In this document: piece after piece, positions 1 to 40,754 of the stretch
Layout of the letters: each line of letters starts with the position of its first letter
Numbering within the stretch: position 1 is the stretch's first letter
Origin: a virus
Virus record (IMG/VR): IMGVR_UViG_3300032893_000925
Span: 1 to 40,754 of that record
Reading direction: 5' to 3' (one strand)
Length of the DNA: 40,754 nt
Notes under the pieces: model-generated
Database searches by the model: none
Seen by the model: only the letters and a program-made list of their open reading frames with translations
What the model was told of the DNA's origin: nothing
Translations under genes and position numbers: made by a program

Positions 1-822
1 TTTATCCTCCGTGACAATAGTATTCAAGTCAAGGATTCCACGAAAGCCCATCATTTGAAGCAACGGGATCGCTTTCATAAGACCTTCTTTATATATTTTC
101 ATGTCTTCATGTATAGCAAAGATTAAGTTCCCGCCACAACCTGTATTTGGTCCCTTGTTATCATTCATAAACTTCTTCTCTTCAAGAGTCCCCGTAAGCA
201 TGTAGAAGTTCGTTCCATTGAAGAATCCTTCTATTCCAATCTCAGTACCTTGGATAAACTCTTGAAGAATAAACGGTGCGTGTTTAGCGGCTGCCCACAA
301 GGGATCAATAACTTTGAGCATATCCTCTGCACTCTTAGCCACGTATGTAGTAGCAGTATCCTGAGTAGTTCCGCCTTGAGTGAAAGGCTTGAAGACGTAT
401 CTTTTGTCTGTCTTTTTAATAAAAGGTTTAGCCTCCGAGGGATTATCAAAACGAGTATAAGGAGGAACGTTGATACCTGAATCCTCCATAAATCTGATTC
501 CGGCTTCCCTATCATCCTCAAGAATGTGCTCGAATTGTCCGTCTCCAAGAGTGGGACACTGTCCTCTTGAATAATCAGCTTGCTTTGGGCGGCCGGTGAG
601 ATCAAATAATGAGAGGTCGTAATTCTTATAAGAGGGGTAACCATAACCTTGAATCGTCCTCCTATGATCCAGCGAAAGAATTCTAGGCTTCGGAATTAAA
701 CCGCGAAGCACGTCCTCGTACTCTTTCTTGGATAGAAAGTAATCCACATCATGCCCTTCCGCCATGAGACGGAGTACAAACCATGCACCCATTCCAGAAT
801 ACGAGGACATTGCTATTCGCAT
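1..822 (-). CDS. PurD-like ATP-grasp ligase, C-terminus cut by window edge
   Basis: The reading frame is open from an ATG at 822 to the window edge (274 codons, no stop), so the C-terminus is missing. It resembles phosphoribosylamine-glycine ligase (GAR synthetase, PurD), which joins glycine to phosphoribosylamine using ATP in purine synthesis. Visible ATP-grasp elements are a substrate-domain-like N-terminus (about 1-110), the ATP-binding lysine strand YVFKPF (142-147) followed by a Gly/Thr-rich loop, the acidic strand ILQEFIQGTEIGIEGF (185-200), and KGPNTGCGGN (223-232), close to the PurD signature GPNTGGMG. The start is supported by AGGAG five bases upstream. It follows a 53-aa ORF at the end of the virion operon, so it would be expressed late. 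Some environmental phages carry PurD homologues. It could instead be another ATP-grasp amino-acid ligase; substrate choice is inference. Confidence 0.8.
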   Translation of the reverse strand, partial: MRIAMSSYSGMGAWFVLRLMAEGHDVDYFLSKKEYEDVLRGLIPKPRILSLDHRRTIQGYGYPSYKNYDLSLFDLTGRPKQADYSRGQCPTLGDGQFEHILEDDREAGIRFMEDSGINVPPYTRFDNPSEAKPFIKKTDKRYVFKPFTQGGTTQDTATTYVAKSAEDMLKVIDPLWAAAKHAPFILQEFIQGTEIGIEGFFNGTNFYMLTGTLEEKKFMNDNKGPNTGCGGNLIFAIHEDMKIYKEGLMKAIPLLQMMGFRGILDLNTIVTEDK

Positions 823-830
823 ACTTACTC

Positions 831-992
831 CTAGCCCTGATGCGGCGCCTTTTCACAAACGCCTTGTGTTTTAGCCATGCTGCCGCCACTCTTTTTCCCG
901 CCGTGTGTAGAAGCGTGAGTGCCAGAGTGTTGAATCCGCTCCTGCATTGCCTTTGCTTCCTTCAATGAAAGATGCGCGCTTTGTCCAGACAT
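831..992 (-). CDS. Small basic hypothetical protein, 53 aa
   Basis: An ATG at 992 is preceded by a near-perfect ribosome site (AAGGAGGT) lying inside the last codons of the upstream ejection-type gene, which strongly supports translation. The product is 53 aa, rich in His, Gly, Ser and Lys, starting MSGQSAHLSLKEAKAMQERI, with no membrane segment and no recognised domain. The stop at 831-833 lies 8 bases upstream of the PurD-like start, and its end overlaps that gene's ribosome site. The tight packing suggests it is translated in series between the last ejection gene and the ATP-grasp gene. Function unknown. Confidence 0.65.
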   Translation of the reverse strand: MSGQSAHLSLKEAKAMQERIQHSGTHASTHGGKKSGGSMAKTQGVCEKAPHQG

Positions 993-993
993 T

Positions 994-2901
994 TTACCTC
1001 CTTCCTCGTCTTCTACGAGACGGATACTCCTCTGCCTTCTCTTCTGCCAGAGTTGGGAAGAATTTATGAGCCATCCACTTTCCTACAACTGGAACTGTGA
1101 ATTCAGAAATGTCACGTCCTAGTTGTCCGTAATGTCTACGGCGTGCTTCAAAAGGACTCTCGCCTCTCTTCTGCTTGATTGGATTAGCTATAGCGTTAAT
1201 AGAATCTTGAACTGTCTGCACGGCAGAGCCAGTGATAGGCCCAAGCAACGCAGCCCCTAGTCGATCTCCATGAGCAGACAGGATAATGTTTCTGTAGATA
1301 CCAAACCCTCCCAAGTATGCGAGCATGTTCGCATAGTGTAAAGTCCAATCTCCAACACTCTTCGGATTAGTTAAACCCGCATAGTCCTTTTCTTCTGCCT
1401 GTTTCGCCTGCTGTGGGGAGAGCGTTCTTCCAAGAACTTCAGCGGCGTGAAGCCAAGGCATGACTGCTGGAAACAGAATTCCAAGAGTGCCAGCGAATTG
1501 AGCTAGACCTTTAATATCACCAGTCTTGACCATCTTTCCAATCTCTCGCTGCATGAAGCGATACTGCGATACTACGATAGAGTGAAACATCGTAGCAGAG
1601 CGCATGAAATATGAAGAATTCGAGCGCAATGATCTATCATATGGCCTATCAACAAACATTCTATTATTGACATAATGAAACATCGCCTGCTGCATCTGGT
1701 CTTCGTTTAACTTCCCGCCTTGAGCTATAATCTCCTGCGGATTAAGTTTCATCTCAGCAAGTTCAGCTAAAGCTCTCTTATCTCCAGAAGCCGCTTCAGA
1801 GGCCCACTCTACAGCGGAGTGATAACCCACAGAAGCTGCTAGAGAGAGTTGATGAAAACGAAGCCAGTCGAAAAAAGGCATGTGAAAGGCTTTATAGAGA
1901 AAAGCCCCAGGCATGGATAATCCGACTTTACCCAACATTCCAGTTCTACCCATCATGTCATTGTAGAACATAGAGTGTTGTGTATTCGCCAGAATTCCAC
2001 TCGCAGTAGCGAGAGCCTTGATCTCATCATCCCGCATACTTACTAGACCTTTTACTATCGCGGTCATAGGAGAGGACATGAGATTCCCAAACATAGGAAC
2101 GTGAGGTAAAGCCGCGAACGCTGCTAGTCTATTCACGAGGAGTGAATGTAACAAGCGTTCTTTCGGAGTCTGTGGAGTATACGTAGAGGCCGTTTTCGGA
2201 AGCGCCATCTGAGGAGCATCTCCAAATTTAGCCCTAGCCTTATTCTCCTTTTCCACTGCTTTCCGTACATCCCATGCTATTCTAGAATGCGGCGCTCCCT
2301 TAACTTCAAACGTATCATGTGAATCATTACTCAGAACTTCAAGGAGCATCTGTGCTATAGAATGATGCTGCGGATTATTACTTTCAAGAAGCTCCTGAAT
2401 ATGCGGCATGACATTCTGCATCTTCGGACCAAAGACTTGATCTGAGGCTAGTCTATTTGATTGCGTCTTATTCGAGAAGCCTAAGGTTTGGAAGGTTAAG
2501 TCTGCATTGCGTGAGAGTCCAGTACGAGGATTCACATTCTGCGCAAGAATCTGGCCTGAGTGTATAGCAAGTGGATGTTTTGAAGCGCTCAAGTCTCTGT
2601 GAATTTCCGCGATAGGAGTATTCCTATCAGCATACTTCTGCATCAACTTAGAATCACTCGAAATACCCTTCCACAACTTCTGAGAAGGTTCCTCCAGCTT
2701 CGAGTAGATTTTATTCCGCTGATAGACAAACTGCTTATCCAAATCCATGACAGCTGCCGCGTTAGGATGCAGCTTCTCCACCGCTTCCTTCGTACCTGTA
2801 AAATTCCAGATAGTCCTCCATGCATCAGAAGAAGCAGCTTCCGAAGCTCCACCCGTCGTAACGAGTTCTTTCAATCCACCCATTAAAGCTGAGCCAGCCA
2901 T
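994..2901 (-). CDS. Putative ejection (internal virion) protein, 635 aa
   Basis: A large protein at the distal end of the virion operon, three bases after the 894-aa gene, with GGAG nine bases before the ATG. The N-terminal half is helical and polar. The C-terminal half has several hydrophobic stretches (around GTLGILFPAVMPWL and ANMLAYLGGFGIY) and the protein ends in an Arg-rich tail (SRRRRGRR). Long, helical, partly hydrophobic proteins placed after the adaptor and nozzle genes are typical of podovirus ejection proteins, which leave the capsid with the DNA and form a channel across the cell envelope. I recognise no enzymatic motif, such as a transglycosylase. The role rests on position and composition, not on clear homology. 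Confidence 0.55.
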   Translation of the reverse strand: MAGSALMGGLKELVTTGGASEAASSDAWRTIWNFTGTKEAVEKLHPNAAAVMDLDKQFVYQRNKIYSKLEEPSQKLWKGISSDSKLMQKYADRNTPIAEIHRDLSASKHPLAIHSGQILAQNVNPRTGLSRNADLTFQTLGFSNKTQSNRLASDQVFGPKMQNVMPHIQELLESNNPQHHSIAQMLLEVLSNDSHDTFEVKGAPHSRIAWDVRKAVEKENKARAKFGDAPQMALPKTASTYTPQTPKERLLHSLLVNRLAAFAALPHVPMFGNLMSSPMTAIVKGLVSMRDDEIKALATASGILANTQHSMFYNDMMGRTGMLGKVGLSMPGAFLYKAFHMPFFDWLRFHQLSLAASVGYHSAVEWASEAASGDKRALAELAEMKLNPQEIIAQGGKLNEDQMQQAMFHYVNNRMFVDRPYDRSLRSNSSYFMRSATMFHSIVVSQYRFMQREIGKMVKTGDIKGLAQFAGTLGILFPAVMPWLHAAEVLGRTLSPQQAKQAEEKDYAGLTNPKSVGDWTLHYANMLAYLGGFGIYRNIILSAHGDRLGAALLGPITGSAVQTVQDSINAIANPIKQKRGESPFEARRRHYGQLGRDISEFTVPVVGKWMAHKFFPTLAEEKAEEYPSRRRRGRR

Positions 2902-2904
2902 AAC

Positions 2905-5589
2905 TTAAAACTCCCACGGAACACGTTCGCCTGTTACAGTCAAGAGTGAACCCATCTCTTTATTTATACTCTTAATCTTCTCAGCACCCTCAATCGCTCT
3001 ATCTGTCACTGTACCACGCTTCTTAGCAAGAATGGAGAGCTTTTCTTCTGCGAGCTTATCATAAATCGCAAGCACTCTTTTCTGCACTTCAGGCTTACGT
3101 GAGTACATGCTAGTGAGATTCTTCCGCTCCGTGAACTGCCGCTCTTGAAGAAGTTGAAACTGGTACTTAGTAGGATTCAGCAAATCTGAGAGAGTGGAGC
3201 GATAGATATTCCGCTCCTTCTTATGAAACCGTTCCCACGCTCCAAGGAAATCATCCACATGATTATGCATCATCACAGCGAAGTACCTAAGCTGCTTGTC
3301 ATAAGGAATAGAGGGAGAAAGAAACTTCTCAACCTTGTCCATCTCTTGTAGATGATAGTCCAGAGCTTCGGATACTTCTTCCGGCATCATGTCCTTATAA
3401 TTATACATGAATGCCAAGAAGTTCGGACTCTGCTTTCCCGCTTCATGCTCAAAGAAGAGTCCATGTTCCGCAAGCTGCTTGGGATAGAACCAGTCCTCCA
3501 AGTCCTTTACGAAGTCCTCAGTAGAAAGGTCTTTAAGCCACTCGCCAATGTCCTCGAAACCTTTTGCTTTCGCTTGTTTTGTGGCATAAACCTTCCAATC
3601 TCTTGAATGACTCAGAGAATAACCAGTGACATTACCCTTCTCGTCATACTTATAAGAACTCCGCACCTTAGTAAATGCCGGATGCTCTCCAGGCTCGAAA
3701 GTAGGATTAGTCTCGTCCACCCGCTTACGCGCTGCGGCTTTAACTTCTTCCGCTGGCTTAGAAGTAGTCTCATCAATAGCTCTAGCCGCGGCTGCTGCAT
3801 TCTTCTGCTTGTACCATTCAAGCGCACGCTTCAGATAGAAGTTATCATCCTTATTCGCATTCAATCCCTGTTTCGCATCGGCGGCTTTAAGATCAGCCAT
3901 CTTCTTCTTAATCTGCTTCTGTCCTACCGGAGTCGCCGCTACTTTCTCCGCTTCCTTCTCTACTCCCTCCTTCATAGTCTGTACAACTTTCGGAGCTTGT
4001 GCCGCACTTTCATTCACCAGCCGCGAGAAGTAGAATTCCAGAAGCTTCATTTTGTCCTTAGGAACTTCTGAAATCTTACCTTCTCCTACAAGTCCGCTAA
4101 GGTAGGAAGTGACATTATAAAGCGGATTGTAATGTGCAGGATCAGCTTCAAGCCTTATCCTCCGAGCAGCTTGAACCGCCTCCTTAGACATTCCTTCTTC
4201 ATCCTTCATCACAGCGACAGCTTCTTTGAACATCCCAAGCATTCCCTGTAAGCCAGAGGCTGCTGTGTATTGAGCGAAGACTTTCTTAAAAGCATCCCTC
4301 CTCTCTGAAGGACTCAGAATATGCTTCCCATCTTTCCCAAGTTCCAACTCTTCTCCAAACTTCGCCACCCCCTTTTCCGCAGGAGTTCCTTTTACAGCAT
4401 CAGAGAGTTTCATAATCTGGCGCGCTCCAGCCTTAGCTCCGAGTCCAAGCACTCCGAAGGTAGTATGAAACGCCATGAATCCAAGAGCACTCTGCCATGC
4501 TTCCCTCTTCCAATCTTCTCCTTCTCCCGTGAGCGTAGCTCCTACCGCAGCACCTTCTACTCCCGAAGCCAAGAGTGGAAGCACTGCTCTACCTATAGGC
4601 GTAGCCTCAAGCACCTTGGTCAAATTAGTGACTAGAGGAATCCCTCCTCCAGCATACCCAAGTGCTTGAACTCCCTTTCCAATTCCAACATACAGCGGTA
4701 ACTGCATCGCTTGTTCAATTACAGCAGAGGTAGCCTTCTGCGTAAACCCCTGCATAGGTACCACATCATGCCAGAACTGGTCATTCGGCGCTAAATCCCC
4801 AACATGCTTCGAGACGTAGCCGTAGATAGGAATACTTTCCGCATCCTTCTTAATCCTCTCCCTAAAATTCTCTCCCCTCTCCCCCTCTGTCATAGCTCTG
4901 ACAGTATTAAAATACGCAGGAGCTTGAGGATGATCCGAAGTCATAAGTAGATCGGAAGTGCGCTTTATAGCACTTCCGAGCATGTCCATTGTCAATCCCG
5001 CTACCCTATCAAGAGTAGCCATGCCTCCAGAGTAACCTGAAATAGCGGTTTGAACTAAGGAAGAGTGGTATGAATCTGAGAGTTCATACTTCAAGGCTTC
5101 GTCATATGCCTTCTTCATCCACAACTCTTTAGGCATCGCGGTAGAACCTAAGGCGTCGTAGATAGGCTTTAGGCGCTTGTCATAGAATTGTGAAGCGGCA
5201 CGTTCTTTCTGCTCAGGAGTAAGTTTAGCCGCCTGTCCTTTACCCATCTTCGCCCACTGATTATAAGAGAAAGCGAGAGCATCATACGGATTCTGAATAA
5301 GACTTGGATTCAAACGAGTATCATCCAAGGCTTCAATCTTCTCCGCCTTCTGCATTGAATCTATATTCTTGTATCTATTCAGAATGGATGTTTTGAGACG
5401 CTGCTCCTTAACAACCTCCGTGGCATATTCAGAGGCTCGCTGAGAAAGATTGAGGTTCGACTTCTTAGGAGATTCCGCCGATGTGCTGCCAGGAATCTTG
5501 GTCTTGTTCTGACCAGTCATATAAACTGGAAGCTGAGGGATCGGTTTCTGGGAAGTTGGAACCTGACTTGTCTGATTCTCCTCCGCCAT
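2905..5589 (-). CDS. Putative ejection (internal virion) protein, 894 aa
   Basis: The largest protein in the window. The N-terminal 40 residues are Pro/Ser/Gln-rich and low in complexity. A Gly/Ala-rich hydrophobic region (roughly 290-390) may be membrane-active. The C-terminal half is Lys/Glu/Ala-rich and probably coiled coil. The annotated ATG at 5589 has GAGG upstream but overlaps the end of the 476-aa gene by 125 bases in another frame. The next ATG, at 5520, has no visible ribosome site, so I keep the longer form. Position after the adaptor, nozzle and coiled-coil genes matches the large internal core proteins of podoviruses. Role inferred from context; no catalytic motif recognised. Confidence 0.55.
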   Translation of the reverse strand: MAEENQTSQVPTSQKPIPQLPVYMTGQNKTKIPGSTSAESPKKSNLNLSQRASEYATEVVKEQRLKTSILNRYKNIDSMQKAEKIEALDDTRLNPSLIQNPYDALAFSYNQWAKMGKGQAAKLTPEQKERAASQFYDKRLKPIYDALGSTAMPKELWMKKAYDEALKYELSDSYHSSLVQTAISGYSGGMATLDRVAGLTMDMLGSAIKRTSDLLMTSDHPQAPAYFNTVRAMTEGERGENFRERIKKDAESIPIYGYVSKHVGDLAPNDQFWHDVVPMQGFTQKATSAVIEQAMQLPLYVGIGKGVQALGYAGGGIPLVTNLTKVLEATPIGRAVLPLLASGVEGAAVGATLTGEGEDWKREAWQSALGFMAFHTTFGVLGLGAKAGARQIMKLSDAVKGTPAEKGVAKFGEELELGKDGKHILSPSERRDAFKKVFAQYTAASGLQGMLGMFKEAVAVMKDEEGMSKEAVQAARRIRLEADPAHYNPLYNVTSYLSGLVGEGKISEVPKDKMKLLEFYFSRLVNESAAQAPKVVQTMKEGVEKEAEKVAATPVGQKQIKKKMADLKAADAKQGLNANKDDNFYLKRALEWYKQKNAAAAARAIDETTSKPAEEVKAAARKRVDETNPTFEPGEHPAFTKVRSSYKYDEKGNVTGYSLSHSRDWKVYATKQAKAKGFEDIGEWLKDLSTEDFVKDLEDWFYPKQLAEHGLFFEHEAGKQSPNFLAFMYNYKDMMPEEVSEALDYHLQEMDKVEKFLSPSIPYDKQLRYFAVMMHNHVDDFLGAWERFHKKERNIYRSTLSDLLNPTKYQFQLLQERQFTERKNLTSMYSRKPEVQKRVLAIYDKLAEEKLSILAKKRGTVTDRAIEGAEKIKSINKEMGSLLTVTGERVPWEF

Positions 5590-6895
5590 CTTTATCCTCT
5601 TCGGATTCTTCTTTTGGAACAGACATGCCTAGAGCATTGAGCTTGAAGGCATAGGAACTCTTGAAATACAGAGCCATGTCCCTCGCAGCTTGAAGCTCAT
5701 CTCTTCTTGTATCTACATCAGCTTTGAGTCCTGCAAGAGTCTTGGGATCAACTTTAGAAGCAGCCGCTTTGTTAAAAGCATCCTGCGCTACATCAAGCTG
5801 AGTCTGCTGTTGAGCAATAGCCGAAGCCCATGTACGCGCCGAAGTGTCAGCCGCCTTCATTAGTTTATCTGGATTGACTTCCGCATCCCTGTCACGTTGA
5901 CGCTCTCTAGCAAGAATCAAATCACTCTGCATTCTCATAGCTTTGAGTCTGTTTGCTTGAGCAGCATCCATGAGCCTCAAGTGATCCTCAAATGCCTGTT
6001 TCCGAAGCATCTGCTGATTCATAAGCTGATTCTGCTGTTTCTGCAATTCCGTAGCCTGCCGAATAAGTGCCACTCCCTTAGCGGTATCCTGTCTCACAAC
6101 CGCGGGAAGTGTAGTCTTCAGTACATCTGTAATCTGCTTTCGCTGCTCTACCATGTACTGAAGATTCTGTACCGCCTGCATATTCGGCCCCATGACTTGC
6201 GGCATCTGCTTCTCGAACTGTTCGCCATAAGACTGTGTAGCTTCTTTCTTCGCATCTGCTATACCCTGTTGGACAGCAGCATGTTCGGGAGTCTTATTCT
6301 TTGTGGGATCGGTGAAGCTAATGTTGAAACCCTTTTCAAGAGACTTCCGAGTCTTATCATCCGCAAGAATATCTTCCCGAATTTGCTTATTCTTCTGAAG
6401 AGCTTCTTGCGCATCTTTGTCTTGAGGATTGTTCTTGAGCGCAAGCTGCGCTTCATCTACTGCCTGCTGCGCTTGAATCAAGCGTGTAGCCGATGAAGCA
6501 AGCTGCCGCTTCTTCTGTTCTGCTTTCGCTTGTACTACCTGCCCCAAAGCTCCAATCACACTAGAGACAGCATTCCCAATCCCCTGTCCTTTGGCATTCC
6601 CCGCTCCTACCACCGGCCTTTCATCAAGAGTAGCTCCACGTACATTTGTAGGAGAAGTAAATTGCTGCGGCACCTGCATCGCATGACCAGAAGGAACCGG
6701 AGTCATAGCTCTTGTTACATCAGCAGAACTGATAGGCTTAATTAGAGCATTGATAAGCTCATTAGGATCAAATCCCGAAACAGGCTTCGGCCCACTCGAA
6801 GTTACACCAAGCCCTCTAGCTGCTTCCGCAGGTCCACCAAAGAGTGCTGTTGCTCCAGCTACTCCAGCAGGAACTTGCTCTTGTCCATTAGTCAT
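5465..6895 (-). CDS. Coiled-coil structural protein, putative ejection protein, 476 aa
   Basis: The ATG at 6895 follows AAGGAG with six-base spacing. After a Pro/Gly-rich N-terminus, residues about 120-400 are rich in Gln, Ala, Lys and Glu with long predicted helices, and the C-terminus is acidic and Ser/Gly-rich. This fits an internal core or ejection protein next to the 230-aa and 894-aa proteins, but no domain is recognised. The last 125 bases are shared, in another frame, with the start of the 894-aa gene, so the acidic tail (roughly residues 435-476) is encoded in dual-coding DNA. Confidence 0.55.
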   Translation of the reverse strand: MTNGQEQVPAGVAGATALFGGPAEAARGLGVTSSGPKPVSGFDPNELINALIKPISSADVTRAMTPVPSGHAMQVPQQFTSPTNVRGATLDERPVVGAGNAKGQGIGNAVSSVIGALGQVVQAKAEQKKRQLASSATRLIQAQQAVDEAQLALKNNPQDKDAQEALQKNKQIREDILADDKTRKSLEKGFNISFTDPTKNKTPEHAAVQQGIADAKKEATQSYGEQFEKQMPQVMGPNMQAVQNLQYMVEQRKQITDVLKTTLPAVVRQDTAKGVALIRQATELQKQQNQLMNQQMLRKQAFEDHLRLMDAAQANRLKAMRMQSDLILARERQRDRDAEVNPDKLMKAADTSARTWASAIAQQQTQLDVAQDAFNKAAASKVDPKTLAGLKADVDTRRDELQAARDMALYFKSSYAFKLNALGMSVPKEESEEDKDGGGESDKSGSNFPETDPSASSLYDWSEQDQDSWQHIGGIS

Positions 6896-6905
6896 TTTCT
6901 ACTCC

Positions 6906-7598
6906 TTAAAACAAAGCTCCAAAACCACCTGCTTCTCCAGCAGCCTTAAATACATCTCCACCGACAGAAGCAAGATTCTGCATTACGTGAGCAAAAACAT
7001 CCATTCCTGAAGTAGCAACTTCCTTAGAAGCATCCCCTCTCACACCCATCAGGACATTAAGAGTATCTTGAAGTTGCTGATCCATGAGTTGAGCATTCTC
7101 TCCAGCCGCGGTCGCATTAAATTGTGACTGAATATCAGCTAGACCATGTGCCGCTACAGTAGAATTCGCTGATACTCCAGCCGCTCCTTCAGTTTGCATA
7201 AAATCCGCTTTGCTCTTAGCAAGTTGCGGCTGCATCGAAGCGAGAAATTGTTGAAAAATCTGACTATCTGCTCCACCCATTCCAGCAAGAAGGGAGTTTA
7301 ACATTCCTCCCACACCCTTGCCGTAAATATCAATGAGCTGTTTCTCAATGTTCGACTGTCCACCATAGCCCGGACTTGTAGAAGTGTCATATAGTGATCC
7401 AGGACTCTGCGGAACTGTAGCTGACTGCGGTTCTCCTGTAGCCGTCGAACCCATAGGAAGCATGTGAAATGGAGAAGTTCCTGCTGCTGAAGAACCTGGA
7501 AGCGCAGGTACAGTTCCAACTGCTTTTGGTCCACCGGCTACAGCAGAAGGACTCGTCTGATTCTGTCCGGCGGGATTTGAATAAGGAACCATCGCCAT
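6906..7598 (-). CDS. Putative small ejection protein, 230 aa
   Basis: The longest frame begins with a GTG at 7607, but the ATG at 7598 is better placed: GGGGAG lies eight bases upstream and it starts one base after the stop of the adaptor-like gene. The N-terminal 80 residues are Pro/Ser/Gly-rich and probably disordered. The rest is helical and Ala/Gln/Gly-rich with Gly-rich ends (GGMLNSLLAGMGG, EAGGFGALF). Size, composition and position between the adaptor gene and larger core proteins resemble the smallest of the podovirus ejection proteins. No specific family recognised. Confidence 0.5.
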   Translation of the reverse strand: MAMVPYSNPAGQNQTSPSAVAGGPKAVGTVPALPGSSAAGTSPFHMLPMGSTATGEPQSATVPQSPGSLYDTSTSPGYGGQSNIEKQLIDIYGKGVGGMLNSLLAGMGGADSQIFQQFLASMQPQLAKSKADFMQTEGAAGVSANSTVAAHGLADIQSQFNATAAGENAQLMDQQLQDTLNVLMGVRGDASKEVATSGMDVFAHVMQNLASVGGDVFKAAGEAGGFGALF

Positions 7599-7599
7599 G

Positions 7600-8337
7600 T
7601 TACACACTCCCCATTCTAGGACGAAAACGCTTTGTTGAAGTGGTTTGATCTCTGTAACGCTGTGAAGTGCGTTGAAAGATCAATCCCGGTTGACCCTCTA
7701 CACCATCTGTACTCTGGAATTTCTCATCTCCATACAAGCGCGCATGAAGTTCTGAGACTTTAGTAGAGAGATTGATTTCCTGGGCACAGCGTTTGGCGCC
7801 ATCATACTCCAGAATATCCTGCCAAGTACTAGGCAGAAGAATAGGATCAGTACCCGCATTACCAGTTCCAGCATTTGGAAAAGGATGCTCTTTCTGATAG
7901 CGCATGTACACATTATACGCCTGATCCGGCATACTGCCAATCCACACCTGTCCTTCATGCCGCGTCCAATAGATAGGAAGTCCGGGAATATTTATAAGAA
8001 CTTCCATATTATCAATCGTGCGGTACTTTAGGTTGTAGCCCGGATTCGTCTGTCCAGCGGTTGTTACAGGTGCGAAAGGATTATTATACACGAAAAATGA
8101 ATCCACTTTCTCAAGCTCCAAGGTAGCATCACCCGGATTCAAGAAAAAGCTAGGACTATAATTTGAGACAAAAGGAGTAAAAGCCACCGTCGGTCCACTT
8201 ACTTCAAGTCCCTGAAACTTGTAATTCTCCTGAAACTCCAAGATACTCTTACGTACATTCTCCGCCATAATAGCCGTAGAGATAGGCCGATTCATCAGGA
8301 GTCTCTGAATCCCAGGATACAAGTCTGATACAATCAT
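7600..8337 (-). CDS. Head-to-tail adaptor-like protein, 245 aa
   Basis: Begins MIVSDLYPGIQRLLMNRP and ends in a helical segment with WQDILEYDGAKRCAQEINLS followed by an Arg-rich tail. A helical N-terminus, a beta-rich middle describing a loaded or bound surface, and a C-terminal helical bundle with a tail are the layout of podovirus adaptor proteins (T7 gp11-like and P22 gp4-like), which form a ring below the portal. It lies between the nozzle-like gene and the ejection-type genes. GGAGTGGGAA precedes the ATG. Assignment is by layout and context; a profile search would be needed to fix the family. Confidence 0.55.
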   Translation of the reverse strand: MIVSDLYPGIQRLLMNRPISTAIMAENVRKSILEFQENYKFQGLEVSGPTVAFTPFVSNYSPSFFLNPGDATLELEKVDSFFVYNNPFAPVTTAGQTNPGYNLKYRTIDNMEVLINIPGLPIYWTRHEGQVWIGSMPDQAYNVYMRYQKEHPFPNAGTGNAGTDPILLPSTWQDILEYDGAKRCAQEINLSTKVSELHARLYGDEKFQSTDGVEGQPGLIFQRTSQRYRDQTTSTKRFRPRMGSV

Positions 8338-8346
8338 TTCCCACTC

Positions 8347-8742
8347 CTAGAAGATATACAGCGTAACATTCGCTGTATTATCAGTTGGAGCCACAGTTAT
8401 AATGTTCGTGTCAGGAACCGCAGTTCTGTACACATCCACACTCTTGTCTTTATCCACGATCTTAAACCCTATCGGTTGACGGCGAAGAGTATGGTTAACA
8501 GGAATACCTACATTCGAGGCACCCCATGTATACTTCTGTTCTGTAGTTCCATGCGCACCTATACGAATAAGCACTCCTGAAGAATTTCCCTGCTCGAACT
8601 CATTGTACACTCCCGCCGCATTCTTTGAAGTAGGAGCACCCATATCCACACTTCCATTCAGTGTCTTCGTTACAGATTGAAGCCACCGAAGATGCTCTGA
8701 CTCAATATCAGCCTGCATGTGTTGTGGATTCAGCACTCTCAT
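8347..8742 (-). CDS. Small structural protein, 131 aa, unknown
   Basis: The start overlaps the stop of the nozzle-like gene in a TAATG junction, implying translational coupling. The protein is beta-rich with an N-terminal helix (HMQADIESEHLRWLQSVTKT) and a C-terminus of short strands ending APTDNTANVTLYIF. No Cys, no membrane segment and no catalytic motif. Its position between two tail-assembly genes suggests a minor virion or tail component. Confidence 0.6.
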   Translation of the reverse strand: MRVLNPQHMQADIESEHLRWLQSVTKTLNGSVDMGAPTSKNAAGVYNEFEQGNSSGVLIRIGAHGTTEQKYTWGASNVGIPVNHTLRRQPIGFKIVDKDKSVDVYRTAVPDTNIITVAPTDNTANVTLYIF

Positions 8743-11147
8743 TACACTGGCCTCTGGTTCGGATCATAGCTTCCAAACATAGCGACTTTGGCAATCCTAA
8801 GATGTGGCCTAGAATACGCCGGATACGGAGCAGGAGGAACGTAAGAGTCTGCCTGATTCGGTACTGTGATTTGAAGTTGCGGAGCTTTCACTGTCATTGC
8901 TTGTCCGTCACTCTTGTAGACTTGATACTCCACTAAGGTATCAGGAGAAGCTCCGACTCCAAGAGTAAGTGAGTTGAAAGGTACTCCTGAAACCGCAAAA
9001 TCAATCTGTGTACCGGGAATACCCGCCAGATACACATAGATTGCGTCAATTACAACATCCTTCCCGAACTCAATTTCTTCAGGAGAAAAATGCACGTAAG
9101 CATTCAATGTACTAAAGAATGAGTTCGGAAGTTTAGGCAGAACCTGTGCCAAAAAGGGAAGGTTCCAGTTTACATTATGCCCCACTCCAGGCACATGAGA
9201 CTGGGCATATATGAAGCCACCCTTAGCCCTATAAGAACCATCATATCCAATCGTAGAATCTATCGGAAGACTAAGAGCCTTAATCAGACTCCACGTATAA
9301 GTAACTGGTCCAGGAGGTGGAGTGGAAGCTGGATAGACTGAGGAGAAGTCTAACTTCATCCATGTATCATCCGATGGACTGTAGACATATAGCATTCCTG
9401 CGATGTTCACAGTGAAATACGTAATCGGAAGATTATTGATGAAAATAGTCAAAGCCTCAACATTCACCGGCCCGTAAGCAGAATCAGCGAAAATAGCCGC
9501 CGAGACTGTAGCAAGCGCCGGAAAGAGTGCCCCCACTACTTTATTCCCCACCGCCTGTGGACCCTGACTGAGCATGAAGATATTTGAAGTTCCTACATAG
9601 AACCCAAGCTGATCAAACTGTGTCCACAAACTTGTACTCGCACAACCCTGAGCATCTCGCGCCAAAGAGACATGGTTTATATCAAACGGAATCGAGCTTC
9701 CTTGAAGTGCCGTAGCATATGAGAGTCCTTCTGCTCTCAGAATGAATGCCACTGAATTACTCACAATCAAGCCTGTAAGTGAATCACTCACATCCGCAAG
9801 CTGCTCTCCTCCAGCTCCAGTCACATTCCCGCTAGAGTCAAGATCATTCCACTGTGCGAAGTTACTAGGGGCACTCCAGTTGAACCACAACCAGCCTTCT
9901 GTCTCAAACTGGTCAGCACTGTTAATCAGTCCAACTCCGATCAAATGGTCCGCGAATTTCTTAATTACGCGCTCACCTTGATATGAAGTCAGGATGTTAA
10001 ACTGCTTCGTGCTATTGTTAAAGTTGAGCATGTATCCAGCAGGCCAGCCGCCGAAGTAGAGATTATCTCCTACTGTCTCATACGTGAGTTCATCAATTGG
10101 GAGTGCGCTATAAAGAATCTCCCCCGCATCTGCTCCACCTGAGAAGGGTGAAACTGTGATTGTAAATGAAGGCGAACCAAAAGGAGAAGGATTCAATCCT
10201 CCATAAGCAGGAGAAGCTTCAATTATAAAACTCCCTCCTCCAAGTGGATAGTAGCCAAATTCCTCAATGATAGAAGGAATAGAAACTGTCAGTGCATTAC
10301 CCGCAGCACCATCTACTGAGGCATAACCTCCACCCGGAGTTGCAGCCGTCAAAATAATCTGTGCTGGATCACCTATACTTACTGCCGCTGTAAAAGGTAA
10401 TCCTATGGCAGCATTGATATAAGCTGCTACTGCTGCGGCGGCTGTTGCAGGTGTTGGAACTACAGGAGAGGCTGTAAAAAGCGTGTACGGAGGTCCAAAA
10501 TCTAGTGAAGTGCTATAAGGAGTTCCTCCTGTTGGAGTCCCGCCGACTGAAGCAAAGGCTGTAAAGAAGTCGTAAAAATTCCCGTCCATTGTAGCCGGAG
10601 TAGCAGGACCGGGAAGAATCGCATAAGCTGGAGTAGTCTGCCAAGCTACTAAATTCTTATTGTAGGCGAAAGTAACTGTAGCCTGAGCATTCTTCTTTGG
10701 AGAATAGACAATCTGCGCTGGCAGCAAGAAATCATAACTCTCAGTCGAAGTAATCGTTCCAGCTTCAACCTGCCACAGAATGAGTCTATAATGCCATAGA
10801 TTATTCGTATCTACGGCCGTTCCTACATAAAGTGCCCAATTCTTCACCAAGCCTTCACATGGAAGTTTACCTACTCCCAGTAGCTTTACAGGATCAGAAG
10901 TTCCAGCCGGAGGCACTGAATAAGGATATGTAAGCCCATTCGAGGGCATAGGAGCCGCAAAGAGAGAGCAAACACAAAGTTCTCCACCCGCAAGTAAAAA
11001 GTTGGAAGCATTCGTGAAACAGTTTGGCTCGATATACCTATCAGCCTTTGACGCTTCAATTCCCCCGAAAGGAGCGTCAAGACCTCCATAGTATATCTCA
11101 AGTCCAACCATTCCATTATCGAGTTTAGATGTTTTAATCTTCCCCAT
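8742..11147 (-). CDS. Tail nozzle/hub-like structural protein, 801 aa
   Basis: The longest frame starts with a TTG at 11240 inside the preceding gene. The ATG at 11147 (MGKIKTSKLDNGMVG) with GGAAG upstream, 16 bases after the stop of the 93-aa gene, is the likelier start. The protein is long, beta-rich and Gly/Ser/Pro-rich. It contains repeated elements of a tail-hub beta-propeller: RVIKKFADHLIGVG, then a Trp-rich segment (WLWFNWSAPSNFAQWND), then an LIVSNSVAFILRAEGLS strand pair. Podovirus nozzle and hub proteins (T7 gp12-like, P22 gp10-like) have this length and order. It acts in the virion tail; the exact family is inferred. Confidence 0.6.
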   Translation of the reverse strand: MGKIKTSKLDNGMVGLEIYYGGLDAPFGGIEASKADRYIEPNCFTNASNFLLAGGELCVCSLFAAPMPSNGLTYPYSVPPAGTSDPVKLLGVGKLPCEGLVKNWALYVGTAVDTNNLWHYRLILWQVEAGTITSTESYDFLLPAQIVYSPKKNAQATVTFAYNKNLVAWQTTPAYAILPGPATPATMDGNFYDFFTAFASVGGTPTGGTPYSTSLDFGPPYTLFTASPVVPTPATAAAAVAAYINAAIGLPFTAAVSIGDPAQIILTAATPGGGYASVDGAAGNALTVSIPSIIEEFGYYPLGGGSFIIEASPAYGGLNPSPFGSPSFTITVSPFSGGADAGEILYSALPIDELTYETVGDNLYFGGWPAGYMLNFNNSTKQFNILTSYQGERVIKKFADHLIGVGLINSADQFETEGWLWFNWSAPSNFAQWNDLDSSGNVTGAGGEQLADVSDSLTGLIVSNSVAFILRAEGLSYATALQGSSIPFDINHVSLARDAQGCASTSLWTQFDQLGFYVGTSNIFMLSQGPQAVGNKVVGALFPALATVSAAIFADSAYGPVNVEALTIFINNLPITYFTVNIAGMLYVYSPSDDTWMKLDFSSVYPASTPPPGPVTYTWSLIKALSLPIDSTIGYDGSYRAKGGFIYAQSHVPGVGHNVNWNLPFLAQVLPKLPNSFFSTLNAYVHFSPEEIEFGKDVVIDAIYVYLAGIPGTQIDFAVSGVPFNSLTLGVGASPDTLVEYQVYKSDGQAMTVKAPQLQITVPNQADSYVPPAPYPAYSRPHLRIAKVAMFGSYDPNQRPV

Positions 11148-11163
11148 CGAATGCTTCCAAGAA

Positions 11164-11445
11164 CTACCTAGTGCCGTGATACAGGTGAACTTCTCCATGA
11201 GGTAGTGAAGTAATCGTAACCGGACCTGAAAGCCATCCAAGTTTGGTTATAACTACCGCATCCCCACTAGAAGGAAAAACCCAATCGTACTGCCGTCCAG
11301 CAGCATCTACAATTGAGAATTGGTCCGAAGCCGTTCCACCAGTCCAAATTCCTCCCTCGATCTTAAAGTTCGCGAAAGGAATTGTACCAGTAGTAACAAG
11401 TCGCATAATCCGACCTGTATAATCATTTGTACCCGGAAGGGCCAT
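11164..11445 (-). CDS. Small beta-rich structural protein, 93 aa
   Basis: ATG with GGAGG upstream. The short, all-beta, Gly-rich protein (PFANFKIEGGIWTGG, then DAAGRQYDWVFPSSGDAVV) has no membrane segment or Cys. Its position between the 229-aa structural protein and the nozzle gene suggests a head or tail accessory protein. Not recognised. Confidence 0.6.
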   Translation of the reverse strand: MALPGTNDYTGRIMRLVTTGTIPFANFKIEGGIWTGGTASDQFSIVDAAGRQYDWVFPSSGDAVVITKLGWLSGPVTITSLPHGEVHLYHGTR

Positions 11446-11459
11446 TTTTTAGTCCCTCC

Positions 11460-12149
11460 TTAATTGAAGTTGAAAGATGCTTTGACCACACACCCGTAGA
11501 AGTTGATAGTTCCACCAGAGCCAGCCGTAAGCTTGACATGGAGAATCGTCTCAGTATCCACAGTTGTAATCATCGCAGGTGAAGCCACAGCTACGTTCGT
11601 GCGGTACATATTCGCACGAAATGCTGTAGGCAGGCCGTTTGCTCCAAGCGTAATCAAGTTAGCCACATTCGGAGCCACGTTATCCACAAAGTTCGTGTTT
11701 GTAAGTCCAATCTGCGCGAGAGAAGCATTCACAGTATTAACAGCATAGAGTACATCCACACTGTTAATCTGTATTCCTTTCGGCACTGGACCAGTTCTCG
11801 GTCCATAGAGGGTAGGTGTATTAGCCCCCGTGTAAGGAGGATAACCACGAATAGCCTCTGGATCACTTGTACCAGCAACACTTGAAGGCCCAGGGACAGA
11901 ACCTGCTGTACCAAATTGCTGTTGAGTCAAATTCGGAGTGGCATAAACTCCAGTCCTCTTAAGAGCAGCAGTAATGTTAGCAAAGAAGTTTCCTGCCTGA
12001 GTTGTAGACAGATTGAGAGTAAGAAGCCCCTCACCCGCCGACGCCAGTGTTCCTAGTGCAGCCTGATCTTTGAATTCTGTAGCACCAACAAAAACTTCCA
12101 TATCGGTGATAGCAGTATCCATTGTCCACTGTCCATCAGTCTGACCCAT
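11460..12149 (-). CDS. Virion structural protein, 229 aa, unknown
   Basis: ATG preceded by GGGAGAATTCG. The beta-rich, Ala/Thr/Asn-rich protein has a central Pro/Gly stretch (GYPPYTGANTPTLYGPRTGP) and closing strands that end in FNFN. It lies downstream of the capsid gene. Composition suits a capsid decoration, vertex or fibre-like protein. No catalytic residues or membrane segments are seen, and the family is not recognised. Confidence 0.55.
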   Translation of the reverse strand: MGQTDGQWTMDTAITDMEVFVGATEFKDQAALGTLASAGEGLLTLNLSTTQAGNFFANITAALKRTGVYATPNLTQQQFGTAGSVPGPSSVAGTSDPEAIRGYPPYTGANTPTLYGPRTGPVPKGIQINSVDVLYAVNTVNASLAQIGLTNTNFVDNVAPNVANLITLGANGLPTAFRANMYRTNVAVASPAMITTVDTETILHVKLTAGSGGTINFYGCVVKASFNFN

Positions 12150-12159
12150 CGAATTCTCC

Positions 12160-12417
12160 CTATATCAAGAAGTCTTCTTCAACTTGAAAATGGTCAGGAT
12201 TCCGAAGTTTCTCAACTGGTACAAGTTCCTCTTTACCATCGCCTAGCACTTCTGCTATCTTTGGTTCCCTATCTCCGAGGAGCTTTACGTCTACACACTC
12301 TGGACCTAGAAGAAGTCCGCGCTGCCATGTACACGCCGCAATCTTTACTTTCTTATCGCACCGCATACAATACGTCCACGGTCCTGTAAGCCATGTATGT
12401 CGAAGTCCAGTTTCCAC
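12160..12417 (-). CDS. Cys-containing small protein, 85 aa, GTG start
   Basis: GTG start with an excellent AGGAGG five bases upstream; no nearby ATG has a ribosome site. The N-terminal half has CMRC and two further Cys (AACTW, PECVD), which could bind a metal as a small zinc-binding motif. The C-terminal half is acidic. It is the first gene after the capsid gene and its hairpins. Function unknown. Confidence 0.6.
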   Translation of the reverse strand: METGLRHTWLTGPWTYCMRCDKKVKIAACTWQRGLLLGPECVDVKLLGDREPKIAEVLGDGKEELVPVEKLRNPDHFQVEEDFLI

Positions 12418-12426
12418 TTCGTCCTC

Positions 12427-12500
12427 CTAGAAGTAAAGGGGAGTGGGGAGCAGGCGCCACGTCCCCCTTACTGCCCGCTAGAAGCTTTTTCGAGCTTCTA
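12427..12500 (-). terminator. Hairpin pair after the major capsid gene
   Basis: An eight-base perfect stem TAGAAGCT/AGCTTCTA (12479-12500) contains the capsid stop codon. A second, imperfect stem (GTAAGGGG with CCCCTTTAC, about 12431-12470) follows before the next ribosome site. Neither has a clear T-run on the minus strand, so full termination is doubtful. A partial terminator or 3' stabiliser that sets capsid mRNA above downstream genes is likelier, as with the terminator after T7 gene 10. Confidence 0.45.
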
Positions 12501-13457
12501 CGGACCCTGCGTTCCCCAAAGCCCCTGCCACCGAGTAGCGCCAGCCGACATTCTGAGACGAGTCTTCTGCTTAATCGCATCCGTATCGAAGTCATCGTCA
12601 AAGTCTGTAGAAGGACGCTCTCTGTGATACACACGAGCCGCGTGATCTGATTTCTCAGCCGCGAGAAAGAACGCTGAAGGAGAATTGAGCCACGGAACTT
12701 CGATGTTCTTATAGTCTTCCGGCAGCAGCGAATTGATCGTGTTGTCAGAAGTATAAGGCTTGCCCGAAGAACCAAGAATCTCACGGACAAGGAACCGAAG
12801 TTCAGGAGGAGTAATGAGATAGTGCCAACGAAGCCGGATTGGGAATCCCATATTGTCAATCATACGGGCTGCATGATTCGTAGCAAGCTGAAGTGCAGCT
12901 ACACTCAAATCTACATCCGTAGAAGGACGATTGGGATAAGTTCCAGCCGCGCTAATTACTCCTGCAACTCCTGGAGCAATCTGAGTTGCTTGAGGCCCAC
13001 CGAGAAGTGGATGTTGGTTGTTGAATAGTGACAAGCCGTCCACAGTAGTAACTGACGACGTGAAGCCTTGATTAAAGACATTCCACGCGACCATTTCCTG
13101 TGTGAAGGCAGCACTCCTAGCCAGAAGTTGCGGTCCTTTCTTTCCAGTCAAGCCATACTTATCATCCTCATACAACTCTCTCGAGGTTCTGATTCCGAGT
13201 GAGTATGTCAAGTGGATGAACCGCTTTGTTCCACCTTGCTTCATTTCTGTATAGAAGGTAGAAGCATCTTCCGGCTTTTCACGAAGTGCTGAGATTCCGG
13301 CCATCTCAAGCTCTTGTTCGTACTGACTGTCCGAAGTTTCTTCATTGAAGACCTTAGGATAGTCAGACGCCTTCAGAGCATTATCCAGAGCATCGAAGTA
13401 AATCTTCTTCAGCCCCGGCTGCATCAGTTGTGGGAATTTCGCCCTTACCTGTGGCAT
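12498..13457 (-). CDS. Major capsid protein (Mu gpT-like fold), 319 aa
   Basis: A 319-aa protein with the pattern of phage Mu gpT-type major head proteins: an N-terminal helical segment with YTEMKQGG, then the ring of strands and helices through SLGIRTSRELYEDDKYG, FNQGFTSS..DG..LF, LRWHYLITPPELRF and HRERPSTDFDDDFDTDAIKQKTRLRMSAG near the C-terminus. It assembles the HK97-fold capsid. Strong AGGAG upstream, no N-terminal protease-cleaved delta domain apparent, and a separate scaffold-like gene lies upstream. It sits between the putative decoration protein gene and a hairpin pair. Confidence is high that it is the capsid protein. Confidence 0.88.
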   Translation of the reverse strand: MPQVRAKFPQLMQPGLKKIYFDALDNALKASDYPKVFNEETSDSQYEQELEMAGISALREKPEDASTFYTEMKQGGTKRFIHLTYSLGIRTSRELYEDDKYGLTGKKGPQLLARSAAFTQEMVAWNVFNQGFTSSVTTVDGLSLFNNQHPLLGGPQATQIAPGVAGVISAAGTYPNRPSTDVDLSVAALQLATNHAARMIDNMGFPIRLRWHYLITPPELRFLVREILGSSGKPYTSDNTINSLLPEDYKNIEVPWLNSPSAFFLAAEKSDHAARVYHRERPSTDFDDDFDTDAIKQKTRLRMSAGATRWQGLWGTQGP

Positions 13458-13504
13458 CTGTACAAACTCCTAGTTGAAGTTTAACCGAGTTTTACTACCC
13501 TAAG

Positions 13505-14134
13505 TTAAGCTACCTGCACTGCTGCGGTGAGGAAGACAAAAAGAACAGGAGCATTGAGCTGAGAACCAAAGAGTGGATCAAGACCCACAATTTGGAGTAC
13601 AGCATTACCGCCTGTCTTATTCTTGTCCACATACCAGTAACCATTGGAGTCTTTCGTAAGACCGTACTTCACTCCCACATCTGCAATCGTAGGAGTCCAG
13701 TCCGCGGCTACTGAACCGTTTGAGTTGTCAAAAAGTGCTTGGAAAATGTTGTCCAAGTTCGGTTCCATATAGAGCGTACGTCCATCAGAAACCGGAGTGC
13801 CTAGAGCAACATTCACAGCCGAAGGTTCATTCGGAACAGAACCGTAAGCCTGGATAGCACCACTTCCAGTGATTCCGCCCCACGGTGGCGTTGGAGCACC
13901 AGCACCCGCAGAGCCGAGGTTCAGGCCGAAACTCTCGGACACGCCAAGAATTCCAGCGGAAACAGTTGTACCGTCCCACTGCTGCACATATCCAGAACCG
14001 TTCAATTGTACAGGCGAGCCGGAAAGAAAGGTCTGCCCCGCAGCTTCAGGAAGAGCATTGCTAAACGGAGTCGTATTAGCTTTGTTCTGAACCTGAATGA
14101 TAGGGGTGTGTGTCGAAAGATTAGCTCCCGCCAT
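13505..14134 (-). CDS. Putative capsid decoration protein, 209 aa
   Basis: ATG with AAGGAA upstream. Ala/Gly/Thr/Asn-rich beta protein with motifs such as FLSGSPVQLNGSGYVQQWDG and AVNVALGTPVSDGRTLYME, reminiscent of small head-stabilising or cement proteins that precede the capsid gene in many phages. No Cys and no membrane segment. It lies between a 224-aa protein and the capsid gene. The assignment is by composition and position. Confidence 0.5.
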   Translation of the reverse strand: MAGANLSTHTPIIQVQNKANTTPFSNALPEAAGQTFLSGSPVQLNGSGYVQQWDGTTVSAGILGVSESFGLNLGSAGAGAPTPPWGGITGSGAIQAYGSVPNEPSAVNVALGTPVSDGRTLYMEPNLDNIFQALFDNSNGSVAADWTPTIADVGVKYGLTKDSNGYWYVDKNKTGGNAVLQIVGLDPLFGSQLNAPVLFVFLTAAVQVA

Positions 14135-14151
14135 CTTCTATTCCTTTCGGT

Positions 14152-14826
14152 TTATGGTTTTGGTGAGTAGAAACTAGAAGCCCCGCTAGCGAAAGCTGCA
14201 TCGAGAGCAGGATCACCTAGAATCAAGGATTCCATGAGTTTTGCTTTTGCATTCTCCTGAGCAGCAGCAGGACGTAGCTGATTCTCAGAGGCTTGCTGTA
14301 TCCTACGAAGTTTTGCAAAGCGAATACGCTTATGGACACGGAGACAGACTACATCAGCGTATTCATAAAGATTCTCGCTACTAAATTTGAGTAGAATCTT
14401 GAAGTCAGGATGCACATGTTCTGGCCGAAGAAATTCATATCCTTCGGCCAGAAGAGTACCCAGCCTCCGTTGATCTCGATTCGCCCACACTGCTACGTAC
14501 TCCTGATCACGTAGTTTCATGTTCATGTAATCAGGAATATCGTGCTCGATTACAGGAATGTATACATCAGAGGAGTAAATGTCCTCTTCGTTGAGGGTTT
14601 TGTAATCAGGCTCTTTGGGTTGAAGCTTCTCGACGGCGGCTGTTTTGCGCTCGTCTAGAATCTTTTCAATGGTTTTCTCAAGGTCCGCGGCAGAAATACC
14701 AGTTGCCACAGCTTGAGCCGCAATTGAGGAAGCCACTTCATCCCGCTTCGTATCAATTGCCTTCTGAGTAGCAGCACTTTGCTGCTCTGGAGTCGGTTTG
14801 GGCGAATTTGTAGGTATGTTAGACAA
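14152..14826 (-). CDS. Hypothetical head-region protein, 224 aa, TTG start
   Basis: Starts with TTG at 14826 (GGGGGTG six bases upstream), overlapping the end of the scaffold-like gene by eight bases; no ATG is available for the first 100 residues. The N-terminal 75 residues are Ala/Lys/Glu/Gln-rich and helical. The middle part (about 76-180) looks globular with KTLNEEDIYSSDVYIPVIEH. The end is Ala-rich. No family recognised. Gene order suggests a head assembly or minor virion protein. Confidence 0.55.
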   Translation of the reverse strand: MSNIPTNSPKPTPEQQSAATQKAIDTKRDEVASSIAAQAVATGISAADLEKTIEKILDERKTAAVEKLQPKEPDYKTLNEEDIYSSDVYIPVIEHDIPDYMNMKLRDQEYVAVWANRDQRRLGTLLAEGYEFLRPEHVHPDFKILLKFSSENLYEYADVVCLRVHKRIRFAKLRRIQQASENQLRPAAAQENAKAKLMESLILGDPALDAAFASGASSFYSPKP

Positions 14827-15538
14827 TTGGCACCCCCGAATCTACAAGCATGTCAGCATAAACTTCAGGAGTCACACCTGCAAATCTAGCCGCTCTGCGA
14901 ATATCGTCCGTAATATCCACTTTCGGCTTGCTTCCCTCTCCCTTTGAATCCAAGTCTCCACCCTTGGTGCCCGAATTCCCAGAAGGAGAAGCAAAACGCT
15001 GCTTCAACTTACCTTCCGCAAGCTCTTTCTGGTGTTTTCCGAGAACTGTGTAGTAACAGTTCTCCACGACAGAGGGATCAGTCTGACTCTGAATCGTCTG
15101 CATTGCGAGAAGTTTATCCACTTCGGACTTAATATCACCTGAATAGTATGGAAACTTCTCCGCATTGTCAAAAACATCCCTCTTGATATTGGAGGCATGT
15201 AGAAGCATAATCGCCTGAGCTTGTGGACCAGTGGCTTTAGCAATAGCTGCTTTAGGATCAGTGAGAATCAACTCAGAGAGTTCAGCATCCTCAGACTCCT
15301 GCTGCTTCTTATGACTCTCAGCAGCCGCCTTCCGCTTTTCAGCTTCATCCTTCTCCTTAAAGGCTTCAATAAACTCCGTAACCTTCGAGAGTCCAGAGAG
15401 CTGAGTCTTAATCCCCTCAAGTTCCTCACCCACAGAAAGAGCCTTATCCAACTTCTTCTGTGTCTCATCAGGAAGAGTAACCTCAAGTTGCTCCGTCCCA
15501 TCATCTTTAGCTTTTTTCTGCCACGGCATTAGCGGCAT
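14819..15538 (-). CDS. Scaffold-like assembly protein, 239 aa
   Basis: AAGGAGGT precedes the ATG, which overlaps the previous stop as TAATG. The protein is strongly charged, with a coiled-coil region rich in Lys, Glu, Gln (about 20-90), a Ser/Gly/Lys linker (about 185-205) and a helical C-terminus (DDIRRAARFAGVTPEVYADM). Phage scaffolding proteins are helical and charged, end in a basic or amphipathic capsid-binding helix, and lie between the portal and capsid genes, as here. Assignment from layout. Confidence 0.55.
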   Translation of the reverse strand: MPLMPWQKKAKDDGTEQLEVTLPDETQKKLDKALSVGEELEGIKTQLSGLSKVTEFIEAFKEKDEAEKRKAAAESHKKQQESEDAELSELILTDPKAAIAKATGPQAQAIMLLHASNIKRDVFDNAEKFPYYSGDIKSEVDKLLAMQTIQSQTDPSVVENCYYTVLGKHQKELAEGKLKQRFASPSGNSGTKGGDLDSKGEGSKPKVDITDDIRRAARFAGVTPEVYADMLVDSGVPIV

Positions 15539-15861
15539 TATAGGCTACCTCCTTCCTGCATTGCAGCAGCGGCTTGAGCATGTAGTTTAGCCTTCTCGAT
15601 CTGATCCTCAATTTCCTTCAACCACGCTGGAAAATTGATAATCCGATCAATCGTATTGAGGGACGTGATAAGTCTCGTTACCTTAATATCCCGTTCCTCT
15701 GGTTTAAGTGCATCGAGTTGTACCATCCGAAGGTTAATTTCCGCCTCATCCTTCATGCTATATAGGATTTTGAGAAAGGGTTGGAACTCCTCCTCCTGAT
15801 ACAGCACCTCTAGGGACTTGCGGTACTTGAGCAAATCCTCCACCTTGTTGAACTGCGCCAT
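15538..15861 (-). CDS. Small coiled-coil protein overlapping the portal 3' end, 107 aa
   Basis: The first 104 bases lie inside the portal gene in another frame. The ribosome site (AGGAGG) is within portal sequence. The protein is helical with heptad-like Leu/Ile spacing (LLKYRKSLEVLYQEEEF, then PAWLKEIEDQIEKAKLHAQA). It ends at the TAATG junction with the scaffold-like gene. Such a charged helical protein might be an assembly factor. Function unknown. Confidence 0.6.
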   Translation of the reverse strand: MAQFNKVEDLLKYRKSLEVLYQEEEFQPFLKILYSMKDEAEINLRMVQLDALKPEERDIKVTRLITSLNTIDRIINFPAWLKEIEDQIEKAKLHAQAAAAMQEGGSL

Positions 15862-17689
15862 TTCCTGCTCCTCCTGCTCCTTGTGTTAACTGCTTTATTT
15901 GTGGTAAAAGTGCGCTGGTATTGTCCTTATTGAAGTTACGAAGTAAATCCTGCATGAGCAGCCGCGAGGCTACAAGAGCCTGTGCGTAATACTCCTTCAA
16001 ATCCTGAGGTATCTGCGGATTCATCATAGCTTCAATCATCTGTGCCTGCACTTGATAAAAGCGATCAAGCCTATCCGTGAGGAGAATGTTATTCTGCCGA
16101 TCAAGCTCTTTATTAAGTGAGGCCGAAGTAGGACGAAGCTGTAGTCCTAAAGTCCCATCTCTGTAAGAATCCAGAGCCTTCTTCAGTTTTACAGCATCTT
16201 CCTGATACTTCTTAACTCTATCTCCAATCCCGAAGTTGGCGTACATATCAAGGAGCTTTATACCAAGGCGCACATGCGCAAGTCGCATATCGCCCATACG
16301 TAAGTTGTTCCGATTATTCTGCTGTGCGAGGACCATGCTAGTACCTGCCGCGGAATAAATTCCTCTCTTGGGATTAACAATCCCTCCACCTGTCCCACCG
16401 ATTGCGGGATCAACACCTGCACGCTCTTTAGCGGCGGACATGATAAACATATCCGGTTCATTGGAGTATCCTGTATCTGCTCCGGGCTTTAGTAGTTCTA
16501 ATTCATCCTTCTTAGCAGGAACCGCCACACCAGGATAAAAGTCCAACACACTAGAGAGCTTAGATTCCGGCGAGATGCGCCATACTCCCATCATATTATA
16601 ATTTCTATTATTCGTGCGCCAGTTAGAATTATTCGAGAGTTCTTTCTGATACGCATGAAGCATATCTACATACCCAGTTCCAAGGTACGACTCGTCATCA
16701 TAAGCAAGTTTAACATCCTCTACAGGATGTAGATTCTTGGGATAGTTATTGTAAGCTACCCATAGCACTTTGTCAGACTTCTTATGATAACGAGCCGTCA
16801 ACACATAAGTCTTTTTGCCTTTTTCATACTTAAGAAAGCAGTTATAGATGTACCACCTAGCTGCTGCGGTATCTGTACCAGAGGAACTGAGTTGAAACTG
16901 CTCATTAACTTCACGCTCCATCTCAGTCTCTTGAATAGCATCAGGGAATTCTAAGAGAGCGTTAATGTCTTCTTCCTTGTAGTAAGGGGAGCGTCCCCGC
17001 AGATTCTTCACATCCCAATAGTCCATCGAATCTATAATATAGAAGAACTTCATATTCGCGAGCTTCGCTACATTCGGCTCAAATCCGAACCTATTCAGCG
17101 GCAAGAGTTCAGGATGAGGACAATCTCTACGTACAACTTCCTTCTCTTCTCCTTTTGGGAAGGAAGCTCCATCTTCTCCCCCTCCAGTGTAGACGTACTC
17201 AACCTCTTTCTGATACTCCCATGGTGTATAAATACCCCCAGTTCCATATTTGCAAGCCGAATGAAATGCCCCTTGCTCCGCTCTGTAGAGATCAAGTCTC
17301 TCTGGATCATATGCCTCATCCATTAGGAAACGTTCTGTGATCTGCTTAAGCTCGTCTCCTTCTCCATCGGGTGTGTCTCCAAAAAGCACAACGGTCCAGA
17401 GTGGATCGTACATATAGATACCGCCGACTATGCGTGAAAGAAGCTCGTCGCTGAAAGTACCTATAAGCTGTATAACTAAGTTTGCTGCTCCAGGCCACGG
17501 CCATTCAACCTCCTTATTCTTCGGCTTTCCCTTATACAGACGTACCATCTCTGGGAGCTTGTCTGTACGGAAAGATTGAAGTCTCCGGTCTAAGTGCTTG
17601 ACTTTCTCTTTTATAAACTCACAGAGATCGTCATAGTCACTATCACCGAAGTTTTCTTTCGTCACGAGAATAGGAGGTTGATATGGCAT
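15758..17689 (-). CDS. Portal protein, 643 aa
   Basis: Portal proteins form the dodecameric DNA channel at one capsid vertex and dock the terminase and the adaptor. The signature region EWPWPGAANLVIQLIGTFSDE (residues about 60-80) and the following LSRIVGGIYMYDPLWTV match long phage portals. The length (643 aa), a helical crown-type C-terminus with a Gln/Gly-rich tail and the position two to three genes downstream of the large terminase all fit. The ATG at 17689 has only a weak ribosome site (AAAG). The last 104 bases overlap the next gene. Confidence 0.85.
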   Translation of the reverse strand: MPYQPPILVTKENFGDSDYDDLCEFIKEKVKHLDRRLQSFRTDKLPEMVRLYKGKPKNKEVEWPWPGAANLVIQLIGTFSDELLSRIVGGIYMYDPLWTVVLFGDTPDGEGDELKQITERFLMDEAYDPERLDLYRAEQGAFHSACKYGTGGIYTPWEYQKEVEYVYTGGGEDGASFPKGEEKEVVRRDCPHPELLPLNRFGFEPNVAKLANMKFFYIIDSMDYWDVKNLRGRSPYYKEEDINALLEFPDAIQETEMEREVNEQFQLSSSGTDTAAARWYIYNCFLKYEKGKKTYVLTARYHKKSDKVLWVAYNNYPKNLHPVEDVKLAYDDESYLGTGYVDMLHAYQKELSNNSNWRTNNRNYNMMGVWRISPESKLSSVLDFYPGVAVPAKKDELELLKPGADTGYSNEPDMFIMSAAKERAGVDPAIGGTGGGIVNPKRGIYSAAGTSMVLAQQNNRNNLRMGDMRLAHVRLGIKLLDMYANFGIGDRVKKYQEDAVKLKKALDSYRDGTLGLQLRPTSASLNKELDRQNNILLTDRLDRFYQVQAQMIEAMMNPQIPQDLKEYYAQALVASRLLMQDLLRNFNKDNTSALLPQIKQLTQGAGGAGNGAVQQGGGFAQVPQVPRGAVSGGGVPTLSQNPI

Positions 17690-17707
17690 CTTTTTACTTT
17701 CTACTTA

Positions 17708-18196
17708 CTACGAAGTAGGTGTTGCAGGTTCGTTACTGTCAAAAGCGTTCAAGAATGCTACAAGAGCATCATTTGCTTGCTGGAGCTTGGCGTCTGTAGG
17801 AGCTGGGAGCTTATTCTGTGCAGCCCACGCAAGAACTTGCGGAGTCACACTTGTAAGCACAGCCGCACTCTTAGCTGTATTTGTTTCTGCTCCAGCCACC
17901 GCACTAGCTCCAAGTGCTTCAGCCTTGAAAATCTCCTGCGTCCAAGCATTGATGATTGGGCTAATTCCTGCTAAAGCAGGATTAATAGCTGTCGCCGCGG
18001 TTTCTGCAAGAATCTCACCAGTTGTAATAATTCTTTGATTCTGTGGAGAGCCAATCCACTTCAGAACATCAAGTGCTTTCTGTCCGAAGCCTTTGAGAAA
18101 AGACTTAAAGCCTGAGACTGGAGCCTTCGGCGTCACAGTAGGTGGAATCGGTCCCGGCTGAGGTGCCGGAGGTGGAGTAAGCGGTGGTGTACTCAT
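17708..18196 (-). CDS. Hypothetical protein with Pro-rich N-terminus, 162 aa
   Basis: ATG with GGAG upstream. Residues 1-30 are a Pro-rich tract starting MSTPPLTPPPAPQPG. The rest is an Ala-rich helical domain with hydrophobic patches (AATAINPALAGISPIINAW). It lies between the small membrane proteins and the portal. A minor virion or lysis-linked protein is possible; not recognised. Confidence 0.6.
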   Translation of the reverse strand: MSTPPLTPPPAPQPGPIPPTVTPKAPVSGFKSFLKGFGQKALDVLKWIGSPQNQRIITTGEILAETAATAINPALAGISPIINAWTQEIFKAEALGASAVAGAETNTAKSAAVLTSVTPQVLAWAAQNKLPAPTDAKLQQANDALVAFLNAFDSNEPATPTS

Positions 18197-18210
18197 TGAT
18201 CCATGCTCCT

Positions 18211-18426
18211 TTATGAAGGGTTTGTGGTTTGATCTTTCAGCTCACTCTTCGCTGCTGCATGTCCAGCAAAAGCTCCAAGTGCGCCACTAACTAAATTGCT
18301 CGCAATAGCCAAGACACCCAGAATGATATTCTCCTTCACATCATGGGTAAAGAGACATACAACAGCTAGTCCAGTCCCTTGAAGTGCAAGAAGAATAGCC
18401 CAAAGCGGTTGTGGAAGAGAATTCAT
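18211..18426 (-). CDS. Small membrane protein, holin candidate, 71 aa
   Basis: Two hydrophobic segments (about 8-25, LWAILLALQGTGLAVVCLF, and about 32-53, IILGVLAIASNLVSGALGAF) joined by a short polar loop, with a polar C-terminus: the layout of small two-helix holins. The start overlaps the previous stop (ATGA). It is next to another membrane protein and the terminase, but no endolysin is recognisable nearby, so the lysis role is inferred. Confidence 0.5.
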   Translation of the reverse strand: MNSLPQPLWAILLALQGTGLAVVCLFTHDVKENIILGVLAIASNLVSGALGAFAGHAAAKSELKDQTTNPS

Positions 18427-18701
18427 TTCACTGCTCCACGAGTATGTGTTGTGTCAATTCCGTCAAACTGCTGGATAATCCAGTCAATCTTCTGATCTTC
18501 CCGATCCTGCTGCTTCTGAAAGAGCTGCATCTGATCGTCGATCTTCTTGAAGTGTTCTTCCTGACCCGTTTTCCACGCCGCTACCATATAAATGATAGTT
18601 CCTGAAATCACAAGTAGCTTCCAAGTCCCTTTAACAAGCTCGGAAAGCACTTCATACAACGTGGATGTTTGAATCTTCACCTGTGTCTCTGTCTCCGGCA
18701 T
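18423..18701 (-). CDS. One-helix membrane protein, 92 aa
   Basis: The ATG at 18701 with GAGGAAAGA upstream is preferred over the TTG at 18716. A single membrane helix (about residues 24-42, TWKLLVISGTIIYMVAAW) is followed by a charged, probably coiled-coil C-terminus (FQKQQDREDQKIDWIIQQF). This could be a holin partner, an antiholin or a spanin-like protein. Overlap with the next gene (ATGA) suggests the two membrane proteins act together. Confidence 0.55.
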   Translation of the reverse strand: MPETETQVKIQTSTLYEVLSELVKGTWKLLVISGTIIYMVAAWKTGQEEHFKKIDDQMQLFQKQQDREDQKIDWIIQQFDGIDTTHTRGAVK

Positions 18702-18708
18702 TCTTTCC

Positions 18709-20574
18709 TCACGCAACAGAAGCTATCCGTCTAGCATACGCCTGACGTTGCTTCCTGAGAATCTCTTCTACGAAAGCTTGGTCGCGTAAATCAAAATTCC
18801 AATAAGCAGGCCCGTAAGACAGAATATCCAGAAGATCAATGAGATACTTCTTCTGTCCATAGGCTTCTGCTTCTTCTTTGAAAACAGCAGAATTATCAAC
18901 ATCAAGCCAGAGTTCATGACGCTCCACAAGAGGAATGAAATTATCAATTCTTTCTTCTTTCGCTCCTGCCGTCTGCGGAGTCTTCAAGGGTTCAAAAACA
19001 ATTCCAGAAATCTCAGGACGCTCATGCTTGTGTTGTTCTACAAAGTAGTTCAAGTGATAGAGCAAGAACTTCTGTGCTGCCACCGCCTCTACATGTACCT
19101 TCCGAATCTTCCACTTTACAGCGAGTGTGAAGATTTTTGCTACAAACTTATCAATCGAGCACGCTTCAGCCCAAGGTTCTAGAAGATACACTCTCCTAGG
19201 ATCACGGCTAACGCCAGTAACAGCGATAGCATGACGACAACGGCCTCCCTTACCTGGCTCTCCAGTATTATGTTGTCCGCCATGATTCGGGTCCACCATC
19301 ATATATCGTTCAAGGTTCCGTGGATAAACATCCGGCTCTATATCCCCCTCCGCGACATGATGACGGAGGCAGATTCTATAGTTCTGAGGTACGGATACCG
19401 TATGTAGTCTTGTAAACTTGGGCTCCTTCGGGATAGCCAGGGCTGAGTAGTCCTTCTCCAGATGGTAGTACCGTAAGTCAGCGAGGTTGAACTTACTCTT
19501 GGAGGGATCAAGAGGATAGTTGAGAAATTGGCAGGAGAAATGATACGTACCCAGACGCCGCTTCCATCTAAGGAGCTTCTCTTTTGTGAAGGCTTCTGGG
19601 AATATAGGCTCGCCAAAGGGATGGAGAGAGCAGCATCCACCAAGGGCACTGTGCGTTGTCCATGAGAAGTAGGGTTCTTCTTTGCGGATGTGTGAATTAA
19701 GGTCATCAAGACTCCACCTATTTCCAACCACCATCTCATCAAAATCTCTCCCAGGATTTTCCGGATCACTATCCGTCGCGCCGACGAGAATCTGGTGATA
19801 GTCTATAGTATCCTGCATAACTATAGCACTCTTCCTCGCTTCTCGCCCTACGAGATCGTCTTCTACACATTTATTATAGTGACGACTCTGAAGTGCGGCA
19901 CCGACTCCGATAAAATCGAATGTTCCTTCACCTTGCCCCCGTCCAGCCGGTGTACGCCGTTGATGAAGTGAGTCGGCTGTCCACGTCTCTTTCTCGGTCG
20001 GAAGTATATCGAAGAAAAGCTCCCGAAAGAGTGAGTTATTCTCATAATGATTTGAAATTCTGGTTCCGAGCTTGAGGGCATTTTTGATCGTCTCACTTAC
20101 TAGCAAGATTCTCACGTCCTGAGAATGCGCTCGTTTCAACCATTTAATGTACAGGTCAGAGTAGCCGATGTTGGAGAAGTAGTCTTCCTCTCTGTGTCCG
20201 AAGGGAAGCGCCCACCAGATAGGAGCACACTCGCTATAGATAGTTGACTTATAGTGGTCACGAGGAATCTCAATCCCTTCCTTCAGTCCATCTTTCATGA
20301 CTGTCAGGCACATCTGCCGATGTAAGTTTTTAGCGGGATTCGGATTTCGTGAGAGCTTATTCTTACCCAGAACTACAACCGAGAACCAGTAAAGGTCCAT
20401 CAGGGAGTTCATTCTATAGGCAAGTTTCTTAGCCGTACCACTAAGTACGGCTACGTCAATCAGTTGGTAGTTAAGGATTGTGCTTCTAGGAACGTAAGTT
20501 TCGCCAAGAGAGCCTATTTGGAGAACGTCAATTGCGTTTAAGGCATCTCGTACTTGACGTTCTTCTAGGATCAC
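18709..20574 (-). CDS. Terminase large subunit, 621 aa
   Basis: This motor cuts and packages phage DNA into the procapsid. The N-terminal ATPase has a degenerate Walker A (IPRDHYKST, Lys-Ser-Thr kept) and a Walker B (KCVEDDLVG) after EGTFDFIGVGAALQSRHY. The C-terminal RNase H-type nuclease shows the metal-binding Asp in MMVDPNHGG, the VHVEAV strand, and the closing KEERIDNFIPLVERHELWLD segment. GTG start at 20574, overlapping the 36-aa ORF stop (GTGA), so translation is coupled. It leads the virion operon together with the putative small terminase. Confidence 0.9.
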   Translation of the reverse strand: MILEERQVRDALNAIDVLQIGSLGETYVPRSTILNYQLIDVAVLSGTAKKLAYRMNSLMDLYWFSVVVLGKNKLSRNPNPAKNLHRQMCLTVMKDGLKEGIEIPRDHYKSTIYSECAPIWWALPFGHREEDYFSNIGYSDLYIKWLKRAHSQDVRILLVSETIKNALKLGTRISNHYENNSLFRELFFDILPTEKETWTADSLHQRRTPAGRGQGEGTFDFIGVGAALQSRHYNKCVEDDLVGREARKSAIVMQDTIDYHQILVGATDSDPENPGRDFDEMVVGNRWSLDDLNSHIRKEEPYFSWTTHSALGGCCSLHPFGEPIFPEAFTKEKLLRWKRRLGTYHFSCQFLNYPLDPSKSKFNLADLRYYHLEKDYSALAIPKEPKFTRLHTVSVPQNYRICLRHHVAEGDIEPDVYPRNLERYMMVDPNHGGQHNTGEPGKGGRCRHAIAVTGVSRDPRRVYLLEPWAEACSIDKFVAKIFTLAVKWKIRKVHVEAVAAQKFLLYHLNYFVEQHKHERPEISGIVFEPLKTPQTAGAKEERIDNFIPLVERHELWLDVDNSAVFKEEAEAYGQKKYLIDLLDILSYGPAYWNFDLRDQAFVEEILRKQRQAYARRIASVA

Positions 20575-20681
20575 TGTTGTTCTACCTCGGCAGGCGGCCA
20601 GGCATCATCGCCGCTATCTAAAATTCCAAGTTCCCACAACATCCACAGCCATCTTAGGCGGAGCTTTTGAGAGAGAAGCAT
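20571..20681 (-). CDS. 36-aa ORF coupled between the two terminase genes
   Basis: A short frame exactly bridging the terminase genes. Its ATG overlaps the upstream stop as TAATG, AAGGAG lies six bases before the ATG, and its TGA overlaps the large terminase GTG start as GTGA. The product starts MLLSQKLRLRWLWMLWEL, with a hydrophobic, Trp-rich N-terminus and an acidic C-terminus. It may be a real small protein or simply a coupling device that delivers ribosomes to the GTG start. Confidence 0.55.
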   Translation of the reverse strand: MLLSQKLRLRWLWMLWELGILDSGDDAWPPAEVEQQ

Positions 20682-21403
20682 TACTGCTCCTTCTCGGAAG
20701 CAGGCTCAAGTTCTAGGAGTGCATCTTTCGATAAGGGAGTGGCTTCAAGCTCCGCAAGAGCTGCTTCCTGGTCGATGGCACTGAGTGTGTGACTGTTAGC
20801 GAAGACTACATTCGCATCGGAAGCAGCACTCTCTACACTTGAGCCGCCGGATGAGGCTTCTTTGAGTGCTTGAAGCACACTGTGGGCTTCTCTGTCAGAA
20901 GTTTCAAAATCGAAGAAGCTGACGGGCTTGACTTCGGTGCGAGAAACCTTTGGATAAGTTCCTTCACGGTCAAGGAGGTCTTGAGCGACGGCTACTTGAA
21001 GTTTCCTATCTGCGAGTCCTTGGGGCTGACTCATAAGCACGTTCCCAAGTGCTTGGAGCGCCGGTGGAAGCATCTGCGAGAGAATCTCTTTACGCTGCTC
21101 TCGAATAGTAGCGAGCTGCGCATCAGCATCTAGAATAATACCGTGAGTAATTTGCATCCGAGTGGAAAGGTAAGCAGGACTCTTTTTAATGTAACGGAGT
21201 CGCGGAACACTGATTGTAAGCATGGAAGCGATTGCTCTCTCAGGCAATCCTGCATTCTCCATGCGTACAATGAGTTCTAGCCGCTTCGATTTCTTGAAGG
21301 ACGCTCCCTTCCCCGGCATCGAAGAGAGCCTGAAAGCCCCATTCTTCGAGCGCAGCAGCGAGCCGCCGTAGTGAAGAGTTTGCGTCGCAGAAGAAGCCGC
21401 CAT
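20681..21403 (-). CDS. Putative terminase small subunit, 240 aa
   Basis: It precedes the large terminase. The N-terminal half has a basic, helix-turn-helix-like segment (KKSKRLELIVRMENAGLPER, then AIASMLTISVPRLRYIKK), followed by a long helical region, as in DNA-recognising small terminases. The C-terminus is Ser/Ala/Glu-rich and acidic. GAGGACC precedes the ATG. No direct homologue is recognised; the assignment rests on the putative HTH and location. Confidence 0.6.
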   Translation of the reverse strand: MAASSATQTLHYGGSLLRSKNGAFRLSSMPGKGASFKKSKRLELIVRMENAGLPERAIASMLTISVPRLRYIKKSPAYLSTRMQITHGIILDADAQLATIREQRKEILSQMLPPALQALGNVLMSQPQGLADRKLQVAVAQDLLDREGTYPKVSRTEVKPVSFFDFETSDREAHSVLQALKEASSGGSSVESAASDANVVFANSHTLSAIDQEAALAELEATPLSKDALLELEPASEKEQ

Positions 21404-21404
21404 C

Positions 21405-21641
21405 TTATAGGTCCTCTCTCATAGGAATAGCTATTCCACCTTCGGTGGAAGTGGCGGGGGCAACAGCCCCTGGATAGTCGGCCTTGGCAGGCCGCTGCTG
21501 AAAGAGCGTATCCTTATACTGTGCGAGGAAAGAAGAGAGCGCACGCCGCAACGGAGAAGCTTCGCCTTGCGCGTCCCGCGCCGTGGATGCTTGAGGCTCC
21601 GCCGTCTTGTAAAACGTGCGCTCTGAAGTGGATACACTCAT
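21405..21641 (-). CDS. First gene of the leftward operon, 78 aa, unknown
   Basis: Polar, Ala/Ser/Arg-rich 78-aa protein without a recognised domain. There is no ribosome site before its ATG. The -10 box of the leftward promoter ends only 11 bases upstream, so the mRNA is probably leaderless or nearly so. It ends one base before the next gene's ATG. Apparently the first translated product of the late operon. Confidence 0.55.
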   Translation of the reverse strand: MSVSTSERTFYKTAEPQASTARDAQGEASPLRRALSSFLAQYKDTLFQQRPAKADYPGAVAPATSTEGGIAIPMREDL

Positions 21642-21652
21642 GCTTGTTAAGA

Positions 21653-21682
21653 AGTATGAACCTCGGCGGGAGCCGCCGTCAA
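21653..21682 (-). promoter_or_regulatory. Leftward promoter for the virion operon
   Basis: On the minus strand, -35 TTGACG (21677-21682), an 18-base spacer and -10 CATACT (21653-21658). The spacer carries the perfect dyad GGCGG-CTC-CCGCC, part of which overlaps the -35 box. Initiation would fall about 5 bases upstream of the first ATG at 21641. Same design as the rightward promoters. Confidence 0.55.
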
Positions 21683-21896
21683 GCCCTTTCGTACTATTTT
21701 TCGCGCCAAAATTGCCTGTGCGCCGCCGTATACATCCCGCTGCGCGGAGCCGCCGCCGCCCCTTCGGTGCTATAACTATTTTCGAGGTTATAAATGCTTC
21801 TATCTATAACTAGGTGAATTGAAAATTCCTAAAAAATTTAGTGGGAATGCCCCCCTCCTTGAAGCAGTCGAGCGATTTTTTGAGGCGGACCCTCCA

Positions 21897-21943
21897 TACT
21901 CATAGGAGTACCTACTCACATGAGTACGTGAGTACATGAGTAC
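21897..21943. repeat. TGAGTAC direct-repeat array (iteron/operator-like)
   Basis: Three exact TGAGTAC copies at 21921, 21929 and 21937 (period eight), a fourth variant GGAGTAC at 21905, and inverted copies TACTCA at 21897 and 21913. The array ends just where the -35 box of the rightward promoter should be. This fits cooperative binding of a regulator that activates rightward transcription and could repress leftward transcription. Binding protein unknown. Confidence 0.6.
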
Positions 21944-21971
21944 GAGATACCCTACCGGGGTATTGTATACT
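21944..21971 (+). promoter_or_regulatory. Rightward early promoter with spacer dyad, no -35 box
   Basis: -10 box TATACT at 21966-21971. At the expected -35 position there is no TTGACA match, but the TGAGTAC array abuts it. The spacer holds the perfect inverted repeat ATACCC-TACCG-GGGTAT. A missing -35 with adjacent operators suggests an activator-dependent promoter. A TTGACA at 21985 has no matching -10 and was not used. Confidence 0.4.
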
Positions 21972-22042
21972 AAGTAGTAACGACTTGACAGGTATGAGAT
22001 AATCATCTTGGACGCAGTACGGTCTACGGAGGATTACCAGTT

Positions 22043-22531
22043 ATGCCAGTATCCACGGAGCAGGCGAATGCTCTCCTCGCTGAATTCATGGCGAAGCGAG
22101 ACGGAACGCCGATCACACGATACACGCAGCGGGTGCGTGGCCCAAAGGTAGCAGCATACCGGCCAGACCCGCTAGAGAAGATTGAGTATCAGCCGGACAA
22201 CAGCCAGATTGGATGTCAGTCTAGCGGCATACAATCCGACTGGACTAGTCACCAGTGGCTCGCAGAGTGGATGGTGTACGACTGGCACTTGAGCCATCCG
22301 AGTCTGGTGCCGTATATGGCATATCCTCCGCTAGTGCCGTCTACTCCATTCGTTATCGTTAGGATGCCGAGCAATAGCTATACGGCACCTGTAGCTAGAG
22401 TGCAGCGTAAAACACAAGTCACGGAAGTGAAAGCGCCGCATCCTACGTACCATTCGGTATCCCAAGGTCTGAATCAGAAACAGGAGAACAAATCGTGGAA
22501 AAGTCAAAGAACACCCCGGACGTATCAATAG
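22043..22531 (+). CDS. Hypothetical early protein, 162 aa
   Basis: First rightward gene, with GGAGG ten bases before the ATG. No recognised domain. The N-terminus is helical. The middle is Trp/Tyr-rich (SDWTSHQWLAEWMVYDWHLS) with Pro-rich stretches, and the C-terminus is basic and polar. It overlaps the next gene by 37 bases. Being first in the early arm it may be a host-takeover protein, but this is only position. Confidence 0.6.
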   Translation: MPVSTEQANALLAEFMAKRDGTPITRYTQRVRGPKVAAYRPDPLEKIEYQPDNSQIGCQSSGIQSDWTSHQWLAEWMVYDWHLSHPSLVPYMAYPPLVPSTPFVIVRMPSNSYTAPVARVQRKTQVTEVKAPHPTYHSVSQGLNQKQENKSWKSQRTPRTYQ

Positions 22532-23010
22532 TAGAGGCGCCCGCCTCTAGTGAGCAGACTGAAGTTAAGCCTGCGCCGTTCAACCCATTCGCAGCATTGA
22601 CGCTAGAGCAGTTGACCGAACTACTCGGCAAATTTCCCAAGCAGTGGCGCGAGTCTCACACTGTCGAGTTGTCCAACGTTCAAACTGAGTACGGCATCTC
22701 TGACAGCGAAGCGATATTTCTCGTGTGGTTGCAGGATGAGGCTGACAGCCGTATCCTTGCCAAGCAGGTGTACAAGACAGCCGTCAAGATTATCGGATTG
22801 GTTGATTCCATCGGCGGCACACAGTCCAAGGCTGCATTGGACATGATTGCAATGGCATACAATGAACTGCCGTTGAGTGCACGACCTGAGTGCGGCATCA
22901 AGGTTCGAGATGCCGTCAAGAAAAACATGGTTACTGCCATCGCGGAAGCGAAACTCGAAGTGCTGTACAAGCACTTGGGAGTGACCGAGAAACAGTGGAT
23001 GCGGAAGTAA
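22495..23010 (+). CDS. Hypothetical early protein, 171 aa
   Basis: GTG start with AGGAG about eight bases upstream, overlapping the preceding gene by 37 bases. After a polar Pro/Ser/Glu-rich N-terminal 40 residues, the protein is helical (LTLEQLTELLGKFPKQWRES; IFLVWLQDEADSRILAKQVY). No known motif. It is followed by a hairpin and a non-coding region, suggesting the end of the first early transcription unit. Confidence 0.6.
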   Translation: MEKSKNTPDVSIVEAPASSEQTEVKPAPFNPFAALTLEQLTELLGKFPKQWRESHTVELSNVQTEYGISDSEAIFLVWLQDEADSRILAKQVYKTAVKIIGLVDSIGGTQSKAALDMIAMAYNELPLSARPECGIKVRDAVKKNMVTAIAEAKLEVLYKHLGVTEKQWMRK

Positions 23011-23034
23011 AGAATCCGATCCCTGTAGGGAGTG

Positions 23035-23052
23035 GGACTCCGAGAGGAGTCC
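23035..23052 (+). terminator. Perfect GNRA-loop hairpin after the first early unit
   Basis: Seven-base perfect stem GGACTCC/GGAGTCC with a GAGA loop, 25 bases after the stop at 23010. It lacks a T-run, so it may be a 3' stabiliser or processing site rather than a full intrinsic terminator. Confidence 0.4.
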
Positions 23053-23112
23053 TATTCCTTACGTCAGGGGAGTGTGGAGAATCTCTCTCTCTCTCCTCTC
23101 ACGTAAGGAATA
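23053..23112 (+). other. Long inverted-repeat hairpin with CT-rich loop
   Basis: Arms TATTCCTTACGT (23053-23064) and ACGTAAGGAATA (23101-23112) are perfect 12-mers. Inside, GGAGA can pair with TCTCC of the CT repeat. The transcript would fold as one 60-base rod directly after the preceding stem-loop. Compare the rods at 25677, 25728, 27081, 31024 and 35564. Confidence 0.55.
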
Positions 23113-23486
23113 TGCGCGTAGAGCGATGGGGGCTGTCAGTCTCTCTCGCTCATTACATGGGAGTTAGGAGGTGGTGCCCCCTGTCATGAGTTCGCATATG
23201 TGGCCCATGTGGGGTGGAATGCCAAGTGCGCGAAATATGAATTTACGTATTTTTCCCTTATAGAAAAAAAAAAAAATAAAATAATAATAACATATAAGTA
23301 AAAAACTTCAGTTACAGCAGCGCAACATGCCACTCTCACTCTTTCACATACTACGAGAGTGCGGAGCGCGGCGGGAGCGGAAAAACGCCCCACATGGGGC
23401 ATGTGTGTGATGGGATGACAGGGGAGGGCAGCGCCTAAGTCATGTGTTTTGAGTCATATGACCTGACTGCCACCGTCCGATTACAC

Positions 23487-23515
23487 TTGACAACACAGCC
23501 CCGAAGGGGGATACT
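23487..23515 (+). promoter_or_regulatory. Early promoter with spacer dyad, leaderless
   Basis: Consensus -35 TTGACA (23487-23492), a 17-base spacer and -10 GATACT (23510-23515). The spacer contains the dyad CCCC-GAA-GGGG. The ATG at 23522 lies six bases after the -10 box, at the expected start point, so the transcript should be leaderless. A 10-base palindrome GTCATATGAC lies about 25 bases upstream of the -35 box. Confidence 0.6.
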
Positions 23516-23521
23516 TGAGGA

Positions 23522-23992
23522 ATGATACAGGCTAAATTAACCCTAAAGATGCGGCAGGAATTCGGAGCACTGAAGAAGAGGTATGCCAGTGCTTCAAGCG
23601 CGTTTCAGCACATTCTACGTGCGTATAGAGGACTCTCAAATCCTACTACAGCACAGCGTATAGCGTACTTAATTGCGAAGGATAAGTACTCGCAGGAGTG
23701 CAGGGAATATCATAAGGCTATCGCTGATTGGCGGCGGAAGGCATGGGGAGAGCCGCTGTCTGCACAGGTAGAGGAGCTAGAGGGAATGTCTCTCGAAGCT
23801 ATGGCTTCACAGATTGCTACTCCGAAGGAGATTGCACGTGAAGCACAGAGACAGAAGGATTTGGAGGATTTAATGAAGAATCCTCAAATGAAAGAAGCTA
23901 TTGAAGCAGCTCTGAAGCATGACAACAGCGGAGCGGCTGCTCCGAAGGAGCTAGAAGGTACGGAGGATATGGAAGTACCGTTTGAGAATTAA
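23522..23992 (+). CDS. Helical hypothetical protein, 156 aa, leaderless start
   Basis: First gene of the second early unit. The ATG coincides with the predicted transcription start. The protein is charged and helical, with a basic N-terminal half (LTLKMRQEFGALKKRYASAS) and an acidic C-terminus (ELEGTEDMEVPFEN). No domain recognised. The basic helical N-terminus would allow nucleic-acid binding, which is speculation. Confidence 0.6.
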   Translation: MIQAKLTLKMRQEFGALKKRYASASSAFQHILRAYRGLSNPTTAQRIAYLIAKDKYSQECREYHKAIADWRRKAWGEPLSAQVEELEGMSLEAMASQIATPKEIAREAQRQKDLEDLMKNPQMKEAIEAALKHDNSGAAAPKELEGTEDMEVPFEN

Positions 23993-24006
23993 GAAAGGAG
24001 AACTCA

Positions 24007-24408
24007 ATGTGGACAAGATTTATGGACATGTATAGTGGCGGAAGGCGAAAAGAGAAGTTTGCTTACGCCTACATCGAAGCGCCAGAAAAAGAGGCAATAG
24101 TAATCTTCTACAATCGCTTCGGACATAACCCAAATCGTGTGTCCTGTTCTTGCTGCGGTAAGGATTACTCTATCTCAGAGGAAACAACACTTGAGCAAGC
24201 AACAGGATTTGAACGTGGTTGCGATTGGGTTAATTCTGAGTATGTCGAGCATGCGCGTTCCAGTACATTCGGAAATATGCGCTATCAGACTCTTGAACAA
24301 TACACAGCGAATGCGAATGAGAGTGTGCTTGTGATTCGCGCTGAAGACATTAAACCTGATGAAAAAGTTGGAACAGTACCTAAACAGGGTTATGTCTGGT
24401 TAGCTTGA
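24007..24408 (+). CDS. Conserved phage protein with Cys motif, 133 aa
   Basis: Starts MWTRFMDMYSGGRRKEKFAY with AAGGAG upstream. The region VIFYNRFGHNPNRVSCSCCG followed by KDYSI is a pattern I recognise from uncharacterised proteins common in unrelated phages. The CSCC cluster plus a later Cys could bind zinc. The function of this family is unknown to me. Its presence suggests that this unit carries widely shared early phage genes. Confidence 0.7.
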   Translation: MWTRFMDMYSGGRRKEKFAYAYIEAPEKEAIVIFYNRFGHNPNRVSCSCCGKDYSISEETTLEQATGFERGCDWVNSEYVEHARSSTFGNMRYQTLEQYTANANESVLVIRAEDIKPDEKVGTVPKQGYVWLA

Positions 24409-24474
24409 AAAAGCGCCAACAGCGCCGACGATATAAGAACTCATGTTTCAAACAGCGTGTAAAGGAGAACTCCC

Positions 24475-24681
24475 GTGCTGAATTGTGTAGAAGTTGATAA
24501 AACTTGTGAGTTTAGGTACATAGCGACTAATGAACAGGGAGAAAATGCTCCTGATGTGGCACACCTCTCCATTACCATAAGAACAAGTAAAGGTTCAATG
24601 CGTTTTATTACTAAAAATCTGGCTGATGTTCGTTTACTACGAGAAGTATTAGATAATTTTATCTATAGTTCGAAAGTGTGA
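24475..24681 (+). CDS. Hypothetical protein, 68 aa, GTG start
   Basis: GTG start after AAAGGAG. Small alpha/beta protein with two Cys near the N-terminus (LNCVEVDKTCEF) and a helical C-terminus (DVRLLREVLDNFI). No membrane segment. Not recognised. The 66-base gap before it holds only a direct repeat of GCGCC and its ribosome site. Confidence 0.55.
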   Translation: MLNCVEVDKTCEFRYIATNEQGENAPDVAHLSITIRTSKGSMRFITKNLADVRLLREVLDNFIYSSKV

Positions 24682-24703
24682 AGAGGAAAAAAGGAGAATC
24701 CCA

Positions 24704-24841
24704 ATGAAGCAAGTACTCATTAACTTTCACGGTGCATGGCTGCAAGTAGATCCACTCACACGGCAGGAGCTTGCAGCCGTCGTACTCGCGTGTGTGTTCA
24801 TTCTGTGGATTGGACGCATGACATGGAGGAGGTTGAAGTGA
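24704..24841 (+). CDS. One-helix membrane protein, 45 aa
   Basis: ATG with AAGGAG upstream. One hydrophobic helix (LAAVVLACVFILWIG, about 23-37) is followed by basic residues (RMTWRRLK), suggesting N-out/C-in orientation. The TGA overlaps the GTG of the next membrane protein (GTGA), so the two are probably made together. Small early phage membrane proteins often act on host envelope functions or exclusion, but no function can be assigned. Confidence 0.6.
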   Translation: MKQVLINFHGAWLQVDPLTRQELAAVVLACVFILWIGRMTWRRLK

Positions 24842-25059
24842 AAGAACCATTCCTCGGACGTAACCAAGCGGTACGTCTACTGTTAGAGAAGCACGCTGCG
24901 CGTAGCGCGGAGCTTCCACACACGGATTATCCTCACACACATGCGCTCTCCTATACTCCACGTGGTATAAACTGGAGTGAAGTAGGCTGGTTCCTCGCAT
25001 GTGTTGTAATGCTCGCGTTCATTATCTGGATGGGCGCGAAGACTCAAATGTTGCAGTGA
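24838..25059 (+). CDS. Small membrane protein, 73 aa, GTG start
   Basis: The GTG at 24838 fits GGAGGAGG 5-12 bases upstream and the GTGA overlap with the previous gene; an in-frame ATG at 24823 is less well placed. A polar N-terminal half (LGRNQAVRLLLEKHAARSAE) is followed by a membrane helix near the C-terminus (VGWFLACVVMLAFIIWMG). Function unknown. Confidence 0.55.
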   Translation: MKEPFLGRNQAVRLLLEKHAARSAELPHTDYPHTHALSYTPRGINWSEVGWFLACVVMLAFIIWMGAKTQMLQ

Positions 25060-25072
25060 AGGAGAAACTCAG

Positions 25073-25651
25073 ATGCTTCAAACTGAGATTCGTCGTCAAG
25101 TTGCTGTTACAGTCGAGCCAGAATCAGTTCTGGCTATTGTAGCAGAAGAGGCGGAGAATGTACTTGGATACAAGTCTCTCTCTGCCACCATTGGAACAAA
25201 AGCAGCGCCGCTGTATAGAGCACTCGCGGAGCTTGGAATTGAAATTCTGGATTCCACGGACGTGAAGCGTTATCAATACGAGCATCAAGTGGATGTAGCG
25301 GAGAAGACATTTGCTGCATTCCTACAAGATGCGCGTTCTCCTCAAGCAGGAGAGCGTTATTTGTTCTACAGCTTACCCACATGGGTAACTTGTGAGATTC
25401 AGGATTACATCCAGCCAATTCCTGAATTTGTTCTCAACAAAGCGATTCAAATTCGGAAGACTATTCCCGAAGTCAGGATATTCGTGGAATTCCTGAATGA
25501 GAGTCTAGACCCATTCCTCAAGGTGGAAGTCGGAGAAGTGAAGCACTGCGATTGGGATAAGGAGATGAAGTATTCTCCAGCTTTTCACGCCTCCGAATCC
25601 TACTACATTGAAGTGTGGGAGGAACCAAAGTTCGAGGGACGGCTGCGGTAG
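25073..25651 (+). CDS. Hypothetical protein, 192 aa
   Basis: AAGGAG precedes the ATG. Alpha/beta protein with a helical N-terminal part (ESVLAIVAEEAENVLGYKSL) and a beta-rich C-terminal half (PEVRIFVEFLNESLDPFLKV) rich in aromatic residues. No motif recognised. Followed by a 249-base structured gap. Confidence 0.55.
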   Translation: MLQTEIRRQVAVTVEPESVLAIVAEEAENVLGYKSLSATIGTKAAPLYRALAELGIEILDSTDVKRYQYEHQVDVAEKTFAAFLQDARSPQAGERYLFYSLPTWVTCEIQDYIQPIPEFVLNKAIQIRKTIPEVRIFVEFLNESLDPFLKVEVGEVKHCDWDKEMKYSPAFHASESYYIEVWEEPKFEGRLR

Positions 25652-25676
25652 ACTGGGGAGGCTACTTGCAGCCTGT

Positions 25677-25721
25677 GAGCACTCCCGGAGAAATACACGA
25701 CAGGAATCTTTGGGAGTGCTC
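25677..25721 (+). other. Intergenic rod hairpin
   Basis: Perfect 10-base arms GAGCACTCCC (25677-25686) and GGGAGTGCTC (25712-25721), 26 bases after the stop of the 192-aa gene. There is no T-run. Likely an RNA processing or 3'-end protecting structure. Confidence 0.55.
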
Positions 25722-25727
25722 CCGTAT

Positions 25728-25871
25728 TCTATAGGAAGCGACACAATCGTGGTTCTATCCGCAGCGTCTAGCCGCTTACTCCGGCGGCACCTAAAATACT
25801 TCTTTTAAGGAGAATCCTCTGGGACGCGCACTGTGCGGGGAATGGTGCGAAAGCGCCTCGCTTCCTATAGA
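25728..25871 (+). other. Large 13-bp inverted repeat enclosing ~118 bases
   Basis: Arms TCTATAGGAAGCG (25728-25740) and CGCTTCCTATAGA (25859-25871) pair perfectly. The enclosed segment has smaller hairpins (GCAC/GTGC near 25829) and an AAGGAG without a usable start codon. The right arm overlaps the small hairpin at 25869 by three bases, so the two folds compete. The transcript may be a processing signal or a small structured RNA; no known RNA family is recognised. Confidence 0.5.
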
Positions 25872-25882
25872 GCTACGGCTCT
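25869..25882 (+). promoter_or_regulatory. TACG-loop hairpin before a ribosome site
   Basis: AGAGC-TACG-GCTCT, a C(TACG)G-closed loop of the very stable UNCG type, eight bases before AAGGAG of the gene at 25901. It could protect the 5' end of processed mRNA or shape access to the ribosome site. Confidence 0.5.
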
Positions 25883-25900
25883 GAAAGAAAGGAGAATCCA

Positions 25901-26224
25901 ATGGAGAATACCTGGAAAGATACTAGCGAAGCAATCTATATAATGAATGATTTGTATAACTCTATAAGTTATCCAAATCTTCCGCTGGAAGAATCAGCCA
26001 AGCATTTTCACGGCCAGAACATTCTCCATAAAGCCATATGCTGGCTCCTTGGAGGAACCAAAGCTCAACAAATGAGGTTTGCAGGATTAGCTTCCTCGGC
26101 TCAAAGTAGTATTCCCGAATCTGATTACACAGAACATGATTTTCCAGAAAACATACCAACCAATCCCAAACTTATTCTGTTGAAAGAAAGGAGAAACTTC
26201 AATGAAACCAAACGGAAAAACTAG
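25901..26224 (+). CDS. Hypothetical protein, 107 aa
   Basis: AAGGAG before the ATG. Mixed alpha-helical protein beginning MENTWKDTSEAIYIMNDLYN, with a hydrophobic patch (LHKAICWLLGG) and a Lys/Asn-rich end. It overlaps the next gene by 23 bases, implying coupling. No recognised domain. Confidence 0.5.
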   Translation: MENTWKDTSEAIYIMNDLYNSISYPNLPLEESAKHFHGQNILHKAICWLLGGTKAQQMRFAGLASSAQSSIPESDYTEHDFPENIPTNPKLILLKERRNFNETKRKN

Positions 26225-26723
26225 TGTGCGGCATATCGCTGAGTTCCTCGCACACAGCAGACTCGAAGATGTAACTAATCCCGCTGGACTCGTACTTCCT
26301 GGGATTGCTACTTCTGTAGAACTAGTGGAAGAGACAGCAGAGCTGATTAAAAAACTTGATGCCGACAATCCACGCCTCATTGCAGCCAATGCGATGTACA
26401 CTATCACCGGATTCGCGCTCTCAGTGCTTAAAAAAGCTCTAGCACATGAATTCGACAACACATGCACCGGAGAACCACTTTCCACATGTACTTCACGCGA
26501 CAAAATGGCTGAAGCGTTTCAGAATATAGCCTCGTTCCTTCTCGGAACACATCAGGCGCTACGCTACATCCAAATTATTGCCTGCACGAATAAGACAGAG
26601 GCAGAAGTGAAAGAGTGGATGAAGCGCGATTGTGCTTGCATCGAATCCTTCTACTCTGTGCTTCGCACTCACATTCCCGAGTTCAACATCGGGGAAATTG
26701 ACCCCTCACAGCCCATGAATTAA
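26202..26723 (+). CDS. Helical hypothetical protein, 173 aa
   Basis: AAGGAG precedes the ATG. Mostly alpha-helical with several Cys (FDNTCTGEPLSTCTS; CACIESF). The helix-rich ATSVELVEETAELIKKLDAD segment recalls small all-helical phage proteins, but no family is recognised. Last gene of its unit; an intrinsic terminator follows immediately. Confidence 0.55.
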   Translation: MKPNGKTSVRHIAEFLAHSRLEDVTNPAGLVLPGIATSVELVEETAELIKKLDADNPRLIAANAMYTITGFALSVLKKALAHEFDNTCTGEPLSTCTSRDKMAEAFQNIASFLLGTHQALRYIQIIACTNKTEAEVKEWMKRDCACIESFYSVLRTHIPEFNIGEIDPSQPMN

Positions 26724-26742
26724 CGGCTAAACCGCCGTTTTT
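26722..26742 (+). terminator. Intrinsic terminator
   Basis: Stem AACGGC/GCCGTT (26722-26739) around a TAAACC loop, whose right arm runs into TTTTT (26738-26742), directly after the TAA at 26721. Together with the promoter 15 bases further on it marks a transcription-unit boundary. Confidence 0.65.
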
Positions 26743-26756
26743 CACGCATTTAGGGC

Positions 26757-26786
26757 TTGACAACCCGCCCCGGATGGGCGCATCCT
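26757..26786 (+). promoter_or_regulatory. Early promoter with spacer dyad
   Basis: -35 TTGACA (26757-26762), an 18-base spacer containing CGCCC-CGGAT-GGGCG, and a weaker -10 CATCCT (26781-26786). The -10 resembles the CATACT, GATACT and TATACT boxes of its siblings. Drives the unit from 26807. Confidence 0.5.
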
Positions 26787-26806
26787 ATATATAAGGATGG
26801 AGCAGG

Positions 26807-27043
26807 ATGGCATCACAGGCAGTTACTTTCCCTATCGAGAAGAACGTAGCTATAACTCTGCACATTTCTGTAGGCAGTGTGGACGATAATGCGTACTTCT
26901 TCGCACCAGACGGGAGCGTTGCTCTAGGATTTCTCGCGGATGTACTTGATGCACTGGATATGATCCATGAGCACATTCACACAATCAACGGAAAAACCCC
27001 AGAACAGATTCACAAGGAGCTTGTATCAGGAGAAATTGCCTGA
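26807..27043 (+). CDS. Hypothetical protein, 78 aa
   Basis: ATG 20 bases after the -10 box, with a modest ribosome site (GGAG). Small alpha/beta protein: a strand-rich N-terminus (VTFPIEKNVAITLHISVG) and a C-terminal acidic helix region (DVLDALDMIHEHIHTINGKT). First gene of the third early unit; not recognised. Confidence 0.6.
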   Translation: MASQAVTFPIEKNVAITLHISVGSVDDNAYFFAPDGSVALGFLADVLDALDMIHEHIHTINGKTPEQIHKELVSGEIA

Positions 27044-27260
27044 TACAGCAACAGAGTATAGCCTCTTCGAGAGGGTGTATTCTGTAGGGGAGCTTGAATG
27101 TGGGAGTTTTCTTTTACACCTTCGACACTGTGCGTCCTTGTTCAGTATAAGAGGTGTATTTCTCCTTCTCTCTCATTCGCTCCCCTACAGAGTACATGCA
27201 GCTTAGATGCTGCGTATTCTAACTCTCCTTCAAAGGAGAAATGAACCGGGCATAGCCCGG
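27044..27260 (+). other. Highly structured intergenic RNA element
   Basis: A 13-bp perfect basal stem TCTGTAGGGGAGC (27081-27093) / GCTCCCCTACAGA (27179-27191) encloses a second stem TACACCT (27115-27121) / AGGTGTA (27152-27158). It is flanked by CCTCT-TCG-AGAGG upstream (about 27062-27074) and GCAGC-TTAGAT-GCTGC downstream (about 27198-27213), and then by CCGGGC-ATA-GCCCGG (27246-27260) next to the ribosome site of the following gene. No ORF in it has a ribosome site. It may be an RNase III-type processing site or a regulatory RNA. Confidence 0.55.
27246..27260 (+). promoter_or_regulatory. Short hairpin directly before a ribosome site
   Basis: CCGGGC-ATA-GCCCGG, a perfect 6-bp stem, abuts AGGAG of the gene at 27280; a second purine-rich site (AGGAAA) lies nearer the ATG. 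Part of a series with 25869, 27888, 31120, 34038 and 34866. Confidence 0.5.
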
Positions 27261-27279
27261 AGGAGCAGAAAGGAAAAAT

Positions 27280-27789
27280 ATGGCACTTTCAACAGAGAAG
27301 GTTACGTATCGTGGCTATGTCAAGCTTACGAGTGAAGGCACAGTCGATTCGGTGAAGGCGAAAGCTGAATCCGCTAACCAAGCGTCATGGAAGAAACTCG
27401 AAGAGAGTGGACACCTGAAGCTGAATCAGAATGACTTCCTCCGCTACAGCGTGCAGGATGATGCTGACTTCGCGGCTCTTGTTCCCGATGTGGAGCAGAG
27501 AATGTACATCGTTCAAGCTGGACTGAACTATGTTCAGAATTCCAAGGCAAATGCTCTCATGGTGGAACTGGAAGAGGACGGTATCACTCCGAAGTACAAT
27601 GATACTGAAATCGACCTCCGTGAAGCAATCAACGAGCCTCCGTCTAAGAGGTCGCTCTCGGATATTCAGAAGCTGGAGCGTTTGCTCAAGAATTCTGGAC
27701 TCGATGCGGCTGGAATTCAGGCTCTGCTTGCACAGGCGGCTTCGCGCTTTACTACCGAAGTTGGAGAGCAGGAAGAAGTCGAAGCTTAG
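27280..27789 (+). CDS. Hypothetical protein, 169 aa
   Basis: ATG with AAAGGAAA upstream. Charged, mainly helical protein. A central block (EEDGITPKYNDTEIDLREAI) precedes a C-terminal helical segment (LSDIQKLERLLKNSGLDAAG) and an acidic end. It lies upstream of the J-domain and vWA/FtsK genes in the same unit and may be part of that pathway, but no domain is recognised. Confidence 0.55.
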   Translation: MALSTEKVTYRGYVKLTSEGTVDSVKAKAESANQASWKKLEESGHLKLNQNDFLRYSVQDDADFAALVPDVEQRMYIVQAGLNYVQNSKANALMVELEEDGITPKYNDTEIDLREAINEPPSKRSLSDIQKLERLLKNSGLDAAGIQALLAQAASRFTTEVGEQEEVEA

Positions 27790-27811
27790 TAGGAACGCGC
27801 CCTTACCTACA

Positions 27812-27850
27812 AGTGGGGTAGTGCTAGGAGCAGGCTGCCCCACTGCTTTT
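27812..27850 (+). terminator. Possible terminator or attenuator
   Basis: Stem AGTGGGG (27812-27818) / CCCCACT (27838-27844) followed by GCTTTTA. The stem is good but the T-run is short, so it may only reduce read-through into the J-domain gene. Confidence 0.4.
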
Positions 27851-27887
27851 ACAATTGAATAGCACGTTTTAGTGCATTCCTTAGCAG

Positions 27888-27900
27888 GCACCGACGGTGC
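27888..27900 (+). promoter_or_regulatory. Short hairpin directly before a ribosome site
   Basis: GCACC-GAC-GGTGC immediately followed by AGGAGG of the J-domain gene at 27916. Another small stem GCAC/GTGC lies just upstream (about 27862-27875). Confidence 0.5.
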
Positions 27901-27915
27901 AGGAGGAATACGCAG

Positions 27916-28494
27916 ATGTATCTCTTTTATGAGAATCACAAGGCTGCCGATGGCAGTGTACTTGCGACGGATGTGATACACTCGTCTAATAAGAATGGAA
28001 TTGGGATTAACTGGCGCTCGTCTGATTCTCCTATGCACGAAGTGCTACTCCGTTTTTACAAGTCCATTCACACCGCGAATAGATCATTTAATTCTACCAC
28101 GAAAGTGTGGACATTTCTCGGCTCCAGTGGGAATAATTTAATCACACTCCTAAAAGCCTCTCCCGCGCTGGCTAGTATCGTGTACGAAGAGGTAGAAGAC
28201 CTCTCTGCACAGATAGCAAGTGGCGGCATTAAGCCACAGCGCAAGAAGATTGATCCCACGAAGTTCTTCTACAACTACACTACTGTAGCCGCTCCTGCTT
28301 TAACGCGCTCTAGTGTGATTGCGCCACTATCGAAGCTGCTGGAAGTAGAAGCGGATTGGCTTGAGAAAGCGGAGAAGACTGAGGCGAAGAAGATTTACCG
28401 GAAAGCTTGTTTGAAGTATCATCCAGACAGGAATAACGGTGATGGGTCAAGAATGAGTGATTTGAATATGTACTGGAGTGTGTATTATGCCTAA
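27916..28494 (+). CDS. J-domain protein with the J-domain at the C-terminus, 192 aa
   Basis: Residues about 145-192 form a J-domain: helix II KKIYRKACLKYHPDRNNGDG with the HPD signature at 169-171, then the start of helix III (MSDLNMYWSVYYA). J-domains stimulate the ATPase of DnaK/Hsp70. The N-terminal 140 residues (YLFYENHKAADGSV; KVWTFLGSSGN) are not recognised and may bind a client. There is no Gly/Phe region and no zinc domain, so it is not DnaJ itself. AGGAGG upstream. A plausible role is recruiting the host chaperone to a phage replication or takeover protein, as other phages do, but this is inference. Confidence 0.75.
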   Translation: MYLFYENHKAADGSVLATDVIHSSNKNGIGINWRSSDSPMHEVLLRFYKSIHTANRSFNSTTKVWTFLGSSGNNLITLLKASPALASIVYEEVEDLSAQIASGGIKPQRKKIDPTKFFYNYTTVAAPALTRSSVIAPLSKLLEVEADWLEKAEKTEAKKIYRKACLKYHPDRNNGDGSRMSDLNMYWSVYYA

Positions 28495-28822
28495 TTCAGC
28501 AGATGAGAAGGAAGTAAGAGATTCCTGGGAGTTAGTACATCGCTGCGATGGCTCGTATCGAGATTATCCAGAAGGCACCATTCTAGTATTATACGCAACA
28601 GGAAAGTGGTGGGACTTTCCATCATGGTCCGCAGCCGCAGCCTTTACCCGCGAACGGAAAGAGCAGATACGACTCGTGAAGAGAGAAATTGAGTGTCTTC
28701 AATTGGCCGCATCTATCGTAAAAATTGAGGCATGGGCAGACGCTTGGCAACAGGCATTTAACCGCATCCTCGTCCGTGAGCAAGCAGCCTTGACAGAATT
28801 GACGAAGGATATGAAACCGTAA
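28487..28822 (+). CDS. Hypothetical protein, 111 aa
   Basis: The ATG at 28487 with GGAG eight bases upstream is preferred to a GTG three codons earlier. It overlaps the J-domain gene by eight bases. The N-terminal half is beta-rich and aromatic (TILVLYATGKWWDFPSW). The C-terminal half is a long charged helix. Not recognised; probably co-translated with its neighbours. Confidence 0.55.
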   Translation: MPNSADEKEVRDSWELVHRCDGSYRDYPEGTILVLYATGKWWDFPSWSAAAAFTRERKEQIRLVKREIECLQLAASIVKIEAWADAWQQAFNRILVREQAALTELTKDMKP

Positions 28823-28841
28823 CAAAGAAAGGAGAAACTGC

Positions 28842-29585
28842 ATGGGATTTACCATAGGTAATCCAAACGCAGCTAAGGAAGCTCAAATAGCGAAAGCTAA
28901 AGCAGCAGCCGAAGCCGCAAAACAGAAAGAGCTTGGGGCTGGAGGAGGACAGCAGATTATAAAGTACGTCCCTCCCAGCGAATGCACAGATCGAATTCGT
29001 GTAGTCTTCGATGATAGTGGAAGCATGTCTGGACAAATACAGAATGCGAAGGACGGAGTAGTAGAGTTCTTCCGTTCCTGTGTTCCAAATCAGACGGCGT
29101 GTGCTATCCACTTCCTCGAAACTACGAATGAGAATCTCTCTACCATGTGCTCCAATCTCCCCGCAATGGGAGTTGATTTACAGGAAGCACGTCTCACAAT
29201 GGGAATGACTCCGCTCTTTGAAACCATGCACAAAGTCATTCAGATGCCTCTAACACGCATGATTGCATTCACCGATGGCTCTCCGACGGATTCTCTACCA
29301 GAGATTCCTCACGGAGACTGGTACAAAAATGCGGATGTAATTATCAAAATCGCTGTGGAGAAGAAAGTCCCAATCGACACAGTATTCTTCGGACGTGGAA
29401 CAGAAGATTCTCCTGAAATTAAGCTGCTGAAATACTTCAGCGATAAGACAGGAGGATACTTCCTCCACTTCGATCCTGCGAAAGTGTCTTTCAGGCAAGC
29501 ATTCAAGTATCTTGCACCTGTGAATAGGCTGATGCTTGCCAGCGAGAGCGTGAGAAAGGAGATTGAGAGTGGGAAACGCTCTTAA
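28842..29585 (+). CDS. von Willebrand factor A domain protein, 247 aa
   Basis: An Ala/Lys-rich helical N-terminus (about 1-35) is followed by a vWA domain with a complete MIDAS metal site: DDSGS (57-61, the DxSxS motif), Thr123 in MGMTPLFETM, and Asp145 in AFTDGSPTD. vWA domains bind protein partners through a metal ion and often pair with AAA+ or P-loop ATPases (for example MoxR or RavA systems). Here the gene overlaps an FtsK-type ATPase gene by 17 bases. AAGGAG precedes the ATG. There is no signal peptide, so it acts in the cytoplasm. Pairing with the ATPase is inferred from overlap and co-transcription. Confidence 0.82.
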   Translation: MGFTIGNPNAAKEAQIAKAKAAAEAAKQKELGAGGGQQIIKYVPPSECTDRIRVVFDDSGSMSGQIQNAKDGVVEFFRSCVPNQTACAIHFLETTNENLSTMCSNLPAMGVDLQEARLTMGMTPLFETMHKVIQMPLTRMIAFTDGSPTDSLPEIPHGDWYKNADVIIKIAVEKKVPIDTVFFGRGTEDSPEIKLLKYFSDKTGGYFLHFDPAKVSFRQAFKYLAPVNRLMLASESVRKEIESGKRS

Positions 29586-30735
29586 CTTCACTTCCAAAGC
29601 CTCTGGCTTAGCGCCACCGCTTCAAGTACAGGTAGGAAAACTTACTCACAAGATGCTGATTCTAGGTTTTCCTGCTTTCTTCGAGCGTGTGGATGAAGGT
29701 CCGGTGCTACGTACATTCTACTTCAAGCCCACAGAGGGAGCACTCTTCGCAAAGATTCTCTCGAAAGAGGAGGAACTTGCGGGTACTCTCTCTGTGGAAT
29801 CTGTACGCATAGAACGTAGCACCGGATTTGTTTCAATCTCCGTGCCACGAGAAGATCGACAACTTATACGATTTGACTCGTGCCTCCATCACATGCTCTC
29901 CGCTCCAGAAGTGCGTGAGATGCAGCTCCCGCTGATGCTTGGTCAATCTCCCAACGGCGAATACATTTTCATTGATCTCGCAGCGCAGCCGCATCTGCTA
30001 GTAGCAGGCACCACTGGTAGCGGCAAGAGCATTTTCACAGCGCAAGTTATATGTTCGCTTGCGCTGTTCCGTTCGCCGCTGGAGTTATCTTTCACTCTTG
30101 TGGATACGAAGCAGCTTGATCTTGTGCTATTTGAAGGACTGAAGCATGTTTCCAGTGTGATCCGTACTGTGGATGATTTAAGAACCACACTCTCAAAGGC
30201 TCTAGCCGAAATTCGTAGAAGAACCGAACTAATGAGTGGTCTAGCACGCAATATCCGTGACTGGAACATTGGAAGATTCGGTCAGAAGTTGAAGTACAAG
30301 GTCATTGTAATAGACGAACTCGCGGATGTTCTGGAGCAGGATGAAGTAATGTGGGCAGGAATTCCTAAGAAGGATCGTCCTACTTCCATTGCGACACTCC
30401 TGAAACAGATTGCACAAATCAGCCGTGCGGCGGGTATTCATATTCTCGCTGCTACACAACGACCTTCAGTTAAAACCATCGCCGGTGATACGAAGGCAAA
30501 TTTCCCCTCTCGCATTTGCTTCAAGCTCGCTACTCAAGCGGATTCTCGCGTGGTACTAGACGAGAACGGCGCAGAGAAGCTACTTGGACAAGGGGATTTC
30601 TTGTATAAGATCGCCGGGTCTGACACTGTGAAACGTGCTCATAGTGCTTTCGTAGCAATGGAAGATATTGCTATGATTATGGCACAGCATGAGGAGATAA
30701 GGAGAACCTATGAGCGACAGCCCAATCTACTGTGA
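29569..30735 (+). CDS. FtsK/SpoIIIE-type DNA translocase, 388 aa
   Basis: The GTG at 29569 has AAAGGAG seven bases upstream; a TTG two codons earlier is less likely. It contains the FtsK alpha/beta segment (EGPVLRTFYFKPTEGA; SVRIERSTGFVSISVPRED) and the motor: Walker A AGTTGSGKS (146-154), Walker B VIVIDE (245-250), an arginine-rich RRRTELM helix, ISRAAGIHILAATQRPSV and KANFPSRICFKLATQADSR. It lacks the membrane domain and the gamma winged-helix that directs FtsK to KOPS. It is a soluble motor that could move double-stranded DNA. Its role in the phage (DNA segregation, transfer or anti-defence) is unknown. It forms a co-translated pair with the vWA protein. Confidence 0.88.
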   Translation: MGNALNFTSKASGLAPPLQVQVGKLTHKMLILGFPAFFERVDEGPVLRTFYFKPTEGALFAKILSKEEELAGTLSVESVRIERSTGFVSISVPREDRQLIRFDSCLHHMLSAPEVREMQLPLMLGQSPNGEYIFIDLAAQPHLLVAGTTGSGKSIFTAQVICSLALFRSPLELSFTLVDTKQLDLVLFEGLKHVSSVIRTVDDLRTTLSKALAEIRRRTELMSGLARNIRDWNIGRFGQKLKYKVIVIDELADVLEQDEVMWAGIPKKDRPTSIATLLKQIAQISRAAGIHILAATQRPSVKTIAGDTKANFPSRICFKLATQADSRVVLDENGAEKLLGQGDFLYKIAGSDTVKRAHSAFVAMEDIAMIMAQHEEIRRTYERQPNLL

Positions 30736-31003
30736 CAATCCGCGGTGCAACGTAGTTATAGGGACGTTGCGCACATACCCAAGAGGACCATACGGACAGA
30801 ATCCTCCAGATGAAACCTTCAGTAATGATGCAGTTGAAGGTGCGGAGAATCGGATGTACTGCTCTGAAGAATGCCTCTATGAGACTGAAGAAGCTCCGCT
30901 GGAAGAGGAAGAGGAAGAGGAAGAAGATGAGGAAGACTGGACGCCCTCCGATGGGACAAGCTCCGAAGATAATTTTCCTGAACCATCTTCAGACGGCATT
31001 TAA
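30710..31003 (+). CDS. Zinc-binding protein with acidic tail, 97 aa
   Basis: AGGAG precedes the ATG, which lies inside the end of the translocase gene. Cys pairs YCDNPRC (N-terminus) and YCSEEC (about 50-55) form a likely zinc site. The C-terminal 40 residues contain a run of about ten acidic residues (EEEEEEEEDEEDW) and Ser/Asp-rich sequence, a DNA-mimic or protein-interaction type tail. Function unknown; the 26-base overlap ties it to the translocase. Confidence 0.6.
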   Translation: MSDSPIYCDNPRCNVVIGTLRTYPRGPYGQNPPDETFSNDAVEGAENRMYCSEECLYETEEAPLEEEEEEEEDEEDWTPSDGTSSEDNFPEPSSDGI

Positions 31004-31023
31004 CATTCTCAAGCAGTTCCACT

Positions 31024-31094
31024 CCTCCAGCTTGTGCAGCGGCAGCCACTCAGACATTAAAGAGTGTACCTGTGAGATTGCACAAGCATGGAGG
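31024..31094 (+). other. Intergenic rod hairpin, 15-bp stem with one bulge
   Basis: CCTCCAGCTTGTGCA (31024-31038) pairs with TGCACAAGCATGGAGG (31079-31094) with a single bulged A. Inside, CACTC/GAGTG forms a second stem. It stands 20 bases after the stop at 31003 and before the hairpin at 31120. No known RNA family recognised. Confidence 0.55.
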
Positions 31095-31119
31095 TATTTT
31101 GAATCGTTGTTTGTCAGAA

Positions 31120-31138
31120 TACGTCTTTTGAAGACGTA
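31120..31138 (+). promoter_or_regulatory. Short hairpin directly before a ribosome site
   Basis: TACGTCTT-TTG-AAGACGTA, an 8-bp perfect stem, followed four bases later by AAAAGGAG of the gene at 31154. Confidence 0.5.
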
Positions 31139-31153
31139 AGAAAAGGAGTAGGA

Positions 31154-31387
31154 ATGAATACGAAAAGGGCGAAAAGGAAGTACACAAAACGTATCAAGAC
31201 AGAAAGCCTCGATGCTATTACAGAGCCAAAGCCGTGGACTCCTAACGAAAGAATTGAAGAACTCGAAGAAGATTTAGTAAGACTTCGAGATGAGTACTCC
31301 AACGTGGTGGACAAAAATTCAGTTCTGCGAAATTGTCTTACCGTGGTGCAAGAACTGATTGCACTTGCTCTACGCGGAGTTCGCTGA
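31154..31387 (+). CDS. Small basic coiled-coil protein, 77 aa
   Basis: A Lys/Arg-rich N-terminus (TKRAKRKYTKRIK) is followed by a Leu/Glu/Asp heptad-like region (ERIEELEEDLVRLRDEYSN). It could bind nucleic acid and oligomerise. AAAAGGAG upstream. Last gene of its unit before a terminator-like hairpin. Not recognised. Confidence 0.55.
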   Translation: MNTKRAKRKYTKRIKTESLDAITEPKPWTPNERIEELEEDLVRLRDEYSNVVDKNSVLRNCLTVVQELIALALRGVR

Positions 31388-31397
31388 ACGTCCAAAA

Positions 31398-31428
31398 GTG
31401 CGGCAGCGGGGTTAACTTGTTGCCGCAC
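31398..31428 (+). terminator. Hairpin at unit boundary, probable terminator
   Basis: Perfect 8-bp stem GTGCGGCA (31398-31405) / TGCCGCAC (31421-31428), ten bases after the stop of the preceding gene and 16 bases before the next -35. The downstream run (AACACTTTAGG) is poor in T, so termination efficiency is uncertain. Confidence 0.5.
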
Positions 31429-31444
31429 AACACTTTAGGGGCGC

Positions 31445-31473
31445 TTGACACCCCCCTCGGCGGGTCGTATACT
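31445..31473 (+). promoter_or_regulatory. Strong consensus early promoter
   Basis: -35 TTGACA (31445-31450), a 17-base spacer and -10 TATACT (31468-31473). The spacer, CCCCCCTCGGCGGGTCG, is GC-rich with an imperfect CCC/GGG dyad like its siblings. The ATG at 31483 is nine bases after the -10 box and has no ribosome site. Confidence 0.65.
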
Positions 31474-31482
31474 ACCCGTGTT

Positions 31483-31803
31483 ATGCCCCTAGACGCTTTC
31501 GGAACTGTCGTGACTACCATTCGAGTGTGGCGAGCACAGATGAACGCGCTAAAGCAGCTCCCACCTGAAATATCCCAATCCGCTCTAGTACGTGTACTAC
31601 TGCACTTATACCTGGAAGGAAAGATTCCAGAAGCATATGATCTTGTCTTGAAAGAGACAGCTAGAGCGCACGTTGCGAAAGAGAACGGGTATCTCCAAAG
31701 GAGAGAAAGAGATAAAAATGGCAGATCAAAACCCTCCACAGGAACAGCAGGAGCCAACGGAGCAACCGCCGCAGGAGCATCATGTAAGCTCCCAAGTGTG
31801 TGA
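31483..31803 (+). CDS. Ribbon-helix-helix-like regulator, 106 aa, near-leaderless
   Basis: The open frame extends 50 codons further upstream, but those codons overlap a terminator and the promoter, so the ATG at 31483 is the start. Residues 11-50 (TTIRVWRAQMNALKQLPPEI, then SQSALVRVLLHLYLEGK) show a beta-strand followed by two helices, as in small ribbon-helix-helix DNA-binding proteins that bind operators as dimers. The C-terminus is basic and Gly/Ala-rich. As first gene of its unit with a GC-rich dyad in the promoter, autoregulation is plausible. It overlaps the next gene. Confidence 0.5.
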   Translation: MPLDAFGTVVTTIRVWRAQMNALKQLPPEISQSALVRVLLHLYLEGKIPEAYDLVLKETARAHVAKENGYLQRRERDKNGRSKPSTGTAGANGATAAGASCKLPSV

Positions 31804-32353
31804 TGCTTGTCTTGAGAACAATCTCATAACAGATGTGGGAATAATTGAGTGTGCTAGGTGCTCCGCACCTTATTGCATTCACTTCGCCTCGAAGATTGAC
31901 CAACGATACTGTGTGGCGTGCTTCAGTGACTTCTCTTTAGAGAAGAGTGTTATAACCAAAACATACGAACACTACAACGAAGTCACGGACACAGTGCGAA
32001 AATACGCTCGCAGAGCGAGAGAGATTAAGATAGGCGGAATGGATTGGCTCTTTGCACAGCGCAAGATACATTCCCTCACGGATGCAGAACTTGACATGGG
32101 GATTGAGTATCACAGGAACATTCAATCTCTCCTCATGATAGAGTACGAACAGCGGCGGAACGAAAAGATGCACCGCTATGCTGGAGTCAAACTCGCTATA
32201 CCAACTCCTTCTACAGTCACTACGAAGACTACCACTGTAAAATCCACGAAAACTAAAAGTACGAAAGCGCAAGCACAGCTTTCGTCACTGCTGGATAGTC
32301 TCTTGGCAAAGGGAATGAGTGTGGATCAACTTGCGTCAATGTTGAAGAAGTAA
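31718..32353 (+). CDS. Zinc-finger-like protein, 211 aa
   Basis: The ATG at 31718 is chosen over an upstream TTG at 31673; the AAAGGAG upstream is rather distant (about 14 bases). After a Gln/Glu/Pro-rich N-terminus there is a Cys-rich block (VCDACLENN, IECARCSAPYCIH, RYCVACFSDF; about 28-80), likely a treble-clef or B-box-like zinc fold. A helical charged middle and a Thr/Lys/Ser-rich linker (TKTTTVKSTKTKSTK) lead to a short C-terminal helix. It overlaps the RHH gene by 86 bases. Function unknown. Confidence 0.6.
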   Translation: MADQNPPQEQQEPTEQPPQEHHVSSQVCDACLENNLITDVGIIECARCSAPYCIHFASKIDQRYCVACFSDFSLEKSVITKTYEHYNEVTDTVRKYARRAREIKIGGMDWLFAQRKIHSLTDAELDMGIEYHRNIQSLLMIEYEQRRNEKMHRYAGVKLAIPTPSTVTTKTTTVKSTKTKSTKAQAQLSSLLDSLLAKGMSVDQLASMLKK

Positions 32354-32373
32354 GGAGAAAAAAGGAGCCTTAA

Positions 32374-32643
32374 ATGAACTCTGTATCTCCGGTTTATACA
32401 GAAAGCGAGGTGCCTTCCGAGCAAGTTATTGCTCTCGGACAGGACGAATACTACCCGATTATCGTGGCGCGCATTAGATACTCCGACAATTCGATAGCTT
32501 CGGTAACGCGGTTCCGTCTGGACGACAAAGAACGCGAGATGATCGCCAAGGGAGCTGATATTCTGCTGTCACAGCCGCATCATGGCTCAATGATGCCTAT
32601 TGGGATTGAACTGGCAATGCCAGACAGTTACCCGGAGTCGTAA
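32374..32643 (+). CDS. Hypothetical protein, 89 aa
   Basis: Two purine-rich stretches (AAGGAG) precede the ATG. Small mixed protein (YYPIIVARIRYSDNSIASVT, then FRLDDKEREMIAKGADILLS) with no Cys and no membrane segment. It lies between the zinc-finger gene and the nuclease gene. Not recognised. Confidence 0.55.
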   Translation: MNSVSPVYTESEVPSEQVIALGQDEYYPIIVARIRYSDNSIASVTRFRLDDKEREMIAKGADILLSQPHHGSMMPIGIELAMPDSYPES

Positions 32644-32657
32644 GGAGAAAATACCTC

Positions 32658-33725
32658 ATGCCCACATACTTTGAAACTACGCTCATAAAGAGCTGGCTAG
32701 AGGAGCATCCTCTTCCTTGGCTCTCTTATGATACAGAAAAGAAGAAGCTGATTGTAGTAGTAGACAATCATCTTCTCTCCACTCACAGAAGTTGTGGCAC
32801 TCACTACATGCTCAATGCGGTAGAAGGCCAGAACTTCAAGCCCGGATTCGGAGTACCTAATAATAGACAGTGGTATCTCGATTTCGGAATTGTGTTTCAC
32901 AAACTTGTTGAGTATTACTACCAGAACTTCCGCAAGGACAACTTCAATGTGAATGAGTGGGCTGTTGATTTAGCCTATCAGTTGTGGATGCAGAAGGAAC
33001 TGGAAGTATATAAGGATCATCCTGAGTACAAAGCAATCCTCGGATTGAAGGGATTCTCTGCGCTGCTTCTACAGTACGCTCAACGATACAGAGCAGACAA
33101 CGAGAGACTTCGGATTATTGCTACAGAAGTTTCCTTCGGAAAAAGCAGAGAGGTTCAACTCTTCTCCACTCCTGCTTATGAGTTTTACCTAGCAGGACGC
33201 ATGGACGTTCTTGTAGATGACGGCTACTTCATCATGCCAATGGATCATAAGACTGTGGGAACGTTCAAGAGAGGTGATCCTCTGGATAGATACTTGAATG
33301 ATGAGGGTCCAACGGGATATGTATATACTCTGACTAAAATTCTTCCGAAGTACGTCCCAGAAGAACTCATTTTCAAGAGAGATTGCACTCGTATTCTTAT
33401 GAATCTCATCAGTAAAGCGTGGGATGTGAATGCTCCCGCTGACAGGTTCAGGAGATTGACAATCTATAAGACTCAGGAGCAGCTCTCTCAGTATCAACTG
33501 AGAATGGTACTGTCAATCGAAGCCCTCTTGAGAGACTTAATTACCTATATTAACCACGGCGTAGCCTGTGTCCCACGAGACACATCTCATTGCACAAACT
33601 GGTACTACGGCAAGTGCTATTTCTTCGATGTGTGCCGTCAATCTTCCGAAGAGGCAATGAGAGCTACACTCTCAAACGGTTTTGTACAACTTCCTGTGTG
33701 GGATACAGAGAACGTCTCGCTGTAA
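32658..33725 (+). CDS. Cas4/RecB-family PD-(D/E)XK nuclease, 355 aa
   Basis: RecB-type motifs occur in order: His81 (FGIVFHKLVE), Glu157 (ATEVSF), Asp183 (LAGRMDVL) and Asp196-His-Lys198 (MDHKT), matching the H...D...DxK active site. Cys46 (HRSCGTHYML) and a C-terminal set (C312, C320, C326) have the arrangement of a Cas4/AddB-type iron-sulphur cluster. Such enzymes trim DNA ends in recombination and in phage replication. It is followed by a Sak4-like ATPase and an SSB-like gene, so a role in making 3' single strands is likely. AAGGAG precedes the ATG. No helicase domain is present. Confidence 0.8.
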   Translation: MPTYFETTLIKSWLEEHPLPWLSYDTEKKKLIVVVDNHLLSTHRSCGTHYMLNAVEGQNFKPGFGVPNNRQWYLDFGIVFHKLVEYYYQNFRKDNFNVNEWAVDLAYQLWMQKELEVYKDHPEYKAILGLKGFSALLLQYAQRYRADNERLRIIATEVSFGKSREVQLFSTPAYEFYLAGRMDVLVDDGYFIMPMDHKTVGTFKRGDPLDRYLNDEGPTGYVYTLTKILPKYVPEELIFKRDCTRILMNLISKAWDVNAPADRFRRLTIYKTQEQLSQYQLRMVLSIEALLRDLITYINHGVACVPRDTSHCTNWYYGKCYFFDVCRQSSEEAMRATLSNGFVQLPVWDTENVSL

Positions 33726-33747
33726 TTCACCAGAGAAAGGAGGTCAA

Positions 33748-34038
33748 GTGCCTAGAACATACAACTATCTCGAACCTCAAGCATCGCACTTTAGATGTTC
33801 TTTCGTTCTCCCGAATCAGATGCAATGTTGGAGAGCAGGGGATTATGAAGTCACGGAAGAAGGTGGAAGTAAGTATCAACTCTGTGAACGTCATACTCAC
33901 ATTCAACAAGCGATTGATTCTGGAGCATTGAGTCCTGAAGGACAGACAAACATTCCTGTACCTTCGGCGGAACCTGAAACTCAGGCCGCGCCTGAAGCAA
34001 AGCCTGAAACAACAGAGCCTACGGCTCCCACAACATAG
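33748..34038 (+). CDS. Mini zinc-finger protein (C-x9-C...CxxH), 96 aa, GTG start
   Basis: GTG start with AAAGGAGGT upstream; a longer frame into the nuclease gene has no ribosome site. The N-terminal half has C-x9-C (RCSFVLPNQMQC) and CERH, a compact zinc site with the same spacing as the protein at 35404. The C-terminal half is Pro/Glu/Ala/Thr-rich and disordered. The two proteins bracket the Sak4-like and SSB-like genes and may serve the same recombination module. Function unknown. Confidence 0.6.
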   Translation: MPRTYNYLEPQASHFRCSFVLPNQMQCWRAGDYEVTEEGGSKYQLCERHTHIQQAIDSGALSPEGQTNIPVPSAEPETQAAPEAKPETTEPTAPTT

Positions 34039-34051
34039 CGGTTACGACCGC
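34038..34051 (+). promoter_or_regulatory. TACG-loop hairpin before a ribosome site
   Basis: GCGGT-TACG-ACCGC, overlapping the last base of the preceding stop codon and abutting AGGAG of the Sak4-like gene. Nearly identical in form to the element at 34866. Confidence 0.55.
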
Positions 34052-34067
34052 AGGAGCAGGATTCTCT

Positions 34068-34850
34068 ATGTCTACCGCGCCGAATCCTTTTGCTGGTATG
34101 AAGGGGACTCCATCCTCTCTTATCAGTGCAACTGGAAGACTCAAGATTGCGGTTATTGGTAAGCCGAAGTCTGGTAAAAGTACCTTCGCGGCTACAGCTC
34201 GTAAACCGATCAGGTACTATGACTTTGACGACAGACCCGAAGCCCTTGAGGGAAAAGATGGTTTATTCGTTCTCTCGCGTCCTACGATGCTTGACGTGGA
34301 GACGGATTTGTCCATCATTAAAGCGAATAAAATCAAGGGAGTTCCTATTCCAGCTACGGTTGTGTTTGACTCAGTTACTTACATGAACCGAGCGATGGAA
34401 GAGGAAATTTTCCGGCAGGACAAATCACTGTATAGACTCATTCGTGTTGGAAATTCCACGAGCATGAAAATCCGCAACTCATGGGATACAATCAATGGGA
34501 TTCAGCGGTACATGGAGTATCTAATCGCTGAGTTTTCACCTTTAATGGACGTGATCTTTGTGTATCACGAGAAGGCAGAGAAGGATTATGCTGAAAGCAC
34601 TCCTACTCAGACTGCCTACACTGACCAACTGACCATTGATCCTCAGTATCTCTCCAAGAGTCTTTCACTCTTCAATGAAGTCTATCGCATAAGTGTGGAC
34701 GGGAATAAGAAGTATACAGTTGAATGCCGTCCTACTTGGAGTATGAATACCTCAACCTCACTCCTTCTGGATAATACCGAAGAACCCGACATTCTCAGAA
34801 TGATCCAGAAGCATGAAGAAAAACGCGCCGCTCTAGCTCTTAAGGCATAG
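34068..34850 (+). CDS. Sak4-like P-loop ATPase (single-strand annealing/recombinase), 260 aa
   Basis: Walker A GKPKSGKST (31-39), strand-end Asp in VVFDS (98-102) and a YHEK sensor-like motif (166-169) follow the layout of phage Sak4/AAA_24 RecA-core ATPases, which help anneal or exchange single-stranded DNA with an SSB partner. The SSB-like gene follows directly, as is common for Sak4. The C-terminus is charged and helical (RMIQKHEEKRAALALKA). AGGAG upstream with a TACG hairpin before it. Confidence 0.78.
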   Translation: MSTAPNPFAGMKGTPSSLISATGRLKIAVIGKPKSGKSTFAATARKPIRYYDFDDRPEALEGKDGLFVLSRPTMLDVETDLSIIKANKIKGVPIPATVVFDSVTYMNRAMEEEIFRQDKSLYRLIRVGNSTSMKIRNSWDTINGIQRYMEYLIAEFSPLMDVIFVYHEKAEKDYAESTPTQTAYTDQLTIDPQYLSKSLSLFNEVYRISVDGNKKYTVECRPTWSMNTSTSLLLDNTEEPDILRMIQKHEEKRAALALKA

Positions 34851-34865
34851 AGAAGCCCTTAACCC

Positions 34866-34879
34866 GTGGTTACGACCAC
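34866..34879 (+). promoter_or_regulatory. TACG-loop hairpin before a ribosome site
   Basis: GTGGT-TACG-ACCAC immediately followed by AAGGAG of the gene at 34893. Shares stem geometry and the GGTTACGACC core with the hairpin at 34038. Confidence 0.55.
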
Positions 34880-34892
34880 AAGGAGATTTTCT

Positions 34893-35402
34893 ATGGGATT
34901 TCAGATGAATTTCAGCAAGGAACAGATTTCGGGAAAGCCACCTGTTCCTTCGGGACCGTATACTCTCCAGTTCAAAGGATTCAAGCCGAAGACGGCGGGA
35001 AAGGAAAAGGACTCTGTAAGTCTGAATGCGGAATTTGCTATTGTGGGGCATTCAGAGCATGAAGGGCGGCGGGTGTTCGCTGGACTCAATAGCAAAGCCG
35101 CATGGCAGATTGTAGATTTCGTTCATGCCTGTGGCCTCACGATGGAAGAAGTCCAAGACGGGAATCAGGGAACTGAAGCTGCACAGTTTACAATTCCGGG
35201 AGTGTTTGAGGGAGCTGACAAGCATCCTACAGACCCGGAGCAGTGGAAGTACCTTGGGCCGCTCACGAACAAGACCTTTCAGGTGGAGCTTGGGGAGACT
35301 GAGTACCAAGGAAAGAAGCGTAACGAAGTGCGGCAGTACTTCTGTGCGGTCCCTGGGTGTCAGGAAAAACACTCCACGAATTTGCTCAGTAAGTCTTCGT
35401 AG
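34893..35402 (+). CDS. SSB-like single-strand DNA-binding protein, 169 aa
   Basis: The ATG at 34893 with AAGGAG is chosen over a GTG at 34866 that lies inside the hairpin. The protein is beta-rich with the pattern of phage SSB-like (DUF669-type) proteins: GPYTLQFKGFKPKTAGKEKD, then SVSLNAEFAIVGHSEHEGRR, then FAGLNSKAAWQIVDFVHACG, ending with a Cys pair (CAVPGCQEKH). Such proteins protect single strands and cooperate with Sak4. Its position right after the Sak4-like gene supports this. Confidence 0.68.
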   Translation: MGFQMNFSKEQISGKPPVPSGPYTLQFKGFKPKTAGKEKDSVSLNAEFAIVGHSEHEGRRVFAGLNSKAAWQIVDFVHACGLTMEEVQDGNQGTEAAQFTIPGVFEGADKHPTDPEQWKYLGPLTNKTFQVELGETEYQGKKRNEVRQYFCAVPGCQEKHSTNLLSKSS

Positions 35403-35403
35403 C

Positions 35404-35565
35404 ATGAGATGGCAATGCCAGTACGTTGATTCTCACGGAAGACGGTGCTCCAATGAAGCGGCGTACCGTCTTCACTTCTCTCCTGTGCATCCTTTCGATC
35501 ATGTGGATGTATGCGAAGCACATAAGGACGAGTACAAGTGTAGCTGGAAGCAGATACTTTTATGA
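35404..35565 (+). CDS. Mini zinc-finger protein (C-x9-C...CxxH), 53 aa
   Basis: Starts one base after the SSB-like stop, with only a weak ribosome site, so translation is probably coupled. It shows C-x9-C (QCQYVDSHGRRC) and CEAH, the same spacing as the protein at 33748. This kind of pattern occurs in small uncharacterised phage and bacterial zinc proteins. Its stop codon lies at the base of the following rod hairpin. Confidence 0.6.
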   Translation: MRWQCQYVDSHGRRCSNEAAYRLHFSPVHPFDHVDVCEAHKDEYKCSWKQILL

Positions 35566-35646
35566 GCCTCTTGTAAAATTCAAACACTCTGAAGTTCAGC
35601 CCGCGAGAGCCGAATTCAATTACTTCAGAGTGATTACAAGAGGCTC
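35564..35646 (+). other. Intergenic rod hairpin with 13-bp and 11-bp perfect stems
   Basis: Outer arms GAGCCTCTTGTAA (35564-35576) and TTACAAGAGGCTC (35634-35646). Inner arms CACTCTGAAGT (35585-35595) and ACTTCAGAGTG (35622-35632). Separated by an asymmetric internal loop, they form about 24 bp of helix, starting in the stop codon of the previous gene and ending 20 bases before the next start. This is the clearest member of the rod series and of a size that RNase III could cut. Confidence 0.65.
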
Positions 35647-35666
35647 TCCTAAGAAGAGGTGAAGGT

Positions 35667-35897
35667 ATGACGATACAGCGATACGACCCATACTACAAAG
35701 ACGATTTCGGAAATAAATGCGAAGCGGAACTCTGGCCTGATTCATTTGGAGATGTGGTGCTCAACGCCGACCACGAGCGCGAAGTAGCCGAACTCAGGAA
35801 ACTTCTGGTCGAATGGCGCAAAGAGCACAGGGCAGATCATCCAAGACGAGACGGCTGCGATCTCTGCAAGCGCACCGATGAAGTGCTGAGAGGGTAG
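35667..35897 (+). CDS. Hypothetical Cys-containing protein, 76 aa
   Basis: GAGGTGAAGG precedes the ATG. Polar, charged protein with a helical middle (NADHEREVAELRKLLVEWRK) and a CDLC pair near the C-terminus plus His, possibly a small metal site. First gene after the rod hairpin. Not recognised. Confidence 0.55.
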   Translation: MTIQRYDPYYKDDFGNKCEAELWPDSFGDVVLNADHEREVAELRKLLVEWRKEHRADHPRRDGCDLCKRTDEVLRG

Positions 35898-35899
35898 AG

Positions 35900-36007
35900 A
35901 TGACGGCAATAATTGTTGTCGCAATTACTATCGCTCCCTTTCTTTTGGCTTGGAGTCTAGCGCCAGATAAGAAAGTTTGGACTGGAACACGTTGGGAAAA
36001 GAGATAA
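35900..36007 (+). CDS. Tiny membrane or secreted protein, 35 aa
   Basis: Starts MTAIIVVAITIAPFLLAWSL, a hydrophobic helix without a basic start, then a basic end (TGTRWEKR). The ATG is two bases after the previous stop with GAGAGGGTAGAG upstream. Function unknown; one of several tiny membrane proteins in this arm. Confidence 0.5.
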   Translation: MTAIIVVAITIAPFLLAWSLAPDKKVWTGTRWEKR

Positions 36008-36018
36008 GAGGTGAGTGA

Positions 36019-36360
36019 ATGAGCCAGATACCAGAAGACCTACAACATGATTATGAAATCGCCAAGCAACTCATTCGACAAGGCGCTACGCATGGAGCTT
36101 TCGAGAAAATGTTGATCGAGCGCATCGCCCAGCTCCAGGCAGAGAGAGATGCGCTGCAACAGGAGAATGGGCGGCTGAAGGCTCCAGTGAGCCGACACAA
36201 CGACGTAGACGGAATCTTGCAACGATTCTTTATCACAGGAGGCAGGCAATACCGCTACGTCAAAGAGGATGCCGTAGCCCTTGAAAAGTTGCTCAATGAA
36301 TGGATCGCAGCAAGGGCCGCACAGACCAGCCCCAAGGTGAATCGAGAGGTGAGTGAATGA
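36019..36360 (+). CDS. Coiled-coil hypothetical protein, 113 aa
   Basis: Start inside the first 27-bp repeat; GAGGTGAGTGA precedes the ATG. The helical segment IAQLQAERDALQQENGRLKA (about 36-55) is coiled coil and is paralogous to the protein at 36500 (LQAENARLKA). Function unknown. Confidence 0.6.
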   Translation: MSQIPEDLQHDYEIAKQLIRQGATHGAFEKMLIERIAQLQAERDALQQENGRLKAPVSRHNDVDGILQRFFITGGRQYRYVKEDAVALEKLLNEWIAARAAQTSPKVNREVSE

Positions 36361-36503
36361 GCCAGATACCATTTCGTTGGCACTGGAAAGCATTCTGGTG
36401 GGGCTTTTTCCATCCGTTCATAGGAGAGGAGGAACAACATCGGCAAGCTGTTAAATTTGCGAAGCAGTGGATTGCCGAGAGAGATACCAAGGAGCAGCCA
36501 TGA
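36357..36503 (+). CDS. Trp-rich small protein, 48 aa
   Basis: Begins MSQIPFRWHWKAFWWGFFHP, very Trp/Phe-rich, possibly a membrane-surface helix, followed by a charged helix. ATGA overlap with the previous gene; shares its start sequence with the genes on both sides. Function unknown. Confidence 0.55.
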   Translation: MSQIPFRWHWKAFWWGFFHPFIGEEEQHRQAVKFAKQWIAERDTKEQP

Positions 36504-36844
36504 GCCAGATACTAAGAGACCAGACCGTTGAAAATCTTTTGCGCTGGAACGAAGAGAAGGCAATCAAGATTCATCAGCTTCAGGAAGAGCTTCAAAAAAA
36601 CAAGGACACGAACGCGACTGTCTTCAGCGGCGTGACCCAAGAATTGCGTAAGCAGATTGAAACTCTCCAGGCAGAGAATGCGCGGCTGAAGGCTATGCCA
36701 ACCGAAGCAGAGTGCTATGCATTCCAAGCAATCTATGGCGACCATATGCTGAATCGTTATTGGATTAAACGAGCGCTTGAAAATCTGTTCGCAACCCGCG
36801 CAGCACTGAAAGAAACCACCGCAGATCCTGGAGAAACCAAATGA
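36500..36844 (+). CDS. Coiled-coil hypothetical protein, 114 aa
   Basis: The ATG at 36500 overlaps the previous stop, with AAGGAG upstream; a longer frame is not needed. Long charged helix (IHQLQEELQKNKD, IETLQAENARLKA) then a globular end. Partly paralogous to the protein at 36019. Unknown. Confidence 0.6.
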   Translation: MSQILRDQTVENLLRWNEEKAIKIHQLQEELQKNKDTNATVFSGVTQELRKQIETLQAENARLKAMPTEAECYAFQAIYGDHMLNRYWIKRALENLFATRAALKETTADPGETK

Positions 36845-37383
36845 ACATAGAACGCGCGCTGTCCATCGAAGGATGGATGGAACCTTCCGAACTCACCTAT
36901 CTCGCCGAAGCCGCCTCCCGCTCCCGCCGCATTGTCGAAATCGGATCGTGGGCCGGGAGATCGGCCTGCGCCCTGGGAATGCATACGCCCGGAGTCGTGC
37001 ATTGCGTTGATTCCTGGGAACGGTCCCTGACCCACAACGGTCCCGACGGAAAATTGGAGCCGACACTCTTCAACCAGTTCTGCCGGAACACCGCAGGATT
37101 GCCGATCATCCCGGTCATGGCCTACTCGGCGGTCGCGGCTGAGTGGTTTGCCCGCGCCGGCATGACGTTTGACATGATATGGATCGATGCTGACCATACT
37201 GAACCGCAGGTCAGAGCCGATATTCTTGCATGGCGGCCACTGCTGGCCGAAGGCGGAATCTTCTGCGGCCACGACTACGAATTCACCGGCTGGCCGGATG
37301 TCAAACCCGTGGTCGATGAACTGGTCCCCGGCGCCAGAATCATCGGCAGCATTTGGACTACCGAACAGGAAGGTGGGAAATGA
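36841..37383 (+). CDS. Class I SAM-dependent methyltransferase, 180 aa
   Basis: Motif I VEIGSWAGRSACAL (about 32-45) with the Gly-rich SAM loop, motif II VHCVDSWE, then FDMIWIDADHTEPQV and GGIFCGHDYEF are typical of Methyltransf_24-type small-molecule or glycan methyltransferases. Substrate unknown. It begins at an ATGA overlap and lies in a stretch that looks more GC-rich than the early units, suggesting separate acquisition. Confidence 0.78.
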   Translation: MNIERALSIEGWMEPSELTYLAEAASRSRRIVEIGSWAGRSACALGMHTPGVVHCVDSWERSLTHNGPDGKLEPTLFNQFCRNTAGLPIIPVMAYSAVAAEWFARAGMTFDMIWIDADHTEPQVRADILAWRPLLAEGGIFCGHDYEFTGWPDVKPVVDELVPGARIIGSIWTTEQEGGK

Positions 37384-37559
37384 AGTTTAACTGGGCAGGA
37401 CTTCTTCCGAGAATCAGCGCTTTCTTCCTTCTCGGAGCGATGATGGAGTTTGCGCACAAGGGGCAGCTTGGCCCTTTCACCATCATCGTGCCCTCGATCC
37501 TGATTGCAGTTGCTTGGGAATTGGCAGAAGGTTCTGCGAGAGAGGACAGGGAGTCATGA
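37380..37559 (+). CDS. Two-helix membrane protein, 59 aa
   Basis: ATGA overlap with the methyltransferase gene; GGTGGG upstream. Hydrophobic segments about 7-22 (LLPRISAFFLLGAMME) and 31-47 (GPFTIIVPSILIAVAWE), then an acidic end. Could be holin-like but nothing else supports lysis. Unknown. Confidence 0.55.
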   Translation: MKFNWAGLLPRISAFFLLGAMMEFAHKGQLGPFTIIVPSILIAVAWELAEGSAREDRES

Positions 37560-37963
37560 TTACAACTCTTCTGTTGTTGGCGGCAATGGGGCAGGCGGTG
37601 CCATCCGATTGCAATATTGCAACCTGCCCATGTACCTATTCTGGCACTCCCTCCGTGCCAACGAGCGCCACCGTGGAGTTTGTTGCCATTGGGGAGTTGC
37701 GCTGCAAAGAAGGGCAGCACATTGAAAGCAATGGCAAAGGGGAAAACCACTGCGTCGATGATGCTATAGGTGAAGGTAGTCTTCGTTGGGTTAACGGCCC
37801 TGGACCATCTCTGAAATGCCCCAAGTACGAGCATATCGAGACCTTCTACTCAAAGAAATTCATACTTGAGGACCGCTGCGTACCCGACATCCACGTCCTC
37901 TATGAGAAAGACTGGCAGGACGTCCTGGAGCGGCTGAAGAAACTGGAGGATGGTAAGCGATGA
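37556..37963 (+). CDS. Secreted Cys-rich protein, 135 aa
   Basis: The ATG at 37556 overlaps the previous stop. The N-terminus MITTLLLLAAMGQAVPSDC looks like a signal peptide with cleavage after GQA. The mature part has seven Cys (DC, TC, PC, RC, HC, KC, RC), likely disulphides outside the cytoplasm. It ends in a charged helix and EDGKR. A periplasmic or exported role, such as superinfection exclusion, is possible but unproven. Confidence 0.55.
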   Translation: MITTLLLLAAMGQAVPSDCNIATCPCTYSGTPSVPTSATVEFVAIGELRCKEGQHIESNGKGENHCVDDAIGEGSLRWVNGPGPSLKCPKYEHIETFYSKKFILEDRCVPDIHVLYEKDWQDVLERLKKLEDGKR

Positions 37964-38064
37964 GCGAGAGATGGTCTGGAAGGGCTCTTAACGTTCTGGC
38001 AATCCTGATCTTCATTTTTGGCGTAATCGTAGCAATCTACACCACATCATTGAGGCACCCATGA
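37960..38064 (+). CDS. One-helix membrane protein, 34 aa
   Basis: A single helix VLAILIFIFGVIVAIYTTSL after a polar start (MSERWSGRALN). The start is in a GGTAAGCGATGA junction and the end overlaps the next ATG. Unknown. Confidence 0.5.
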   Translation: MSERWSGRALNVLAILIFIFGVIVAIYTTSLRHP

Positions 38065-38417
38065 GCGAGATCAAAGTACAGGATGGAATGTTAAAGGCAG
38101 CCCATGAAAAAGCCTTTGTGGGCATGGGTACTAGTATCACTGAGCGAATACTCGAAGCCGCTCTCCGCTGGCTCGATATTGAAATTCGCTTTCTGCTCAC
38201 CGACGACAAATCGGAGGATTACGCGAAAGCGATTGAGGACGTGCGCCGCATATTCATTGCAGAGCCGGAGATACCGGAAGAGATCGAGGATTTGCTATGG
38301 CTAAAACGTATGAGGATTTCTCCATCCAACTTACCTGATCCGATGTACGCGCGTCACGATGCTGACGTGATCGAAGCCTACCGACTCGGCAGGGATTCAA
38401 AGGACGGTAAGCGATGA
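38061..38417 (+). CDS. Helical hypothetical protein, 118 aa
   Basis: ATGA overlap with the previous gene. Helical and charged (MLKAAHEKAFVGMGTSITER; LRWLDIEIRFLLTDDKSEDY), ending KDGKR at a junction repeat. No family recognised. Confidence 0.55.
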   Translation: MSEIKVQDGMLKAAHEKAFVGMGTSITERILEAALRWLDIEIRFLLTDDKSEDYAKAIEDVRRIFIAEPEIPEEIEDLLWLKRMRISPSNLPDPMYARHDADVIEAYRLGRDSKDGKR

Positions 38418-38590
38418 GCGAAACAACACTCACAATCAAAATCAACGAGGGCGAGGATGGATGGTTCGTAGCTGAGTGCATCGAGCTTCCGGGGTGCATG
38501 TCTCAGGGAAGAACGATCCGATCTGCGGTGCGGAACATCGCCGAAGCAATCAGGGCCGTGCTGTTAGTGCAGGACAGGGGTAAGCGATGA
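38414..38590 (+). CDS. HicB-like antitoxin-fold protein, 58 aa, no HicA partner
   Basis: MSETTLTIKINEGEDGWFVA followed by ECIELPGCMSQGRTIRSAV and a closing helix is the HicB N-terminal fold (partly degraded RNase H-like), which neutralises the HicA mRNA-cleaving toxin. No HicA-like frame lies next to it, and the usual DNA-binding C-terminal domain is absent. A solo HicB could block host HicA toxins or have another role. Both ends are junction repeats. Confidence 0.7.
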   Translation: MSETTLTIKINEGEDGWFVAECIELPGCMSQGRTIRSAVRNIAEAIRAVLLVQDRGKR

Positions 38591-38793
38591 ACGAAAAGAA
38601 TCTAATGCGATTTGGGTTATGTGTTGGCATCTTCGCCATAACATTCTGGATTCTCTTCTCGATCTACTTTGTCGAGATTCAACGGTGGTACTGCACTCAC
38701 ATCCAGAACTGCGGCTGCGGACAAGGATACAGGGCAATCTACCACGGTGCCAATCAAAAGATCACCTGTCAACCAGAGGACGGTAAGCGATGA
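38587..38793 (+). CDS. Membrane-anchored Cys-rich protein, 68 aa
   Basis: N-terminal membrane helix (FGLCVGIFAITFWILFSIYF, about 9-28) followed by a Cys-rich part (WYCTHIQNCGCGQGYRA; ITCQ). Probably inner-membrane with the Cys part outside. Ends EDGKR at a junction repeat. Unknown. Confidence 0.55.
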   Translation: MNEKNLMRFGLCVGIFAITFWILFSIYFVEIQRWYCTHIQNCGCGQGYRAIYHGANQKITCQPEDGKR

Positions 38794-38963
38794 CCCCAGA
38801 GTATCTAGCCGGACTCACCCCGCAGGAGATCGCCGGACTCTGCCTCATCACCATCGGCTTCCTGATGGGAGCGCCTGTCGGAGCGTACATCGAGCGAGTT
38901 CTGAATGCATTTGAAAAGCGCCTGCTCGAATCCACGAAACACAGGAGCGATGATCGTGGCTAA
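38790..38963 (+). CDS. One-helix membrane protein, 57 aa
   Basis: Start in the last junction repeat. One helix (IAGLCLITIGFLMGAPVGAY, about 14-33) with a charged C-terminal helix. The stop lies inside the start of the HTH gene. Unknown. Confidence 0.5.
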   Translation: MTPEYLAGLTPQEIAGLCLITIGFLMGAPVGAYIERVLNAFEKRLLESTKHRSDDRG

Positions 38964-39153
38964 CGCCAACATTCAGTTTCCGCCCATCATGACCCTGGAC
39001 CAGGCCGCAGCCTACCTCTGCATCTCTCCCGACACCATGTACAAATACGCGAACGCCGGAACCTTCCCAGGTTTCAAGCTCGGCAACCGCTGGCGCTTCA
39101 GGAAAGACGTGATCGACAAACGGATTCTGGAAATGCAGGAGAAAGGCAAGTGA
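38956..39153 (+). CDS. Excisionase-type helix-turn-helix DNA-binding protein, 65 aa
   Basis: The HTH_17/MerR-like fold is clear: MTLDQAAAYLCISPDTMYKY, then ANAGTFPGFKLGNRWRFRKD. The GTG at 38956 is eight bases after AGGAG; an ATG at 38950 sits too close to it, so the true start may be either. Such proteins act as excisionases or as simple regulators. No integrase is in the window. Overlaps the methyltransferase gene by GTGA. Confidence 0.75.
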   Translation: MANANIQFPPIMTLDQAAAYLCISPDTMYKYANAGTFPGFKLGNRWRFRKDVIDKRILEMQEKGK

Positions 39154-39803
39154 AGGCTCTCGACCTGTTTTGTGGTGCTGGAGGTGCGTCAATGGGACTG
39201 TACCTCGCGGGATTTGAAGTCACTGGCGTAGATATCAATCCGCAGGCGCGGTACCCGTTCCGGTTCATTCAGGCGGACGCCATGGAAGTGGATATCGCCG
39301 GCTTCGATCTCATCTGGGCGAGTCCCCCATGCCAGAGATATTCAGCCGGCGCGGCCAAGTGGGGCACGAGCGAAGATCACCCACACATGATACCCGCGAT
39401 TCGCGATCGTTTGATTGAAAACGGGGCGCCGTACATTATCGAAAACATCGTGCCGGCAGCTTCTCATCTTCGCGCTCCGATCATGCTTTGTGGGACGATG
39501 TTCGATCTCGGGGTGTTTCGCCATAGGTTGTTTGAAACCTCATTTTTCCTTCTGCAACCCGCACACCCGGAACATAAAGGAAAGATCGGCGATGGCAGGT
39601 ATCACACGGTCACGGGTCATGCCGGCGGAAGTTCAAAGCGTGACGGATGGAAAAACGGCGGTACAGCTGAGTGGAGAATTGCCATGGGAATTGACTGGAT
39701 GGTAGGTAACGAACTGGCTGAGTCTATTCCGCCAGCATTCAGCAAATTCCTGGCAGAACAATTCCTGAAACACAACGAGAACGTATGCGCCCAAAGAAGC
39801 TGA
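39150..39803 (+). CDS. Cytosine-5 DNA methyltransferase, 217 aa
   Basis: Motif I LDLFCGAGGASMGL (4-17), motif IV with catalytic Cys61 (SPPCQ), motif VI IENI (97-100) and FRHRLFE (123-129, motif VIII-like). The length of 217 aa is typical of small phage Dcm-type enzymes with a reduced target-recognition domain. It probably methylates phage DNA against restriction. GTG start overlapping the HTH gene stop. No restriction endonuclease is adjacent. Confidence 0.85.
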   Translation: MKALDLFCGAGGASMGLYLAGFEVTGVDINPQARYPFRFIQADAMEVDIAGFDLIWASPPCQRYSAGAAKWGTSEDHPHMIPAIRDRLIENGAPYIIENIVPAASHLRAPIMLCGTMFDLGVFRHRLFETSFFLLQPAHPEHKGKIGDGRYHTVTGHAGGSSKRDGWKNGGTAEWRIAMGIDWMVGNELAESIPPAFSKFLAEQFLKHNENVCAQRS

Positions 39804-40114
39804 TCCTCGTCCTCGATCCAGATCCCACCTCCCTGGGCATCACCATGTTCTCGCTCTCCGTCAACGGCTACAGAACCGTTGGCGCGCATACCGTGGCCCA
39901 GGCCCGCAGCATCATCGCCGAAAACCCCGTGGACACAATCCTCTGGATTCCGTGCGTCGAATACCACAACCTTATCGAAGAGTTCACTATCCCGTCCGTC
40001 ATGAAGTCCATGAAGCCGGAACTTCGAGGCATGGACAGGATCCTCGAATTTTTGAGGCTGGCGTGCGCGAAAAAACGTGGTCCCAAACCCGGCACCAGAC
40101 GCCCCCAAAAATGA
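39785..40114 (+). CDS. Receiver-like (pseudo-response regulator) protein, 109 aa
   Basis: KKLILVLDPDPTSLGITMFS, then NGYRTVGAHTVAQARSII, aligns with the start of response-regulator receiver domains, including the acidic pair (Asp11, Asp13). The strand that should hold the phosphorylated Asp reads DTILWIPCVEY, without an Asp at the right place, so phosphorylation is unlikely. The tail is basic (KKRGPKPGTRRPQK). It overlaps the methyltransferase by 19 bases. It may mimic a host regulator. Confidence 0.55.
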   Translation: MRPKKLILVLDPDPTSLGITMFSLSVNGYRTVGAHTVAQARSIIAENPVDTILWIPCVEYHNLIEEFTIPSVMKSMKPELRGMDRILEFLRLACAKKRGPKPGTRRPQK

Positions 40115-40377
40115 CTTACGCAAATCTGCAAAAGTATGGCAAACTATCTACGAGGTTTGCAAGCATGGCGAGTTGCACCAGTCAGCGGTTCTGGTTCATC
40201 GATCTCCGGAGCCTGGAGTTCGATCAGACGCCGCCACATCAGGCCAAGGCGTTCCGCTGCCCGGAATGCCAGGTCGAAGTGTTCCCTCAGAACGTGAGCC
40301 GCATCGAGTGCCTGTGCGGCGCCGAAGGCAATAAACAACACTTTTCAAGCGTGGAATTGGAAAGAAAGGCTGCGTGA
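40111..40377 (+). CDS. Zinc-ribbon protein, 88 aa
   Basis: The ATG at 40111 overlaps the previous stop (ATGA). A C-terminal zinc ribbon with CPEC and CLC (FRCPECQVEVF, then ECLCG) follows a basic N-terminal part. Possibly nucleic-acid binding. Unknown. Confidence 0.6.
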   Translation: MTYANLQKYGKLSTRFASMASCTSQRFWFIDLRSLEFDQTPPHQAKAFRCPECQVEVFPQNVSRIECLCGAEGNKQHFSSVELERKAA

Positions 40378-40640
40378 CCACCCTCCACCAGTTGCCGCTT
40401 TCCCACTTCGAGAATATGCAGTACGAGACGTTTGTGCCCACGGAAGAAGACTTGGAACGCGGGTTGTTCGCGCTGGTTTATGAATCGCTGCTCGACGATG
40501 GAACGCCGGATGAAAAGTCCGCCGCCCACATCATCCCGCTGAAAGGCGAATATCACACCATTCACGAATCGTGCTGGTGCGCACCGCGCTACACGAAGAA
40601 AGATGACACCGTTACCTACGAACACAACATGAGCCAGTGA
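40374..40640 (+). CDS. Hypothetical protein, 88 aa, GTG start
   Basis: GTGA overlap with the zinc-ribbon gene. Acidic, mixed fold, with CWC near the C-terminus (YHTIHESCWCAPRYTKK). Not recognised. Confidence 0.5.
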   Translation: MTTLHQLPLSHFENMQYETFVPTEEDLERGLFALVYESLLDDGTPDEKSAAHIIPLKGEYHTIHESCWCAPRYTKKDDTVTYEHNMSQ

Positions 40641-40659
40641 GATAAGAAAGGAACGCCTC

Positions 40660-40754
40660 TTGAAAAAACTGCTCGTTCTCTCCGACAACCCAAACGGAAC
40701 CACCGGACTCGGACACATCGCCAAAGACATCGTGGACCGCATCGACCTGTTCAT
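40660..40754 (+). CDS. Start of a possible glycosyltransferase, cut by window edge
   Basis: TTG start after GAAAGGAA; only 31 codons are visible. KKLLVLSDNPNGTTGLGHIA resembles the first strand and Gly-rich loop of GT-B glycosyltransferases found in phages (compare SNSPWAGTGYG-type starts). The identification is tentative since almost all of the gene lies outside the window. Confidence 0.4.
   Translation, partial: MKKLLVLSDNPNGTTGLGHIAKDIVDRIDLF

Follow-up and report, generated by a model that had tools for sequence, protein, structure and literature searches.

An octamer-pitch box array, probably the tandem operator of a phage regulator, next to a conserved element upstream of terS in an uncultured tailed phage

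The window, which is the whole stretch of DNA analysed here (40,754 bp), comes from an uncultured tailed phage in which the late and structural genes, including terL (PHROG 38) and the major head protein, lie on the minus strand and the early genes, including those for FtsK-like, PD-(D/E)XK and AAA_24 proteins, lie on the plus strand, with the two arms diverging at ~21.7-22.0 kb. A search with TerL recovered 80 related contigs at TerL identities of 56-80%, database phages share merely ~22-26% TerL identity with the window, and the only genome match was to a metagenome bin labelled Sulfuriferula. In what follows W is the window, G001-G020 are the colinear relatives that were compared, and L-numbers denote further contigs, related ones unless stated otherwise. 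Away from the divergence point, the plus strand encodes at 27916-28494 a conserved protein of 192 aa in which a DnaJ-like HPD motif (YHPDRNNGDGSRMSDLN) lies close to the C-terminus. The interval between the arms is, as originally predicted, a divergent control region, which we call the hub, and its features are as follows.

18709..20574, minus strand: large terminase (terL), PHROG 38, E 2e-45
20681..21403, minus strand: small terminase (terS) candidate, 240 aa, with an N-terminal HTH, from PHROG 2538 and its place
21405..21641, minus strand: small late-side ORF, 78 aa, with homologues in two relatives
21653..21682, minus strand: late promoter candidate TTGACG-18-CATACT, with a GGCGG-CTC-CCGCC dyad at the -35/spacer junction
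21831..21888, minus strand (read towards terS): bipartite core CCGCCTCAAAAAAT-N~20-GGGGGG-N6-CACTAAATTTTTT, from a 20-phage alignment
21897..21944, no strand: octamer-pitch box array, six ACTC/GAGT tetramers with 4-bp spacers
21898-21901: box 1, ACTC
21906-21909: box 2, GAGT
21914-21917: box 3, ACTC
21922-21925: box 4, GAGT
21930-21933: box 5, GAGT
21938-21941: box 6, GAGT
21947..21963, no strand: dyad ATACCC-TACCG-GGGTAT, from the window sequence alone
21962..21991, minus strand (facing the array and the late genes): promoter-like CTGTCA-18-TACAAT, weak, 9/12
21968..21979, no strand: dyad TACT-AAGT-AGTA, a member of a family-wide TTTACT-N4-AGTAAA operator-like set
21985..22003, plus strand: early promoter candidate, TTGACA followed by the extended -10 TGAGATAAT (21995-22003), from a three-phage comparison
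22043..22531, plus strand: first early gene, 162 aa, with GGAGG at 22028-22032

The array itself is real. Its six boxes keep one strict 8-bp register from 21898 to 21941 in the orientation ><><<<, and it is the window's sole run of three or more boxes; 200 block shuffles gave no run longer than 3. The octamer-spaced TGAGTAC repeats described in the original prediction are present at 21921, 21929 and 21937, with inverted copies starting at 21897 and 21913, and from its letters the array does have the look of the regulator-binding platform that had been proposed. At least four contiguous short boxes in one register, with orientation free, is the arrangement of RHH tandem-box sites of the ParG/omega type, and the array has it.

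What the array would act upon is less as first supposed. The original prediction placed an activator on the array, recruiting RNA polymerase to a promoter that lacks a -35 box and has its -10 at TATACT, 21966-21971. Several of its observations hold, in that the array ends at 21943/44 and abuts the -35 position, a TTGACA-like hexamer is absent 16-18 bp upstream of TATACT, and the spacer dyad ATACCC-TACCG-GGGTAT is present nearby. The assignment of TATACT as a -10 box does not hold, since G005, whose first early gene is shared with W, has GTTACT at the aligned position, a sequence that does not make a -10; a sigma-70 -10 hexamer would be conserved in relatives sharing that gene, and this one is not. 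A plus-strand promoter search returned none at 21966-21971. Read on the opposite, minus strand, these bases form the TACAAT of the CTGTCA-18-TACAAT site. TATACT also overlaps the conserved dyad TACT-AAGT-AGTA, forming its left half, and TACT-N4-AGTA occurs at 0.65/kb on the core's early side versus 0.018/kb elsewhere (~36-fold), with the 4-bp gap only, and this enrichment and gap dependence suggest that TATACT is, in part at least, one half of an operator. The early element that is shared, on sequence comparison, is instead the extended -10 at 21995-22003, which reads TGAGATAAT in W, TGCTATACT in G005 and TGCTATCAT in G006 in the same layout; between W and G005, ACTAAGTAGTAA, TTGACAG and the extended -10 are conserved. 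Taken together, we regard activation of a promoter at 21966-21971 as improbable.

Further elements accompany the hub promoters. Multiple GTTTACT-N4-AGTAAAC copies lie 50-330 bp on the core's early side in L163, L127, L165 and others, and these are probably operators of another phage repressor. On the late side, a promoter candidate of the form TTGAC[AG]-17/18-TAnnnT is found 190-290 bp beyond the core in most relatives, and upstream of it, on the minus strand at 21700-21760 in the window and also in L158, L156, L111 and G007, are a semi-conserved GTATAC and ATTTT-GGC-AAAAAT, possibly a late activator site. In G007 an HNH-like ORF (homing endonuclease type) lies between core and late promoter at ~30,540-31,050 in TerL orientation, and the core is kept. 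Self-complementary promoter spacers (stem of at least 4) occur in 15 of 40 non-coding TTGAC[AG] promoters across 14 genomes versus 5.4 expected from shuffled spacers, and inside long ORFs in 5 of 32 versus 3.0 expected; the stems are 4-6 bp with loops of 3-6 nt, and their sequences differ even within one phage. Such promoters were found in relatives G001-G017 and at two places in the window:

21682-21653, minus strand: promoter with self-complementary spacer
23487-23515, plus strand: promoter with self-complementary spacer

In most relatives short tandem boxes flank the core on its early side, and their spelling differs between phages (ACTC, TACC, TGCT) while the pitch stays near 8-9 bp. The clearest groups are these.

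ACTC boxes at 8 bp: W, L140, L163, L156, L158 and L179
TACC boxes at 8 bp: G005 and L118, lag-8 z 4.9 and 4.1
9-bp boxes: L131, L165, L148 and L157, lag-9 z 3.1-8.1 for L131, L165 and L148

In the remaining relatives the boxes are at 7, 15, 16 or 18 bp, or are unclear, and a clear tandem array is absent from L161, L110 and L159. Across 31 loci, which include a few mutual close relatives, the 150 bp next to the core hold ACTC/GAGT pairs spaced by 8 bp at 63 times, and pairs spaced by 16 bp at 50 times, the density found elsewhere, with no enrichment beside the core at 10, 12, 13 or 17 bp in the same loci. The expectation that the repeats would be conserved thus stands for box position and pitch and falls for spelling, which varies between relatives. 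Beyond the family, the suggested search of other, public phages for the array gave no convincing users. A scan with TGAGTACNTGAGTAC led to one unrelated array, on contig L108 (4781-5025), where a TTGAGTAC octamer array lies immediately next to the stop codon of a CopG/RHH-like gene. A wider GAGT-octamer scan returned mostly simple repeats, and the neighbouring gene that had looked most like an RHH gene, on L263, turned out to encode SpoIIID; we therefore leave L108 out of the evidence.

The most conserved element of the control region, which like the late promoter at 21682-21653 did not figure in the original prediction, is the core, ~58 bp composed of CCGCCTCAAAAAAT, ~20 variable bp, GGGGGG, ~8 bp and ACTAAATTTTTT, so that the modules run towards terS in the order short tandem boxes, CCGCCTCAAAAAAT, G run and ACTAAATTTTTT. 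It is present in at least 25 distinct relatives recovered via the large terminase, and nearly all relatives have it. CCGCCT and the G run stay 32-36 bp apart despite the variable sequence between; the G run is lost in L111 and the T tract has diverged in L185. An RNA element was considered and set aside, as an Rfam match is absent, the core has only a 5-bp stem and compensatory changes are absent.

Across the relatives the core lies 374-1,209 bp upstream of terS, and as a conserved non-coding site at this canonical place it invites the reading that array and core are a packaging initiation site (cos or pac), with the core cut and the boxes bound by TerS, as at cosB in lambda. The core is conserved together with terS-terL down to 59% TerL identity, and its G run beside a T run recalls GC-rich cos sequences. 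The terS candidate is itself conserved in all relatives, with 6 of 22 homologues matching PHROG 2538 (terminase small subunit; best 7e-5), and its HTH is confident in a structure model; fold searches with TerS gave weak matches only. The adjacent repeats, however, do not co-vary with TerS: L140 and L131 have near-identical TerS HTHs and different boxes, whereas the window and L179 share boxes with TerS proteins that are only 34-35% identical and have very different HTHs. Box type is therefore independent of the TerS HTH, TerS is unlikely to read the boxes, and it was rejected as the array binder. Contig ends, examined as a sign of cos, show no enrichment inside the core (0 among ~80 contigs), and the contigs L120, L166 and L149, which begin 1, 16 and 44 bp from it on the early side, are about what a uniform spread would give. 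The assemblies of three near-complete relatives are circular and break at other positions, which does not speak for cos and permits pac or terminal repeats. A packaging site comprising both array and core is possible but on balance rather unlikely; for the core taken separately, as a cis site independent of box type, a packaging start (cos/pac) is the most likely function, with a replication origin as the main alternative.

An origin comprising array and core, in which the boxes would serve as iterons and the A/T tracts would unwind, is suggested by the tandem repeats adjoining A-tracts that are spaced by about four helical turns, and by the T-A skew, whose turning point is no more than 200 bp from the core in W, G001, G002, G004, G005 and G006. 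The skew turn also marks the gene-strand switch, and so is confounded and not independent evidence for an origin. GC-skew minima are 1-5 kb off in most genomes, the 8-9 bp pitch is unlike that of typical iterons, which are ~20 bp, and neither a replication initiator nor a DnaA box was seen, so that we consider this reading unlikely.

For a reader of the boxes, the original prediction had offered an RHH-like protein as candidate regulator, and this is the best candidate that we found, being present in every relative with an early arm and having its own promoter.

31483-31803 (31445..31803 with its promoter), plus strand: candidate array-binding protein, RHH-like, 106 aa
31445-31473, plus strand: its promoter TTGACA-17-TATACT, 9 bp before the ATG

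The protein occurs in 12 of 12 genomes with an early arm (the window and 11 relatives), with the consensus TVATTxRILxxQ...SALVRVLLxLY. Only one of these 12 members matches the Pfam RHH_1 profile, at E 0.049, so the RHH label rests mainly on the sequence pattern, and a single-sequence structure model (pLDDT 59) was too poor for use. In 8 of the 12 a strong -10 stands 6-9 nt ahead of the ATG, indicating that the mRNA would be leaderless, for which lambda cI transcribed from PRM is a known parallel. The window has no second array at the gene's own promoter, and comparison of the strand residues of the protein with box type gave no clear match. The RHH-like protein may bind the boxes, though a host protein could do so instead. 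Given the geometry of the boxes, which is as in parH and in pSM19035 parS, and the conservation of the RHH-like gene, one might suppose a phage-plasmid partition site, that is, a ParG/omega-like centromere bound by this protein, but no ParA-type ATPase was found beside the gene among the early-arm ORFs inspected, the window being incomplete, and the genes next to it encode an FtsK-like motor and a vWA-like protein; we regard partition as highly improbable.

The array is probably the tandem operator of a phage regulator, adjoining a conserved site whose likely role is packaging (or replication). Our leading explanation, which we hold tentatively and with slightly less than even weight, is that a small regulator encoded by the phage, for which the RHH-like protein is the likeliest candidate, binds this tandem-box operator and times or silences transcription at the hub, with the core as a separate cis site. 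The evidence for it is the set of six boxes in perfect 8-bp register and mixed orientation, unique in the window, the matching geometry beside the same core in relatives, the constant presence of the RHH-like protein with the early arm, and the clustering of TACT-N4-AGTA dyads in the array region. Regulator dimers would bind the six 4-bp boxes cooperatively, side by side and in a single helix register, in the way that RHH ParB proteins occupy four or more adjoining boxes, covering ~48 bp between the early promoter and the core, and the resulting platform would block or time both early and late transcription. Binding of the boxes by the RHH-like protein, the direction of regulation (activating, repressing or architectural) and the role of the core are matters that we infer, and our confidence in the overall picture is moderate. 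An improbable variant is that array and core form one lineage-specific composite, in which exchangeable boxes act as a code that marks a conserved cut or origin sequence and is read by a fast-changing phage protein; if true, this would be a specificity or incompatibility code by which each phage type admits no DNA but its own to packaging or replication.

To our knowledge this is the first description of control-region anatomy for this uncultured soil/peat phage lineage, in which a conserved ~58-bp core adjoins an array that is constant in geometry and variable in sequence among close relatives. This anatomy yields a clear prediction of the reader protein, and it provides natural variants for testing specificity switches in tandem-box DNA recognition.

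The array resembles in its tetramer-box geometry the ParG-parH system, for which the primary papers reportedly describe ACTC boxes with 4-bp spacers. On plasmid TP228 the parFG operator consists of degenerate tetramer boxes separated by AT-rich spacers, and the small RHH dimer that binds them, ParG, both represses transcription and marks the centromere (PMC7308502). The phage locus differs in that a ParF-like ATPase was not identified among the early-arm ORFs inspected, and in that its boxes adjoin a conserved core upstream of terS, change spelling between close relatives and have a putative reader. Contiguous short boxes in mixed orientation are also shared with the omega/ParB parS sites of pSM19035, where at least four are needed for function (PMC9499535), although those are heptads in a partition module and ours are octamers; the likeness that we see is one of geometry. 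With lambda cos (cosN-cosB) and pac sites the locus shares a conserved cis site shortly upstream of terS with adjoining repeats, but here the box type does not follow TerS. The Arc/Mnt-type RHH phage repressors are small regulators at divergent promoters, and while each has one operator in place of a six-box array, the candidate RHH-like regulator at the divergent promoters of this phage would be like them in kind.
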